From the NCBI GenBank assembly GCA_021798915.1, contig JAJZBM010000005.1:62001-126000 (forward strand): DNA of 64,000 bases, written 5' to 3'. Each line of letters opens with the position of its first letter. Position 1 is the stretch's first letter. Below the pieces are notes generated by a model. That model ran no database searches. It had not been told where the DNA came from and was given only the letters and a program-made list of their open reading frames with translations. This DNA comes from Pseudomonadota bacterium (GTDB lineage: Bacteria > Pseudomonadota > Alphaproteobacteria > Acetobacterales > Acetobacteraceae). Below are positions 1 to 64,000 of the stretch, in pieces. Both the position numbers and the translations under genes were made by a program.

Positions 1-269
1 TCGATGGTGTTGGCGCTGGTGGGAACGGCGGTGATGATGGCGACCGGCGGCGGCGTTTCGCGGGCGCGAATGTGACGCAGCACGTCCAGCCCATCCATCC
101 CCGGCATGCGCAAATCGAGCAGCACCGCCTCACAAGCGTTTTCGGCGAGCCAGGCCAGCGCCGCCCGACCCTCGGCGGCGGCGATCGGCACGTGGCCGAG
201 ATCGCTCACCGTCTCGACGAGGCTTTCACGCAGCCCGTCATCATCGTCGACGATCAGGATTCTGGCCAT
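1..269 (-). CDS. Response regulator, receiver domain (partial)
   Basis: Only the first 89 codons are in the window; the gene runs off the left edge. The sequence begins MARILIVDDDDGL, with the acidic triad of a CheY-like receiver, and the phospho-acceptor Asp lies in VLLDLRMPGMDG. A region resembling the beta4 strand (VAIITA) follows. The start overlaps the end of the upstream sensor kinase by 16 bp, so the two form a cognate pair. The output domain is not visible. An NtrC-type activator is possible because the partner kinase is NtrB/ZraS-like, but this cannot be decided here. Confidence 0.85.
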   Translation of the reverse strand, partial: MARILIVDDDDGLRESLVETVSDLGHVPIAAAEGRAALAWLAENACEAVLLDLRMPGMDGLDVLRHIRARETPPPVAIITAVPTSANTI

Positions 270-1783
270 GTGGCGGGATCATGCCATGGCAGAACCAGCG
301 CGAATACCGCGCCACCCTGTGCGCCACCCTGCGTGCCACCCTGCGCGCCACCGGGATCGAGCAGGGCGAGCACGCCACCTTGCGCCGTCGCCATCTCGCG
401 GGCGATGGCGAGCCCAAGCCCAGTGCCCTCGGGCCGCCCGGTGACGAAGGGTTCGAATAGGGTCGCGCGGAGGTCTTCGGCGATGCCGGGGCCGGTGTCG
501 GCGACGCGAAAAACCAGGGTTTCCGCTTCCCGATCGGCGCGCAGGCCAACGCACCCACCCGGCGGCGTGTGGCGGATCGCGTTGTCGATGAGCGCGGCAA
601 GCGCCCGCCGGGTCAGCGCCGGGTCGAAGACGGCGCACGAGGCCGATCCTTGCTGCTGCAGCCGCACCGAGGCGCGGGCAGCGATCTCGCTTTGCTCGGT
701 CAGGAGGGCGGCGAGAAATCGGCCGAGATCGACCCGCCGGGGGTGCGGCTCGTGCCGCTGGGTCAGGCCAAGAATTTCGCCAACGAGACGATCGAGGCGG
801 GCGATCTGGCCGAGAATGGCCGCCAGCGCCCCCCGTGCGCGCGAGGTTTCCGGCGCCGGATCGCACGCCAAGGCGTTTTCGGCTTTCAACCGCATGACCG
901 CCAGCGGGTTGCGGATTTCATGGGCGATGCCGGCCGCAACCCGGCCCAGAGCCGCCAGCCGTTCGGCTTCGGTGGCCCGGCGGGCCAGCGCCGCCGCTTC
1001 CTCCCGGGCGCGGGCGAGGCGCGCTCCGGCTTCATTGAGCGCGGCGAGGATACGATCGAGATCACGCTCCCCGGTTGCCGGCAAAACGGGAAGATCGGCG
1101 ATGTCATGAGCACGGAGCGCCGCCTCGATCCTGCCGACATGCCGCCCGAAACCACGCGCCAGCCGCCATAGCCACAGCGACAGCAGAAGAACCAGCAATA
1201 GCAGCGCGGTGAGCGCCATTTGCAGGCGGGCGAAAGCCGGCGTCGCCTCGACCCGCGTCATCACCCAGACACTCGCCCCAGCCGGCGCGGCGCCGGGGAG
1301 CGGTCGGGCGTAGAGGAGCAGCGTCTGCCGCCGGCCAATGTCGCGCCGCGTGACCGGCGCGCGTGCCGACGCCGCCTCGGCATTGATCGCGGCGATGGTG
1401 GCGCTTTCCGCGGCCGGCAGATCGGTCTTGGCGCCACTCCCTTCATAGGTCGGGAAAGCATAGGCGAGAGAGCCGCGGCTCTGCTGCCAGATTCCGCCCT
1501 CCACCCCCTCGGCGCCGGCCAGGGCAGCGCGGACGACATCATCGAGCCCGCGCAGAAAGCGGGGATCGTCCGGCACCTGGCTCAGCCCGGTCACATAGAA
1601 CGCGTAAGCGCCGACGAGGCGCTCGGCGGCGTGCGCGAGACCGATTTCCGCCTCGGCGGTGCGCGCCGCGGTCGAGCTGCGATAAAGTGCGACCATCAAC
1701 ACCGCGACCAGCCCCGCAACCGCGAGCGAGAACAGCCAGAGCAGAAACAGCCGGCCGCGGAGTGAACGGACAGTGCCTACCAG
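254..1783 (-). CDS. Membrane sensor histidine kinase
   Basis: An N-terminal membrane helix (FLLWLFSLAVAGLVAVLMV) is followed by a periplasmic region of about 150 residues. A second helix (LTALLLLVLLLSLWLW), a HAMP-like linker with coiled coil, the HisKA box (AAGIAHEIRNPLAVM) and an HATPase domain come next. The HATPase shows N box DNAIRHTP, G1 DTGPGIAE and G2 GTGLGLAIA. The protein would autophosphorylate on the His of HEIRNP and pass phosphate to the adjacent regulator. The start is uncertain: the frame stays open into the upstream dehydrogenase, but no ATG, GTG or TTG sits just before the first helix. The coordinate uses a CTG that overlaps the upstream stop. The C-terminus carries a Gly/Gln-rich tail made of short repeats. 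Confidence 0.82.
   Translation of the reverse strand: MVGTVRSLRGRLFLLWLFSLAVAGLVAVLMVALYRSSTAARTAEAEIGLAHAAERLVGAYAFYVTGLSQVPDDPRFLRGLDDVVRAALAGAEGVEGGIWQQSRGSLAYAFPTYEGSGAKTDLPAAESATIAAINAEAASARAPVTRRDIGRRQTLLLYARPLPGAAPAGASVWVMTRVEATPAFARLQMALTALLLLVLLLSLWLWRLARGFGRHVGRIEAALRAHDIADLPVLPATGERDLDRILAALNEAGARLARAREEAAALARRATEAERLAALGRVAAGIAHEIRNPLAVMRLKAENALACDPAPETSRARGALAAILGQIARLDRLVGEILGLTQRHEPHPRRVDLGRFLAALLTEQSEIAARASVRLQQQGSASCAVFDPALTRRALAALIDNAIRHTPPGGCVGLRADREAETLVFRVADTGPGIAEDLRATLFEPFVTGRPEGTGLGLAIAREMATAQGGVLALLDPGGAQGGTQGGAQGGAVFALVLPWHDPATWPES
309..356. repeat. 12-bp tandem repeat in kinase gene
   Basis: Three to four direct copies of a 12-bp unit resembling GCGCCACCCTGC lie near the 3' end of the kinase gene. 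They encode the tail motif GGAQ/GGTQ. Because the unit is a multiple of three, copy-number change would keep the reading frame. Confidence 0.75.
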
Positions 1784-2454
1784 GGAAGCGTCTCGCCCTG
1801 ATAATCGAGATAGGCGACCCCGCCCTTGCCGTGGTGGCGGGTGATGGTGGTGGCGAGGCCCTTGGTGCTGGTCTCGACATCGAGCGGCGCTTGCGGCCCG
1901 CCCATATCGGTCCGCACCCAGCCGGGATGGAGGAGCAGGATGGTCCGGCCCTGATTCGCCTCGTGGGCGGCGAAGCATTTCGCGGCCATGTTCAGCGCCG
2001 CCTTGCTCACCCGATAAAGCTCATAGCCGCCAGTGCATTGCGCGATGCTGCCGAGGATCGAGGTCATGAACCCGATCGTCCCGCCTTTCGCCACCAGCCC
2101 GGAAAGCGCCTCGGCGGTTCGCACCGGGTTGATCGCGTTGGTGAACAGAACGCGGGTGATTTCGGCGTCGGCGACCTTGGCGAGCGGCATCTCCGGCGGG
2201 CTCGAGACGCCGGCATTGACGAAGAGACAATCGAAGGTCTCGCCGGCCAGCCGCCCGGCCAGCGCCGCCACCTGCTCCGGATGGTCGATATCGACCTTTT
2301 CCAGCCGCAATGCTTGCGGATGGGCGCGATGGACCTCCTCCAGCCCCGCCGCTTCTCCCCGCCGGGTTGCGACGATGTCCGCGCCGCGCACCAGAAATTG
2401 CCGGGTAAGCCCGAGGCCGAGGCCGCGCGAGGCGCCGACGATCAATATCTTCAT
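1777..2454 (-). CDS. Short-chain dehydrogenase/reductase
   Basis: This 225-residue protein has a complete classical SDR core. It shows the nucleotide-binding GASRGLG at residues 7-13, NAG at 80-82, a serine in the TSILGS stretch near 132-136, and catalytic Tyr147 and Lys151 in YRVSK. The family oxidises or reduces hydroxyl/keto groups with NAD(P)H; the substrate cannot be read from sequence. It resembles the C-factor-like short SDRs. The start has a purine-rich ribosome site (GAGAGGGA) and lies 18 bp after the phosphoesterase stop, so the two are probably co-transcribed. The TAG stop abuts the start region of the sensor kinase gene. Confidence 0.88.
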   Translation of the reverse strand: MKILIVGASRGLGLGLTRQFLVRGADIVATRRGEAAGLEEVHRAHPQALRLEKVDIDHPEQVAALAGRLAGETFDCLFVNAGVSSPPEMPLAKVADAEITRVLFTNAINPVRTAEALSGLVAKGGTIGFMTSILGSIAQCTGGYELYRVSKAALNMAAKCFAAHEANQGRTILLLHPGWVRTDMGGPQAPLDVETSTKGLATTITRHHGKGGVAYLDYQGETLPW

Positions 2455-2472
2455 GCCAGAATCCCTCTCCGA

Positions 2473-4422
2473 TCACCGAGCCGGACTTGGATCGGTCTCC
2501 GGTCGCGGATTGAAATCCAAAGGCGGCGCATTGTCGATGCCGGTTGCGGCGAAGCCGGGCTGGAGATCGACCGGCACGACGCCGATGGCACGGCAACCGG
2601 CGCCGCCGTCGAGCGGCAGGGCAGCAAAACGCGCCGGCGCGATGGTGGCGTAATCGGGCGGCAGCGGTGGCACGCGGCCTTCGAGGCGGCCGGGGTCGAA
2701 AGCCGACAGCAGATCGCCCTCCTCGGGCACGCCGTCATCTTTCGGACCAAGCCAGGGCTGGCCGAATTTTTCCACCCCCATCCGCCGCGCCGCCGCCTCC
2801 TCGGGGAGAGTGGCGAGCGGCGGCAGACGATAGAGATGGTCGAAGAATTTGATCACGGAATTTTGATCGCCGATCTCATGCGAGACGATATGGGCGCGGG
2901 CATAGGGCGAGATCAGGATCAGCGGCACGCGCGGCCCGCGCGCCAGCGCCGCGCCATCCGGCCCGGTCTCGAGGAGATGCGGCGGGACGTGGTCATAAGT
3001 GCCGCCGCCCTCGTCGAAGGTGATGATGATCGCGCTTTCGCCCCAATAGGGGCTGGCGGCGATGGCGTTGACCTCACGCGCGAGCAGGGCGTCGCTGATC
3101 TCGGAATCGGCGTAGCCGGGATGGTCGTCATCGCCGCGGAATTTCTTTTGCACCATGGGGTCGGGATCGGCCGGGTGCAGGCCAGCGATGTTGGCGAACC
3201 CGCCACGCACATAGAAGACGCCGCCGGCGCGCGGCAGGCGTTGTGCCGTGACATCGGCGAAGAAATCGCCGAGCCCGTGCATATGGTTTGCCATCTCCGG
3301 ATTATTGGCGACGTAGCCGAAATATTGCGGCCCGTTATGGTGCCAGACATAGGAGAGATGCGCGCCCGCCGCCGGCGCGTCCGCGGCGTCCGTCACCTCG
3401 TGGTCATAGCCTTCCTGATACCAGCCCCAGGGCAGGGCGGCATGCCCGGCCTGCGCGATCGCCGGGATGTCACCGCCGATATCGGCGAGATCGCGCGCCG
3501 GATCGCGATCGGCGCGGGTGATCGCGGTGATGTCATGCCCCGCGAAGGTGAGCGGTAGCGTCGCGTAGGTTTGGTTGATTTGCGGTGGGGTTTTGTAGCG
3601 TGGATTGCCGGGTGTCGCGCTCTGATGATCGTCGGTCGAGCCCCAGAATGGCGGTGGATTGCCGGCCATCGGCACGCCCGGGCTCGCATAGCCGCCACCC
3701 TTGGGCGCCTCCTCCGGGTGTTTCACCCATTGCGTCTCGCCGCTTTGTCCGGCGATCAGGGCGACGGCGTTGGGCGCCGACGGGGTCAGGCTATGCTGAA
3801 AAAACGCATCGAACAGCACGAAGCGCGCGGCATAGTTCCAGAGGAACGGGATCGTGTCGCAATCGACATGGGCCAGCGGCAGAAGCCCGTGCTGATAGGC
3901 GCGGCGGGAGGGGTTTTCGCCCGATTTCGTGTATTTCATCTCCTCGGTCAGCGCGAAACGATCCATCGCCGCGGCGCCATCGGTGATGTGCAGTTTGGCG
4001 AGCAGGACGGCGTGGCTGTGATCCATATCGTCGAGATCGGCGGCGAAATCACGCGGGCCGATGCGGAAGGGATGGATCAGCTTGGTGGTGCCATCGGGGG
4101 TGACGATCGGCTGGAAAAAACCGGGTGTGGCCGAGGGTTTTTGGCTATAGAGCCCGCGTGCTCCGGGAAAACTACCGAAATAGGCATCGAAGGCGCGGTT
4201 TTCCTGATAGAGGACGAAGACATATTTCACCCGCCGACGAAGCGCCGCCCACAACGCCGCCGGCGCGCCAGGCGGGGTATGCGTGAGATACGGGATGACC
4301 GCGGGCGCCGGGTCGGGCTGGGGGGTGATGTTCGTGCCTTCCTGCGCGAAGGCGGCGCGACACATCAGTGCATTGACGACCATTCCCGCCAGGATCATGT
4401 GACGCATTATGCCATTCCTCAT
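2473..4422 (-). CDS. Exported phosphoesterase (phospholipase C / acid phosphatase family)
   Basis: The 649-residue protein begins with a signal peptide ending near AAFAQ (residue 27). It has the hallmark motif of the PF04185 phosphoesterase family, ENRAFDAYFG, from residue 74. Further conserved blocks are IIITFDEGGGTYDH and, near the C-terminus, PLILISPYARAHIVSHE followed by a QNSVIKFFDHLY segment. Members hydrolyse phosphodiesters or phosphomonoesters (phospholipase C, AcpA-type acid phosphatase) outside the cytoplasm. An AAGGAG sits 9 bases before the chosen ATG. It could scavenge phosphate from lipids or organic phosphates; the substrate is not known. Confidence 0.85.
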   Translation of the reverse strand: MRNGIMRHMILAGMVVNALMCRAAFAQEGTNITPQPDPAPAVIPYLTHTPPGAPAALWAALRRRVKYVFVLYQENRAFDAYFGSFPGARGLYSQKPSATPGFFQPIVTPDGTTKLIHPFRIGPRDFAADLDDMDHSHAVLLAKLHITDGAAAMDRFALTEEMKYTKSGENPSRRAYQHGLLPLAHVDCDTIPFLWNYAARFVLFDAFFQHSLTPSAPNAVALIAGQSGETQWVKHPEEAPKGGGYASPGVPMAGNPPPFWGSTDDHQSATPGNPRYKTPPQINQTYATLPLTFAGHDITAITRADRDPARDLADIGGDIPAIAQAGHAALPWGWYQEGYDHEVTDAADAPAAGAHLSYVWHHNGPQYFGYVANNPEMANHMHGLGDFFADVTAQRLPRAGGVFYVRGGFANIAGLHPADPDPMVQKKFRGDDDHPGYADSEISDALLAREVNAIAASPYWGESAIIITFDEGGGTYDHVPPHLLETGPDGAALARGPRVPLILISPYARAHIVSHEIGDQNSVIKFFDHLYRLPPLATLPEEAAARRMGVEKFGQPWLGPKDDGVPEEGDLLSAFDPGRLEGRVPPLPPDYATIAPARFAALPLDGGAGCRAIGVVPVDLQPGFAATGIDNAPPLDFNPRPETDPSPAR

Positions 4423-4529
4423 TTGGCCATTCTCCTTTTGGCCATCCCGAAAACGATGACGTTATGCCATCCCCCTCGGCGCGCGGCATGTGACGATTTT
4501 GTGTCGGCGGCGCCCGAACGTCGCCTCGC

Positions 4530-5330
4530 TCACTTCATCGCGGCAGGGGCTGGCGTTGCGGGTAACCCTTTCGTGTCCCGCAAATCGGCGCTGTCGAAAT
4601 TGGCGCCGCCGGTCTTTGCTCCGGTGAAATCGGCGCCGCGCAGATAGGCTCCGGTGAAATCGGCCCCGGTGAGATCGGCGCCGGCGAAGGTGGCGCCGTC
4701 GAGCCGGGCGAAGCGAAGCAGGACATGGGCAAGCCCGGTGCCGGTGAAATTCGCGCCCCGCAAATCGGCGCTGGCGAATTCGGTGCGCAACAAACCCATG
4801 GACTGGTTGTGCATATCGGCGCTCATCAGGGCGTGGCTGAAATTGGCGCCGGCCATGTCATCGAAGCTGAAATGCACCGTCATCGTGGCGCCGGAGAGAT
4901 CAGCGCCGACGAAATTGGCTGCTTCCGCGCGGCTGTTATCCATCGCCGTCGAGGTCACCATGGTCTGCAACGTCGCGCCATGAAGATTGGCATGGTTAAA
5001 ATTGGCGCGGATGATCCAGGCGAAGGTAAGATCGGCTCCGGCGAGATCGGCCCCGGTGAGATCGGCGCCGACCAGCTTGACCCCGTGCAGATTGGCGCGG
5101 GCAAGTTTGGCGCCATGGAGATCGGCACCGGAAAAATCGAGCCCGGTCAGATCATCGCCCGCCATATCCCGCCCGGCGAGGCGGAGCTTGCCGCCGACCG
5201 GCGTCGCCGCGACCAGCGCCCGCACCTCCGCGCCGGTCAAATGGCTCTGCGCGAAACCGCCGTCGGAGAAGGGCATGAACACCGCGAGCCAGAGCGGAAA
5301 CCAGCAGGATCTACTTGCAAGTGAGCGCAT
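4530..5330 (-). CDS. Exported pentapeptide-repeat protein
   Basis: After a probable signal peptide (MRSLASRSCWFPLWLAVFM, cleavage near GFAQ) the protein is almost entirely pentapeptide repeats of the A(D/N)LxG type, for example GADLTGADLAGADL and RGADFTGAKTGGANF. Such repeats fold into a right-handed quadrilateral beta-helix. The function is unknown; a periplasmic scaffold or binding surface is an inference. The start at 5330 was chosen because AAGGA lies 6 bases upstream and it leaves a compact signal peptide; two in-frame ATGs lie further upstream. It lies 88 bp after the small YgaP-like gene and may belong to the sulfide-oxidation transcript. Confidence 0.8.
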   Translation of the reverse strand: MRSLASRSCWFPLWLAVFMPFSDGGFAQSHLTGAEVRALVAATPVGGKLRLAGRDMAGDDLTGLDFSGADLHGAKLARANLHGVKLVGADLTGADLAGADLTFAWIIRANFNHANLHGATLQTMVTSTAMDNSRAEAANFVGADLSGATMTVHFSFDDMAGANFSHALMSADMHNQSMGLLRTEFASADLRGANFTGTGLAHVLLRFARLDGATFAGADLTGADFTGAYLRGADFTGAKTGGANFDSADLRDTKGLPATPAPAAMK

Positions 5331-5418
5331 GACCATTCCTTTTCCCATGCGGTGGTGGAGGATAGCGGGCCGGGGATTTCTCATCCCCGGCCATGCGCGA
5401 CGGCTGCGAGAACCGGCG

Positions 5419-5622
5419 TCATTCGAAGGCGCAACCGGCTTTGAAACCGAGCACGCGGAAGAACGCCGCCGCCGGGCAGAAACCGGTGAAGCTCGATTGC
5501 AGCAGGTTGAGGCCGATGAAGACAGTAAACAAGAGGAAATACTGGCTGACGAAATAGGTCAGCGCGACGCTGAGCAGAACCATGAGGCCGGCAAAGCGGA
5601 ACACGGCGCGATCAATCGACAT
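5419..5622 (-). CDS. Small YgaP-like membrane protein (DUF2892)
   Basis: The 67-residue protein has two hydrophobic stretches (FAGLMVLLSVALTYFVSQYFLLF and FIGLNLLQSS) and the TGFCPAAAFFRVLGF signature of the DUF2892/YgaP transmembrane family. This domain is often found next to rhodanese, persulfide dioxygenase or sulfide:quinone oxidoreductase genes. It starts 24 bp after the sqr stop with a clear AGGAG ribosome site, so it is very likely co-transcribed with sqr. The Cys in GFCPA is typical of the family. It could help handle sulfane sulfur at the membrane; that role is inferred. Confidence 0.85.
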   Translation of the reverse strand: MSIDRAVFRFAGLMVLLSVALTYFVSQYFLLFTVFIGLNLLQSSFTGFCPAAAFFRVLGFKAGCAFE

Positions 5623-5646
5623 GAGACACTCCTCGGTGGTGAAGGT

Positions 5647-6924
5647 TCAGGCTTTTTCCTTGAGCTTGTGAAGGTCGAGCTGCTTGAGCAGGAAGCGCTC
5701 GTAAAACGGCTCGCTAGTGCCACCGCGCATCTTGCGGAGGAAATATTTCTCGAAACCGACTTTCGCGAGATGCACCCAGGTTCCCTTGGCCGCCCAATTG
5801 GTGTTGCGCGGCGGGATCTGCGGCTTGGCGACGAAGGCGACGCCGCCATCACCGAAATCGGCAAGGCAAATCGCATTCCACGTCGCCCGCGCCGAAGGCT
5901 CGCGCCCGCGCAGCAAGGCGCCGATGTTTTCCGCCGTCGCGGTCACCATCGATTCGATCATGAACCCGGTTTTCGGAACCCCGACCGCAACCGGCGTCGG
6001 GCCGGTCGGCGGAATCGCGACGCAAACCCCGATCCCGAACACGTTGCGGAAGGTCGGGTTGCGCTGATGCTCGTCGATCAGCACGAAGCCGCGCGGATTG
6101 ACCAGTTTTTCGACCCCGCGCAGTGCCGGAACGCCGCGGAACGCCGGCAGCATCATCGAAAACTTGAACGGCAGATCGTGGGTTTTTTTGAGAGTTCCGT
6201 CCTCGCCGATCTCCTCGACATGCATCATGCCGACCTCGGCGGAGGCCATTTTGGCGTTGGTGATCCATTTGATGTGCCGGTCACGGAATTCGCTCTCCAG
6301 CAAGCCCTTGGTATCACCGACGCCATCGAGCCCGAGATGGCCGATATAGGGCTCGGCGGTGACGAAGGTCATCGGCACGCGATCGCGGATCTTGCGCTTG
6401 CGCAATTCGGTATCGAGAATCAGCGCGAACTCGTAGGCCGGCCCGTAGCACGACGCCCCCTGCACCGCGCCGACGATGATCGGCCCCGGGTTCTTGCAGA
6501 ACGCTTCGAAGGCGGCATAGGCACGCTCGGCGTGATCGACATGGCAGATCGATTGCGTCACACCGTCCGGCCCGAGGCCCGGGATCTCGTCGAAAGCGAG
6601 ATCGGGGCCGGTCGCGATCACCAGGTAATCATAGGCGAGCCGCGTCGTGTCGGTGAGTTCGAGTTCGTTGGCGGTCGGATCGATGCGCTTCGCGCCCTGA
6701 TCGATGAGCCGGATGTGCTTTTTCGCCATCACCGGCGCGAGGTCGATTTCGATGTCGCGGCGCTCGCGCCAGCCGACCGCGACCCACGGGTTGGAGGGCA
6801 CGAAATGGTAGTTCCGCCCCTGTCCGACCAGCGTGATGCGGTCCTCTTTGCGCAAATGCGGCAGCAATTCGAAGGCCATCAGCGTCCCGCCGAGCCCGGC
6901 GCCCAGAACCACGATCTCCGCCAT
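5647..6924 (-). CDS. sqr: Sulfide:quinone oxidoreductase, type I
   Basis: The 425-residue flavoprotein oxidises sulfide to sulfane sulfur and passes electrons to the quinone pool at the cytoplasmic face of the membrane. The N-terminal FAD fold is VVLGAGLGG. Three cysteines at 127 (SICHVDH), 159 (GASCYGPAYE) and 353 (AICLADFGD) match the spacing of the three catalytic cysteines known in type I enzymes. The quinone-site segment VPKTGFMIESMV is also present. The C-terminal region is amphipathic and should bind the membrane. An AAGGGGAA ribosome site precedes the start. It is transcribed away from the ArsR-type regulator, from a promoter overlapping the shared palindrome. Confidence 0.95.
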   Translation of the reverse strand: MAEIVVLGAGLGGTLMAFELLPHLRKEDRITLVGQGRNYHFVPSNPWVAVGWRERRDIEIDLAPVMAKKHIRLIDQGAKRIDPTANELELTDTTRLAYDYLVIATGPDLAFDEIPGLGPDGVTQSICHVDHAERAYAAFEAFCKNPGPIIVGAVQGASCYGPAYEFALILDTELRKRKIRDRVPMTFVTAEPYIGHLGLDGVGDTKGLLESEFRDRHIKWITNAKMASAEVGMMHVEEIGEDGTLKKTHDLPFKFSMMLPAFRGVPALRGVEKLVNPRGFVLIDEHQRNPTFRNVFGIGVCVAIPPTGPTPVAVGVPKTGFMIESMVTATAENIGALLRGREPSARATWNAICLADFGDGGVAFVAKPQIPPRNTNWAAKGTWVHLAKVGFEKYFLRKMRGGTSEPFYERFLLKQLDLHKLKEKA

Positions 6925-6951
6925 GACGTTCCCCTTTTTTCAAACCATGAT

Positions 6952-6985
6952 TTGACAATATATTCGTATCGTCGTATATACGCAA
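6952..6985. promoter_or_regulatory. Divergent sqr / sqrR promoters overlapping one operator
   Basis: On the plus strand TTGACA (6952-6957) and TATATA (6975-6980) are separated by 17 bp, an excellent sigma-70 promoter for the regulator gene. On the minus strand TTGCGT (6985-6980) and TATATT (6962-6957) are also separated by 17 bp and face sqr. Between and within them lies an imperfect palindrome, TATATTCG-N6-CGTATATA (6959-6980), with one mismatch between its 8-bp arms. This is AT-rich DNA in a GC-rich genome. Binding of the ArsR/BigR-type dimer here would block both promoters at once. Confidence 0.8.
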
Positions 6986-7014
6986 GCACGAAAATAACGA
7001 GGGCGGGGAAAAGC

Positions 7015-7365
7015 GTGACGGCGGTAAACATCCAAGCCATGCACCGGGCGGCGGACCGCGCGAGCGAGCTTTTGAAGGCGCTGGCGAGCCGCCATCGTCT
7101 GCTCATTCTGTGCCATCTCGCCGAGGGACAATGCTCGGTCGGCGAACTCGCGAGCGCGCTCGCGCTTCGCGATTCGACGGTCTCGCAGCACCTCGCTTTG
7201 CTTCGCCGCGATGGCCTCGTTGCCGCCGAGCGCGACGGCCAGACGATCTGGTATTCGCTGGCGAGCGGTCCGGCGCGCGACGTGCTCGACACGCTGTTCG
7301 CCATATACTGCCCCCGTGACGCCGCACCAATGCCACGCGCAAAAGCCGCGCCGACCCGCTACTGA
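7015..7365 (+). CDS. sqrR: Persulfide-responsive ArsR-family repressor (SqrR/BigR type)
   Basis: The 116-residue winged-helix regulator has the ArsR recognition region SVGELASALALRDSTVSQHLALLRRDGLV. Cysteines at 33 (LILCHL) and 99 (AIYCP) are 66 residues apart. That is the spacing of the paired cysteines that sense per- and polysulfides in SqrR (41/107) and BigR (42/108). An extra Cys40 lies in GQCSV. The metal-site ELCVCDL motif of arsenic sensors is absent. The GTG at 7015 was chosen because GGGG lies just upstream; an ATG at 7039 is possible. It should repress sqr and its own transcript until sulfane sulfur accumulates, and the RND genes follow 40 bp downstream. Confidence 0.88.
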   Translation: MTAVNIQAMHRAADRASELLKALASRHRLLILCHLAEGQCSVGELASALALRDSTVSQHLALLRRDGLVAAERDGQTIWYSLASGPARDVLDTLFAIYCPRDAAPMPRAKAAPTRY

Positions 7366-7405
7366 CCGCTCGTCCCTGATTTTCGCCCAATCCCAAGGCA
7401 ACCCC

Positions 7406-8395
7406 ATGCGAAATCTTCTCCTGCTGGCCCTCGGACTTCCTGGATTCGTCACCCCGGCTTGGGCGGCGGAGGAGTTTACCGTCCAATCCTCGCATCTTAC
7501 GGACGAGAAAGCGGTCTTCGCGACCGTCGAAAGCCGGGACGTGGTGCCGGCGCGCACACGCATCGGCGGCACCATCGCGAGCCTTACCGTGCGCGAGGGC
7601 GATGAGGTGCAGGAGCGGCAGGTGATCGGCGTGGTCGCCGACCAGAAGCTCGGTCTCCGCATCCAGGCGCTGGATGCCGAGATCAATGGCCTCAAATCCC
7701 AGCTCGCCCAGGCCGAGGTCGATCTCGGGCGCGCCCAGGCCTTGGCCAAAGGTGGCGCGGTGTCGCGCCAGCAGCTCGATCAGGCGGCGACGACGGCGCA
7801 GGTCGCGGCAAGCTCACTCAAGGCGCGCGAGGCGGAACGCGCGCTTGCCCAACAGCAACTCGAGGAAGGACGGATCGAGGCGCCGACCAGCGGCCGCGTG
7901 CTCGCCGTGCCGCTCACCATCGGCTCGGTGGTGATGCCCGGCGATGCGGTGGCGACCGTCGCCGCCAAGGATTTCGTGCTTCGCCTCCACGTGCCCGAAC
8001 GCGCGACCGGCTTTCTCAAGACGGGTGAGACGGTGCGGGTCGATGGCCGTGATCTCGGTGTCGCCGGCGCCCAATTCGGCACCGTGACCCTGATCTATCC
8101 GCGCATCGAGGATGGCAACGTCGTCGCCGATGCCGATCTCAAAGGTCTCGGCGATTATTTCGTTGGCCAGCGCATCGAGGTTTGGATTCCGGCCGGTGAA
8201 CGCCACAGCTTCGTCATCCCGAGCCATCTGATCGAAACCCGTTTCGGCCTCGATTACGTCCATCGCCGCTCGCCCGACGGCGCCATCGAGACGATCCCGA
8301 TTCAGCGCGGGCGGGATTTTCCGACCAAGGCCATGCCCGATGGGATCGAGATTCTTTCCGGCCTCAACGCCGGCGACGTTCTGGTGTCACGATGA
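7406..8395 (+). CDS. RND efflux periplasmic adaptor (membrane fusion protein)
   Basis: The 329-residue protein has a signal peptide ending AWA (residue 20). A split biotinyl-lipoyl-like barrel follows (RIGGTIASLTVREGDEV and EAPTSGRVLAVPLTIGSVV) around an alpha-helical hairpin with Ala/Gln heptads. A beta-barrel comes next. It links the inner-membrane RND pump to an outer-membrane channel; no channel gene is present nearby. It starts 40 bp after the persulfide sensor gene and its stop overlaps the pump start by 4 bp (ATGA). Co-transcription with the regulator is therefore likely. Confidence 0.88.
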   Translation: MRNLLLLALGLPGFVTPAWAAEEFTVQSSHLTDEKAVFATVESRDVVPARTRIGGTIASLTVREGDEVQERQVIGVVADQKLGLRIQALDAEINGLKSQLAQAEVDLGRAQALAKGGAVSRQQLDQAATTAQVAASSLKAREAERALAQQQLEEGRIEAPTSGRVLAVPLTIGSVVMPGDAVATVAAKDFVLRLHVPERATGFLKTGETVRVDGRDLGVAGAQFGTVTLIYPRIEDGNVVADADLKGLGDYFVGQRIEVWIPAGERHSFVIPSHLIETRFGLDYVHRRSPDGAIETIPIQRGRDFPTKAMPDGIEILSGLNAGDVLVSR

Positions 8396-11300
8396 CCCTC
8401 GGCTTTTCCGGACGGCTTGCGCAAGCGACGATCCGCTCGCCGCTGACGCCGCTTTTTCTCCTCGCCGCCCTCGCCGCCGGCCTGATCGCGCTTCTCACCA
8501 TCCCGCGCGAGGAAGACCCGCAAATCCATGTCCCGATGGTCGATATTATGGTCACGGCGAATGGTCTGGCCGCCGCCGACGTCGTCGAGCTGGTGACCAA
8601 GCCGCTCGAGACCATCGTCAAGGCGATCCCCGGCGTCGAACATGTCTATAGTCAGAGCCTCGATGATCGCGTCGTGGTGACGGCGCGTTTCGTCGTCGGC
8701 ACGGGCGAAGATGACGCCGTGCTCCGGGTCAATGACAAAATCCGTGCCAATCTCGACCGCATTCCGATCGGCATTCCCCAGCCGATGATCGTCGGGCGCG
8801 GGATCAACGATGTCGGCATCGTCGTGCTGACGCTGTCGCCACGGCCGGCGGCGGCGGGGCGCTGGCGTCAGGCCGATCTCTCGCAACTCGCGAGCAAGCT
8901 GCAATCGGAACTGATCAAGGTCGATGATGTCGGGCTTAGCTACATCGCCGGCAGCGATCCAGAGGAGATCCGCGTCGAGCCCGATCCTGAAAAGCTCTCG
9001 CTCTATGGCGTCACATTGCAGCAGCTTCTGGCCAAGGTGCGTGACGCCAACCGTTCTTTCGTCGCCGGCATGGTACGCGAAGGCGGCCAGATGAATACCG
9101 TCACCGCCGGGCAGACGCTGTTTGGCATTCCCGATATCGGCCTGTTGCTGATCACCACGCGCGACGGCCGCCCGGTCTATGTGCGCGATCTCGCGCGGAT
9201 CGTGGTCGGTGGTGCGGTGGTCGAAAACCATGTTTTCAACCTCGCGCCCAATGGACATGAGGGCGGGCATGCCGGCGGACAAGACGGATGGCACGAGACC
9301 CCGGCGGTCAGCCTCGCGCTCGCCAAACGTTCCGGCGCCAATGCGGTGGTGGTTGCGAACGCCATCGTCGCGCGCGTCAAAACCCTCGAAGGGCAGCTCA
9401 TTCCACCCGACATCCAGGTCGAGGTGACGCGGAATTATGGTGATACCGCGAATGAGAAAGCCAATGAACTATTGTTTCATCTCGGCCTCGCGACGGTTTC
9501 GATCGTCGTTCTGATCGCGTTCGCGATCGGCTGGCGCGAAGGGGTGGTGACGCTGGTGGTGATCCCGACCACCATTCTGCTGACCTTGTTCGCCGCCGAG
9601 ATGATGGGCTACACGATCAACCGCGTCTCGCTGTTCGCACTGATTTTCTCGATCGGCATTCTCGTCGATGATGCGATCGTCGTGGTCGAGAACATCGCGC
9701 GCCACTGGGCGATGGCCGATGGCCGACCGCGCATTCAGGCGGCGATCGAGGGGGTCGCCGAGGTCGGCAACCCGACCGTGGTTGCAACCTTGACGGTGAT
9801 CACAGCACTTTTGCCGATGCTGTTCGTCTCCGGCCTGATGGGGCCTTACATGGCGCCGATCCCGGCCAATGCCTCGGCGGCGATGCTGTTCTCCTTCTTC
9901 ATCGCCATGGTGATCGCGCCCTGGCTGATGCTCAAGCTCTCACCCGAGCGCAAAGGGCGGAAAGCGAACCATCACTCGGCGCATGCGCATGGCGAGGATC
10001 GGCTCGGCAGGCTCTATCGCCGCGTCGCCGGACCGCTGATCCGCTCGCGCCGGCTGTCATTGATCTTTCTGCTGCTGGTCGGTGCTGCGACGCTCGCGGT
10101 GTGCGTTCTCTTTTATACCGAGAACGTGACCGTGAAGCTCCTGCCGTTCGACAATAAATCCGAACTCTCGGTGCTGCTCGATCTTCCCGCCGGCGCCAGC
10201 CTCGAAGAGACCGAGCGGCGTCTGTTCGCCGCCGCCCGCATCGTCGAAACCTTGCCGGAAGTGCGCTCCATCCAGCTCTACGCCGGAACCCCGGAGCCGT
10301 TCGATTTCAACGGTCTGGTCCGCCATTATTATGCCCGCGAAAATCCCTGGCTCGGCGATTTGCATATCGTCCTCGCGCCCAAGGCCGAACGCAAGCGGCC
10401 GAGCCACACGATAGCACTCGATCTCCGGCGCAAACTCGCGCAGCTGGCGCTGCCATCGGGCGCGGTCTTGAAAGTGGTCGAAATGCCGCCCGGGCCGCCG
10501 GTACTCGCGACCCTGCTTGCCGAAATCTATGGCCCCGATGCCGCAACCCGCCGCGATGTCGCCGAAGAGGTCAAGAAAATCTTCAAATCCGTGCCATTCA
10601 TCGTCGATGTAGACGATTCCTACGGCCATCGCGAACCGCGTCTCCATATCGCCATCGATCAGCCGGAGATCGATTATTTCCGTGTCAACCAGAGCGACGT
10701 CTACGACACCATCCAGGCGTTGTTCGGCGGCTTGCCGGTCGGCTACTCCTATCGCGGCGCGGAGCGGCTGCCGATCGAAATCGCGATCGGCCTGCCCAAA
10801 CGCGATCTGAGCTGGAACGAAAGGCTGGCGGCGACGCCGGTTCCGGCCAATACCCTGCCCGGCGCGCGCGGCGTCGTCGAACTCGGCCAACTGGTCAGCG
10901 TCACCCGCGAACGCGGCTCACGGACGATTTTCCGCCGCGACGGCCATACCGCCGCTATGGTGACCGGGGAACTCGCCGGTGATTTCGAGGCGCCGATCTA
11001 CGGTATGCTCGCAGTCGACAAGCTGATCGCCGCCCATGATTGGGGGAAACTCCCGAAACCGACGGTGAGCTTTCGCGGCCAGCCGGAAAACGAGGCGACG
11101 CCGAGCCTGCTCTGGGATGGCGAGTGGGAGATCACCTATGTCACCTTCCGCGACATGGGGGCGGCCTTCATGGTCGCCATTCTCGGGATTTACATTCTCG
11201 TCGTCGCGCAGTTTCAGAGTTTCAAGATTCCGCTGATGATTCTGACGCCGATTCCGCTCACCCTGATCGGCATCATGCTCGGCCATTGGCTGCTGGCCGC

Positions 11301-11625
11301 CCCCTTCACCGCGACCTCGATGATCGGCTTCATCGCCCTCGCCGGCATCATCGTGCGCAATTCCATCCTGCTGGTTGACTTCATCCGCCATGGCCGCGGC
11401 GAGAAGCCGCTGCGCGAGGTGCTGATCGATGCCGGCGCCATCCGCTTCAAGCCGATCTTGCTGACCGCGCTCTCGGCGATGATCGGTGCTGCGACCATTC
11501 TTCCCGATCCGATCTTCCAGGGCCTCGCGATCTCGCTTCTATTCGGCCTCGCCTCCTCGACACTGCTCACCGTTCTGGTGATCCCGGCGATTTATGTCGT
11601 GCTGCGCGATCCGCTCGGGCGTTGA
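8392..11625 (+). CDS. RND-family efflux pump, inner-membrane subunit
   Basis: At 1077 residues this is a full-length AcrB/CzcA-superfamily transporter. It has the N-terminal membrane helix, two large periplasmic loops, and two bundles of helices (for example LGLATVSIVVLIAFAIGW and YILVVAQFQSFKIPLMIL). Helix 4 carries two acidic residues in GILVDDAIVVVENI, as needed for proton relay. An early REEDPQIHVPMV segment resembles pumps of the MMPL/HAE-like alphaproteobacterial subgroup rather than classical drug pumps. It is translationally coupled to the adaptor. The substrate is unknown; its position behind a persulfide sensor suggests export of something made or needed under sulfide stress. Confidence 0.92.
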   Translation: MTLGFSGRLAQATIRSPLTPLFLLAALAAGLIALLTIPREEDPQIHVPMVDIMVTANGLAAADVVELVTKPLETIVKAIPGVEHVYSQSLDDRVVVTARFVVGTGEDDAVLRVNDKIRANLDRIPIGIPQPMIVGRGINDVGIVVLTLSPRPAAAGRWRQADLSQLASKLQSELIKVDDVGLSYIAGSDPEEIRVEPDPEKLSLYGVTLQQLLAKVRDANRSFVAGMVREGGQMNTVTAGQTLFGIPDIGLLLITTRDGRPVYVRDLARIVVGGAVVENHVFNLAPNGHEGGHAGGQDGWHETPAVSLALAKRSGANAVVVANAIVARVKTLEGQLIPPDIQVEVTRNYGDTANEKANELLFHLGLATVSIVVLIAFAIGWREGVVTLVVIPTTILLTLFAAEMMGYTINRVSLFALIFSIGILVDDAIVVVENIARHWAMADGRPRIQAAIEGVAEVGNPTVVATLTVITALLPMLFVSGLMGPYMAPIPANASAAMLFSFFIAMVIAPWLMLKLSPERKGRKANHHSAHAHGEDRLGRLYRRVAGPLIRSRRLSLIFLLLVGAATLAVCVLFYTENVTVKLLPFDNKSELSVLLDLPAGASLEETERRLFAAARIVETLPEVRSIQLYAGTPEPFDFNGLVRHYYARENPWLGDLHIVLAPKAERKRPSHTIALDLRRKLAQLALPSGAVLKVVEMPPGPPVLATLLAEIYGPDAATRRDVAEEVKKIFKSVPFIVDVDDSYGHREPRLHIAIDQPEIDYFRVNQSDVYDTIQALFGGLPVGYSYRGAERLPIEIAIGLPKRDLSWNERLAATPVPANTLPGARGVVELGQLVSVTRERGSRTIFRRDGHTAAMVTGELAGDFEAPIYGMLAVDKLIAAHDWGKLPKPTVSFRGQPENEATPSLLWDGEWEITYVTFRDMGAAFMVAILGIYILVVAQFQSFKIPLMILTPIPLTLIGIMLGHWLLAAPFTATSMIGFIALAGIIVRNSILLVDFIRHGRGEKPLREVLIDAGAIRFKPILLTALSAMIGAATILPDPIFQGLAISLLFGLASSTLLTVLVIPAIYVVLRDPLGR

Positions 11626-11649
11626 AGGGAGAGGGAGGGGAGATAAGGG

Positions 11650-11682
11650 GTTCTTTTTTGAAAAAAAGAACCAAAAAACTTT
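11650..11682 (+). repeat. Intergenic hairpin repeat, copy 1 (core only)
   Basis: This is the 33-bp core of the repeat family, identical to the cores at 57812 and 63539. A near-perfect inverted repeat (GTTCTTTTTT / AAAAAAGAAC) is followed by CAAAAAACTTT. Here it lacks the GC hairpin present in other copies. It sits between two convergent genes (the RND pump and the MBL hydrolase), where the hairpin with A/T tracts could act as a bidirectional terminator. Confidence 0.85.
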
Positions 11683-11711
11683 ATTCTGGGAGGGGGGAAG
11701 GGAGCGGGTTT

Positions 11712-12542
11712 TTACGTCGGTGAGGAGAGGCGGGCCGCGCTTTCCGGATCATGCGCCGGAAGATAGACCATCGGCTGGGCTGCGGCCGCCGAGACTTCGC
11801 CGAAGGCGGCGATGGTGGCGAGCGTTTTCCTTGCCGAGCGTGGATTGGGAGAAACGCCATCGACAGCGCGCGTGGCAAGTGCTGCGGCGTCGTATGACGC
11901 ATCGCCGGCGATCAGAAAACGGCGCTCCGGCGTCGTCACCAGCACCGAAACATGGCCGGAAGTGTGACCCGGCGTCGGCACGATCATCACCGCGCCATCC
12001 GTGGTCAGCGCCATGGCGCGCGGGAAGGGCGCGGGCGGCGCGGCATCGAAGCGGATGAAAGCGGGGCGGAAGCCGCGTGGCAGATGGTTGAGGCAATAGC
12101 CGCGCACCTGCCCGGCGACACCTTGCGCGATCTGCCATTCGATACGCGCGACAAGCGTGCGAAGGGGCGGCAGATGCGCGAGCCCGCCGGCATGGTCGGT
12201 GTGCAGATGCGTCAGCACGACGGCGCGAAGATCGCCCGGCGCGATGCCGAGCGCCCGGAGCTGGACATCGATCGCCTGGTCGTCGGTGATCGCGAAACGC
12301 ACCGCGAGGCGGAAATAAGGATGCCAGGGCGGGAAATAGCCGCGCGTCATGGCGCGCGGGCTCTCGCCGCTATCGACCAGGAACAACCCCTCCGGATGCT
12401 CGATCAGGAAGGCGTGGATCGGCAGTTCCGCGCTCCAGCCGCGTTCGAGGAACGGACGCAGGCGGCGGAACGGCGCACGCCCGATGATCTGGCTCGGGCG
12501 CACGTAAACCGAACCGGTGCGGAGCGCGTGGACGCGGATCAT
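11712..12542 (-). CDS. MBL-fold metallo-hydrolase (lactonase-like)
   Basis: The 276-residue protein has the metallo-beta-lactamase zinc motif HLHTDH at residues 112-117, followed by AGG. It also has GHTSGH near 193 and IAGDASY near 214 for the bridging Asp. The N-terminal HAFLIEHPEGLFLVDSG block and overall size resemble AHL-lactonase-like proteins and glyoxalase-II-like hydrolases. It would hydrolyse an ester, thioester or lactone in the cytoplasm; quorum quenching is only one option. Its start overlaps the rsmI stop by 4 bp (ATGA), so the two are translationally coupled. No signal peptide is seen. Confidence 0.82.
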   Translation of the reverse strand: MIRVHALRTGSVYVRPSQIIGRAPFRRLRPFLERGWSAELPIHAFLIEHPEGLFLVDSGESPRAMTRGYFPPWHPYFRLAVRFAITDDQAIDVQLRALGIAPGDLRAVVLTHLHTDHAGGLAHLPPLRTLVARIEWQIAQGVAGQVRGYCLNHLPRGFRPAFIRFDAAPPAPFPRAMALTTDGAVMIVPTPGHTSGHVSVLVTTPERRFLIAGDASYDAAALATRAVDGVSPNPRSARKTLATIAAFGEVSAAAAQPMVYLPAHDPESAARLSSPT

Positions 12543-13447
12543 GCCGCGCCCTCCGCCTGCAGCGCGAGCGCCCGCGCATAGACCTCGCCGCGTGGCCGGC
12601 CGGTGAGTGCGCTGGCCCGCGCCACCGCCGCTTTCAGCGAGCCTTCCGCTAGCGCTGCCCGCAAAATGGTGTCGAGATCGGCGGCATCGGGCGGCGGCGC
12701 CGCGTCGGCGGGGGCGACGACGAGGGTGATCTCGCCGCGCGCCGGGTGCTCGGCGTAATGCGCGGCGAGCAGAGGGAGCGGGTCGCGTCGCACCTCCTCG
12801 AAACGCTTGGTCAATTCACGCGCGACGGCCGCCGGGCGGGGGCCGAGGGAGGCCGCGAGATCGGCGAGGGTCGCGGCGAGGCGATGCGGCGCTTCATGCC
12901 AGATCAGTGTCGCGCGGAGACCGGCATGCTCGGCGGCGCGCAGGGCGGCGAAGTCTCGCAATCGGGCGCTGGCGCGTGGCGGCGGAAAGCCGAGAAACAG
13001 AAAAGGGTGCGGCGGCAGGCCCGAGAGCGTGAGCGCGAGCAGCGCGGCGTTCGCGCCCGGAATCGCCGTGACCGGCAGCCCCGCCGCGATCGCCGCCCGC
13101 ACCAGCCGATAGCCGGGGTCGGAGACCAAGGGCGTGCCGGCATCCGAGACCAGGGCGATTCGCTGGCCCCGGCCGAGGCGTTCGAGCAATTCCGGGATGC
13201 GCGCCGCCTCGTTATGCTCATGCAGCGCCGAAAGCGGCCGGTGGATGGCGAAGGCGCGGCACAGCCGGGTGGTGACCCTGGTATCCTCGCATAAAATGAG
13301 GTCGGCGGCGCGTAAGGCGGCAAGCGCGCGGGCACTGATATCGCCGAGGTTGCCGAGCGGCGTGGAAACCAGCACTAATCCCTTCGGTGCCGGGGATAAG
13401 CCCGGTTCGATCTCGCGGAGGAAGGGGTCGCATGCGGCTTCAGACAT
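12539..13447 (-). CDS. rsmI: 16S rRNA (cytidine-1402-2'-O)-methyltransferase
   Basis: RsmI methylates the ribose of C1402 in 16S rRNA, fine-tuning the decoding centre. The 302-residue protein shows the family blocks LVLVSTPLGNLGDIS, ILCEDTR, LVSDAGTPLVSDPG and a Pro-rich PPHPFLFLGFPP stretch, then RELTKRFEE. AGGAG lies 5 bases before the ATG at 13447. That start lies 16 bp inside the divergent lipoprotein gene; an internal GTG at 13375, preceded by AAGGGA, is a shorter alternative that still keeps the whole fold. Confidence 0.94.
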   Translation of the reverse strand: MSEAACDPFLREIEPGLSPAPKGLVLVSTPLGNLGDISARALAALRAADLILCEDTRVTTRLCRAFAIHRPLSALHEHNEAARIPELLERLGRGQRIALVSDAGTPLVSDPGYRLVRAAIAAGLPVTAIPGANAALLALTLSGLPPHPFLFLGFPPPRASARLRDFAALRAAEHAGLRATLIWHEAPHRLAATLADLAASLGPRPAAVARELTKRFEEVRRDPLPLLAAHYAEHPARGEITLVVAPADAAPPPDAADLDTILRAALAEGSLKAAVARASALTGRPRGEVYARALALQAEGAA

Positions 13448-14697
13448 TCGCTCTCCTGATCAGCGGCCTCGCGACCGCGAGCCTGGCCTTGGCGGGCTGC
13501 GCCGGTTCGGGATATTCCCCCGCCCTGGGCGGAGGCAAGCCCCAGGCGCTGGCCGGCGGCGCGGCGGGCGGCAACGCTGGCGGCAACGCTGGCGGCGAGG
13601 CGGGCAAAATCGCCCTGCTGCTGCCGCTGAGCGGCGCCGATGCCGGGCTCGGCGACGCGATGCACAACGCCGCCGAACTCGCCCTCACCCCCGCCGGCTC
13701 GCCCCGGCTCGACGTCCACGATACCGCCGGCGTCCCGGCCGAGGCGGCGCGCGCGGCGGCGCAGGCGATCGCGGCCGGCGATGACATGATCCTCGGCCCG
13801 CTCACCGCGCCCGAGACCCTCGCCGTCGCCACGCCTGCGCGTGCGGCCGGGGTGCCGGTGCTGGCCTTCACCTCCGACCCCAAGGCGGCGCAGCCCGGCG
13901 TCTGGACGCTCGGCCTGACGCCAGGGGCGCAGGTGCGCCGGCTGGTCGCCGCCGCCCGCGCCGAGGGACGAACGCGCTTCATCGCCCTTCTGCCGGAGAG
14001 CGGCTATGGCCATCTCATGGCCGAGGCGCTGGCGCAGGCTTGCGCCGAAGCCGGCCTCGCGGCGCCGGGAATTTATTTCCATGGCGCCAGTATGGCGGCG
14101 ATGAACCAGCTCGTGCGCACGGTGTCCGATTACGTCAATCGCCGCGGCCCGATCGAGAAACAGATCCGCGAGGCGCGCGCCAAGGGCGATCGCAAAACCG
14201 CAAACGACCTCGCCAAGCAGCCGATTCCGCCACCCCCCTTCGATGCCGTGCTGCTCGCCGATACCGGGGAACAACTCGCCGAGCTCTCCTCCCTACTGCC
14301 TTATTACGACGTCGATGCGCCCGCCGTCCGCCTGCTCGGCCCGGCGCTCTGGGCGCAGCCGGCGGCGCGGGCCGGGGCGGCGCTCAAAGGCGCCTGGTAT
14401 GCCGCCCCCGACCCCGCCGCGCGTGCCGCTTTCGTGGCTGCGTACAGCGCGAAATATGGCAGTGCGCCGCCGCCGCTCGCCGATCTCGCCTATGACGCCG
14501 CGGCCCTCGCCCGCGTCGTCGCCCATGAAGGCGGATCGCGTGGCGGCGCGCTCACCGCCGGTTCAGGGTTTACCGGCGCCGATGGCCTGCTTGCCTTGCA
14601 ACCCGATGGCCGGGTGCGCCGTGGCCTCGCCGTCTTCGGCCTCGACGGCAAGGTCGTCGCGCCGGCACCAACCCGGGTCGGCGAGGCCGGAAGCTGA
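13432..14697 (+). CDS. Periplasmic lipoprotein, penicillin-binding-protein activator family (LpoA/LppC-like)
   Basis: The 421-residue protein starts with a lipoprotein signal peptide (lipobox LAGC, Cys23). A Gly/Asn-rich linker follows, then a type I periplasmic-binding-protein fold that begins KIALLLPLSGADAGLG. This matches the LppC/LpoA C-terminal domain, which in enterics activates PBP1A; many alphaproteobacteria carry this protein next to rsmI. A very strong ribosome site (GGAGGAAGGGG) supports the ATG at 13432. It lies head-to-head with rsmI with a 16-bp overlap. The sensor kinase gene follows immediately. Confidence 0.85.
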   Translation: MRLQTFALLISGLATASLALAGCAGSGYSPALGGGKPQALAGGAAGGNAGGNAGGEAGKIALLLPLSGADAGLGDAMHNAAELALTPAGSPRLDVHDTAGVPAEAARAAAQAIAAGDDMILGPLTAPETLAVATPARAAGVPVLAFTSDPKAAQPGVWTLGLTPGAQVRRLVAAARAEGRTRFIALLPESGYGHLMAEALAQACAEAGLAAPGIYFHGASMAAMNQLVRTVSDYVNRRGPIEKQIREARAKGDRKTANDLAKQPIPPPPFDAVLLADTGEQLAELSSLLPYYDVDAPAVRLLGPALWAQPAARAGAALKGAWYAAPDPAARAAFVAAYSAKYGSAPPPLADLAYDAAALARVVAHEGGSRGGALTAGSGFTGADGLLALQPDGRVRRGLAVFGLDGKVVAPAPTRVGEAGS

Positions 14698-15962
14698 CGC
14701 CAGAGACCGCCCTGCTGCTGGCGCTGGCCGGCCTCGCTGGTCTCGTCTGGCTTTCGCTCTGGCGCGATGTCAGGCGGCTGGAAGGGACGCTCAGGGCGGC
14801 CTTGGGCGAGGGCGAATCCGGCCCGCGCCCATGGTGGCCATGGTTTCGCCGCCTCGCCGAGAGCGTCGAGCGCCTGGCGCGCGGGCGGAGTGAGCAAGCG
14901 GCGACGCGGGCCCGTCTCGCCCAGGCCGGGGCCTTGATCGTCGAACGTCTGCCCGACCCGCTGATCGTCCTCGGCGCCGATCGCGGCGTGCGGCAGGCCA
15001 ATGGCGCGGCGCGCGCGGCGTTCGGCGAGGACATCGCCGCCGTGCTCCGCCATCCGACGCTGCGCGCCGCGATCGAACGCGCCTATGCCGAGCGCATGAC
15101 GCAATCGGTCGTTTTCTCGCTTCCGGTGCCGGTGCAGCGCGAGGTGCGCGCCAGTGTCGTGCATCTGCTCCAGGAGTTGCCCGATGGCGGTGCGGCGATC
15201 GTGGTTCTCGCCGACCGCTCGCGCGAGCAGGCGGTGGAGCGGATGCGGGCCGATTTCGTCGCCAATGCCAGCCACGAATTGCGCACCCCGCTTGCCAGCC
15301 TGATCGGCTTCATCGACACGCTGCGCGGCCCCGCCGCCGATGACCCGGCGGCGCAGACACGCTTTCTCGGCATCATGGCCGAGCAGGCGGCGCGGATGAA
15401 CCGGCTGATCGACGATCTCCTGCGCCTGTCGCGGATCGAGGTCGATGAGCATCTGCCGCCGACCGGCCGGGTCGATCTCCGCGCCCTGCTGCTGCGGCTT
15501 GCCGCGTCCTTCGAGATGCGTTTTGCGGAGCGCGGGATGCGGCTCGATCTTGCGCTTTCGGAGACGCTGCCGGAGATCGCCGGTGATCATGATCAGATCG
15601 TACAGATCGGTCAGAATCTGCTCGACAATGCCCTTAAATACGGCCGCGAGGGCGGCGTCGTGCGGCTCGTGGCGCATGACGCCGCGCCGGCGGCGCGCCC
15701 TGGGGTTGCGATCATCGTCGAGGATGACGGGCCGGGAATCCCGCGCGCCCATCTGCCGCGCCTGACGGAGCGTTTCTACCGTGTCGACAAGGGGCGCTCG
15801 CGCGCCGCCGGTGGCACCGGCCTCGGCCTTGCCATCGTCAAGCACGTGGTCAACCGCCATCGCGGCCAATTGACCATCGAGAGCGAGGAGGGGAGCTTCG
15901 CCCGTTTCACCGTCTGGCTGCCCCTCGGCGACACATCCCCGTCAGATAGCAATAACACATAA
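14694..15962 (+). CDS. phoR: PhoR-like sensor histidine kinase
   Basis: The protein has one N-terminal membrane helix (ALLLALAGLAGLVWLSLW) and a PAS-like domain (LPDPLIVLGADRGVRQANGAA). The HisKA box FVANASHELRTPLASLIGFIDTL is characteristic of PhoR. N box DNALKYG, G1 EDDGPGIPRAHL, F box LTERFYRVD and G2 GTGLGLAIVKH follow. PhoR controls the phosphate-starvation response with PhoB; no phoB or pst genes lie nearby. No ATG/GTG/TTG precedes the membrane helix. A CTG at 14694 overlapping the upstream TGA, with GAGG 7 bases before it, is proposed. A TTG at 14802 would delete the helix. Confidence 0.85.
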   Translation: MTPETALLLALAGLAGLVWLSLWRDVRRLEGTLRAALGEGESGPRPWWPWFRRLAESVERLARGRSEQAATRARLAQAGALIVERLPDPLIVLGADRGVRQANGAARAAFGEDIAAVLRHPTLRAAIERAYAERMTQSVVFSLPVPVQREVRASVVHLLQELPDGGAAIVVLADRSREQAVERMRADFVANASHELRTPLASLIGFIDTLRGPAADDPAAQTRFLGIMAEQAARMNRLIDDLLRLSRIEVDEHLPPTGRVDLRALLLRLAASFEMRFAERGMRLDLALSETLPEIAGDHDQIVQIGQNLLDNALKYGREGGVVRLVAHDAAPAARPGVAIIVEDDGPGIPRAHLPRLTERFYRVDKGRSRAAGGTGLGLAIVKHVVNRHRGQLTIESEEGSFARFTVWLPLGDTSPSDSNNT

Positions 15963-15970
15963 CTATTCCG

Positions 15971-16000
15971 TTGACGCTGCCCGGCGGTCACGGCTAGACC
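15971..16000 (+). promoter_or_regulatory. Candidate promoter of the hydroxycinnamate cluster
   Basis: TTGACG (15971-15976) is followed after 18 bp by TAGACC (15995-16000), in the 98-bp gap before the crotonase gene. The -35 is good and the -10 is weak, as is common in high-GC alphaproteobacteria. No palindrome is obvious beside it. Confidence 0.35.
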
Positions 16001-16060
16001 ACTGCTCGACGTCCTTGCCGCCCGATCAAAAACCCCGAACCCAGAATCAGGGCCCGCCCG

Positions 16061-16852
16061 ATGCCGCCAGAGGCCGAAACGCCGCGCTCTTCCCTCCTCA
16101 CCGTCGAAATGCGCGGCGCGGTCGCGCTTTTGCACCTCGCGCGTCCGGAAAAGCGCAACGCCCTCAACGAAGCCCTGGTCGTTGCCCTCGGCGCCTTCTT
16201 CGCCGCCCCGCCCGAGGGCGCGCGCGCGGCGGTTTTGGCCGGGCGCGGCGCGCATTTCTCCGCCGGGCTCGATCTCGCGGATATCTCCGAGCAGGACGCG
16301 ACCGCCGGCCTGTTTCACAGCCGCCTCTGGCATCGGGCCTTCCGCCACATCGCGGAGGGGACGTTGCCGGTGATCGCGGCGTTGCATGGCGCGGTGATCG
16401 GCGGCGGGCTCGAACTCGCCAGCGCCTGTCATATCCGGGTCGCCGAGCGCTCCACCTATTACGCGCTCCCCGAGGGGCAGCGGGGGATTTTCGTCGGCGG
16501 CGGCGGCTCGGTGCGGCTGCCGCGCCTGATCGGCCTTGCCCGCATGACCGATATGATGCTGACCGGCCGCGTCTTCGGCGCCGAGGAAGGTCAGGCGATC
16601 GGTCTCTCCAACTACCTCGTCGATGACGGCGCCGGGCTCGCGCTGGCCCTCGATCTCGCGGCGAAAGTGGCGGCGAATGCGCCGCTGACCAATTTCGCGG
16701 TGCTGCACGCCCTGCCGCGTATCGCCGAGAGCGACCGCGAAGGCGGTTTCCTCGCCGAAAGCCTGATGGCGGCGATCGCGGCGGCCGATGCGGACGCCAA
16801 ATCCCGCTTGCGTGCGTTTCTCGATGGGCGGGCGGCGAAGATCGCCCCCTGA
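16061..16852 (+). CDS. Enoyl-CoA hydratase/isomerase family protein (crotonase)
   Basis: The 263-residue crotonase has the CoA-binding HLARPEKRNALNEAL region and the oxyanion-hole block GAHFSAGLDLADI. GAVIGGGLELASACHIRVAE carries one catalytic Glu, and YALPEGQRGIFVGGGGSVRLP carries the second. It would hydrate an enoyl-CoA double bond. Placed just before a feruloyl-CoA synthase, it is likely to act on a hydroxycinnamoyl-CoA. It is not an obvious match to the hydratase/aldolase that makes vanillin directly. The downstream thiolase argues for a beta-oxidative route, though no hydroxyacyl-CoA dehydrogenase is present here. Confidence 0.85.
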   Translation: MPPEAETPRSSLLTVEMRGAVALLHLARPEKRNALNEALVVALGAFFAAPPEGARAAVLAGRGAHFSAGLDLADISEQDATAGLFHSRLWHRAFRHIAEGTLPVIAALHGAVIGGGLELASACHIRVAERSTYYALPEGQRGIFVGGGGSVRLPRLIGLARMTDMMLTGRVFGAEEGQAIGLSNYLVDDGAGLALALDLAAKVAANAPLTNFAVLHALPRIAESDREGGFLAESLMAAIAAADADAKSRLRAFLDGRAAKIAP

Positions 16853-16918
16853 ACGATGGCGACCGTCCCCCGCTCGGGGGGGGCTGGCCGGGGTAATGCC
16901 TGGGAGGGAGGAGAAAGC

Positions 16919-18733
16919 ATGACGGAAGCCGCAATGGTTGCGGTCGATCTCGCGGTTCCGGAGATGGCGCTCACGCGGGACGCCGACGGAACCCTCCGGG
17001 CGCGGGCGAAAACGCCGCTCGGCACCTATCCGAAGCGCCTGACCGAGCGGCTCGAACATTGGGCGGAGCATGCGCCCGATCGCGTCTTTCTCGCCGAACG
17101 CACGCCGGATGGCGCCGACTGGCGGCGTATCACCTATGGTGAGACCTGGGCGGCGGTGACAGCGATCGGCCAGGCCCTGCTCGATCGCGGGCTTTCGCCG
17201 GAGCGGCCGATTGCGATCCTGTCCGGCAACGGCATCGATCATGCGCTCCTCGGCCTTGCCGCCCTTCATGTCGGCGTGCCCTATGCGCCGATTTCGGTCG
17301 CCTATGCGACGCTGGGCGGAGATTTCGCGCGGCTCCGCCACATCCTTTCGGTGCTCACCCCCGGTTTGGTGTTCGCCGAGGACGGCGCCCGCTTCGCCCC
17401 GGCGCTGACCGCGGTGGTGCCCGCGACCGCCGAAATCGTGGTTTCGAAAAATCCTCCCGCCGGGCGGGCGGCGTCGCTTTTCGCCGCTCTCCGCGCGACC
17501 CGCCCCGGTGCCGCGGTCGCTGCGGCCGCGCATCGTGTCGGGCCGGAGACGGTCGCGAAATTCCTGTTCACCTCAGGCTCGACCGATCTGCCCAAAGGCG
17601 TCATCAACACCCAGCGCATGTTGTGCAGCAATCAGGAAATGATCCGCTCGGTGATGCGCTTTCTCGCCGACCCGCCGCCGGTGCTGCTCGACTGGTTGCC
17701 GTGGAATCACACTTTCGGCGGCAACCATAATTTCGGCATCGCCCTCTATAACGGCGGCACGCTTTACATCGATGACGGGCGGCCGGTCGCGGGCGGGATC
17801 GCGGCCACTTTGCGCAATCTCCGCGAGGTCGCGCCGAGCGTCTATTTCAATGTCCCCAAGGGTTGGGAGGAAATCGCCCTCGCCTGCCGCGACGATTCCG
17901 ATCTTCGCGTGCGATTCTTCAGCCAGGCAAAGCTGTTTTTCTATGCTGGGGCGTCGCTTGCGCAGCATGTCTGGGATCTGCTCGATGACCTTGCGATCGC
18001 GACCATCGGCCGGCGCGTCACCATGTTGACCGGGCTTGGCGCGACGGAAACCGCGCCCTTCGCGCTCTGCTGTCATCCCGCTTATGCGCGCTCGGGGATG
18101 GTCGGCGTGCCGGTGCCAGGCGTCGAATTGAAGCTCGCCAAGGTCGAGGGAAAATGGGAAGCGCGGTTTCGCGGGCCGAACATCACGCCTGGCTATTGGC
18201 GCGATGCGGAGAAAACCCGCGCCGCGTTCGATGACGAGGGGTTTTATCGGAGTGGTGATGCGCTCGACTGGATCGACCCCGTAACCCCGGCGCATGGCTT
18301 TCGTTTCGATGGCCGGATCGCGGAGGATTTCAAACTTTCGAGCGGCACCTGGGTGCATGTCGGGCGACTCCGGGCGCTGCTGCTCGAACGGCTCGCGCCT
18401 TATGTCCGCGACGTGGTGATCGCAGCGCCCGATCGTGATGCGATCGGCGTGCTGGCACTTCCCGAACCCGCCGCGCGCATCGATGATCCCGCCATTCGCG
18501 CCGAAATCGCGCACCGTCTCGCCGCATTCGCGCGGGACTATCCCGCAAGTTCGATGCGGGTCGCGCGTCTCGCCTTTCTTGTCGATCCGCTCTCCGTCGA
18601 TGCCGGCGAGGTCACCGACAAGGGCTCGCTCAATCAGCGCGCGATATTGCGCAACCGCCCGGCGCTGATCGATGCCCTCTATGCCGCGCCGCCGCCCGCC
18701 GGCATCATCACCGTTGAGGAGTTCGTTGCATGA
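16919..18733 (+). CDS. fcs: Feruloyl-CoA synthase (AMP-forming acyl-CoA ligase)
   Basis: The 604-residue ANL-family enzyme activates a carboxylic acid with ATP and CoA. The phosphate loop is FLFTSGSTDLPKGVINTQRM (Asp where Gly is usual). Blocks typical of feruloyl-CoA synthases follow: DWLPWNHTFGGNHNFG, YNGGTLYIDDG and VYFNVPKGWEEI. The A5-like LTGLGATETAPF and C-terminal GRIAEDFKLSSGTWV are also clear. The start at 16919 has a strong GGGAGGGAGGAG site. It overlaps the thiolase start by 4 bp. The substrate is most likely ferulate, p-coumarate or a related hydroxycinnamate; this is family-level inference. Confidence 0.88.
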   Translation: MTEAAMVAVDLAVPEMALTRDADGTLRARAKTPLGTYPKRLTERLEHWAEHAPDRVFLAERTPDGADWRRITYGETWAAVTAIGQALLDRGLSPERPIAILSGNGIDHALLGLAALHVGVPYAPISVAYATLGGDFARLRHILSVLTPGLVFAEDGARFAPALTAVVPATAEIVVSKNPPAGRAASLFAALRATRPGAAVAAAAHRVGPETVAKFLFTSGSTDLPKGVINTQRMLCSNQEMIRSVMRFLADPPPVLLDWLPWNHTFGGNHNFGIALYNGGTLYIDDGRPVAGGIAATLRNLREVAPSVYFNVPKGWEEIALACRDDSDLRVRFFSQAKLFFYAGASLAQHVWDLLDDLAIATIGRRVTMLTGLGATETAPFALCCHPAYARSGMVGVPVPGVELKLAKVEGKWEARFRGPNITPGYWRDAEKTRAAFDDEGFYRSGDALDWIDPVTPAHGFRFDGRIAEDFKLSSGTWVHVGRLRALLLERLAPYVRDVVIAAPDRDAIGVLALPEPAARIDDPAIRAEIAHRLAAFARDYPASSMRVARLAFLVDPLSVDAGEVTDKGSLNQRAILRNRPALIDALYAAPPPAGIITVEEFVA

Positions 18734-19953
18734 GCCAGGGTCTTTTCGCGAGTTGGCCGGATGTCTGGCTGCTCGATGGAGCGCGCACGCCGTTCGTCGA
18801 TTACAATGGCGCGCTCGCTCAGGTGTCGCCGACCGATCTCGGCATCAAGGCGGCGCGGGCGGCAATCGCGCGGGCCGGCATCGCCGCGACGGCGATCGGG
18901 ACGGTCATCGCGGGCTCGGTCGCGCAGGCGAGTTTCGACGCCTATATGCTGCCGCGCCATATCGGGCTCTATGCCGGGCTCGCGCAGGAAACGCCGGCGC
19001 ATCTCGTGCAGCGTGTCTGCGGCACCGGGATCGAGGCCTTGATGCAGGGCGCCGACGCGATCACCCATCGCGGCTTGGATGCGGCGCTTTGCGTTGGCGC
19101 CGAGAGCATGAGCCGCAACCCGATCGCAGCCTATACCCATCGCGGCGGATTTCGCTTGGGCCAAGTCGAATTCAAGGATTTTCTCTGGGAGGCACTGCTC
19201 GATCCGGCGCCGGGGCGCAGTATGGGTGAAACCGCCGAGGCCCTGGCGCGGCGTTTCGATATTTCCCGCGCCGAGGTCGATCGGTTCGCGGCGCAAAGCT
19301 TCGCGCGCGCGATCGCTGCGGCGGAATTTCGCGCCGGCGAGATCGTCCCTGTGGTCAGCGAGGTTTTTGCACGCGACGGCCTCAATGATCGCGGCATCCG
19401 GCTGGCGCGCGGGGTTGCCGAGATCGGCGCGGATACGCATGCGCGGCCATCGCCGCTCGCCGTGCTCGAGAAATTGCCGCCGGCATTCGGGGGCGTGCAG
19501 ACCGGCGGCAATAGCTCGGCGATCGTCGATGGCGCGGCGGCGGCGGTGATCGGGCGCAAAGCCATGGCTGCGCATCCGCCGCTGGCGCGCATCGTGGCCG
19601 GGGTTGCGATCGGCTGCGCGCCGGAGATCATGGGCATCGGCCCGGTGCCGGCGATCGAGGCCCTGCTTGCGCGCACCGGTCTGACCCTCGCCGCGATCGA
19701 CCGCGTCGAGATCAACGAGGCGTTCGGCGCGCAGGTCCTCGCCTGCGCCCGCGCCCTCGATCTCGATGAAGCGCGGCTCAACGTCAATGGCGGCGCGATC
19801 GCGATCGGCCATCCACTCGCCGCGACCGGGCTGCGTCTGACCCTGACCCTGGCGCGTGAGTTGCAACGTGCCGGGCTGCGTCGCGGCATCGCCTCGGCTT
19901 GCATCGGCGGCGGCCAGGGCATCGCCCTGTTGATCGAAAATCCCGAGATCTGA
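18730..19953 (+). CDS. Thiolase (acetyl-CoA acetyltransferase family)
   Basis: The 407-residue protein has the thiolase active-site Cys97 in QRVCGTGIEAL. The substrate-gating INEAFGAQVLA, the His of GGAIAIGHPLAATGLR and the C-terminal Cys of ACIGGGQGIALL are present. It cleaves or forms beta-ketoacyl-CoA. Coupled by ATGA to the feruloyl-CoA synthase and followed by a thioesterase, it probably cleaves the beta-ketoacyl-CoA formed from the side chain of a hydroxycinnamate, releasing acetyl-CoA and an aroyl-CoA. A role in ordinary fatty-acid oxidation cannot be excluded. Confidence 0.9.
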   Translation: MSQGLFASWPDVWLLDGARTPFVDYNGALAQVSPTDLGIKAARAAIARAGIAATAIGTVIAGSVAQASFDAYMLPRHIGLYAGLAQETPAHLVQRVCGTGIEALMQGADAITHRGLDAALCVGAESMSRNPIAAYTHRGGFRLGQVEFKDFLWEALLDPAPGRSMGETAEALARRFDISRAEVDRFAAQSFARAIAAAEFRAGEIVPVVSEVFARDGLNDRGIRLARGVAEIGADTHARPSPLAVLEKLPPAFGGVQTGGNSSAIVDGAAAAVIGRKAMAAHPPLARIVAGVAIGCAPEIMGIGPVPAIEALLARTGLTLAAIDRVEINEAFGAQVLACARALDLDEARLNVNGGAIAIGHPLAATGLRLTLTLARELQRAGLRRGIASACIGGGQGIALLIENPEI

Positions 19954-19959
19954 TAACGC

Positions 19960-20385
19960 ATGTTCATCAATACCATGACCCGCCTCATCGAATGGGGCGA
20001 TTGCGACCCGGCCGGCATCGTGTTCTATCCGCGCTATTTCGCGATGTTCGATAGCGCGACCGCGGCCTTGTTTCAGGCCGCACTCGGGATCGACAAGGCG
20101 GCGATGCTGGCACGGTTCGCCATTGTCGGCTTCCCGATGGTCGACACGCGCGCGCAGTTTCGCGCGGCGCTCGGTTTCGGCACCGTCGTTCGCATCGAAA
20201 CCTGTGTCACCACTCTCGGGCGATCGAGTTTCGGCATTCGCCACGCGCTTTTCGACGGCGAGACCCTTGCCGTCGAAGGCGAGGAGACGCGGGTTTGGAC
20301 CCGGCGCGATCCCGAGAACCCGAAGCGCCTTCGTGCCGCACCTATTCCCGATGAGGTGAGGACGTGCCTCGCGCCGCCGCAGTGA
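19960..20385 (+). CDS. Hotdog-fold acyl-CoA thioesterase (4-hydroxybenzoyl-CoA type)
   Basis: The 141-residue single hotdog domain has the 4-HBT signature EWGDCDPAGIVFYPRYFAMFD, with catalytic Asp16 and the helix-starting Phe/Tyr that follow. It would hydrolyse an aroyl-CoA such as vanilloyl-CoA or 4-hydroxybenzoyl-CoA to the free acid. It begins 6 bp after the thiolase stop. Its 3' end overlaps the convergent MarR gene by 44 bp. Confidence 0.86.
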   Translation: MFINTMTRLIEWGDCDPAGIVFYPRYFAMFDSATAALFQAALGIDKAAMLARFAIVGFPMVDTRAQFRAALGFGTVVRIETCVTTLGRSSFGIRHALFDGETLAVEGEETRVWTRRDPENPKRLRAAPIPDEVRTCLAPPQ

Positions 20386-20872
20386 GCCGCGCCAGCAGCG
20401 CGAGCAGGTTTGTCTTCCCGGCTTCGCCGAGGGCGAGGGCGAGACGCTGCTCATGCTGCCCGACCGCCGCCGCGGCGCGCGTCAGAAGGGCCGCGCCCGC
20501 TTCGGTCAGGAACAGGGCGAAGGCACGCCGGTCGCGCTCCAGGCGATCCCGGTTGACGAGGCCGCGAGCCTCCAGCCCATCGAGGAGGGGGACGAAATTG
20601 GTGCGTTTGATGCCGAGCGCCTCGGCCGCCTGGCTGCCCCGGATGCCGGGATTTTCGCGCAGCATCAGCAGCACCGAATATTGGCCGGGGCGGAGATCGA
20701 GATCGGCGACGGCGCGGTGGAAATCCTGGAAAACCGCGATCTGCGCCAGTCTCAGGGCAAAGCCGATATGGCCGGGCAAGGCGCCGAGGGAAATTTCGGG
20801 GGCGGCGGCGTTCGGTTTGCCTTTGGCGGCCGGGGCCTTGCCCGAGCCTCGTGTTTCCATCACGTCCGACAT
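20342..20872 (-). CDS. MarR-family transcriptional regulator
   Basis: The 176-residue winged-helix protein has the MarR core LRPGQYSVLLMLRENPGIRGSQAAEALGIKRTNFVPLLDGLEARGLVNR and the wing DRRAFALFLTEAGAALL. MarR proteins of hydroxycinnamate clusters (FerR, CouR, HcaR) bind the CoA thioester and release DNA. This one sits between the catabolic genes and the binding-protein gene and is a good candidate for their control. An in-frame ATG four codons later is an alternative start. The short palindrome ATGGAACCAT (20871-20880), at its 5' end, could be half of an operator. Confidence 0.87.
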   Translation of the reverse strand: MSDVMETRGSGKAPAAKGKPNAAAPEISLGALPGHIGFALRLAQIAVFQDFHRAVADLDLRPGQYSVLLMLRENPGIRGSQAAEALGIKRTNFVPLLDGLEARGLVNRDRLERDRRAFALFLTEAGAALLTRAAAAVGQHEQRLALALGEAGKTNLLALLARLTAAARGTSSPHRE

Positions 20873-20947
20873 GGAACCATTCTATAGGCGCCTTCGCCCC
20901 AAGGCGACAGGCGGAAAACACCCATGCGCAAGGGAGGCGCGCCCGTC

Positions 20948-22156
20948 ATGATGAAACATCTCTGTCTGCTCTTGGTTTTGGTGTTTTCCCCGGCCTTCGC
21001 CGGGGTGGCCGATGCTGCCGAACCGCTCAAGCTCGGCGTGCTCAATGACCTTTCCGGCGTCTATGCCGATTATCAGGGGCGCGGCTCGGTGATCGCGGCG
21101 GAAATGGCCGCTGAGGATTTTGGCGGCAATGTCGCCGGGCGTAAAATCGAGATCATCACCGGTGATCACCAGAACAAGCCGGATATCGGGCTCGCGATCG
21201 CGCGGCGCTGGTTCGATACCGAAGGAGTGGATGCGGTGCTCGATGTGCCGAATTCGGCGATCGCGCTCGCGGTTGCCGATCTCGCGCGGGAGAAGAACAA
21301 GGTCTTCATCGGCTCCGGCGCCGGCACCGCGCTGCTGACGGGGACCAAATGCTCGCCCAACACCATCCACTGGACCTTCGATACCTGGGAGGTCGGGCAC
21401 GCGCTCGGCCGTGCCGTGGTTGCTGAGGGCGGCAAGAAATGGTTCTTTCTCACCGCCGATTATACGTTCGGCTATGACCTCGAAACCTCGATGACCGAGG
21501 CGGTGCGCGCGGCCGGCGGCGAGGTGATGGGCGCGGTTCGTCATCCGCTCGGCACCAGCGATTTTTCGAGCTATCTCCTGAAGGCACAGGATTCGGGCGC
21601 GGATGTGCTCGGCCTTGCCAATGCCGGTGGCGATACCGCGACCGCGATCAAGGAGGCGCATGAATTCGGCCTCACGCAAAAAATGAAAATGGCCGGCCCG
21701 ATCGTCAATATCAACATCATCGAGGCGATCGGCCTGCCGAGCGCCGAAGGCTTGCTGGCGGTCACGCCCTTTTATTGGGACATGACGGCGCAAACCCGCG
21801 CTTTTGCCCAGCGCTTCAGCGCCCGCCATCCCCAGCACATCATGCCGAACGACATGCAGGCCGGGGTTTATGCCGCAACTCTCGCTTACCTCAAGGCGGT
21901 CGCGGCGCTCGCCGGCGCGAGCAGCGATGGTCGCGCGGTGGTCGCGGAGATGAAGAAGAAGCCTGCCGAAGATCCGCTGTTCGGCGAAAGCGTGATCCGC
22001 GCCGATGGCCGTGTTTTGCATCCGGTTTATCTCATGGCCGCGAAGACGCCGGCGGAAAGCCATGGCAACTGGGACTTCTTCAAACTGCTGGCGACCGTGC
22101 CGGCGGACCAGGCGTTTCGCCCGCTCGCCGACGGCCATTGCCCGCTGGTGAACTGA
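20948..22156 (+). CDS. ABC-type periplasmic substrate-binding protein (branched-chain amino-acid/aromatic type)
   Basis: The protein of about 400 residues has a signal peptide (MMKHLCLLLVLVFSPAFAGV, cleavage near DAA). A type I periplasmic binding fold starts LKLGVLNDLSGVYADYQGRG. The PF13458 family includes LivJ and also proteins that bind aromatic acids such as hydroxycinnamates. Its position beside the feruloyl-CoA synthase cluster suggests uptake of the same compounds. No permease or ATPase genes accompany it in this window. AGGGAGG lies 10 bases before the ATG at 20948; an upstream in-frame ATG at 20924 is a weaker option. Confidence 0.85.
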   Translation: MMKHLCLLLVLVFSPAFAGVADAAEPLKLGVLNDLSGVYADYQGRGSVIAAEMAAEDFGGNVAGRKIEIITGDHQNKPDIGLAIARRWFDTEGVDAVLDVPNSAIALAVADLAREKNKVFIGSGAGTALLTGTKCSPNTIHWTFDTWEVGHALGRAVVAEGGKKWFFLTADYTFGYDLETSMTEAVRAAGGEVMGAVRHPLGTSDFSSYLLKAQDSGADVLGLANAGGDTATAIKEAHEFGLTQKMKMAGPIVNINIIEAIGLPSAEGLLAVTPFYWDMTAQTRAFAQRFSARHPQHIMPNDMQAGVYAATLAYLKAVAALAGASSDGRAVVAEMKKKPAEDPLFGESVIRADGRVLHPVYLMAAKTPAESHGNWDFFKLLATVPADQAFRPLADGHCPLVN

Positions 22157-22163
22157 TGGGCGC

Positions 22164-22227
22164 GGGCAGTGCCGCAGGCACTGCCCAACGAATAAAAGTT
22201 TTTTGGTTCTTTTTTACAAAAAAGAAC
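22164..22227 (-). repeat. Intergenic two-hairpin repeat, copy 2
   Basis: This copy is inverted relative to the others. The GC hairpin (GGGCAGTGCC-GCA-GGCACTGCCC, 22164-22186) is followed by AACGAATAAAAG and the A/T hairpin core (22195-22227), which has one mismatch to the other three cores. It lies between two convergent genes, the binding-protein gene and aminopeptidase P, and fills nearly the whole gap. It could terminate transcription from both sides. Confidence 0.85.
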
Positions 22228-22245
22228 GATTTTTTACCCGCGCCC

Positions 22246-24042
22246 TCACCCGAGCGGCGCACAGGCGCCGGCGAGCCAGCCTTGGGTCGCCGCCGGCAGG
22301 TCGGGGCCGAGTTCGGCGAGCACACGGGCGTGATAGGCATCGAGCCAACCGCGCTCGTCCGGGGTGAGCAAGGCGGGGTCGATCAGGGCGCAGTCGAAAG
22401 GGGCGAGCGTCAGGGTCTCGAAGCGTAGGAACCGGCGGCCCGCACTCATCTCCGGCGCCGGCTGCACGAGCAGGAGGTTTTCCAGCCTGATCCCGTATTC
22501 CCCGGCGGCGTAGAAGCCGGGCTCATTGGAGAGGATCATGCCCGCCGCCAGCGCGATTGGCTGCGCGGCGCGGGAAATACCGGCGGGGCCTTCATGCACC
22601 GAGAGGTAACTCCCGACACCATGGCCGGTGCCGTGGTCGTAATCGAGGCCGGCCGCCCATAGCGCGCGGCGGGCGAAGGCATCGAGATGGGGGCCGGCGA
22701 CCCCTTGCGGGAAGACCGCGGTTGCGAGCCCGATATGGCCGCGCAAGACACGGGTGAAGCGGTCGCGGAGCAGCGGGGGCGGCGCGCCCGGGCCGATCCA
22801 GAGCGTGCGGGTGACATCGGTGGTGCCGTCGAGGTATTGCGCCCCGGAATCGATCAGATAGACGGTATCGACGCCGATCGCGCGGTCGCTTTCGGCGCTG
22901 ACGCGGTAATGGATGATGGCGCCGTCGGGCCCCGCGGCAGTGATCGCGGGGAAGCTTTCGCCCCGGAAATGCTGGCCCTCGGCGCGGCAGGCGCGGAGCC
23001 GCTCGGCCGCCGTGATTTCGCTCTCCCCAGCGCCGTGGGCGCTCATGTGGTGGAGAAACCGGCACAGCGCCAGCCCGTCGCGCCGGTGGGCGGCGCGGGC
23101 GCCGTTCTGTTCGGTCTGGTTTTTGCGCGCTTTCGGCAATTGGCAGGGATCGGGGGCGAAGCTGATCGTGGCGCCGGCTTCGCGCAAGCGTTCGGCGAAC
23201 CAGACCGGGCTCGCGCCGGGATCGACGCGCACGCGGCGCCCGGCGAGGGCGGCGAGGGCGGCCGGGAGGGCGGCGGGTTCGGCGATGGTCACCGCCGGGC
23301 CGAGCGCGGCGCGGGTCGCCGGCGGCAATTTCTTCCCGGTCATGAACAACTCGCAGCCGGCATCGGCGTGCAGAAGCGCGAAGCCGAGGGCGACCGGGGT
23401 GAACGGCACGTCATCGCCACGGAGGTTGAGCAGCCAGTTGATCGCGGCGGGGTCGCTGAGCACAGCGGCGTCCTCGCCGGCCTCGCGCAGCCGGGCGGCG
23501 ATTTCAGCGCGTTTTTCCGCCGCACTCCGCCCGGCGAAGGCGAGATCGTGCGGCAGTGCCGGGGCGCGTGGCGGCGCCGGGCGATCCTGCCAGAGCGCGT
23601 CGATCGGGTTGGCGATCGCGACCAGGGTGAGGCCGGCGGCGCGGAACCGCTCGCGCTGTGTCTCGCTGATCAGCCAGGGATCGTAGCCGATCCGCCCGCC
23701 CGGTGGCGTTGCCGCCGCGAGCCAGGCCGGCGGCGGAGTCTCGGTGATGTGGTGACGTTCCCAGAGCGTGGGGTCGGTTTCGGCGGCGGCTTGCAGCGTG
23801 TAGCGGCCATCGGTGAACAGGGCGGCGCGCTCGGCGAGCACGCAGGCCAATCCGGCGCTGCCGGTGAAGCCGGTGAGCCAGGCGAGGCGCTCGGCCGAGG
23901 GCGGGACATATTCGCCGAGATGCTCGTCGGCGCGCGGCTGGAGAAAGCCGGCGAGGCCCTGGGTGGCGAGGGCGGCGCGCAAGGCGGCGAGTCGTTTCCT
24001 AAAAATTTCATAACTCACGCTATCATCATGCGCACAGATCAT
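22246..24042 (-). CDS. pepP: Xaa-Pro aminopeptidase (aminopeptidase P, M24B)
   Basis: The protein of about 598 residues is the long, three-domain aminopeptidase P type seen in many alphaproteobacteria and in eukaryotic cytosolic APP, not the shorter E. coli PepP. Two creatinase-like N-terminal domains (ERLAWLTGFTGSAG, INWLLNLRGDD) precede the metallopeptidase domain. Its metal ligands are in LIDSGAQYLDGTTDVTRT, GTGHGVG, SNEPGFY and GIRLENL. It removes N-terminal residues before proline. The start was set at MICAHDDS because conserved sequence begins soon after. It is divergent from the DUF1127 gene. Confidence 0.92.
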   Translation of the reverse strand: MICAHDDSVSYEIFRKRLAALRAALATQGLAGFLQPRADEHLGEYVPPSAERLAWLTGFTGSAGLACVLAERAALFTDGRYTLQAAAETDPTLWERHHITETPPPAWLAAATPPGGRIGYDPWLISETQRERFRAAGLTLVAIANPIDALWQDRPAPPRAPALPHDLAFAGRSAAEKRAEIAARLREAGEDAAVLSDPAAINWLLNLRGDDVPFTPVALGFALLHADAGCELFMTGKKLPPATRAALGPAVTIAEPAALPAALAALAGRRVRVDPGASPVWFAERLREAGATISFAPDPCQLPKARKNQTEQNGARAAHRRDGLALCRFLHHMSAHGAGESEITAAERLRACRAEGQHFRGESFPAITAAGPDGAIIHYRVSAESDRAIGVDTVYLIDSGAQYLDGTTDVTRTLWIGPGAPPPLLRDRFTRVLRGHIGLATAVFPQGVAGPHLDAFARRALWAAGLDYDHGTGHGVGSYLSVHEGPAGISRAAQPIALAAGMILSNEPGFYAAGEYGIRLENLLLVQPAPEMSAGRRFLRFETLTLAPFDCALIDPALLTPDERGWLDAYHARVLAELGPDLPAATQGWLAGACAPLG

Positions 24043-24167
24043 GACTGCCTCGCCTTCTTCGCACCTGCACAATAACCTCGGGAGAGGCATATAGGGCGCC
24101 ATGAGAGGCCAGCGTGACCGGCCCTCGCTGTTCTCCGGAACAGATCCAGATGCAAGGTGAACATGCC

Positions 24168-24488
24168 ATGACGATCGATTTTGCCCATCTCGAAATCTTC
24201 TCCCCCGGCCATTCGGTGGCCAGCGCGCCGCGGCGCGACATGGTGCGCCCGCCGCTTGCGGCGCGGCTGTTCGCGGCGATCGGGCTCGGGTTTGCCGCGG
24301 TGGCGCGCAAAATCGCCGCCCATGCCGAGCGCCGCGCGGTGTTGGAAGAACTGTCCCGGCTTTCCGACCGCGAACTCGCCGATATTGGCCTCACCCGCGG
24401 TGATCTGCTGCTGGTGTTCGACCCGGGCTTCGCCGCCCAGCGCGAGGCCGCGCGCACCGCGCACTGCCTTTCGCTGCGGGCCGCCTGA
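24168..24488 (+). CDS. DUF1127 small protein
   Basis: The 106-residue protein contains the DUF1127 motif LEELSRLSDRELADIGLTRGDL near its centre. Before it lies an amphipathic helix rich in Ala and Arg. Short DUF1127 proteins in other alphaproteobacteria bind RNA and affect phosphate, carbon or small-RNA metabolism. This longer form carries an N-terminal extension whose role is unknown. AAGGTGA lies upstream of the chosen ATG. It stands alone between the divergent pepP and the convergent prmA. Confidence 0.8.
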   Translation: MTIDFAHLEIFSPGHSVASAPRRDMVRPPLAARLFAAIGLGFAAVARKIAAHAERRAVLEELSRLSDRELADIGLTRGDLLLVFDPGFAAQREAARTAHCLSLRAA

Positions 24489-24496
24489 GGCGGCGT

Positions 24497-25405
24497 TCAC
24501 GGCGGCGGCTGTGGGCGGCGCAGGATCAGCGTCGTCCACGCCCCGCAGGTCACGCGCCCGGCGAGCACCAGGCCCTGGCGGCGATGCGCCGCGAGCACCA
24601 TGGTTTCCTGGCGCGCCAGGAGCCCGGCGAGAATAGCATAACCGCCCGGCGCGAGGTGGCGCGCCAGCGCCGCCGCCATGGCGCAAAGCGGGCGCGCGAG
24701 AATATTCGCGAGCACGAGATCGAAGGGCGCGGCATGGCGGAGCGGGCGCTTGCGCCAGCCATCGCCGTGTTCGACGCGCACCCGGCGCGCAAGGCCGTTT
24801 CGCCGTGCGTTCTCGGCCGCGACCCGCACCGACCAGGGGTCGATATCGCTCGCCAGCACCGGAATTGACATCGGGCGATGAAAGAGCCGCGCCGCCGCCA
24901 TCGCCAAAATTCCAGAGCCGGTGCCGAGATCGAGGATACGGCGTGGGTGATGATGCCGTGCCAGCGCCGCGAGGGCGAGGAGACAGCCGCGGGTCGAGCC
25001 ATGCTCGCCGGAGCCGAAAGCGAGCCCGGCATCGAGGGTGAGGGTGATGCGCCCGGGCGAATGGCGGGGCGGAAGATGGGTGCCACGCAATTCGAAGCGC
25101 TCGCCGATACGTTGCGCCGGAAAAGCCTCGCGGTTGCGCGCCAGCCAGCCGGTGGCCGGCGTCGGGAGACGGAGAAGTTCCGGCTGCTCGCCGCTGACGG
25201 TGGCGGCAAGGGCGAGGGCGAGGGTCAGGTTTTCCTCGTCCGCACCGATCGCCCGGATGCCCTCGACCCGCCAGCGATCGCCCGGGTCTTCGCGAAACCG
25301 CCCGACGCTGCGGCAAGTTTCCGCCAGAGCCGCCTCGAATAGCGGGGCGGCGGCGGCGCTGACGACGATTTGCAGGGTTTCGAGCTCTTCCACGCGCGCG
25401 GTCAT
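24497..25405 (-). CDS. prmA: Ribosomal protein L11 methyltransferase
   Basis: PrmA trimethylates ribosomal protein L11. The 302-residue protein has an N-terminal substrate domain and a class I SAM fold with LDLGTGSGILAMAAAR, the acidic ASDIDPWSV and the NILARPL catalytic loop. The AFGSGEHGST block (usual GTGxHxTT) is recognisable but altered. Its start overlaps the helicase stop by 4 bp (ATGA), so it is translationally coupled to the helicase gene. Confidence 0.92.
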   Translation of the reverse strand: MTARVEELETLQIVVSAAAAPLFEAALAETCRSVGRFREDPGDRWRVEGIRAIGADEENLTLALALAATVSGEQPELLRLPTPATGWLARNREAFPAQRIGERFELRGTHLPPRHSPGRITLTLDAGLAFGSGEHGSTRGCLLALAALARHHHPRRILDLGTGSGILAMAAARLFHRPMSIPVLASDIDPWSVRVAAENARRNGLARRVRVEHGDGWRKRPLRHAAPFDLVLANILARPLCAMAAALARHLAPGGYAILAGLLARQETMVLAAHRRQGLVLAGRVTCGAWTTLILRRPQPPP

Positions 25406-27582
25406 GCCGGCTCCACGAATCGGTCGAGGACGTGCTTGGTGCCGGCGGCGTCGAAAGCGATCTCGAGCCGGTCGTCCTCGGCGGCGACCACGGTCCCGTG
25501 GCCGAATTTCTGATGGAAAATCCGGCTGCCGATGGCGATGCCGCGTGGACGCGCGGGAGAAACACGCGCCTCGAGGGGGAATGCCGTCGCCGGTGCCGGG
25601 CGGGCGCCGCGATGCCGATTTTGCGCCGCCGAGCCGCCACGGCGCAGCCACTCCTCGGGGATTTCGTCGAGAAACCGGCTCGGGATGCTGTCCTGCCAAT
25701 TGGCGTAGATGCGGCGCTGCGCGGCGTGGAGGATGATCACCCGCCGGCGGGCGCGGGTGATGCCGACATAGGCGAGCCGGCGCTCCTCCTCCAGCGCCTT
25801 GACGCCGCCCTCATCGAGGGCGCGCGGGTTGGGAAACACGCCCTCCTCCCAGCCGGGCAGGAACACGGTGTCGAATTCCAGGCCTTTGGCGGCGTGCAGC
25901 GTCATCAGGCTGACCTTGTCGCTGGTGGCGTTTTCCTCGTTCTCCATCACCAGGGCGACGTGGTCGAGAAACCCGGCGAGGCTCTCGAAATCGGCGAGGG
26001 CGCGGATGAATTCCTTCAAATTCTCGAGCCGCCCCGGCGCCTCGGGGGATTTGTCCGCCCGCAGCATGTCGGTATAGCCGCTCTCGTCGAGCACGGCGCG
26101 CAAGGTCGCGACATGTCCCTCGCCGGCCAGCCGCGCGCGCCACTCGGCGAGATGGGCGAGCAGGCCGCGCACCCCCTCGCCGGCGCGGCCGCGCAACGCT
26201 CCCGCTTCGAGCAGCGCCGAAGCCGCGGTGGTGAGCGGAACATCCTCCGCCCGCGCGCGCTCATAGAGCGCCCGGAGCGCGACCGCCCCCACCCCCCGGC
26301 GCGGCACGTTGATGACGCGCTCGAACGCCAGATCGTCGCTGGGCTGGACCAGAAGCCTTGCATAGGCGATGGCGTCGCGGATTTCGGCGCGCTCATAAAA
26401 GCGGAGGCCGCCGACGACGCGATAGGGAATGCCGAGGGTGATCAGCCTTTCCTCGAAAGCGCGGGTCTGGAACCCGGCGCGGACCAGAATTGCCATCTCG
26501 GCCGGGCTCTCGCCGGATCGCTGCAACGCCTCGATGCGTTCGCCGACGGCGCGCGCCTCCTCCTCCGAATCCCACAGGCTGAGCACGGTCACGTTCTCGC
26601 CCGCGCCCCGCGTCTTGCCCCCGCCGGCCGCCGCGCCGTCCTCGTTGCCGGGGCGCAGCGTCTTGCCGAGACGGCCGGCGTTATGGGCGATGAGGGCACT
26701 GGCGGCGGCGAGAATCGGCGCCGTCGAGCGATAATTGCGTTCCAGGCGAATGACCTTGGCGCCGGGAAAATCCTTCTCGAAGCGGAGAATGTTTTCGACC
26801 TCGGCGCCGCGCCAGGAGTAGATGCTTTGGTCGTCATCGCCGACGCAACAAATATTCCGCCCGGCCTGTGCCAGAAGCCGGAGCCAGAGATACTGCACGA
26901 CATTGGTGTCCTGGTATTCATCGACCAGGAGATAGCGGAATTGCCGATGATACTGGGCAAGAACTTCAGGATTCTCGCGCAGGATGTCGGTCACGTGCAA
27001 AAGCAGATCGCCGAAATCAGCGGCATTCAGCGCCTTGAGCCGCGCCTGATAGGCGCCGTAGAGCGCCAGCATGCGACCGCCGGCGAGATCGCCGCCCGCC
27101 GCCGGCATCACCCGCGCCGGCCCCTCGCCGCGATCCTTCCAGCGCTGGATCTGGTGCATCAGGAGCAGCGGCGGCCAGCGTTTGGCGTCGATCCGCTCGG
27201 CCTCCATCAATTGTTTGAGAAGACGAAGCTGATCATCGGTATCGAGGATGGTGAAATTGGCGGCAAGTCCGGCGAGCCCGGCATGGCGGCGCAGCAGGCG
27301 GGCGGCGAGGGCATGGAACGTGCCGAGCCACAGTCCCTCCACCGGGCGGCCGAGAATCGTCGCCACCCGCTCGCGCATCTCGCGCGCCGCCTTGTTGGTG
27401 AAGGTGACGGCGAGGATCTGCCCCGGGCTCGCCCGCCCGGTGAGCAGGATATGGGCGAAGCGGGTGGTCAGCACCCGGGTCTTGCCGGTGCCGGCGCCCG
27501 CCAGTACCAGCACCGGACCATCCAGCGTCTCGACAGCCATGCGCTGCTCGGGGTTCAGCCGCGCGAGATGCTCGGCCATCAT
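25402..27582 (-). CDS. uvrD: UvrD/PcrA-type DNA helicase
   Basis: The 726-residue SF1A 3'-5' helicase has the Q motif LNPEQRMAV, Walker A AGAGTGKTRVL, motif Ia TFTNKAAREM, DEXX DEYQDTN, motif III GDDDQSIYSWRGA and motif IV RLERNYRS. Motif V VSLMTLHAAKGLEFDTVFLPG and motif VI YVGITRARR follow. It unwinds DNA in nucleotide-excision and mismatch repair and clears RecA. A C-terminal Tudor-like segment (GSRIFHQKFGHGTVVAAEDDRLEIAF) is the RNA-polymerase-binding region known from PcrA/UvrD. Start at the first of two adjacent ATGs with GGAG upstream. Confidence 0.95.
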   Translation of the reverse strand: MMAEHLARLNPEQRMAVETLDGPVLVLAGAGTGKTRVLTTRFAHILLTGRASPGQILAVTFTNKAAREMRERVATILGRPVEGLWLGTFHALAARLLRRHAGLAGLAANFTILDTDDQLRLLKQLMEAERIDAKRWPPLLLMHQIQRWKDRGEGPARVMPAAGGDLAGGRMLALYGAYQARLKALNAADFGDLLLHVTDILRENPEVLAQYHRQFRYLLVDEYQDTNVVQYLWLRLLAQAGRNICCVGDDDQSIYSWRGAEVENILRFEKDFPGAKVIRLERNYRSTAPILAAASALIAHNAGRLGKTLRPGNEDGAAAGGGKTRGAGENVTVLSLWDSEEEARAVGERIEALQRSGESPAEMAILVRAGFQTRAFEERLITLGIPYRVVGGLRFYERAEIRDAIAYARLLVQPSDDLAFERVINVPRRGVGAVALRALYERARAEDVPLTTAASALLEAGALRGRAGEGVRGLLAHLAEWRARLAGEGHVATLRAVLDESGYTDMLRADKSPEAPGRLENLKEFIRALADFESLAGFLDHVALVMENEENATSDKVSLMTLHAAKGLEFDTVFLPGWEEGVFPNPRALDEGGVKALEEERRLAYVGITRARRRVIILHAAQRRIYANWQDSIPSRFLDEIPEEWLRRGGSAAQNRHRGARPAPATAFPLEARVSPARPRGIAIGSRIFHQKFGHGTVVAAEDDRLEIAFDAAGTKHVLDRFVEPA

Positions 27583-27703
27583 GGGTCTCCTAGGCTTCGC
27601 CGCGTCAGGGCCGGGCAGGATTTCGGGAAAATGCTCACCAAAGGGGTATAGAACGCATGACGATGGCATCCAACCCGCGATCCCGGCGGCCGGCGCGGGC
27701 GGC

Positions 27704-28651
27704 ATGAGGTTTCTCAAAATCCTGCTCGAAGCCTCGGCGCGGCAGGGTCGGTCGCTGCTCGCCATCGCCATTTTCGGCGGGCTGCTGATCCCGCCGCTCG
27801 CGCACGCGCTGCGCCAGGTGATTCTCCCGGAAGTGCTGGCGCTGACCACGCTGGTTCTGCTCAGGATCGACATTCCCGCCGCTTTCGCCCATCTCCGTCG
27901 GCCGGGGCGGCTTGCGCTCATCGTCGGGTTTCATCTGCTGCTCTGCCCGCTGATCGCCTTCGCGGTGGTGCGCGCGCTGCCGATCGACCATGGCATTGCC
28001 GCCGGTGTGGTGGTGTTCGCGACCGGCTGCGGCGCGCTTTCGGCGCCGGCTTTCGCGCGCCTGGTCGGGCTCGATCCGGAATTGTCGCTGCTGATGACGC
28101 TTGGCACCACGTTCCTGGTACCGCTCACCGCGCCGCCGATCGTCTTCGCGCTGACCGGAATCGACCTCGCGATCGGGCCAGTGGCGTTCATGCTGCGGCT
28201 TGCGCTCACCATCGGGCTGCCGCTGCTCGTGGCGCTCGGCTTGCGCCGCGTGATCGGCCCCGCGCGGCTCGGCGCGATCGGCGGCGCCGTCGATGGCGGG
28301 GTGGTGTGGCTGCTGGTGCTCTATGGTTTCGGCGTGATGGACGGGCTCGCTTCCCGGCTCGGCGCCGATCCGCTCTGGGTGGTCGCCGCGGCGCTCGCCG
28401 CTTTCCTTGCCGATTTCGGGCTCAATCTGATCACGGCGCTGGCGTTTTTTCCGCTCGGCCGAGCCGGCGCGGCCTCGGTCGGCCTGGTCTCGGGCAATCG
28501 CAACATGGCGCTCTATCTCGCCGTGCTGCCGGTCGGGGCCGATCCCAGGCTCGGCCTTTTTTTCGCCCTCTGCCAGTTCCCGCTCTATCTCAGCCCGTTT
28601 CTACTGCGCCCGCTTTATCGCCGGCTGATGGCGCGTCCGCTCGCGGCCTGA
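27704..28651 (+). CDS. Bile acid:sodium symporter-like membrane protein
   Basis: The 315-residue protein has nine to ten hydrophobic helices and Pro/Gly-containing crossings (VFATGCGALSAPAFARLVGLDP and GLVSGNRNMALYLAVLP) that match the BASS/arsenite-permease ACR3-like fold. It is an inner-membrane transporter of unknown substrate, perhaps an organic anion. It diverges from the helicase gene. Its 3' end overlaps convergent metF by 62 bp, an unusually long tail overlap. Confidence 0.75.
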   Translation: MRFLKILLEASARQGRSLLAIAIFGGLLIPPLAHALRQVILPEVLALTTLVLLRIDIPAAFAHLRRPGRLALIVGFHLLLCPLIAFAVVRALPIDHGIAAGVVVFATGCGALSAPAFARLVGLDPELSLLMTLGTTFLVPLTAPPIVFALTGIDLAIGPVAFMLRLALTIGLPLLVALGLRRVIGPARLGAIGGAVDGGVVWLLVLYGFGVMDGLASRLGADPLWVVAAALAAFLADFGLNLITALAFFPLGRAGAASVGLVSGNRNMALYLAVLPVGADPRLGLFFALCQFPLYLSPFLLRPLYRRLMARPLAA

Positions 28652-29591
28652 CGCCGAGGATATGGGCGATGGCATAGGTGAGGTCGGGGCGGTTCAGGGT
28701 ATAGAAATGGAATTCATCGACGCCGTTGGCCTGCAGGAGGCGCACCTGCTCGGCGGCGATCACCGCGCCGACGATGCGGCGGAGTTCGGGGTCGTCCTCG
28801 GTGCCGGCGAAGAGATGGCCGAGCCAGGCCGGAACGCTCGCCCCGCAGAGCGCGCTGAACCGCGCCGCCTGGGCGTAGTTGGAGACCGGCATGATGCCGG
28901 GGACGATCGGCGCGGTGAGGCCGGCGGCCAGTGCCCGGTCGAGAAAACGGAGATAGGTGTCGGTTTCGAAGAAATACTGGGTGATGGCGCGGGTCGCGCC
29001 GGCATCGAGCTTGCGTTTGAGATTGTCGAGATCGGCCTCCGGGCTCGATGCCTGGGGATGGGTCTCGGGATAGGCGGCGACCGAAATCTCGAACGGCGCG
29101 ATGCGACGGAGCCCGGCGACGAGATCGGCGGCGTAGGCATAGCCCTCCGGATGCGGCCGATAGGGCTCGCCCGGCGGCGGATCGCCGCGCAGCGCAACGA
29201 TATGGCGCACCCCCGCCGCCCAATATTGCCGGGCGATGGCGTCGATCTCGGCGCGGCTCGCGCCGATGCAGGTGAGATGCGCCGCCGGGACCAGGCTGGT
29301 TTCCTTGACGATGCGCGCGACCGTCGCATGGGTGCGGGCCTGGGTGGTGCCGCCGGCGCCGTAGGTCACCGAGACGAAATGCGGCGCGAGCCGCTCGAGG
29401 CGCCGGATGCAGAGCCAGAGCTGCGCCTCGAGGGCGGCGTTGCGGGGCGGGAAAAATTCGAAGGAGAGCAGCGGCGGCGGCTGCGCGGCATCGCGCGCCG
29501 GCAGGGCGGCGATGCGTGGGCCGGTCAGCCAGCGCTCCAGGGTTGCCGGCGATGGGGTGGCGCCGTTCGGCGGCTTGGCGGCGGCGGACAT
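28590..29591 (-). CDS. metF: 5,10-methylenetetrahydrofolate reductase
   Basis: MetF reduces methylene-THF to 5-methyl-THF for methionine synthesis, using FAD and NADH. The 333-residue TIM barrel shows LLSFEFFPPRN (catalytic Glu), SVTYGAGGTTQARTH, HLTCIGASRAEID, HIVALRGDPP and ITQYFFETDTYLRF. The C-terminal EFHFYTLNRPDL is also typical. A roughly 30-residue N-terminal extension precedes the barrel. No SAM or SAH riboswitch was recognised in the 192-bp gap upstream, but a perfect 12-bp palindrome is there. Confidence 0.94.
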   Translation of the reverse strand: MSAAAKPPNGATPSPATLERWLTGPRIAALPARDAAQPPPLLSFEFFPPRNAALEAQLWLCIRRLERLAPHFVSVTYGAGGTTQARTHATVARIVKETSLVPAAHLTCIGASRAEIDAIARQYWAAGVRHIVALRGDPPPGEPYRPHPEGYAYAADLVAGLRRIAPFEISVAAYPETHPQASSPEADLDNLKRKLDAGATRAITQYFFETDTYLRFLDRALAAGLTAPIVPGIMPVSNYAQAARFSALCGASVPAWLGHLFAGTEDDPELRRIVGAVIAAEQVRLLQANGVDEFHFYTLNRPDLTYAIAHILGVRPRADAPSAGDKAGAVETG

Positions 29592-29669
29592 GGAATGAAC
29601 TCCTCGAAAGCGCGGGAAATGCGCTGGTTTTGTTCACCAAATCGGCCGCTCCCGCAAGCGCGCGCCGCG

Positions 29670-29681
29670 GTAAAGCTTTAC
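29670..29681. promoter_or_regulatory. 12-bp palindrome between metF and mlaA
   Basis: GTAAAGCTTTAC is a perfect inverted repeat in the gap between the divergent metF and mlaA genes. It is AT-rich compared with its surroundings and could be an operator for either gene. No known binding protein can be assigned. Confidence 0.35.
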
Positions 29682-29783
29682 GCCGGGGCCGCGCGACCCT
29701 ATTTGACCCCGAACAGCTTGGCGCCCGCGCGCCGGTGCCGGGCTTTCTGGACTGGCCCCCGGCCCCACGACAAGGATCCCCGC

Positions 29784-30578
29784 ATGAGCCGCTGGCTTTC
29801 TCCCGTTGCGCTGCTGCTTGCCCTGCCGCTTCTCGCCGCGCTCCTCGCCGCCTGCGCCCCGCGCCCGCCGGCCGACGACAAGGAGGCGCTCGCCGATTAC
29901 CGGCAGACCAACGACCCGCTGGAGCCGACCAACCGGTTTTTCTACAAGGTCAACGACCAGCTCGACGCGGTGACGCTGAAGCCGGCGGCGGAGGCCTATC
30001 GCTATGTCCTCCCCGATGGGGCGCGCGAGAGTGTCCACAACATGCTCGTCAACCTCAACGACCCGACGGTGTTCTTCAACGACGTCGTCGAGGCCGAGCC
30101 CCGGCGCGCCGGCGATACCTTGATGCGTTTCCTGATCAATTCGACGCTGGGGATTGGCGGATTTTTCGATGTCGCCAAGCACTGGGGCTATCCCAATCAC
30201 GATGCCGATTTCGGCATGACCCTCGGGCTTTACGGCGTGCCGCCGGGGCCGTATCTGTTCATCCCGATTCTCGGCCCGTCCAACCCGCGCGATCTCGCCG
30301 GGTTCGGCGTCGATATCGCGGATTGGCCGTTCACCTGGATGGTCAACGGCACCACGGTCTACGCCCTGGAATGGGCCTATTACGGCCTCAACGCCGTCGA
30401 TGTGCGCTCGCGCGTGCTGGATTCGCTCGATCAGGTGCAGAAAACCGCGCTCGACCCCTACGCCACCATCAGGAGCCTCTATCGCCAGCGTCGTGAAAGC
30501 CAGATCGAGGCGATCCGTAACGATCATCGCGCCACCGTGCCGGCCTGGTTCCCGGCGCCGGCGACGCAAGCCGAATAA
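29784..30578 (+). CDS. mlaA: MlaA/VacJ outer-membrane lipoprotein
   Basis: MlaA removes mislocalised phospholipids from the outer leaflet of the outer membrane and hands them to MlaC. The 264-residue protein has a lipoprotein signal with lipobox LLAAC (Cys24). The family motif NDPLEPTNRFFYKVND follows, then INSTLGIGGFFDVAKHWG, DFGMTLGLYGVPPGPYLFIPILGPSNPRD and a conserved Tyr-rich end. Gene mlaC follows 48 bp downstream. The MlaFED transporter genes are not in this window. Confidence 0.94.
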   Translation: MSRWLSPVALLLALPLLAALLAACAPRPPADDKEALADYRQTNDPLEPTNRFFYKVNDQLDAVTLKPAAEAYRYVLPDGARESVHNMLVNLNDPTVFFNDVVEAEPRRAGDTLMRFLINSTLGIGGFFDVAKHWGYPNHDADFGMTLGLYGVPPGPYLFIPILGPSNPRDLAGFGVDIADWPFTWMVNGTTVYALEWAYYGLNAVDVRSRVLDSLDQVQKTALDPYATIRSLYRQRRESQIEAIRNDHRATVPAWFPAPATQAE

Positions 30579-30626
30579 TCGGACGCTTGCCGCGCGGCGG
30601 CGCCGGTTTTTTCGAGGAAGAGAGAT

Positions 30627-31232
30627 ATGATATTGAAAAGACGTCAGATTTTTCCCATCATCGGGTTCGCGCCGGCGCTGCTGTGGCGGCAGCGGGCGCA
30701 GGCCGCCGATCCTGCCGGCTTCGTGCGCCAGGTGGGGGATCAGCTCATCGGCGTCATCAACGGCCCTGGCGCGATGGCCGACAAACGCGCCCAGATCCGC
30801 CAGATCATCGACCGTTTCGTCGATGTCGACGGTATCGGTCGCTTCTGCCTCGGCCGTTTCTGGCGCCTCGCGACGCCGCAGCAGCGGCAGGATTATCTCG
30901 CCTTGTTCCATCAGGTTCTGGTGACCAGCATTTCGGGCCATCTCGGCGAATACAAAGGGGTGCGCTACACGCTGGGGCGTGTCTCTCCGCATGATGATAC
31001 GGTCTGGGTCGACACCACGATCTTCCGCCCCAACAACCCGCAGGCGGACGTGCAATGGGTGATCGCGAGCGTCGATGGCGGCCAGAAGATCGAGGATCTG
31101 GTGGTCGAAGGCACCAGCCTCCGCCTCACCCAGCGCAGCGATTACGCGGGCTTCCTCCAGCATAACGGTGACAACGTCCAGGCGCTGATCGATGCCATGC
31201 GGCGCACCCTGACGAAGGCGTCCGAAGGTTAG
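30627..31232 (+). CDS. mlaC: MlaC-like periplasmic phospholipid carrier
   Basis: The 201-residue protein matches the MlaC/Ttg2D family: IDRFVDVDGIGRFCLGRFWRLATPQQRQDYLALF, a YTLGRV strand and the final VEGTSLRLTQRSDYAGFLQ block. It ferries phospholipid between MlaA and the inner-membrane complex. The N-terminus (KRRQIF then a hydrophobic stretch, AQA) looks like a twin-arginine signal rather than a Sec signal. GAGG lies upstream of the ATG. Confidence 0.9.
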   Translation: MILKRRQIFPIIGFAPALLWRQRAQAADPAGFVRQVGDQLIGVINGPGAMADKRAQIRQIIDRFVDVDGIGRFCLGRFWRLATPQQRQDYLALFHQVLVTSISGHLGEYKGVRYTLGRVSPHDDTVWVDTTIFRPNNPQADVQWVIASVDGGQKIEDLVVEGTSLRLTQRSDYAGFLQHNGDNVQALIDAMRRTLTKASEG

Positions 31233-31248
31233 CAGCCTTCTCTGAGAA

Positions 31249-31779
31249 TCAGGCCGGCGCGCGCTCGCTCCGATAAATCAGCATCTCGTAGCCGTCGCGG
31301 GTGAACGCGCCGGTCTCGCGCATGCCGATCCCGCCGAGCACCAGGCGTGAGGCGATATTATCGGCGCGCGCCACGGCGACGATCCGGGGGAGGCCCGCCT
31401 CCTCATGGGCGAAACGCAGCGCCGCCCCCGCCGCCTCGCGCGCCAGGCCCTGGCCGCGTGCTTCCGGCCACAGCGCGAAGCGGAGCGCCGGGCCGAGTCC
31501 GTCGGGCCGCGCCATGATCCCGGCGATGCCGACGAAGCGGCCATCCGCCCGCCGCCGCGCCGACCACATGCCCACCCCTGCGCGCGCCCAGAAAGCGATA
31601 TCCTCGGCGAGTTCGGCCATCGTCTGCTGTGGCAGGCGGACGCCGCCGAGCATCACCGCGAACACCCGGGGATCGGCCTTGAGCGCGATCAGCGCCGGCA
31701 AATCCGCCCCGGAGACCGGGCGCAGCACCAGGCGGCCGGTGCCGAGTGTGAGCCGGCCGAGGATCGGGCGGTCGCTCAT
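31249..31779 (-). CDS. GNAT-family N-acetyltransferase (RimJ/RimL-like)
   Basis: The 176-residue protein shows the RimJ/RimL-type pattern: LTLGTGRLVLRPVSGADLPALIAL at the N-terminus, then RFALWPEARGQGLAREAAGAALRFAHEEAGL, which is the acetyl-CoA loop, then NIASRLVLGGIGMRETG. It would acetylate an amino group of a protein or small molecule; the substrate is unknown. It follows ettA on the same strand by about 30 bp. Confidence 0.82.
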   Translation of the reverse strand: MSDRPILGRLTLGTGRLVLRPVSGADLPALIALKADPRVFAVMLGGVRLPQQTMAELAEDIAFWARAGVGMWSARRRADGRFVGIAGIMARPDGLGPALRFALWPEARGQGLAREAAGAALRFAHEEAGLPRIVAVARADNIASRLVLGGIGMRETGAFTRDGYEMLIYRSERAPA

Positions 31780-31809
31780 CCGCCGCCGGGCCGCCGCCCG
31801 CCGCCGCGC

Positions 31810-33489
31810 TCAGCGGGTGAGCGGGCGGTATTTGATGCGATGCGGTTCGGTCGCCTCCGCGCCGAGGCGGGCGCGCTTGTCTTCCTCATAGGCGGCGAAA
31901 TTGCCTTCGAACCATTCGACATGGCTGTCACCCTCGAAGGCGAGGATATGGGTCGCGAGCCGATCGAGGAACCAGCGATCATGGCTGATGATCACTGCGC
32001 AGCCGGGAAATTCCGCCAGCGCCTCCTCCAGCGCGCGCAGCGTATCGACGTCGAGATCGTTGGTCGGTTCATCGAGCAGGATGACATTGGCCTCGGTTTT
32101 CAACATCTTGGCGAGATGGACCCGGTTGCGCTCGCCACCCGAGAGCACGCCGACCTTCTTCTGCTGATCGGCGCCCTTGAAGTTGAACGCGCCGACATAG
32201 GCGCGTGAGGCGACCGCGCGCTTGCCGAGATAAATCACATCGGTGCCGCCGCTGATTTCCTCCCAGACCGTCTTGTTCGCGTCCAGGCTGTCGCGGCTTT
32301 GATCGACATAGCCGAGCTTGACCGTCTCGCCGACGCGCAAACTGCCGGAATCGGGCGTCTCCTGGCCGGTGATCATGCGAAACAGGGTCGTCTTGCCGGC
32401 GCCGTTGGGGCCGATCACGCCGACGATGCCGCCCGGCGGCAGCTTGAAGCTCAACCCCTCGATCAACTCTTGGTTGCCATAGCCCTTGCGGAGATTTTCC
32501 GCCTCGATCACCGTGCCGCCGAGCCGCGGGCCTGGCGGGATGACGATCTCGGCGACGTCGCCGGCGAGTTCCTGCGATTTCGCCAGCATGTCCTCATAGC
32601 GGGCGATGCGGGCGCGATTCTTGGCCTGGCGCGCGCGGGCGCTCGCGCCGATCCATTCCTCCTCGGCGGCGAGGGCCCGTTGGCGGGCGCTTTCCTCCTT
32701 CTCCTCCTGGGCGAGACGCTTGCGCTTTTGCGCCAGCCACGAGGAGTAATTGCCCTCGAAGGGATAGCCGCGGCCGCGCTCGATTTCGAGAATCCAATTG
32801 GTGACGTTGTCCAGGAAATAGCGGTCATGGGTGACGATGATCGCCGTGCCGGCATAATCGCGGAGCGTGTGTTCGAGCCAGGCGACGCTTTCGGCGTCGA
32901 GATGGTTGGTCGGCTCGTCGAGCAGCAGGAGATCGGGTTTTTCGAGCAGGAGCCGGCAGAGGGCGACCCGGCGCTTCTCGCCGCCGGATAGCGGGCCGAC
33001 GAGGGCATCCGCCGGCGGGCAGCGCAGCGCATCGAGCGCGATTTCGACCCGGCGGTCGAGATCCCAGCCCTCGCCGGCATCGATCACGCCCTGCAACTCG
33101 GCCTGCTCGGCGAGTAGCGCCTCCATGCGCGCGTCATCCATCGGCTCGGCGAAGGCATTGGAGATGTCGTTGAAGCGGGCGAGCGCGGCCTTGAGGGCGG
33201 AAAACGCCTCCTCGACGTTTTCGCCCACCGTCTTGTCGGGATCGAGCTTCGGCTCCTGGGCGAGGTAGCCGATGCGCACGCCGTCCGCAGCCCAGGCCTC
33301 GCCACCGAACTCGGTCTCGAGCCCCGCCATGATGCGGAGGAGCGTCGATTTGCCGGCACCGTTGACGCCGAGCACACCGATCTTCACCCCCGGCAGGAAG
33401 GAGAGGGTAATGCCTTTGAACACCTCACGCCCGCCTGGATAGGCTTTGGTGAGGTCTTTCATCACATAGACGTATTGATAACTCGCCAT
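31810..33489 (-). CDS. ettA: Energy-dependent translational throttle protein EttA (ABC-F)
   Basis: EttA binds the ribosomal E site and gates the first peptide bond according to ATP/ADP. The 559-residue protein has two ABC domains with Walker A GVNGAGKST and GPNGAGKTT, signatures LSGGEKRR and LSGGERNR, and Walker B LLLDEPTNHLD and ILLDEPTNDLD. The arm insertion and the charged linker KRKRLAQEEKEESARQR are typical of EttA. No membrane segment is present. The second of two adjacent ATGs was chosen for better spacing from GGAG. Confidence 0.94.
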   Translation of the reverse strand: MASYQYVYVMKDLTKAYPGGREVFKGITLSFLPGVKIGVLGVNGAGKSTLLRIMAGLETEFGGEAWAADGVRIGYLAQEPKLDPDKTVGENVEEAFSALKAALARFNDISNAFAEPMDDARMEALLAEQAELQGVIDAGEGWDLDRRVEIALDALRCPPADALVGPLSGGEKRRVALCRLLLEKPDLLLLDEPTNHLDAESVAWLEHTLRDYAGTAIIVTHDRYFLDNVTNWILEIERGRGYPFEGNYSSWLAQKRKRLAQEEKEESARQRALAAEEEWIGASARARQAKNRARIARYEDMLAKSQELAGDVAEIVIPPGPRLGGTVIEAENLRKGYGNQELIEGLSFKLPPGGIVGVIGPNGAGKTTLFRMITGQETPDSGSLRVGETVKLGYVDQSRDSLDANKTVWEEISGGTDVIYLGKRAVASRAYVGAFNFKGADQQKKVGVLSGGERNRVHLAKMLKTEANVILLDEPTNDLDVDTLRALEEALAEFPGCAVIISHDRWFLDRLATHILAFEGDSHVEWFEGNFAAYEEDKRARLGAEATEPHRIKYRPLTR

Positions 33490-33552
33490 CATCGGGCTCC
33501 GGCAGGGAAGGGGGGGTTTTAGGGGGCTCCGGGTGGCGGGGCAACGGCCCTG

Positions 33553-33584
33553 CCCGATCTGCGCCCGGCCCGATCTGCGCCCGG
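33553..33584. repeat. 16-bp tandem duplication at tRNA 3' end
   Basis: CCCGATCTGCGCCCGG occurs twice head to tail (33553-33568 and 33569-33584). The second copy includes the last 9 bases of the tRNA, so part of the tRNA 3' end is repeated just beyond the gene. Confidence 0.85.
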
Positions 33585-33649
33585 CAGGACTTGAACCCGC
33601 AACCAAGCCGTTATGAGCGGCCCGCTCTAACCAGTTGAGCTACAGGCGC
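33576..33649 (-). tRNA. tRNA with CAT anticodon, probably tRNA-Ile2 (lysidine type)
   Basis: A full 74-base cloverleaf is present. Acceptor GCGCCTG pairs CGGGCGC, the D arm is GCTC/GAGC, and anticodon stem GGCCG/CGGCT holds loop CTCATAA. The T arm is GCGGG-TTCAAGT-CCTGC; discriminator A; no encoded CCA. The anticodon CAT fits Met or the minor Ile tRNA. The variable region TTGGTT and the T-loop TTCAAGTCC resemble tRNA-Ile2 rather than elongator Met, so I favour Ile2, the substrate of TilS, whose gene is also in this window. Confidence 0.9.
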
Positions 33650-33980
33650 ATGAATTCGACCATGCCGGCAAGCGGTGGGATTTGGCAAGAGGGTGCGCCG
33701 CTCCTTCGATGAGGCCGGCGGCGATTCCCACGCATGCCCCCGAGGGGATGTTCCGGCGGTCATCCCCGCCGGCGGCATAAAATGGCGGGATCAGCAAAAA
33801 CCCGTCATCCACCGTCTTGCGGATGAGTTCGCTGAACAGGGCACGAATTTCATCGGCTTCGTTGAACGTCAAACGGTTGAGCCTGGCGGTGATCGCCATC
33901 GCGCGCTTGACGTTTGCCAACATGGCCGCCGATTCGGGTGTCCCGCGGTAAATCACCCTGGCACGATCATCAGGCGACAT
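33627..33980 (-). pseudogene. Truncated maltose/galactoside-type acetyltransferase remnant
   Basis: The first 75 or so residues look like the N-terminus of NodL/LacA/Maa hexapeptide acetyltransferases: TARLNRLTFNEADEIRALFSELI then VDDGFLLIPPFYAAGGD. Full members have about 185-200 residues with a left-handed beta-helix. Here the family match stops near residue 75. The frame then reads unrelated sequence and ends inside the adjacent tRNA gene. The 5' end with its ribosome site (AGGGA) is intact, so this is a 3'-truncated gene whose remainder has been lost. Confidence 0.7.
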
Positions 33981-34036
33981 TCGCTATTTTCCCTGGCCCA
34001 TGGGTGGGCGTAGCTTTCCTGCCTTCATCCGCGCCC

Positions 34037-35533
34037 TCAATGGATCGCGGCATACATGATCTTCTCCTCGGTGGCTTCCAGCGCCGAGAATTCCTCGACG
34101 ATCTTGCCCTGACGGGCGACCAGGATACGGTCCGAGAGCGCCATGATTTCCGGCAGATAGGAGGAGATCACCACGACCGCCCGGCCCTCCTCGGCGAGAC
34201 GATTGATCAGTTGATGGATCTCGGCGATGGCGCCGACATCGACCCCGCGGGTGGGCTCGTCGAAAATGATCAGATCCGGCTCCTGAACGAGCGATTTCGC
34301 GATCACCACCTTCTGCTGGTTGCCACCCGAGAGTTCGACGACCTTCACATCCCGGCTGATCGCGCGCACGTTCAATCGCTTGATCCAGGTCTCGCCGACG
34401 ATCTCCGCCTCGCGCGGCGATACCCGCATCCGCCCCCGGCCGAGCCGTGCCAGCCAGCCGACATAGATATTTCGTGCGATCGACATCGTCTCGAAAAACC
34501 CCTCGACCTTGCGGTCCTCGGTGACATAGACGATGCCGTCACGCATCGCCGGCGCCGGCGTGCGGTAACGCACCCGCCGGCCATGCAGCATAACCTCGCC
34601 GCCATGGAACAGGTCGCGTTTCAGAACACCCGAGACGACCTTGAACGTCTCGGTGCGCCCGGCGCCGACCAGCCCGAAAACACCCGTGATCTGGCCTGCG
34701 AAAACAGAAAGCGAAGTGTTCTTGACCATCGGCACCATACGCAAATTCTGCACCGAGAGCACCCGCCGCCCGCTCCGGCGGGTGCTCTGCTTGCGCGCGC
34801 CATAGAGCGTTTGCGACAGATCGCGCCCGACCATCGCCTGAACGATGCGTGCGCGGTCGAAGGTGCGTGTGTCATCCGTCACCACGTGCCGACCATCGCG
34901 AAGAACCGTGATACGATCGGAAATCTGCAGCGCTTCCTCGAGCGCATGCGAGATGAAAATGACCGAAACCTCGCGCCGCTTGAGTTCGAACACCAAATCG
35001 AAGAAATATTTTTTCTCCTCCGGCGTGAGCGACGCCGTCGGTTCATCGAAGATGATGATTTTGGCGTTGTGCAGAACCGCCCGAGCAATCTCCACCATCT
35101 GTTTCTTGGCGGCGCCGAGCAGGCTGACCGTGGTGGTCGGTGCCACATCAAAATTCAGTGACTGCAAGAATTGCTGTGCGGCGATATAGATCCCGCGTTG
35201 GCGGTTGTAGAATTTTTCTCGTCCGAGAAAGAGATTCTGCGCAACCGTCATGGTCGGCACCAGGCTGTTCTCCTGAAACACCATCGCGATGCCGAGATGG
35301 CGCGCCTCGAGCGGCGTGCGCGGCGTGACCTCGCGGCCGGCGACCAGCATCTGGCCGGAGGTGAGGGTGACGACCCCGGCCATCACCTTGGTCAGCGTCG
35401 ATTTGCCGGCCCCGTTTTCGCCGACCAGGGCATGGATCTCTGCTGGGTTCAAGGAAAAATCGACTTCCTCGATGGCCGGGACGCCGCCATATCGCTTGGT
35501 TGCCCGCAGCAATTCGAGGATCGGCCCACTCAT
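34037..35533 (-). CDS. Sugar-type ABC transporter ATPase (RbsA/MglA family)
   Basis: The 498-residue double-cassette ATPase powers a ribose/galactose-type importer. Walker A in the first domain is GENGAGKST, with LLGAAKKQMVEIARA in place of a classical signature and Walker B IIIFDEPTASL. The second half has GLVGAGRTE, VVELSGGNQQKVVIAKSL and LIIFDEPTRGVDVGA. This degenerate first signature and altered second Walker A are normal for the carbohydrate CUT2 class. Its ATG overlaps the upstream propeller stop by 4 bp, with AGGAG upstream. The substrate is not known. Confidence 0.9.
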   Translation of the reverse strand: MSGPILELLRATKRYGGVPAIEEVDFSLNPAEIHALVGENGAGKSTLTKVMAGVVTLTSGQMLVAGREVTPRTPLEARHLGIAMVFQENSLVPTMTVAQNLFLGREKFYNRQRGIYIAAQQFLQSLNFDVAPTTTVSLLGAAKKQMVEIARAVLHNAKIIIFDEPTASLTPEEKKYFFDLVFELKRREVSVIFISHALEEALQISDRITVLRDGRHVVTDDTRTFDRARIVQAMVGRDLSQTLYGARKQSTRRSGRRVLSVQNLRMVPMVKNTSLSVFAGQITGVFGLVGAGRTETFKVVSGVLKRDLFHGGEVMLHGRRVRYRTPAPAMRDGIVYVTEDRKVEGFFETMSIARNIYVGWLARLGRGRMRVSPREAEIVGETWIKRLNVRAISRDVKVVELSGGNQQKVVIAKSLVQEPDLIIFDEPTRGVDVGAIAEIHQLINRLAEEGRAVVVISSYLPEIMALSDRILVARQGKIVEEFSALEATEEKIMYAAIH

Positions 35534-36627
35534 GCCATGAACTCCTGTTCCAACGCGGCCACCGGCAGACATAGAATTTTTCCGCAGCCTTTGGCAAGAA
35601 CGTAGAGGCTCCCCCGGCATTCGACCGCGGCAACGACGCCATGATGCGTCCCGTCGGCGCGGCTGTGCAGCGAATAGGCCGCCAGTCCGTCCGCCGCCAG
35701 CCGTATAACGAGGCCGTAAGAGCGTGGCGGGGCCCAGGGTTTCAGGATTCCCATGGTCTTGATATGGGCGCCCTGCATCGGCTCGAGAAAGGTGTGACTA
35801 GAGCCGAGCTTCGGCGCGATCCAGAAACGCGGCTCGATCTCGCGCATCATGCGCCGGCGATAGGCGGGTTCGTGCAGGACGAATTCGACGAGTTGCGTGC
35901 GCGCGATGAAGGCGGTGAGCCAGAAGCCGCCGCCGGCCGCTGGCGTCAGGCGCGAGGGATAGACCGGCAAACTCTCAAGCAGAGTCTGGCCATCGCCGTC
36001 ACCGCAGGCGATGACGCGATGCGCCCAGCTTTCGCTGATCCAGGTCGCGGTGCCGGCGGCGCAGATTCCGAACGCATAGGCCAGGCCATTGGCGATCTCG
36101 CGCGTGTCCTCCGCGTGCAGGTCGAGTTGCACGGCGCGCCCACTGTGCCCACCGGACATCAGGTCGTGGCACCAACGCGCGCAAGGATGCTCGCGCGAGC
36201 CATCGGTCAGGAGCAGGCCGTGCCCATCAGCGCTGGGCGCGAGCGCATTGACGGCGGTGAACGGGCGGTTAGCGGCGCGGGTCCAATGTCTGCCGTCATG
36301 CGCACCGCCGACGATCCGCACCTCTCGCCCATCGACCGCAACCGCGAGCGCGCCGCCGGCAAGGCAGCAGAGCGCCGTCACCGCGCCGCCGAGCCGGGCG
36401 ATCTCGGTCGGCTGATCGTGATCGAGGCGGAGCACGCTCTCGCCTGCCGCGACATAGACATGCGACCCGTCGGTTGCGAGATCCTCCGCGTTGTCGAGCG
36501 CAAGAAGAACCGGCGCGGTTTCCAGCACCTGATTAGGTTTCAGCGGACCATCGAAGGGTGGGATGGTGCTCGCCGCTTCGCCGCGGCCGAACAGGCGATC
36601 GGTCAGGTGCCGCAGGCGGGTGATCAT
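35530..36627 (-). CDS. Stand-alone beta-propeller protein, degenerate SMP-30/strictosidine-synthase-like
   Basis: The 365-residue protein shows repeated propeller blades (AEDLATDGSHVYVAAGESVLRL, FGICAAGTATWISES and PAAGGGFWLTAF). It lines up with the propeller half of the adjacent fusion protein. Two of the four expected metal-ligand positions look lost: the usual PNG is AFG (185-187) and the usual YPDN is YPSR (Ser225). Glu48 and Asn127 may remain. It is therefore probably a binding or structural paralogue rather than an active lactonase. It has no signal peptide. ATGA overlaps join it to the genes on both sides, so equal translation is expected. Confidence 0.75.
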   Translation of the reverse strand: MITRLRHLTDRLFGRGEAASTIPPFDGPLKPNQVLETAPVLLALDNAEDLATDGSHVYVAAGESVLRLDHDQPTEIARLGGAVTALCCLAGGALAVAVDGREVRIVGGAHDGRHWTRAANRPFTAVNALAPSADGHGLLLTDGSREHPCARWCHDLMSGGHSGRAVQLDLHAEDTREIANGLAYAFGICAAGTATWISESWAHRVIACGDGDGQTLLESLPVYPSRLTPAAGGGFWLTAFIARTQLVEFVLHEPAYRRRMMREIEPRFWIAPKLGSSHTFLEPMQGAHIKTMGILKPWAPPRSYGLVIRLAADGLAAYSLHSRADGTHHGVVAAVECRGSLYVLAKGCGKILCLPVAALEQEFMA

Positions 36628-38741
36628 GCCGTGATCCCCCAGCGCCGGTCATAGTGGACGAAATCGGGATCAGCATGCGCCAGCCGGTAGCGGCCGATGC
36701 GATTGTTCAGGATGCCGCCGAGATAGAGATGACCACGATGCTCGCGCATCGAGGTGATCATCGGATGGTTGACGCCGCCGAGATCCCAAAGCGATTCGAG
36801 GATGCGCCCCTGCTCGTCGAACTTGACGACGCAGCCGGTATTGATGTTGGGGAACAGCCATTCATCGACCGGCAAACGTTTCGCCATGCGGCGGCGAAAG
36901 CCGGGCATGCGCCACGCGAGATCGAGCGCCGGACAGCGCATGCCGACGAGAGCGAGCCAGTAATTGCCGTCGGAGGCGAGGTTGATGTTGTCCGGGTAGC
37001 CGGGGAGGTTGTCGAGCACGGTTTCCACCCGGCCGATTTTCGGCCCGGCGAACCAATAACGCTTGACGGTGCAGCCCCAGGTTTCCGCGAACAGAATCGA
37101 TTGCCGGTCGCTTGTGATGCAGACCCCATTCGGGAATTTCAGGTTGCGAAGAACGGTGCGCGTCGTCTCCGTGTTCGGGTCATAGCAGATGATGCGCCCG
37201 TTTCCGCGCGCCTCCAGCCCGTCCACCGGCCATTCATGCATCTCATAGCGCACCGTCGCCTCCGAGAAGAATATCCGCCCGTCATCGGCGATGTCGAGAT
37301 CATCGGCGAGCCGCAGACGGCTGTCATCGTTCACCGAGCGCAGGCTGCGATTGGTCTCGTCGGTCGCCTTCTCGACCTTGCGGTTGCGGGTGATACGATA
37401 GAGACCCATGCCGCCGACGCAGACATAAAGCGAGCGGTTGCGGTCGAACGCCATGCCGAGGGGCTGGCCGCCGATATGTGCGTACACCTCCATGCGCTCA
37501 TAATCCGGTGGGAAGAAACGAATGATGTCGCCATGGCGCGAGCCGGCGTAAAGATTGTCGTCGCCGTCGAGGATGATGTCTTCGGGGGCCTCGATGCGGC
37601 CGACGCCGATCTCGGTCACGTCGCGCAGCCGGTCGTTCAGCGCGAAGGGTGTGCCGCTGTCGGGATCGGTCGCGGGGATCGGCGGCATCGCGTGATAGGT
37701 CGGGCTGACATAGACCTTGCTGATGATACGGTTGCGGTTCTTCACCCAGCGGATGTCGATCATCGCCGCGATCAGCAGAATGGATGCCAGCACCATGCGG
37801 TTGACGCCGCCAGGGGCGGAGAGCGTCGTCAGGCCATTGGTGATCAGCAGCACGATCAGCGTGCCGATCAGGGCTTTGGCGACCGACCCCTTGCCGCCGC
37901 CGAGGCTGATGCCGCCGAGAATCGCCGCGGTGAGGACGGTCACTTCCAGCCCGACACCAATATCGCCACCCACCGTGCCGAGGCGCGCGGCGAAAAACAG
38001 CGCGCCCAGCGCCGTGAGGAAGCCGCTCGCGACATAGCATTGCGCGATGGTGCGGCGAACCGGGATGCCGGAGTTGAACGCCGAACGGCGTGACCCGCCG
38101 ATCGCGACGACATGCCAGCCGGGGCGGAGCCGGGTCAGGAAGACATGGCCGAAAATTGCGATCGCGGCGTAGACAAGAACGATGCTCGGAACGCCGAAAA
38201 TTGTGCCGCCGCCGATGAAATTCCAGATCGGGATGTCCGGAAAAGCGGCGGCGATCTGGTTCGAATGGCCAAAAATCAACAAGTCATAGGCGGCACGATA
38301 GACGATGAGCGTGATCAGCGTGGTGATGAAGGCGCGGAGCCGAAAATAACCGATGAGAATGCCATTGACCGCGCCGAGCAACGCGCCCGCGAGCAGTGTG
38401 GCCGGGATCACCGCCCAGACCGGCCAGCCGAGCACGTCGAGGCAGAACAGCGCGCAGAAATCGGTCAGCGCGAATATCGAACCAATCGAAAGATCGATGC
38501 CGCCGACGATGATCACCAGCGACATGCCGAACACGCAAAACCCGATCTCGCAGGCCTGCCGGGCGGTATCGGCGAGACCCGCGGCGGAGAGAAAGCCCGG
38601 GATCGCCTCGCTGAACGCGGCGGCCACGATCACCAGGACGATGGCGGGAATCGCGGTTTCGGTCCATCGTTTCGACAGGATTTCGCCCACCAGGTGATCG
38701 GGCCAATACCGGTAGCGGAGGCTGACCAGTCGTTCGTTCAT
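36624..38741 (-). CDS. ABC transporter permease fused to SMP-30/strictosidine-synthase-like propeller
   Basis: The 705-residue protein has two parts in one open frame. Residues 1-335 are an RbsC-type permease with the CUT2 signature GGIDLSIGSIFAL (80-92) and LGGISLGGGKGSV (275-287). Residues 380-705 form a six-bladed propeller like strictosidine-synthase-like/SMP-30 lactonases: EAPEDIILDG, RLADDLDIADDG, LKFPNGVCITSD, RYWFAGPKIG and DNLPGYPDNI. Candidate metal ligands are Glu387, Asp480 or Asp481, Asn538 and Asp584. RbsC-type C-termini face the cytoplasm, so the propeller would meet substrate as it enters. There is no stop or frameshift between the parts. Confidence 0.88.
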   Translation of the reverse strand: MNERLVSLRYRYWPDHLVGEILSKRWTETAIPAIVLVIVAAAFSEAIPGFLSAAGLADTARQACEIGFCVFGMSLVIIVGGIDLSIGSIFALTDFCALFCLDVLGWPVWAVIPATLLAGALLGAVNGILIGYFRLRAFITTLITLIVYRAAYDLLIFGHSNQIAAAFPDIPIWNFIGGGTIFGVPSIVLVYAAIAIFGHVFLTRLRPGWHVVAIGGSRRSAFNSGIPVRRTIAQCYVASGFLTALGALFFAARLGTVGGDIGVGLEVTVLTAAILGGISLGGGKGSVAKALIGTLIVLLITNGLTTLSAPGGVNRMVLASILLIAAMIDIRWVKNRNRIISKVYVSPTYHAMPPIPATDPDSGTPFALNDRLRDVTEIGVGRIEAPEDIILDGDDNLYAGSRHGDIIRFFPPDYERMEVYAHIGGQPLGMAFDRNRSLYVCVGGMGLYRITRNRKVEKATDETNRSLRSVNDDSRLRLADDLDIADDGRIFFSEATVRYEMHEWPVDGLEARGNGRIICYDPNTETTRTVLRNLKFPNGVCITSDRQSILFAETWGCTVKRYWFAGPKIGRVETVLDNLPGYPDNINLASDGNYWLALVGMRCPALDLAWRMPGFRRRMAKRLPVDEWLFPNINTGCVVKFDEQGRILESLWDLGGVNHPMITSMREHRGHLYLGGILNNRIGRYRLAHADPDFVHYDRRWGITA

Positions 38742-38932
38742 GGCGTTTCCCGTCGCGGCGTCGCGGAGAGTGGCAGGCAGGTTCGGCACCGATCGCGTGG
38801 GCGGTGCCGCCGAAGATGGGCGTCAGAGCATGGTCGGATCAAATCGGCGTGGTAATTTTCCGGAAAGAAGGAGGGCGCTTCCTTGTCCGAAGGAAACGAA
38901 GCAAAAACCCCCCTTCCGTTTTCCTGGAATGG

Positions 38933-38949
38933 CGGTGCCGAAGGCACCG
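38933..38949 (-). promoter_or_regulatory. Intercistronic hairpin after binding-protein gene
   Basis: CGGTGCC-GAA-GGCACCG forms a 7-bp stem starting 2 bases beyond the binding-protein stop. No T-run follows, so it is not a classical terminator. In ABC operons such a hairpin protects or attenuates the message so that the binding protein outnumbers the membrane parts. The rest of the 209-bp gap holds a second hairpin around GCTTCCTT/AAGGAA and no gene. Confidence 0.55.
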
Positions 38950-38950
38950 T

Positions 38951-39979
38951 CTAGGGCTTGTTCTGCATGGCGGCGAGACTCCAGCAGGTGCCCGGCGCGT
39001 CCGCGTTCGCCTTCGTGATCGGGATGAGCGTTGTGTAGATGGAGCTTTTCGTCTCGCCCGCCTTCATGCCCGATGCGAGCAGCCACTTGATCATCGCCGC
39101 CATGTCGGCCGCCTGGGTCGGCACATCGTAGCTGACATCGAGATCGAACGCGCCCGCCTTCACCTGATCGCAGGCGCCGCGTGTCTCGCCGCCGCCGGAA
39201 GTCGCGACGAACACTTTGCCGGTAAGCCCGCCTTCCTTCACCGCCGCCGCGGTGCCGATATCCATGCCGTCCCAGAACCCGACGATGCCGCAGATATCGG
39301 GATGCTGCTTCAGCACGGTCTGCGTGATCGCCTTGGCCTTCGCTGCATCCCAATCGGCGGCCTGGCTGGAGACGACCTGGATTTCAGGGTGCTTCGCGAG
39401 CACATTCTCGACGCCCTTCAGCGTATAGGCGCTGGCCGCCGCCGAGAGAGCGCCCTGGATGATGGCGATCTTGTTGGACTTGCCCTTGCACGCATCGACG
39501 ACCGCCGTGGTATCCCGCTCGCCGATTTCGGTCCAGTTGGCGCCGACGAAGACCGTGCTGCGATAGGCCGAACCCATGTTGATCTGGATGATGTAGATGC
39601 CTTCCTTCTCGGCGCGCTGCAGCAATTTCGCGTAGGTCTGCACATCGGGATTATGGACGATGATCACCGCCGGCTTCTCCGAGAGCAGCGTGGTGACGGC
39701 CTGCGCGCCGGCATTGGTGCTCCAATTGGGGTCGCGCACCTCGACCTTGACGCCGTACGGCGCGAGTTCGTGTTTTACGCCGGCGTACCAGCCCTCGGTG
39801 AGGTCGAAATTCATCGCGACCGGGACGTAGGCGACGACCTTGCCCTCGAGCGCTTTGTTGAACTGCGCCTGAAAGGGCTCATCCAGACCCTGTTGCGCGC
39901 GCGCCGGCGTTGCCGCCATCAGCGCCAGCATGCCAAAACCGGCGAACACCGGTATCGTCCATCGCATCAAACCAGCCAT
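38951..39979 (-). CDS. Sugar-type ABC periplasmic substrate-binding protein
   Basis: The 342-residue protein has a signal peptide (LMRWTIPVFAGFGMLALMAATPARA) and a type I periplasmic fold of the RbsB/peripla_BP_4 class: GKVVAYVPVAMNFDLTEGWYAGV, KPAVIIVHNPDVQ and GIVGFWDGMDIGTAAAVKE. The extra Cys residues near the C-terminus (RGACDQV, GTCWSL) could form a disulfide. AAGGGAGG lies upstream of the ATG at 39979. It captures the substrate for the permeases and ATPase of this operon. The ligand is not predictable; sugars, polyols, lactones and autoinducer-2-like molecules are all possible for this class. Confidence 0.9.
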   Translation of the reverse strand: MAGLMRWTIPVFAGFGMLALMAATPARAQQGLDEPFQAQFNKALEGKVVAYVPVAMNFDLTEGWYAGVKHELAPYGVKVEVRDPNWSTNAGAQAVTTLLSEKPAVIIVHNPDVQTYAKLLQRAEKEGIYIIQINMGSAYRSTVFVGANWTEIGERDTTAVVDACKGKSNKIAIIQGALSAAASAYTLKGVENVLAKHPEIQVVSSQAADWDAAKAKAITQTVLKQHPDICGIVGFWDGMDIGTAAAVKEGGLTGKVFVATSGGGETRGACDQVKAGAFDLDVSYDVPTQAADMAAMIKWLLASGMKAGETKSSIYTTLIPITKANADAPGTCWSLAAMQNKP

Positions 39980-40019
39980 CACAGCCTCCCTTGCTTCGGC
40001 GACGAAAACTCCCCCGGCG

Positions 40020-41039
40020 TCAGATGTCGCCTTGCTGCGCCGTTTCCTCGTTGCGGGGATTGACGAAGGAATCGGCCAGGATCGCAACCAGCAGCACCAA
40101 CCCCTTGATCAAATTCTGGCCGGAATAAGACACGTCCATGATGGTCATCGCATTCAGCATGGTGCCGATCAGCAGCGTGCCGATGACGACGTTGAGAACA
40201 CCGCCGCGCCCGCCGGAAAGACCGATGCCGCCCAGCACGACCACCAGAATGACGTCATAGATCAGGGTCGAATTGTAGATGCGCGTCGGCATGCTGTTGA
40301 CCGAGGCGGCCAAGACCAGACCCGCGAAGGCACCGACCAGGGCCGCGAGCACGTATTGTAGGACGATCGCCGGGCGGGTCGGGATGCCGGTGATGCGCGC
40401 GGCATTGGGATTATCCCCGATCGCGTAGATATACGTGCCGATCCGCGTCAACCGTAGGAACAGCATGACGGCGATGGCGGTGAGGCCGAACATGAGGATC
40501 GGCACCGGGAGGCCGGCGATCGTGCCTTGGCCGATCACGGTGAGGGCGTTCATACCCGGGCTCCACTGCACGACGTCGAGCTTGAACAGCGCAACCTGGC
40601 CCAGCCCGGCGAGGAACAGCCCGGTCGCCAGCGTCGCGAACAGCGACGGCACTTCGGCGTAGGCGATCAGCCAGCCGTTCACGAGACCGAAGGCGAGGCT
40701 GAGGGCGAAGGCGGTGAGCAGCGCGTAGGGCAGGGAATGGCCATTCTGCACCATCTGCAAAACCAGCCCCGGCGGCACTGCGAGAGACGCGACCAGCGAT
40801 ATGTCGATGCCGCGGCCGATCACCACCACCGCCATGCCGAGCCCAAGAATGCCGAGCACCGCGACGTTCTGGAGCAGCGTCAGCATGTTATCGGTGGTCA
40901 GAAACCCGTGCAGAAAGAGGGAGAAAAGCACGAACAGGACGGCAAACAGGGCGAAGACGATGTTTTGCTGGCTCGGTCGGAACCAGACCGCTGCCGTCAC
41001 ACGCCGCCCATAGGAGGGCCCATCGTTCCGGTCCCGCAT
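40020..41039 (-). CDS. Sugar-type ABC transporter permease (RbsC family)
   Basis: The 339-residue protein has about ten hydrophobic helices, the CUT2 motif VIGRGIDISLVASLAV and the EAA-like GDNPNAARITGIP loop. VLGGIGLSGGRGGVLNVVIGTLLIG lies near the C-terminus. It ends soon after the last helix, unlike its fused partner in the same operon. It is probably the first gene of the operon, starting at 41039. It should pair with the fused permease as a heterodimer. Confidence 0.9.
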   Translation of the reverse strand: MRDRNDGPSYGRRVTAAVWFRPSQQNIVFALFAVLFVLFSLFLHGFLTTDNMLTLLQNVAVLGILGLGMAVVVIGRGIDISLVASLAVPPGLVLQMVQNGHSLPYALLTAFALSLAFGLVNGWLIAYAEVPSLFATLATGLFLAGLGQVALFKLDVVQWSPGMNALTVIGQGTIAGLPVPILMFGLTAIAVMLFLRLTRIGTYIYAIGDNPNAARITGIPTRPAIVLQYVLAALVGAFAGLVLAASVNSMPTRIYNSTLIYDVILVVVLGGIGLSGGRGGVLNVVIGTLLIGTMLNAMTIMDVSYSGQNLIKGLVLLVAILADSFVNPRNEETAQQGDI

Positions 41040-41408
41040 GTTTCTTCTGTGTCTCTGGCCGACATTTCCCCGAAGACCGGCCTTTCCGGCCATCGCGTGA
41101 GCAGGCTACGCGGAATTTGATTGGCTTTGCAATCGCCAACCCGCTCCCGGCATCCGCGGCGAAGAAATCGCCCGGGCGCGATCACGCTGCCGCGCAACCG
41201 TTACCGTGTGGCCGAGCGGGCCGTGGCCGCGGCCGGGCGGCGGCGGCCGCCGCAGAGTGACGCCAGTAATGATACGAAAAAACCATTGACGAAGACGAAT
41301 GATACAATTTACGATTAATTAATGATTTTGGTGAGCCATAACGCGCCGCCGCCTGATCCCCCCTGTTGGTATCCTGTCAACCCGCGTTCAACCCGAAGGA
41401 GACATTGC
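41040..41408. other. Gene-free gap with thiD remnant and AT-rich patch
   Basis: This 369-bp stretch has no convincing gene. Its left part is ordinary GC-rich sequence. Bases 41197-41235 repeat the end of thiD. From about 41256 to 41340 the sequence becomes AT-rich (for example ACAATTTACGATTAATTAATG), in contrast to the rest of the window. A possible -35 (TTGACG, 41286) has no good -10 at normal spacing. The ribosome site AAGGAG of the next gene ends the gap. Confidence 0.7.
41197..41235 (-). repeat. Duplicated fragment of thiD 3' end
   Basis: Thirty-nine bases match 42096-42134, inside the end of thiD, with a single mismatch; the right-hand 33 bases (41203-41235 and 42102-42134) are identical. 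Read on the minus strand the fragment still encodes GHGPLGHTVTV, the ThiD C-terminal motif. Both copies have the same orientation and flank the PEP-CTERM-type gene. Confidence 0.85.
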
Positions 41409-42032
41409 ATGCGCCGCCTCGCCCTCGCCGCCGCCTTCGCCAGCTTCGCCCTTGCCGCGCCTCACGCCTGGGCTGACGCGGTCTCTAGCATCGATACCTT
41501 TACGCTCACCGGGAGCTTTGTCAGTAGCCCCCTTGTTACGACACCGTTCAGCCCCGGCGCGTTCACCCTGACCCTCACCGCCCCTTCGCAAAGCCAGACC
41601 CCTAACTCCGGCTATACTCTCGACCAAGTCTATCTGATCGCCGCCAATACCGGCACCTACACCGCCAATGGCAGCACCCAGGCCTTCAGCGGCGGCGATA
41701 TCGTCGTCCAGGGCAGCACACCTGATGCGCTACAGATCATGGGGTATATCGGAACCTATCCAACTTCGGTCACTTTCACCGTGAACAGCGCAAGCGCACT
41801 CTTCACCGCAACACCCGACGCCAGCGGGACGCTTTATCAGTTCGATCCCGGAAATTATACGATCTCGAACGCCAGCGCCAACGTCAACAACGACCCGCCG
41901 ATCTCGAACCCGGCGTTTAGCATCAACGGCCAGCAAAACCCGCCGCCCGGCAACCTGCCCGAGCCTGCGAGCTTTGCCCTCCTCGCCGCGCCGCTCCTCG
42001 GACTGGCGGTGTTGCGCCGCCGCCGCGCCTGA
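41409..42032 (+). CDS. Exported PEP-CTERM-type protein
   Basis: The 207-residue protein has a Sec signal peptide (MRRLALAAAFASFALAAPHAWA) and a Ser/Thr/Asn-rich beta-type body with no known domain. Its C-terminal sorting signal is LPEPASFALLAAPLLGLAVLRRRRA (183-207). That is the PEP motif, a hydrophobic helix and an Arg cluster, as recognised by exosortases. No exosortase or other PEP-CTERM gene is present here. AAGGAG lies upstream of the ATG. The gene sits alone on the plus strand between copies of the thiD end and has a less GC-biased body than its neighbours, which suggests acquisition. Confidence 0.8.
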   Translation: MRRLALAAAFASFALAAPHAWADAVSSIDTFTLTGSFVSSPLVTTPFSPGAFTLTLTAPSQSQTPNSGYTLDQVYLIAANTGTYTANGSTQAFSGGDIVVQGSTPDALQIMGYIGTYPTSVTFTVNSASALFTATPDASGTLYQFDPGNYTISNASANVNNDPPISNPAFSINGQQNPPPGNLPEPASFALLAAPLLGLAVLRRRRA

Positions 42033-42070
42033 CCCGCCGGTCGCGCCCAGCAATCAGGAGCGCTTTGGTT

Positions 42071-42898
42071 TCAGGCCGCGGTCCAGCGTTGTGCCACCGT
42101 CACCGTGTGGCCGAGCGGGCCGTGGCCGCGGCCGATGCCGGGTGCGGCGGCGATCGCGGCCTGGACATAGGCATGGGCCCGGGAAACCGCGGCGCGCAGC
42201 GTCCAGCCGGCGGCGAGCCCGGCGGCAACGGCGCTGGCGAGCGTGCAGCCGGTGCCGTGGGTATGGCGGGTCGGATGGCGGGATGCCTCGAACTCCTCGA
42301 CCCCGTCGAAGGTCGCGAGCAGATCGATGACCGTCTCGCCGGGGAGATGCCCGCCCTTGAGCAATACCGCCGGCACACCGAGGGTGAGCAGCGCCGCCGC
42401 CGCGTCATGCATCGCGGCGCGATCCTGGATGCGCATCCCGGCCAGCGCCTCGGCCTCCGGGATATTCGGGGTGAGGAGGGTTGCAAACGGCAGCAAGCGG
42501 CGTTTGAAAAGCGCCATCCCATCGGCCGCCAACAGCGTCTCCCCGCCCTTGGCCAGCATCACCGGGTCGATCACCACCGGCAATTCCCGCCCCGCCGCCG
42601 CCAGCGCATCGGCCACCGCATCAATGGCGGCAACACCCCCGAGCATGCCGATCTTGATCGCATCCGCGCCCGGATCGTCGAGCGCGACGGCGATCTGGCG
42701 GGCAAGAAAATCCGCCGGCAGGGGGAAAATCTCATGGACCCGCTCGGTGTCCTGAATGGTGAGCGCAGTGATCGCCGTCGCGGCATAGGCGCCGAGCGCG
42801 GTCAGCGTCTTGATATCGGCCTGAATGCCGGCCCCGCCGCCGGAATCGGAGCCGGCGATGACCAGAACCCGGCCGATCGCCGGCCGTCCCGCGCTCAT
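42071..42898 (-). CDS. thiD: Hydroxymethylpyrimidine (phosphomethylpyrimidine) kinase
   Basis: ThiD phosphorylates HMP and HMP-P in thiamine synthesis. The 275-residue ribokinase-fold protein shows VLVIAGSDSGGGAGIQADIKTLTALGAYA, DPVMLAKGG, LLTPNIPEAEAL, VLLKGGHL and the anion-hole/catalytic HTHGTGCTLASAVAAGLA. The C-terminal GHGPLGHTVTV is the part copied at 41197-41235. It follows glmM by a few bases on the same strand, ending the long housekeeping run. Confidence 0.95.
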   Translation of the reverse strand: MSAGRPAIGRVLVIAGSDSGGGAGIQADIKTLTALGAYAATAITALTIQDTERVHEIFPLPADFLARQIAVALDDPGADAIKIGMLGGVAAIDAVADALAAAGRELPVVIDPVMLAKGGETLLAADGMALFKRRLLPFATLLTPNIPEAEALAGMRIQDRAAMHDAAAALLTLGVPAVLLKGGHLPGETVIDLLATFDGVEEFEASRHPTRHTHGTGCTLASAVAAGLAAGWTLRAAVSRAHAYVQAAIAAAPGIGRGHGPLGHTVTVAQRWTAA

Positions 42899-42903
42899 GC
42901 CGC

Positions 42904-44271
42904 TCAGCCCGCGCGCGAAACCGCGGCGGCCGCGGCGATCACCGCCGCAAGCTCGCCGACGACGCGCTGCACCAGCGCCTCATCCTCGGCTTCGGCCATG
43001 ATGCGCAGAACCGGCTCGGTGCCGCTCGGGCGAATGAGCAGCCGGCCGCTGCCCGCCAGCGCCGCCTCCGCCTCGGCCATCGCCTTTTGCACCCCCCGCT
43101 CATCGAGCGGGGAGGGGCCGCTGAAGCGGATGCTCTCCAGCCGCTGCGGCAGCGGCGTGAAGACGTTGCACACCGCGCTCGCCGGCTGCCCGGCGGCGAC
43201 CAGCACCGCGAGCACCTGAAGGGCCGCGATCAGCCCGTCGCCAGTGGTCGCGAAATCCGAGAGGATGAGATGCCCGGATTGCTCGCCGCCGATATTCATC
43301 CCGCCGGCCCGCATCCGCTCGGCGACATAGCGGTCTCCGACCTGGGTGCGGTGCAGCGCAAGCCCGAGCCCGACGAGAAACCGCTCGAGCCCGAGATTGG
43401 ACATCACCGTCGCGACGATGCCGCCGCCGGCGATCTGCCCGGCGTCGCGCCAGCGCCGCGCGATCAGCGCCAGAATCTGGTCACCATCGATCAGCCGCCC
43501 GCCTTCGTCGGCGAGCACCAGGCGATCGGCGTCGCCATCGAGGGCGATGCCGAGATCGGCACCCTCCTCGCGCACCCGCGCGCAGAGCAGAGCCGGATCG
43601 GTCGAGCCGCAGCCCTGATTGATGTTGAAGCCGTTGGGGGCGACGCCGAGCGGCACCACCTGCGCGCCGAGTTCCCAAAGCACGGTCGGCGCCACGCGAT
43701 AGGCGGCGCCGTGGGCGCAATCGAGCACGATCTTGAGCCCGTCCAGTCTCAGCCCGCGCGGAAAACTCGCTTTCGCGGCCTCGATGTAGCGTCCGGAAGC
43801 GTCTTCCAGCCGCGCCGCCCGGCCGAGATGATCGGGCGCCGCCATGCGGGCCGAGAGATCGCGCGCCATTAAGGCCTCGATCTCCATCTCGGTCGCGTCC
43901 GAAAGCTTGTAGCCGTCGGGATCGAAGAGCTTGATGCCGTTATCCTGATAGGGATTGTGGGAGGCCGAGATCATCACCCCGAGATCGGCGCGCAGACTGC
44001 GTGTCAACATGGCGATCGCCGGCGTCGGCAACGGCCCGACCAGGACCACGTCCATCCCGGCACCGATGAAGCCGGCGGTGAGCGCGGGCTCGATCAGATA
44101 GCCGGAAAGCCGCGTGTCCTTGCCGATGACGACGCGGTGGCGATGCTCGCCGCGGGTGAACAACACCCCCGCCGCTTGGCCGAGGCGAAGGGCGATTTCC
44201 GCCGTCATCGGCGCGACATTGGCGGTGCCCCTTATGCCGTCGGTGCCGAACAGGCGCCGGATCTTGTTCAT
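42904..44271 (-). CDS. glmM: Phosphoglucosamine mutase
   Basis: GlmM converts glucosamine-6-phosphate to glucosamine-1-phosphate for peptidoglycan and LPS. The 455-residue protein begins [14 protein letters not shown]. It has the phospho-serine loop [13 protein letters not shown] (Ser104), the metal loop [13 protein letters not shown], the sugar loop GGEQSGHLI and the phosphate loop [17 protein letters not shown] precedes the ATG. Its position after folP and ftsH is the usual one in proteobacteria. Confidence 0.96.
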
Positions 44272-44311
44272 CAACGCAACTCCTGTTTGCACTGGGTCTC
44301 GGGTGGGGAGT

Positions 44312-45346
44312 CTACGACATCTTTCCGCTATCGGAAAGACTATCCCAGACCCGCACCGCCTGGACGGTCTCGGCGACATCATGCACGCGAAGAATGAGCG
44401 CGCCGTGACCGAGGGCGTAGAGCCCGGCGGCGATCGAGCCCGGCGCCCGCCGCGCCGCCGCGACCTCGCCCGACGCCATCCCGACCAGACGCTTGCGCGA
44501 GACGCCGATCAGCAGCGGATAGCCGAAATTGGCGAAAAGGGCGAGGCGGCGCATGAGGTCGAGATTCTGCGTCCCTTCCTTGGCGAAACCGAAGCCGGGG
44601 TCGAGTGCGATCCGCCCTGGCGCGATTCCGGCCGCGTGCGCGGCTTGCAGATGCGCGCCGAGTTCGGCGAGCACCTCGCGCGTGACATCGCCGTAGGTGG
44701 CAAGAGATTTCATCGTCGCCGGCGTGCCACGCATATGCATCATGACCACCGCGCAATCCCGCCGCGCGATCAACGCGAGGGCATCGGGGTCATGGGTGAG
44801 GCCGGAGACGTCGTTGATGATCGCCGCCCCCGCCGCCAGCGCCGCCGCCATGGTAGCGGCGTTGCGGGTATCGGCCGAGACCAGGATCCCGCGCGCCGCC
44901 AGGGCGCGGATGACCGGGACGATGCGGCGCTGCTCCTCCTCCGGCGCGACCGCCTCGGCGCCGGGGCGGGTGCTTTCGCCGCCGACATCGATGATCGCGG
45001 CGCCGGCCTCGGCCATCGCCTGCCCGGCCGCGATCGCCGCCAGGGGATCGAAATGCCGCCCGCCATCGCTGAAACTATCGGGGGTGACGTTGAGGATCCC
45101 CATCACCGCCGGCCGGTCGGCGGGCAGGCCGGCCCAGGGCGGCGGCTTTGCCGTCAGGCGCGCCCGCGTCGGCGCGAAATCGTCCGGAATGGCGGCGACC
45201 GGGACGAGGCGTGCCCCGGTTTCGTCAATCAGCCGGGCGAGGGTGAAGGCGAGCCGGCCGCCGGCGAGCGGCAGCGCCAAGCCCTGCCCGATCGCGTCCA
45301 CCGCTGCCTCGCCATCGAGCAGGCCGAGAGGTTCGATCAACCGCAC
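44312..45346 (-). CDS. folP: Dihydropteroate synthase
   Basis: DHPS joins p-aminobenzoate to hydroxymethyl-dihydropterin and is the sulfonamide target. Core motifs are [45 protein letters not shown] and GVSRKRLVG. An N-terminal region of about 80 residues precedes the barrel, as in other alphaproteobacterial FolP proteins. The start is uncertain: no ATG is well placed and the GTG at 45346 was chosen. The open frame extends further upstream into the ftsH 3' end, with CTG codons at 45364 and 45367. Confidence 0.92.
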
Positions 45347-45374
45347 GCCGGAGCGCCAGGTCAGCAGCGCCGGG

Positions 45375-47303
<1,929 letters not shown>

Positions 47304-47483
47304 TCTGATCCGATCCTGGGGCCTCAACCTGGCCCGAAACCCGGCCCGCCATAACCGCCCCGACCCCGCGCGAGCCATACTCCGGGCCGGTCTCGCCAAA
47401 GGACATAGGATGCCGGCGTGGGTTTGGCATCCCCAATCGGCATCGAAACGCCACAATCCTGCCTCTGCCGGGTTGAGATATGG

Positions 47484-48758
47484 TCAATTTTCCTCCACGG
47501 CCGCGGCGAGCGGGGCGAAAAACACCGGATACCGCGCCGCGACCGCAGCGTCCGGCCATGCAAGATGCGGCACGATCAGCCACTCCGCAAGCCGCAGCGC
47601 TGGCAGGCCGGGCAAAACCGCCGCTGGCAGATGGCGCGCGGCGGGAAAGCGCCGGCGCCCGACCCTCCCCAAGGGGCCCCAGCGCGCCCCTTCCGGCAAG
47701 GCTGGGGTGGCGCCGAGGCGAAACCGTCCGTCCCATAGCGCCCCCGGCCGCGCGGCGATGGCCTCCGCCAGCCCTGCCGGCTCGCGGACGAGCAGGAAAC
47801 CGTCTCGAAACCGCCCCGTCCCATGCCGCCCGGCCGGCAGGAGGCGCACCCCGGCGAGGGTCGCCGGACGAGGCGCCGCAGCCAGGGCGGAGACGGCATG
47901 GCCCGGCGGCGGATAGGGCCGGCCACCGATCATGCGGAGCAGGGAAGCGAGCGCCTCTGGCGCGATCGCGCCCGGCGCGAGCAGGGCGTAGCCTTCCGGA
48001 AACAGCGCCGCGCGCGTGGCCAGGGTCGCGGCGATGGCGTCCTTGCCGGCCGCGCGTGCCGCACGCCGGGCGCCCGCGGCAGCGGCCAGCCCGGCGGCGC
48101 GGGCCGGCATCGCGGCAAGCGGGCGGAGCCGGGCGCGGAGCGTGCGCGGATCGGCGTTGGAGGGATCCTCGACCCAGTCGATCCCGGCGGCACGCAAGCT
48201 GGCGCGAAGCCGCCCGGGCGGGACCGTGAGCAGCGGGCGGAGCAGCGCGACTTCGCCGCCCGGCGCCAGCCGCCACGCCGCCATGCCGGCGAGCCCGGCT
48301 GGGCCGCTCGCCGAGAGTGCGCGCATCAGCAGCGTCTCCGCCTGATCGCCGGCGTGATGGCCGAGCAACAGATGCGCCGCCCCGCCGCCCGCCGTCGCCG
48401 CCACCAGCGCCGCCAAGCGCGCTTCCCGCGCCCGCGCGGCCAGACCCGGCCCGGCGGCCAATCCATCGAGCCGGATCGACCGCGCGGCGATCCCGCGCCC
48501 GGCCAGCCGCGCGCAGGTCAATGCCGCCTCCGCCGCCGATTGCGGACGAAGACCGTGATCGATGACCAGCGCGAAAACTTCGCCCCCCCGAGCCTTCGCC
48601 CAGCGCGCCGCGAACAGCGCGAGGGCGAGACTATCGGCGCCCCCCGAAACCGCCAGCGCAAGCCGCGGCGGCGCGCCGAACGGCCCGAGCGGCGCCATCA
48701 GCGCGGCGAATTCCTCCTCCCCGAGCGGCGCCGAGGAAGGCTCAGCCGCAGGCGGCAT
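47484..48758 (-). CDS. tilS: tRNA(Ile)-lysidine synthetase
   Basis: TilS converts C34 of tRNA-Ile2 (CAT) to lysidine so that it reads AUA. The 424-residue PP-loop ATPase has ALAVSGGADSLALALFA, the family motif VIDHGLRPQSAAEA, LLGHHAGDQAETLLMR and RPLLTVPPGRLRASL with WVEDPSNADPRTLRAR. The C-terminal half is Ala/Arg-rich and weakly conserved. The start at 48758 overlaps the end of cpoB by 17 bp. A likely tRNA-Ile2 gene lies at 33576-33649. Confidence 0.93.
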   Translation of the reverse strand: MPPAAEPSSAPLGEEEFAALMAPLGPFGAPPRLALAVSGGADSLALALFAARWAKARGGEVFALVIDHGLRPQSAAEAALTCARLAGRGIAARSIRLDGLAAGPGLAARAREARLAALVAATAGGGAAHLLLGHHAGDQAETLLMRALSASGPAGLAGMAAWRLAPGGEVALLRPLLTVPPGRLRASLRAAGIDWVEDPSNADPRTLRARLRPLAAMPARAAGLAAAAGARRAARAAGKDAIAATLATRAALFPEGYALLAPGAIAPEALASLLRMIGGRPYPPPGHAVSALAAAPRPATLAGVRLLPAGRHGTGRFRDGFLLVREPAGLAEAIAARPGALWDGRFRLGATPALPEGARWGPLGRVGRRRFPAARHLPAAVLPGLPALRLAEWLIVPHLAWPDAAVAARYPVFFAPLAAAVEEN

Positions 48759-49671
48759 GCTGACGCAGGGTCTGCGCGCGATCACGCAACCCCTGGCGCG
48801 CGGCAGGGAACTCCTTGGCGAATTTGGCGAGTGTCGCGCAGGCGGCGGGCTTGGCGTTGATCGCGGTCAGGGATTCCGCGAGGCCGAGCAACGCCTCCGG
48901 CGCGCGCGGGCCGGTTGGCGCGGCCTTGTAGGTGTCATCGAAGGCGAGCGCGGCCTTTTGGAACTGGTGCTGCGCCGCGAGCGACTGCCCGAGCAGGAAG
49001 CGCGCATCGACCACGTGCCCGCCCTTGAGGGCCAGCGCCTGCTCGGCTGAATCCTCGGCGCTGGCATAATCGTGGCGGGCGAAGGCGGCTCGGCCGTCCT
49101 GGAGCAGGGAATCGGCGGTTGGTTTCGCCGGTTTCGCGGCCCCCTCCTTGCCCGCGCCCTCCTTGCCCGCGGCTGACGGCGCTGGCGGCGGCACCGGCAA
49201 GGTGCCGAGCGGCGCCGGTGGCGGGCTCGTGCTCGGCGGAATTTTGTCCGCCGCCGCCTCGGCGGGCGGGCTCGCGGCCGGGTGCTTGCCGCCTTCGAGC
49301 GTATCGACGCGGAAGCCGAGATCGTCGATCTTCTTGCCGAGATCGGCGTTCTGCTGTGCTACCTGGTTGCTCAACTCATCGACATGGCCGCGCAACTGTC
49401 GCATCTGGTCCTCGAGCAGGCTGACCCGGTCGAGAAGCTGGGTCAGGATATCGCTGTTCGAAGCATTGACCGCGGGGGTTGCGTGTTTCGCGCTGCCGAG
49501 GGCGGAGCCGCCCTTGTTGCCGGTCTTTTGCAGTGCGTCGAGATCATGACGAAGCGAGAGAATCTCGTTTTGCAGTTCGATCGCCTCGCGGCTCTCCATC
49601 TGGGCGCGGGCGATGAGCGGCGCGCCGCACAGCCCAACCGCCAACGCGCCGCACAGCCATCGTTTCGTCAT
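48742..49671 (-). CDS. cpoB: Cell-division coordinator CpoB (YbgF)
   Basis: CpoB works in the periplasm with Tol-Pal and PBP1B to couple outer-membrane constriction to septal wall synthesis. The protein has a signal peptide (LCGALAVGLCGAPLIARAQ) and a trimerising coiled coil (ILTQLLDRVSLLEDQMRQLRGHVDELSNQVAQQ). A Pro-rich linker and C-terminal TPR repeats (SLLQDGRAAFARHDYASAEDSAEQAL, ARFLLGQSLAAQHQFQKAALAF) follow. It lies directly after pal, the standard Tol-Pal order. The ATG at 49671 was preferred to one three codons upstream because GGGG is better spaced. Confidence 0.92.
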   Translation of the reverse strand: MTKRWLCGALAVGLCGAPLIARAQMESREAIELQNEILSLRHDLDALQKTGNKGGSALGSAKHATPAVNASNSDILTQLLDRVSLLEDQMRQLRGHVDELSNQVAQQNADLGKKIDDLGFRVDTLEGGKHPAASPPAEAAADKIPPSTSPPPAPLGTLPVPPPAPSAAGKEGAGKEGAAKPAKPTADSLLQDGRAAFARHDYASAEDSAEQALALKGGHVVDARFLLGQSLAAQHQFQKAALAFDDTYKAAPTGPRAPEALLGLAESLTAINAKPAACATLAKFAKEFPAARQGLRDRAQTLRQHAACG

Positions 49672-49795
49672 GCCGACCATCCCCGCTTTTCCGTCTCGCG
49701 AAGGTTTCGGCGTTTAAAACAAACCGGTCCTCGAATCAAACTGGCGCCCTGTCGGCGCCATGAAGCACCGCGCCAGAAACCGGGGCAAAACAAAA

Positions 49796-49817
49796 CCGGC
49801 GGCCCCGAGGCCGCCGG
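49796..49817. terminator. Bidirectional rho-independent terminator after pal
   Basis: A 9-bp GC stem (CCGGCGGCC / GGCCGCCGG) with a 4-base loop is flanked by AAAACAAAA on the left and CTTTTC on the right. On the minus strand it gives a stem followed by TTTTGTTTTG. It lies between pal and cpoB, so cpoB may need read-through or its own promoter. Confidence 0.75.
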
Positions 49818-49925
49818 CTTTTCAGAATGGCTTTCAATCTCTCCGGCGGGAGACGATCACGCCCGCCGCCGGTTCGACTCTCGGCCAATTCAGGCGCGCA
49901 TCGCCGCAGGGCGACGCGCGTGGGA

Positions 49926-50402
49926 TCACTTGACCGCGGTGATGGCGTTCCGGTTCTGCGCCCAAGCCTGCTCGTTGTCACCCATCGCGGTCGGGCGATC
50001 CTTGCCGTAGCTGATGGTGGTGATGCGCGAGGCGGCGATGCCCTGGGCGACGAGGAAGTCGCGCGCGGCGTTGGCGCGGCGCTGGCCGAGGGCGAGGTTG
50101 TATTCCTCGGTGCCGCGATCGTCACAATTGCCGGCGAGCTGCACCTGCACTTGCGGGTATTTCTTCAGCCACTCGGCCTGGCGGGTGAGGGTCGCCTTCG
50201 CCTCGTCACTCAGGTTGGATTTGTCGAAGGCATAGAACACGCGATCACCGACATTCTGGACGAGATCCTGCTCGCTGCCAGGAACCGGGCCGGACGGCGC
50301 GACGGCGCCGGACCCGGTGGAAGCGGTGGTCGGGGTGGGGGTCTGGTTACACGCCGCCAGCAGCGCGACGGCGGCAAAGGCGCCAAGAATTTTGATATTC
50401 AT
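49926..50402 (-). CDS. pal: Peptidoglycan-associated lipoprotein Pal
   Basis: Pal anchors the outer membrane to peptidoglycan. The 158-residue protein has a lipoprotein signal with lipobox LLAAC (Cys18), a Thr/Ser/Pro linker and an OmpA-like domain. That domain contains VQLAGNCDDRGTEEYNLALGQRRANAARDFL and the ITTISYGKDRP block. Asn-Cys-Asp replaces the more usual HCDERG-type start, but the DRGTxEYN peptidoglycan-binding core is intact. Confidence 0.96.
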   Translation of the reverse strand: MNIKILGAFAAVALLAACNQTPTPTTASTGSGAVAPSGPVPGSEQDLVQNVGDRVFYAFDKSNLSDEAKATLTRQAEWLKKYPQVQVQLAGNCDDRGTEEYNLALGQRRANAARDFLVAQGIAASRITTISYGKDRPTAMGDNEQAWAQNRNAITAVK

Positions 50403-50583
50403 TGTCTTCTGTCCCTGGGTCTGGGTGCCTAGCGATTACCTATGTGCCTCGCGGCGCAACGTTTGTGTCGCCAGAGTCGAAACCGACTCTCGCCAACACA
50501 CTCATGCCGCATACTCCACCGTTTCGATCGCGGTCAAGCGATCTTCCCGTTATCACTAAGAAATTCATGTCTGTGTTGCAAAA
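50403..50583 (-). promoter_or_regulatory. pal upstream region with candidate promoter and hairpin
   Basis: The 181-bp gap between tolB and pal holds no gene. On the minus strand TTGACC (50537-50532) and TATGCG (50513-50508) are 18 bp apart and could form a promoter for pal. Closer to pal, AGAGTCG-AAAC-CGACTCT (50473-50490) is a 7-bp hairpin in the leader. A separate promoter would let pal, which is abundant, be made in excess of the other Tol proteins. Confidence 0.45.
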
Positions 50584-51993
50584 TCAGGCGCCGAGCGGCG
50601 ACCAGGCGGGGTCGGTGGCGTCGGTCGGGGTCGTCGCCACGCGCTCGCCGAAACCGGTGATATCGACGCTGACCAGGCGCGCGGAGTAGCCATTGCCGCG
50701 CGAATCGCGCGCCGGGGTCTCGCGCCAGAACATGATCACCCGGCCGTTGGGGCAGAAAGTCGGCCCCTCGACGGCGAAACCTTGCGAGAGAATCCGCTCG
50801 CCGCTGCCATCGGGGTGCATGACGCCGATGCTCCAAGTGTCGCCGCCGAGCCTGGTATAGGCGATGAGGTCGCCGCGCGGCGACCATACCGGCGTTGCGT
50901 AGCGGCCGGCGCCGAAGCTGATGCGCCGGACATTGGAGCCATCGGCGTTCATGATATAGAGCTGCTGATCGCCGCCGCGATCCGAGTTGAACACGATCTG
51001 GCTGCCGTCCGGGCTGTAGCACGGGCTGGTGTCGATCGCCCCGCCGGGATTGGTGAGCTGCGTCTCGCGCCCGCCATCGAGATCGACGACATAGATGTTC
51101 GAGCCGCTGCCCCGTGTTTCCGAGAGGATGACCTTGCTGCCATCGGGGCTGAAGCGCGGCGCGAAGGTCATGCCGCGCCATTCGCCGAGCATCCGCTGGC
51201 GGCCCGAGCCGAGGTCGAAGATATAGACCCGGGGGCGATTATTGGCATAACTCATGAACGCGATCTCGTCCCGGGTCGGGTGAAAGCGCGGCGTCAGCAC
51301 GAGCCAGGAGCCATCCGAGAGAAAGCGGTTATTGGCGCCGTCCTGGTCCATGATGGCGAGGCGCTTGACGCGCCGGTTACGCGGCCCGGTGCCGGAGATA
51401 TAGATCACCCGGCTGTCGAAATAGCCTTTCTCGCCGAGCAGCCGGGCATAGATGACATCGGCGATGATGTGGCTGATCCGCCGCCAATTGGCCTCGCCGG
51501 TGGTATAGGCGGTGCCCTGGATCTGCTGCTCGGGCAGCACGTCCCAGAGGCGGAACTCGACGCGGACCTGGCTGCCGCTCGTCTGCACCCGGCCGGTGAC
51601 CAGGGCCTGCGCCCCGATCGCCTTCCAGTCGGCCCATTTCGGCACGTCGCCCATCGTGGCGGCGGCCTGGATGAAGCTGGCCGGATCGAGCGGCTTGAAC
51701 AGGCCGCAATTGGCGAGATCGGCGGTCACCACCGCCGCCATGTCGCGGCCGAGATTGGGGTTGGATGCGGTGCCGCCGGTGAAGCTCGGGATGGCGATCG
51801 GGATGGGGGCGGCGCGGGCGCGGTTGACATCGATCACCGCGCTCGCCGCCCCGGGCTTGCCGGCCGGGGCCGCCGGCGCCGGTGCCTGCTGTGCTGCGGC
51901 CGGCAACACCAGCGTGCTGGCCGCCGCCGCGCCGATCAGGCCGCGCCGGCCGAGCCCGGGCGGGGGAAGGAATTCGCTGCCGATGATGCTCAT
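50584..51993 (-). CDS. tolB: Tol-Pal system protein TolB
   Basis: TolB is the periplasmic propeller that links TolA to Pal. The 469-residue protein has the N-terminal anticodon-binding-like domain (IPIAIPSFTGG, VVTADLANCGLFKPLD) and the six-blade WD40-like propeller with repeated FSPDGSKV and YSPDGSQI units. Its N-terminus, LGRRGLIGAAAASTLVLPAAAQQ, is a likely twin-arginine signal, where enteric TolB uses a Sec signal. GAGGAG precedes the ATG. Confidence 0.95.
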   Translation of the reverse strand: MSIIGSEFLPPPGLGRRGLIGAAAASTLVLPAAAQQAPAPAAPAGKPGAASAVIDVNRARAAPIPIAIPSFTGGTASNPNLGRDMAAVVTADLANCGLFKPLDPASFIQAAATMGDVPKWADWKAIGAQALVTGRVQTSGSQVRVEFRLWDVLPEQQIQGTAYTTGEANWRRISHIIADVIYARLLGEKGYFDSRVIYISGTGPRNRRVKRLAIMDQDGANNRFLSDGSWLVLTPRFHPTRDEIAFMSYANNRPRVYIFDLGSGRQRMLGEWRGMTFAPRFSPDGSKVILSETRGSGSNIYVVDLDGGRETQLTNPGGAIDTSPCYSPDGSQIVFNSDRGGDQQLYIMNADGSNVRRISFGAGRYATPVWSPRGDLIAYTRLGGDTWSIGVMHPDGSGERILSQGFAVEGPTFCPNGRVIMFWRETPARDSRGNGYSARLVSVDITGFGERVATTPTDATDPAWSPLGA

Positions 51994-52028
51994 GGGTCTG
52001 GCTCCTCGCTCAGGGTATCGAGCGGATA

Positions 52029-52997
52029 TCAGGGACTGAAGCGGAAATCGAGGCTCCGCGACTGGCCGACCATGTTCTTGGGTAGCGGCAGGTTGGCGCA
52101 ATGCGGATCGAGAACGGCACGAATCGCGCGCTCGGCGAAGGCCCGGAATTCGGGGTCGCTCATGCGGCCGAGATCACTGCCGGCGACCTTGGCGACGCGG
52201 GCGGTGCCATTGGCGTCGGTGACGACCTGAAGATGCACCTGCATCTGGCCGGCATCCTTGGCGCCGGGATCATAGGTCCAGCATTCGCGCACGTGATCGC
52301 CGATCGAGGCGCGCTGATCGGCGGTGAGCGCGCTGGTATCCGTCCCTTCCCGCGCGCCGCCGCCCTTGGGGGCGCCGCCGGCTTGCGGGTTGGCGCGCGC
52401 CTTGGGTGGGGTGGTCTGTTTCTGTAACGCCCGCAATTTCTCGAGCGTCGCCTCCAGAGCGTCGCTCTCGGGGGCGACATTCTTGGTCGGGTTGGGCTGG
52501 CTGGTCGCGCTTTGCGGCGGTGGCGCCGGCACAGGCGGCACCGGAAGCGGCGGTTGCGGCCGCGCCGCCTGCGCCTGCGGCGGCGTCGGCGCGGGTGGCG
52601 CGGGCGGCGGTTTCACGGTCTCGGGCAAGGCTTCGGGCGAGATTTGCGGCGGTGGCAGCGGCGGGCTCGGCGGCGCCGGCGCGGTCGCGGCCGGCGCGGG
52701 CGGCGGCGGTGGCGGTGGTGGGGGTGGCGGCGGCGGTGCCTCGATCGGCGCCGGTTTTGGCGGTGTCGGCGCCGGCGGCGCCTCCTTCACTTCCGGCATC
52801 GGCGCCGGCGCCGGCACTTCGCCGGGGGTGGTCGATTTCTGGCTCGGCTGCGCCGGGCCGACGAAATCCATGCTGACCGCGGTTTCCTCCGGCTCTTCCG
52901 GCAAGTGCCGCGCCGGAAGGCCGAGCAACAGCAGCGCCGCCAGCGTCAGATGCAGGGCGACCGAAATGGCGGCGCCGCGTTTGAGTTCGAACTCCAT
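52029..52997 (-). CDS. tolA: TolA-like protein (Tol-Pal energy-transducing subunit)
   Basis: The 322-residue protein has one N-terminal membrane helix (ISVALHLTLAALLLLGLPA). A very long Pro/Ala-rich domain (about 60-210) follows, including runs of more than ten prolines. The C-terminal domain, QVVTDANGTARVAKVAGSDL then FAERAIRAVLDPHC, resembles TolA/TonB. It spans the periplasm from TolQR to TolB and Pal. The proline-rich arm differs from the Lys/Ala helical arm of E. coli TolA. Confidence 0.9.
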   Translation of the reverse strand: MEFELKRGAAISVALHLTLAALLLLGLPARHLPEEPEETAVSMDFVGPAQPSQKSTTPGEVPAPAPMPEVKEAPPAPTPPKPAPIEAPPPPPPPPPPPPPAPAATAPAPPSPPLPPPQISPEALPETVKPPPAPPAPTPPQAQAARPQPPLPVPPVPAPPPQSATSQPNPTKNVAPESDALEATLEKLRALQKQTTPPKARANPQAGGAPKGGGAREGTDTSALTADQRASIGDHVRECWTYDPGAKDAGQMQVHLQVVTDANGTARVAKVAGSDLGRMSDPEFRAFAERAIRAVLDPHCANLPLPKNMVGQSRSLDFRFSP

Positions 52998-53030
52998 ACT
53001 GCCCCGACATATCCCGCAGACGGGAGTGCC

Positions 53031-53555
53031 TCAGCCGCGCCCGGGCTTGCCCGGCGGCGCTTTCGGCGACCCTGCCGGTGATGCGGCATTCGGCGACGCG
53101 GCATTCGGTGACGCGGCATTGGGTGACGCGGCGGAGGGCTGCTCGGCGAGGAGGGCGACCTTGCTGAACCCACCCTGGGTGATGGTGCCCATCACCTGCA
53201 TCACCAGGCCATAGCTCACCGCGCGGTCACCGCGGACGAAAATCCGCCGCTCGGGGTTGTTTTGCGAGATCGCTTCCAGCTTGGCGACGAGATCGGGCAG
53301 TTCCACCTGGCTGTCCTGGAGATAGATATGGCCCTCGGCGTTGATGGTGACGGTGAGCGGCTGGCTGTCGCTGTTCAAGGGTTTGGCGTCGGTTTTCGGC
53401 AGATCGACATCGACGCCCGAGGTCATCAGCGGCGCCGTGACCATGAAAATGATCAAAAGCACCAGCATGACGTCGACCAGCGGCGTGACGTTGATTTCGG
53501 CCAGCGGGCGGTAGCGGCCGCGCCCCTTGCCGTTGCCGGCGATGAAAGCGGCCAT
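53031..53555 (-). CDS. tolR: Tol-Pal proton-channel subunit TolR
   Basis: The 174-residue ExbD/TolR protein has the membrane helix with the proton-carrying Asp (INVTPLVDVMLVLLIIFMVTAPL) and a periplasmic domain (SGVDVDLPKTDAKPL). IFVRGDRAVSYGLVMQVMGTITQGGFSKVAL is the usual end. Beyond it lies an extra tail of ASPNA repeats followed by a Lys/Pro-rich end, not present in standard TolR. Confidence 0.95.
   Translation of the reverse strand: MAAFIAGNGKGRGRYRPLAEINVTPLVDVMLVLLIIFMVTAPLMTSGVDVDLPKTDAKPLNSDSQPLTVTINAEGHIYLQDSQVELPDLVAKLEAISQNNPERRIFVRGDRAVSYGLVMQVMGTITQGGFSKVALLAEQPSAASPNAASPNAASPNAASPAGSPKAPPGKPGRG
53080..53124. repeat. 15-bp tandem repeat in tolR tail
   Basis: Three copies of a 15-bp unit like GACGCGGCATTCGGT lie in the 3' end of tolR, encoding repeated ASPNA. 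The unit is in-frame, so slippage would vary tail length without a frameshift. Confidence 0.85.
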
Positions 53556-53557
53556 GC

Positions 53558-54274
53558 TCAGGCGCGCTCCTCGGATTGGCGCGACAGGATGGCCCCGAAC
53601 TCGGCCCCGAACCCTTCGAGACGCGAGGCGAAGCGGGCGAGATCGGTGCTGATCTTGTTATAGGCGAGCACCGCCGGAATGGCCGCGACGAGGCCGATCG
53701 CGGTCGCGAACAGCGCCTCGGCGATGCCCGGGGCGACCACCGAGAGATTGGTGTTATGCATCGCGGCGATCGCCGAGAAGCTGTGCATGATGCCCCAGAC
53801 GGTGCCGAACAGGCCGATGAACGGCGCCGTCGAGCCCACCGAGGCGAGAAAGATCATCCAGCGTTCGAGGCGTTCCATCTCGCGCTGGATGGTGACGGTC
53901 ATCGCCCGATCGACCCGTTCACGCACCCCCGAGCGACTGGCATCGGCGCCGGCGACGCGCAGACTCCGCCGCCATTCCGCCATCGCCGCGCCGAACACGG
54001 CGGCGATCGGGTTGGTCGGCTTCGCGCCTTCCTGTTCGAACAACTCATCGAGGCTGCCGCCCGACCAGAACCGGTCCTCGAACCGGTCGGCGGCGCGGCC
54101 GACCCGGCGCAGCGTCATATATTTCTCGAATACGATCGCCCATACCCAGATGCTGGCCGCGAGCAGCAGCAGCATGACGAATTTGACGATGATATCGGCC
54201 TGCATGAAGAGGCCCCAAAGCGAGAGATCCGCCCCCGCCGCCGCCAGATTGGCGGCATCCACTGCCCGATCCAC
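53558..54274 (-). CDS. tolQ: Tol-Pal proton-channel subunit TolQ
   Basis: The 238-residue MotA/ExbB-family protein has three membrane helices: FVMLLLLAASIWVWAIVFEKY, then IFLASVGSTAPFIGLFGTVWGIM and IAEALFATAIGLVAAIPAVLAYN. With TolR it forms the proton channel that energises TolA. The TolR start lies 2 bp past its stop. Order tolQ-tolR-tolA-tolB-pal is canonical. Confidence 0.96.
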   Translation of the reverse strand: MDRAVDAANLAAAGADLSLWGLFMQADIIVKFVMLLLLAASIWVWAIVFEKYMTLRRVGRAADRFEDRFWSGGSLDELFEQEGAKPTNPIAAVFGAAMAEWRRSLRVAGADASRSGVRERVDRAMTVTIQREMERLERWMIFLASVGSTAPFIGLFGTVWGIMHSFSAIAAMHNTNLSVVAPGIAEALFATAIGLVAAIPAVLAYNKISTDLARFASRLEGFGAEFGAILSRQSEERA

Positions 54275-54321
54275 TCAACCCACTCCCTGATGATGCCTCA
54301 GATTACGTCCCACGCGCTCGC

Positions 54322-54774
54322 TCAAGCCCGGCCCGCCACCAGCGCCGCCATTGCATCCCGCCATTCCGCCGGCAAGCGCTGCGGGCGCTGGTCGTGGCAT
54401 CCGACGCAAGCCAGCGAAACCGTCAGCCAAACCAGCGCCGCCGTCTCGCCCTGGCGGTAGAAACCCTGGCGCAGCAAAGCCGAGGCACCGCCCACCGCCA
54501 GCACCTCGGTTTCGACGACGAGCAGGTCATCGAGCCGCGCCGGACGCAGATAATCCAGTTTCGCCCGCCGCACCACGAAGAACATGCCATGCCGGGCCAC
54601 CAATGCGGCGTGCGGAAAGCCGAGATCGCGCAGACACTCGCTCCGCGCCCGCTCGGCGAAGCGGAGATAGGTCGCGTGATAGACGATGCCGCCGGCATCC
54701 GTATCCTCGAAATAGACCCGCACCTCATAGCGATGTTTTTTGTCGTCGAACATTACTTTATTCCGACAATTCAT
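54322..54774 (-). CDS. ybgC: Tol-Pal-associated acyl-CoA thioesterase YbgC
   Basis: The 150-residue hotdog thioesterase shows the YbgC signature [25 protein letters not shown], with the catalytic Asp in EDTD. It hydrolyses acyl-CoA or acyl-ACP and is regularly the first gene of tol-pal operons. The ATG at 54774 overlaps the ruvB stop by 4 bp; a second ATG seven codons in (54753) is an alternative. Confidence 0.93.
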
Positions 54775-55835
54775 TCATCTTCGCCAAGACCTTCCTCCTC
54801 GGCACGGGAATCGAGCGCCAGCAGATCGGGCTCCGCTTGCGGCGGCGTGAGGCCGAGATGCCGCCAGCCCGGGCGCCCGAGCATCCGCCCGCGCGAGGTG
54901 CGCAAAACCAGCCCCTCCTGGATGAGATAGGGCTCGATCACATCTTCGATGGTATCGCGCGCCTCGGCCAGCGCCGCCGCCAGCGTCTCCACCCCGACCG
55001 GCCCGCCGGCGTGATGCTCGGCGATGCGGCGGAGATAGCGGCGATCCATGGCGTCGAGCCCGAGGTGATCGACATCGAGCCGGGTGAGTGCCGCGTCGGT
55101 CGCGGCGCGGTCGATCGGGTCGGTGCCGGCGACGGCGGCGAAATCGCGGAGCCGCCGCAAAAGCCGGCCGGCGATGCGGGGTGTGCCGCGTGCCCGCCGC
55201 GCGATCTCGCCCGCCGCCTCCGCGCTGAGCCGCATCCCGAGGCGCGCGCCGGCGCGGGCGACGATCCGCTCCAGCTCTTCGGGTGTGTAGAAAACCAGCC
55301 GCAGCGGAATCCCGAAGCGGTCGCGGAGCGGGGTCGCGAGCAGCCCAGCGCGGGTGGTCGCGGCGACCAGGGTGAAGGGCGGCAGGTCGATGCGCACGCT
55401 GCGCGCCGCTGGCCCCTCACCGATGATCAGATCGAGCTGGAAATCCTCCATCGCCGGGTAGAGAACCTCCTCGATCGCCGGCTGGAGACGGTGGATCTCA
55501 TCGATGAACAACACATCGCGCGGCTGGAGATTGGTCAGGATCGCGGCGAGATCGCCGGCGCGCTGGATGACCGGCCCCGAGGTCGCACGAAACCCGACCC
55601 CGAGTTCGCGCGCGACGATCTGCGCGAGCGTCGTCTTGCCGAGTCCCGGCGGGCCATGCAGCAGCACGTGATCCAGCGCCTCGCCGCGCGCCTGAGCGGC
55701 GGCGATGAAGACGGCGAGATTCTCCCGGCTGGTCTTCTGGCCGACGAAATCGGCGAGAAGGCGCGGGCGGAGGCTGGCCTCGGCGGCATCCTCGGGGGTG
55801 CTGCGCGGCGAAAGGAGAGGGGGGTCGGCGGTCAT
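54771..55835 (-). CDS. ruvB: Holliday-junction branch-migration helicase RuvB
   Basis: RuvB is the AAA+ motor of the RuvAB complex. The 354-residue protein begins with the family block [13 protein letters not shown]. It has Walker [12 protein letters not shown], Walker [16 protein letters not shown], sensor 1 LVAATTRAG and the arginine-finger region LRDRFGI. The winged C-terminal domain contains [16 protein letters not shown]. It lies 7 bp after ruvA. Confidence 0.96.
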
Positions 55836-55842
55836 CGCCCGC

Positions 55843-56442
55843 TCACCGCGCCAAAAGCCGGAGGCTCGCGCGGATCAGGGCGTCGAGACCGGAAGCCGCG
55901 CCGAGATCCTCAGCCGCGCGTGCCACCGCCGCCTGGGCGTCGGCGCGCCGGTAGCCGAGATTGACGAGCGCCGAAAGCGCATCGCCGGCGTCGCCGTCTG
56001 TGACCGCGGGGAGGGCGCCGCCGCCCGCTTCCGCCGGCATCGCGCCGGCGCGCTCGCGGAGTTCGGTCACCAGACGCGCCGCGAGCTTGGCGCCGACCCC
56101 CGGCGCGCGGGTCAGCGCGGCGCGATCGCCGGCGGCGATGGCGGCGATCAGCGCGGATGGCGGCAACGTCGCGAGAATGGCGAGTGCGAGCTTCGCCCCC
56201 ACCCCCTGCACCGTCGTCAGCAGGCGAAACCAATCGCGCTCGGCGGCCTCGGCGAAGCCGTAGAGCACCAGCGCGTCCTCGCGGAGATGGGTTTCGATCA
56301 GCAGCGTCGTGACCGCCGGCGGCGGGGCGAGCGCGGCCAATGTCGGCGTCGCGGCATGGACGAGATAGCCGACCCCGCCGACATCGATGACACAGTGATC
56401 GGCGGCGCGCGTCACCACCACCCCGGTGAGCCGCGCGATCAC
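55843..56442 (-). CDS. ruvA: Holliday-junction binding protein RuvA
   Basis: RuvA tetramers hold the four-way junction open for RuvB. The 199-residue protein has the OB-fold start [10 protein letters not shown], the [20 protein letters not shown] block and helix-hairpin-helix motifs [11 protein letters not shown] and [12 protein letters not shown] small C-terminal three-helix domain ([20 protein letters not shown]) contacts RuvB. Its ATG overlaps the ruvC stop by 4 bp. Confidence 0.95.
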
Positions 56443-56936
56443 GAAGCTTGCGCCCAGGTGAGGCGGCTGGCGCGATGATGGGCGTGGCAGATCGCGACCG
56501 CCAGCGCATCGGCGGCGTCGAGCCGGGTCGGCGTTGCCCCGGGCAATAGCCGGCGGACCATCATCGCGACCTGCTCCTTGCTCGCCCCGCCCGTGCCGAC
56601 CACCGAGCGCTTGACCGTCTTCGCGCCATATTCGGCGACCGCGATGCCGGCCAGCGCCGGGGCGAGCAGCACGATCCCGCGGGCATAGCCGAGTTTCAGC
56701 GTCGCCTGGCCGTTGCGGTTGACATAGGTTTCCTCGACCGCTGCCTCCTCCGGCCGGTGGGCGGCGATCAGCGCCGCCAGCGCATCATGCAGCGCCCGGA
56801 GCCGCATCGCCACCGGTGCCTCGGCGCTGGTCGCGATCACGCCATCGGCGAGATGGATCAGGCGGCTGCCCTCCTGCCCGATCATTCCCCAGCCGGTGAA
56901 GCGCAGCCCGGGATCGAGGCCGAGGACACGGAGCAT
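56439..56936 (-). CDS. ruvC: Holliday-junction resolvase RuvC
   Basis: RuvC cleaves Holliday junctions symmetrically. The 165-residue RNase-H-fold nuclease has the first catalytic Asp in VLGLDPGLRFTGWG, the Glu pair in AVEETYVNRNGQATLKLG and C-terminal acidic residues in RLDAADALAVAICHAHH. The ATG shares one base with the yebC stop. The yebC-ruvC-ruvA-ruvB order is conserved across proteobacteria. Confidence 0.95.
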   Translation of the reverse strand: MLRVLGLDPGLRFTGWGMIGQEGSRLIHLADGVIATSAEAPVAMRLRALHDALAALIAAHRPEEAAVEETYVNRNGQATLKLGYARGIVLLAPALAGIAVAEYGAKTVKRSVVGTGGASKEQVAMMVRRLLPGATPTRLDAADALAVAICHAHHRASRLTWAQAS

Positions 56937-57685
56937 CAGGCCGAGAGCTTCCGCATCACCGCCTCGGGGATGTCGAAATTGGCGTAGACGTTCTGCACGT
57001 CGTCGCTTTCCTCCAAGGCATCGAGCAGTTTCAGCACGCTCGCCGCTTTTTCCTCGTCGAGCGTGACCAGGGTGTCCGGCCGCCATTCGATCCGCGCCGT
57101 CTCGGGCGCGCCGAAGCGGGCCTCTAGCGCGTCACGGACGGCGAAGAAATCCTCGATCCCGGTGGTGATCTCGTGGCCTTCGCCGTCGCTCACCACATTC
57201 TCCGCGCCGGCTTCGATCGCCGCCTCCAGCATGGCGTCATCATCGGCGACGCGTTTGGGATAGCGCACCACACCGCTCCGGGTGAACAGGAACGCGACCG
57301 CATTGGTCTCGGCGAGCGCGCCGCCATGTTTGGCGAAAGCCGAGCGGATGTCGGAGGCGGTGCGGTTGCGGTTGTCGGTCAGCGCCTCGACGATCACCGC
57401 AACCCCGGCCGGGCCGTAACCCTCATAGCGGATCTCGGCGAAATCCTCGCCGCCGCCGCCGCCGGTCGCCTTCTTGATCGCCCGCTCGATGGTATCGCGC
57501 GGCATATTCGCCTCGCGCGCAGCGGCGCAAGCGGCGCGGAGACGCGGATTGGACGCCGGGTCGGGCAGGCCGGCACGGGCGGAGACGGTGATTTCGCGGA
57601 TCAGCTTCGCGAATTGCCGCGCCCGGCGGGCATCTTGCGCCCCCTTGCGGTGCATGATGTTCTTGAATTGCGAATGTCCGGCCAT
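56936..57685 (-). CDS. yebC: YebC/PmpR-family regulator or translation factor
   Basis: The 249-residue protein begins with the family signature [32 protein letters not shown]. It contains [47 protein letters not shown] and [11 protein letters not shown]. YebC proteins have been reported as transcription regulators and, more recently, as factors that relieve ribosome stalling. It heads the ruv gene run. Confidence 0.95.
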
Positions 57686-57811
57686 CGCCGCGCCTTTACC
57701 TCAGCTTCGGGGAATGCGAGGCGCTTTTAGCAGCGCCGGCGGGCGCGGGGAATGCCCAACGGAAGACGCCGGGGAAAGCCTGCCGGTAAGGGCAAAAAGA
57801 GGAAAGAATTT

Positions 57812-57870
57812 GTTCTTTTTTGAAAAAAAGAACCAAAAAACTTTAATCCGTTGAGCAGTGCCTGCGGCAC
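57812..57870 (+). repeat. Intergenic two-hairpin repeat, copy 3, module A
   Basis: The 33-bp core (57812-57844) is identical to copies at 11650 and 63539. It is followed by AATCCGTTGA and a shortened GC hairpin (GTGCC-TGC-GGCAC, 57858-57870). It lies in the 265-bp gap between the ligA stop and the yebC start, where the genes are in tandem, so here it would act as a terminator or RNA-end hairpin for ligA. Confidence 0.85.
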
Positions 57871-57886
57871 AACAACACCAAGAAAA

Positions 57887-57929
57887 CAGAATAAAGTCTT
57901 TTTGCTTCTTTTTCTTCAGAAAAAGAAGA
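57887..57929 (+). repeat. Intergenic hairpin repeat, module B (first copy)
   Basis: These 43 bp are identical to 63632-63674. The core is the inverted repeat CTTCTTTTTCT-TC-AGAAAAAGAAG, preceded by CAGAATAAAGTCTTTTTG. It follows module A at both sites. Confidence 0.85.
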
Positions 57930-57950
57930 GTTTTTATTTCTTTGATTTAA

Positions 57951-61753
<3,803 letters not shown>

Positions 61754-61777
61754 GCGTGCGGGCGGTGCGGCCGCGGG

Positions 61778-62641
61778 TCAAAAAATCCAGCCGAAGACGC
61801 GTTGGAAAAACCCGGAATTATCCGCCTCCCCCACTGGTTTGCCGGAGACCTGATGATCATCGACGAGCAGATTCCAGCTATCGCGATACCATTCGCTGTT
61901 CGGATAATTGTGCTGGAGGACGCTCGCCGTCTTTTTCGCCTGATCGGGCATGCCGAGCAGCATGTAGATTTCGGTCAGCCGATAGAGCGCTTCCGGCGCC
62001 ATATTGGTCATCTGGTAATCCTGCACCACCCGTTGATAGCGGTTGATGGCAGCGGCATAGAGACCCTGGCCCTCATACCAGCGCCCGATCGACATTTCCT
62101 GGCCGGCGAGATGGTCGAGGCAGAGATCGATCTTGAAGCGGGCGTCGCGGGCATAGGCGCTGTCGGGGAAGCGGTTGACGACCTCCTTGAGGGCGGCGAG
62201 GGCGAGCTGGGTGTTTTTCTGATCGCGCTGGACATCGACGATCTGCTCGTAAAAATCGAGGGCGCGGAGGTAATAGGCGTAGGCGATGTCCTTGCTGGTC
62301 GGGTGGAGCTGGATGAAGCGATCGAGGGTCGCCGAGGAATCGCTGAATTTGCCGCTGGCGTATTGTGCATAGGCGTCCATCAACTGAGCGCTCGCGGCCC
62401 AGGCGGAATAGGGATAGTTGGATTGCAACTGGTCGAAGCGCTTGGTCGCGATCGTGTAACGGCCGGCGTTCAACGCATCGAGACCCTGATTGTAAAGCTG
62501 CTCGACCGGGATTTTGGAGACGTCCTCATCGTTGCTCGACGTCGAACAGGCGGCGAGGGCCGCGATGGCGAACAGGAGCAGCCCGGGGCCGAAGGGCGGG
62601 CGGAAAGCGGGCGTCCGATCACGACATTGGCGGGGTGTCAT
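61778..62641 (-). CDS. bamD: Outer-membrane assembly lipoprotein BamD
   Basis: BamD is the essential lipoprotein partner of BamA in outer-membrane protein insertion. The 287-residue protein has a lipobox LAACSTSS, then TPR repeats (PVEQLYNQGLDALNAGRYTIATKRFDQLQSNYPYSAWA, and YPNSEWYRDSW near the end). The N-terminus before the signal helix is long; a later start is possible but no better ATG is seen. Confidence 0.94.
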   Translation of the reverse strand: MTPRQCRDRTPAFRPPFGPGLLLFAIAALAACSTSSNDEDVSKIPVEQLYNQGLDALNAGRYTIATKRFDQLQSNYPYSAWAASAQLMDAYAQYASGKFSDSSATLDRFIQLHPTSKDIAYAYYLRALDFYEQIVDVQRDQKNTQLALAALKEVVNRFPDSAYARDARFKIDLCLDHLAGQEMSIGRWYEGQGLYAAAINRYQRVVQDYQMTNMAPEALYRLTEIYMLLGMPDQAKKTASVLQHNYPNSEWYRDSWNLLVDDHQVSGKPVGEADNSGFFQRVFGWIF

Positions 62642-62710
62642 CGCCCCCTCCCATAGCCGAACCCGTCCCGCTCGTCATGTCTTTTCACGGGATCGGGACC
62701 GATCACGCAG

Positions 62711-63463
62711 TCAGGGCTGGCGCAGAAACAGCCCGATGGTCAGCGCGACACCGATCAGCACGACACCGATGCGGAGTTTCCGATCATCGACCCGGCGCAG
62801 CAGCCAGGCGCCGACCTGGCCGCCGGCGATGGCGCCGATGCCGAGGCTGATCGCCGCCCGCCAATGAACCTCGCCGCCGCCGGCGAAAACCAGAACCGCC
62901 GCCGCGTTCATCGCCGCCGCCAGGGCGTTTTTCGTCGCACCCGCCTGACGGAGGGCAAGGCCTGCGAGGGTCAGCACGGCGAGCATCAGAAACCCGATGC
63001 CGCCACCGAAATACCCGCCATAGATTGCGATCACGAACTGCGCCGCGCCGGCGCCGAGGCGGCCGATATTCACCGTCCTCTGCTGGCGGCGGCGAAAACT
63101 GCCCCAGGCGAAGACCGAGGTTGCGAACAGGACGAGAAACGGCACCAGGCGCGCAAAAAATCGCGGCGGTGTCGCAAGCAGGAGCAGCGCCCCGACCACC
63201 CCGCCAGCCAGGCTGATCCCGACCAGCAGCGGAAACGACAATCCCGCGCCCCCGGCAACGTCACGCCGCCCGGCGAGCCCGGTCGTCACCTGGCCGGGAA
63301 AAAGTGCGACGGTCGAGGTGATATTGGCCGCCCGCGCATCCATCCCGGCGAGCAAAAGCGCCGGGAAGGTCAGGAATGACCCACCCCCGGCCAACGCATT
63401 CTGCACCCCGGCGGCAAAGCCGACGACCAGCAGCAGTAGCAATAACATCCAATCAGACGGCAT
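62711..63463 (-). CDS. TauE/SafE-family membrane permease
   Basis: The 250-residue protein has about eight hydrophobic helices and the duplicated TSUP-family pattern: GVQNALAGGGSFLTFPALLLAGM in the first half and GGYFGGGIGFLMLAVL in the second. These proteins export sulfite or sulfonates and related sulfur anions. It interrupts the usual lpxC-bamD neighbourhood. GGAG precedes the ATG. A link to the sulfide module at 5-8 kb is possible but unsupported by position. Confidence 0.88.
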   Translation of the reverse strand: MPSDWMLLLLLLVVGFAAGVQNALAGGGSFLTFPALLLAGMDARAANITSTVALFPGQVTTGLAGRRDVAGGAGLSFPLLVGISLAGGVVGALLLLATPPRFFARLVPFLVLFATSVFAWGSFRRRQQRTVNIGRLGAGAAQFVIAIYGGYFGGGIGFLMLAVLTLAGLALRQAGATKNALAAAMNAAAVLVFAGGGEVHWRAAISLGIGAIAGGQVGAWLLRRVDDRKLRIGVVLIGVALTIGLFLRQP

Positions 63464-63538
63464 ATCTCTCCCCCCCGGCCCCTTTTGCCAGGGCGAGGGA
63501 TGGTTGTTCAACCCATGGAGGAAGGAAAGCAGGGAATA

Positions 63539-63602
63539 GTTCTTTTTTGAAAAAAAGAACCAAAAAACTTTTATCTGTTGGGCAGTGCCTACGGCACTGC
63601 CC
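63539..63602 (+). repeat. Intergenic two-hairpin repeat, copy 4, module A
   Basis: The most complete copy. The A/T hairpin core (63539-63571, identical to copies 1 and 3) is followed by TATCTGTTG and the perfect GC hairpin GGGCAGTGCC-TAC-GGCACTGCCC (63580-63602). It lies between lpxC and the TauE-type gene, both on the minus strand. Confidence 0.88.
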
Positions 63603-63631
63603 ATGCCGGAGGCGAGGCAACAGAAAAAAAC

Positions 63632-63674
63632 CAGAATAAAGTCTTTTTGCTTCTTTTTCTTCAGAAAAAGAAGA
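63632..63674 (+). repeat. Intergenic hairpin repeat, module B (second copy)
   Basis: Identical over 43 bp to 57887-57929, with the stem CTTCTTTTTCT / AGAAAAAGAAG followed here by a T-run. It lies 29 bp beyond module A, compared with 16 bp at the other site. Confidence 0.85.
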
Positions 63675-63735
63675 TTTTTTTTTGCCCTTGAGGGAGAAAG
63701 CGAGAAGGTTTTTATTGCTGGCTTGTTACGCTATT

Positions 63736-64000
63736 TCACGCCGCGGCGGAAAGGCGAGACGACGCCGGCGCAACCTCGGCCCAGGCGCCTTCGCTCGCGA
63801 ACAGAGCCCGGAGCAGGCGATTGTTGAGAGCGTGACCGGAGCAATGGGCGACGAAACGCCCGCGCAGTGTCGCCCCGGCCAGGGCAAGATCGCCGACCGC
63901 ATCCAAAAGCTTGTGACGGACGAATTCATCCGGCGCGCGCAAGCCCCCCGGGTTGAGCACCCGCGCGCCATCGACCACCACCGCATTATCGAGGCTGCCA
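63736..64000 (-). CDS. lpxC: UDP-3-O-acyl-N-acetylglucosamine deacetylase LpxC (C-terminal part)
   Basis: LpxC catalyses the committed step of lipid A synthesis with a zinc ion. Only the last 87 codons or so are in the window. The sequence [16 protein letters not shown], then [19 protein letters not shown], carries the family metal-binding His and Asp. The near-terminal [13 protein letters not shown] carries the catalytic His region. The gene continues beyond the right edge. FtsH, encoded at 45375-47303, is the protease that controls LpxC levels in enterics. Confidence 0.93.

Follow-up and report, generated by a model that had tools for sequence, protein, structure and literature searches.

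The locus and its genes

The window (the whole stretch of 64,000 nucleotides that was analysed) contains a sulfide oxidation gene and a regulator gene that point away from each other across an intergenic gap of 90 bp. The genes on either side are listed below, with the supporting matches in brackets.

5419..5622, minus strand: gene for a YgaP-like transmembrane protein, behind sqr (PF11127, 42.1 bits, cut-off 25.3)
5647..6924, minus strand: gene for a sulfide:quinone oxidoreductase, sqr (best PDB match 3sz0, E 8.4e-148)
6930-6934, minus strand: Shine-Dalgarno-like GGGGA of sqr (sequence)
7015..7365, plus strand: gene for an ArsR-family regulator related to HlyU, SqrR and BigR, with Cys33 and Cys99 (profile and PDB matches)
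7406..8395, plus strand: gene for an RND periplasmic adaptor (TIGR01730, 122.3 bits, cut-off 94.9)
8392..11625, plus strand: gene for an RND permease (PF00873, 458.1 bits)

The YgaP-like gene is presumably co-transcribed with sqr, and a pentapeptide-repeat protein is encoded downstream of this pair (4530-5384).

The regulator has the ArsR winged helix-turn-helix (PF01022, 46.1 bits, cut-off 22; NF033788, 86.6 bits, cut-off 55). Its top PDB matches are HlyU 4k2e (1.4e-22) and, at 1.3e-20, the chain group of 6o8l, named as Rhodobacter capsulatus SqrR in PMC8879271. Cys33 and Cys99 align with cysteines of both structures, and each is a cysteine in 82 of 83 regulator rows, the window's own included, the remaining row being a gap. 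Against the NCBIfam BigR equivalog NF040642 the protein scores 77.6 bits, below the cut-off of 155, and we have therefore not filed it as BigR. The paired cysteines of such ArsR repressors sense persulfides, according to the excerpts available of PMC10509353 and PMC10451225. An earlier sequence-only reading of this DNA had called the 7015-7365 protein a persulfide sensor; what the matches support is membership of the ArsR family, kinship with HlyU and SqrR and the pair of cysteines, and persulfide sensing itself is predicted from these features.

Two probable antiparallel promoters in 34 bp

Two promoter-like sequences lie in the gap, one on each strand. Their hexamers are read from the sequence and from the column comparison described below, and the transcription starts are predicted from the −10 spacing, for which the excerpts of PMC12825309 give an optimum of 7 bp.

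6952..6957, plus strand: −35 hexamer TTGACA of the regulator/pump promoter
6975..6980, plus strand: −10 hexamer TATATA of the regulator/pump promoter, after a 17-bp spacer
6987..6988, plus strand: predicted transcription start of the regulator-MFP-RND transcript
6980..6985, minus strand (read 6985-6980): −35 hexamer TTGCGT of the sqr promoter
6957..6962, minus strand (read 6962-6957): −10 hexamer TATATT of the sqr promoter, after a 17-bp spacer
6949..6950, minus strand: predicted transcription start of the sqr-ygaP transcript

The sequence-only reading had placed two opposed promoters with 17-bp spacers in the same 34 bp, together with an embedded palindrome, TATATTCG-N6-CGTATATA. The hexamers and spacers are found exactly, and the palindrome is present with seven of its eight pairs complementary. 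This is the top same-register antiparallel promoter pair of the 64-kb window, with 10/12 matches on the plus strand and 8/12 on the minus strand, and it is the only one there to score at least 10 and at least 8 in either order. By chance, a total of at least 18 with both scores at least 8 arose in 13 of 20,000 first-order Markov copies of 6925-7014. The minus −35 hexamer is weak, matching the consensus at three of six positions.

A generic promoter scanner, whose rules need a T at position 6 of the −10 and 9/12 matches, missed the 6952 pair. The scanner's alternative plus-strand promoter, TTTTCA 6937-N16-TATATT 6959-6964, was rejected because its −35 is not conserved: that position averages 1.45 of six matches to TTGACA over 83 related sites and reaches four or more matches in 4 of the 83.

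Conservation among relatives

The regulator was sought in overlapping sets of 6 genomes of the genus, 299 of the family, 385 of the class and 395 of the order, and in GTDB contigs (51 loci). From the matches, mainly the stronger of those listed, we sampled 172 loci, repeats included. A gene for sqr, ygaP or a dioxygenase-like protein lies divergent within 900 bp in 116 of the 172, and 56 are without such a partner. The 116 divergent loci, again with repeats, comprise 95 with a single element above the cut-off, 9 in which it is split and 12 with none. Reduced to distinct 46-mers, the 95 single elements give 83 fused sites, the window's own included, for which the nearest divergent partner is sqr in 58, ygaP in 20 and a dioxygenase in 5. 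Nine of the 12 loci with no site above threshold have a dioxygenase partner and three have ygaP; one of the nine (L143) carries a look-alike element displaced by one base.

We chose the thresholds ourselves (a site score of at least 25; promoter scores of at least 8 on plus and at least 7 on minus). Both promoter scores are reached in 61 of the 83 fused sites and not in 22. The apparent conservation of fused sites is inflated, because the matrix used to score them was built from these same loci and includes the promoter columns. In one site comparison, nine duplicate rows and five ambiguous ones (L018, L028, L099, L120, L126) were removed. The first three columns of TTGACA are T, T and G in 98, 96 and 94% of the fused sites; C6983 and A6985 of the minus −35 are present in 98-99%, and T6961 of the minus −10 in 100%. 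Judged by the tree labels, the families with fused sites are the window's own and at least eight others of the class.

A DNA pattern search of 398 genomes of the phylum gave six matches with at most two mismatches, the window being one, and all six adjoin sqr. With up to three mismatches it gave 17 genomes against 11 control matches for the reversed pattern, so that most matches at this level are background, although one three-mismatch match also adjoins sqr. Searched at up to three mismatches, the genome that the window comes from has one occurrence of the operator pattern.

The surroundings of the element vary. In five loci (L056, L130, L138, L142, L144) the gene that diverges from the regulator across the fused element is dioxygenase-like and not sqr. 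This label comes from a match to positions 141-423 of NCBIfam Blh, its dioxygenase part, at 368-408 bits in the three of the five loci that were tested, scores that fall below the two-domain model's cut-off of 625. L193 and L194 have sqr on one side of the element and, further off on the other, an adaptor/pump pair. No match to this regulator reaches E<=1e-6 there, and the gap may contain a diverged one. In L139 the long upstream gene, for a D-Ala-D-Ala carboxypeptidase, is codirectional and the element is kept all the same, an exception that counts against the mechanism proposed below. Behind the codirectional ribonucleotide reductase gene of L099 the minus promoter is poor (4/12), as expected, and the plus promoter is likewise poor (6/12).

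Beside an intact regulator, L105 and L097 have a start-like MAEIVV/MAEVVV stretch with no full sqr match and L026 has sqr as two separate pieces; the gene looks broken or a remnant in all three. A divergent thioredoxin-like gene (WAPWCGPC) adjoins the element in L016 and L105, with ygaP beyond it, and similar DNA occurs in L015, L038 and L103. By eye, the sqr-side leaders of L086, L091, L025, L030 and L095 contain a TTGATCNNGATCAA-like box, which we take to resemble an FNR/FixK site and which may add an oxygen-linked input to sqr in these loci.

Split loci as a natural dissection

Eight split loci, in which each gene has a promoter region of its own, were counted (L009, L011, L012, L013, L023, L029, L110, L111); a further one, L119, repeats L012 and was excluded. 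Each yields one sqr-side and one regulator-side copy of the element, and the regulator-side copies of L012, L023 and L029 were placed by their ATG rather than by score. Promoters were scored in a fixed register as matches to TTGACA and TATAAT out of 12. The p-values that follow come from Mann-Whitney tests that treat rows as independent, ignoring relatedness, on copies of loci that also trained the matrix.

The fused sites average 8.45/12 on plus and 7.52/12 on minus. The eight sqr-side copies keep the minus promoter (7.75/12, p=0.46) and lose the plus promoter (4.0/12, p=6.7e-6), whereas the eight regulator-side copies keep plus (8.62/12, p=0.76) and lose minus (3.38/12, p=9.8e-7; p=7.7e-5 when restricted to the five copies found by the matrix). 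Scores of at least 8 on plus together with at least 7 on minus occur in none of the eight sqr-side copies and in none of the five matrix-found regulator-side copies. Single columns behave alike: the T, T and G of TTGACA are present in 8, 8 and 8 of 8 regulator-side copies and in 0, 1 and 3 of 8 sqr-side copies. Conversely, C6983 and A6985 are kept in 8/8 sqr-side copies but in 2/8 and 1/8 regulator-side copies, and T6961 in 8/8 against 1/8.

The split loci thus keep their own gene's hexamers and lose the other's, in agreement with the claim of two opposed promoters on one stretch around a common conserved element. This reciprocal pattern, the chief indication that both promoters are used, makes them very probably real. 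On a tree of 90 regulators (one of 91 was omitted as too short), five changes of the split label are needed, at least three of them forced by well-supported branches; this tree has few columns, many open forks and bootstrap values that have not settled.

Extent and symmetry of the putative operator

The same comparison of split and fused columns, together with symmetry scores, outlines the putative operator.

6963..6992, no strand: putative operator region, T[T/G]CGTA-like half-sites about 8 bp apart
6971..6992, no strand: one candidate binding unit, family consensus TTCGTA-N10-TACGAA (dyad 6981.5), in the window GTCGTA-N10-CACGAA
6959..6980, no strand: the palindrome of the sequence-only reading, TATATTCG (6959-6966)-N6-CGTATATA (6973-6980), dyad 6969.5

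Several bases are conserved where no promoter accounts for them. CG at 6973-74 is conserved on both sides of the split loci; A6976 and T6979 persist on the sqr side, where the plus promoter is absent, and CG 6981-82 and A6984 persist on the regulator side, where the minus promoter is absent. A6988 and the GAA of 6990-92 persist on the sqr side with no start codon there, in 8, 8, 8 and 7 of 8 copies. As these columns have neither a promoter nor a codon role, the conserved element extends to about 6992, and the stretch that a footprint should cover is widened to that point. The regulator side is uninformative about the right end, since its columns 6988-6990 are the start codon, which was also used to place three of its eight copies. 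Of the minus-strand hexamers, the −35 falls within the putative operator and the −10 outside it.

The apparent half-sites, recurring every 8 bp or so, produce four nested dyads, at 6969.5, 6973.5, 6977.5 and 6981.5. Tested for symmetry with arms of equal length, the four, spaced at 4 bp, reach similar scores, and which of them leads depends on arm length and class of site. With 8-bp arms, 6977.5 is best in the fused sites, the sqr-side copies and the five matrix-found regulator-side copies, and 6981.5 in all eight regulator-side copies; with 11-bp arms, the best is 6969.5 in the fused sites, 6973.5 on the sqr side and 6981.5 on the regulator side. Dyad 6969.5 has a z of 3.99 in 62 fused sites. 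With 11-bp arms it scores 4.02 in the 83 fused sites, 3.94 on the sqr side and 2.77 in the five matrix-found regulator-side copies, where it is the weakest of the four, and in all eight regulator-side copies it falls outside the best five.

The equal-pair comparison singles out no dyad, and we therefore keep all four as candidate registers of the operator. Replacing 6969.5 by 6981.5 was considered and dropped, as clipping to 6963-6992 had given 6969.5 seven pairs against eleven. A pair of tandem ATTC-N8-GAAT sites centred on 6969.5 and 6985.5 was also dropped, the consensus showing, by eye, little symmetry at 6985.5. The earlier proposal that TATATTCG-N6-CGTATATA is the operator is thus retained in part: it is the best fused-site dyad with 11-bp arms, but it is one of four that score alike and loses strength on the regulator side; its left arm shares bases with the minus −10, and the conserved non-promoter bases continue beyond it to 6992.

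Start codon and predicted leaderless transcript

In 72 of the 83 fused sites, an in-frame open ATG, the regulator's start codon, stands at the 6988 position, eight bases past the last base of the −10, where transcription is expected to start with a 7-bp gap. With its ATG at the predicted transcription start, the regulator mRNA of these relatives would be leaderless. The window departs from this arrangement, as follows.

6988..6990, plus strand: ACG in place of the relatives' leaderless ATG, in frame with the regulator (sequence, row L001)

The window's regulator starts downstream at GTG 7015, which is preceded by AGGGCGGGGA (7000-7009). Among the six genus members, the in-frame ATG is kept only in L007.

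Position 6989 is C in 10 of 16 copies that have no start codon there, a small and phylogenetically dependent count made up of five of eight sqr-side split copies and five of eight fused ones (C in L001, L003, L005, L017 and L024, not in L004, L010 and L108). Left out of it were L006, where the ATG is out of frame, and L154 and L163, which are shifted by one.

From these observations, we tentatively propose, at a little under even confidence, a 46-bp cassette shared by several alphaproteobacterial families. It would combine antiparallel promoters, a repeated-half-site operator and a mostly leaderless ATG, with TACGAA bent to TATGAA to supply that ATG, so that the repressor, once bound, would stop transcription both ways and cover the initiation codon; lineages would have split it repeatedly into separate promoters.

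Relation to known systems

The core elements of both promoters lie on the same DNA, and the element is by that criterion a pair of overlapping divergent promoters. It resembles the bidirectional promoters of Escherichia coli (Warman et al. 2026, PMC12825309), as described in the excerpts available, in that two orientations of RNA polymerase would exclude each other and that a regulator and its target are often involved. Those promoters, however, have a common −10 and starts 10-23 bp apart, whereas here each promoter has its own −10 (6957-6962 and 6975-6980), placed over the −35 of the opposite one, and about 37-39 bp separate the predicted starts. A shared −10 was rejected on this spacing, which places the element with overlapping divergent promoters and not in the bidirectional class. 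The pLS20 switch, in the excerpts of PMC4207663, likewise uses overlapping divergent promoters but concerns plasmid conjugation genes and DNA looping.

On the regulator's side, SqrR of R. capsulatus and YgaV of E. coli are ArsR-family sulfide-responsive regulators, and YgaV binds its own promoter over the region that polymerase recognises, similar to the proposal made here (excerpts of PMC9774250). Unlike the sites described there, the element of the window is common to two divergent promoters. An exact copy of ATTC-N8-GAAT, the motif deduced for SqrR, is absent from it, the nearest sequence being ATTC-N8-GTAT at 6962-6977. In H. denitrificans, the ArsR repressors SoxR and sHdrR respond to sulfane sulfur and bind a region flanked by divergent sulfur genes, where SoxR gives two shifted bands; their targets, by contrast, are sox and shdr genes, and superposed promoters are not mentioned in the excerpts of PMC10451225 and PMC12423496. 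A text search of PMC9995734 and PMC9143464 for motif words found none. Literature searches on overlapping divergent promoters with a single operator and on leaderless divergent autorepression in Alphaproteobacteria returned no papers, and the element was not found in the titles and abstract openings listed by other searches; we claim no wider absence.

Proposed mechanism and alternative explanations

We consider it likely that the locus holds a compact divergent control element in which one ArsR-regulated operator governs two superposed promoters. The reduced regulator would bind the repeated half-sites at about 6963-6992, covering the plus −10, the minus −35 and the predicted plus start and abutting the minus −10; through this coverage both the sqr-ygaP and the regulator-MFP-RND transcripts would be shut. 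Rising persulfides would bridge Cys33 and Cys99 with sulfur, release the regulator and derepress both directions. RNA polymerase would then load in one orientation at a time, since the promoters run antiparallel over the same 34 bp with each −10 on the other's −35. We infer binding, repression, the persulfide response, polymerase exclusion and the number of dimers from sequence. As the sequence-only reading proposed, the sqr and regulator/pump transcripts may also compete for polymerase; in E. coli, the excerpts of PMC12825309 describe five tested bidirectional promoters with basal activity too low for competition, which occurred after activation, so binding exclusion need not mean measurable competition.

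The lack of any regulatory coupling beyond the shared operator is the alternative that we take most seriously, and we regard it as possible but doubtful: the overlap would be due to a short gap or to inheritance. The window's gap of 90 bp fits this, as the gaps of the eight split loci are 101-310 bp. The distance to the partner gene speaks against the short gap, because in 11 of 63 shared sites with an sqr or dioxygenase partner the fused element is kept more than 100 bp (up to 222 bp) from the partner's start codon despite the room; inheritance is unaffected by this. Those 11 distant sites lend some weight to a further reading, unlikely in our view, that only the plus promoter is real, the minus hexamers arising incidentally from AT-rich repeats in the operator, with sqr transcribed from elsewhere. 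The three of six matches of TTGCGT, and its position inside the operator region, point the same way. The minus −10, however, is not within 6963-6992; sqr-side split copies keep it and regulator-side ones lose it, and C6983 and A6985 follow the same pattern.

Least probable, and by our estimate quite improbable, is that a different regulator binds the element and the linked ArsR protein does not. L193 and L194, with their element beside sqr and a pump, are the loci that favour it; against it, the element overlaps the start codon of the linked regulator in 72/83 sites and stays with the regulator when the partner is a dioxygenase (5/83).

If the preferred reading of one operator over two superposed promoters is true, the relatives hold ready-made split and fused versions of a single regulatory element. 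The effect of superposition on output ratio, noise and induction speed would then be testable with natural sequences.
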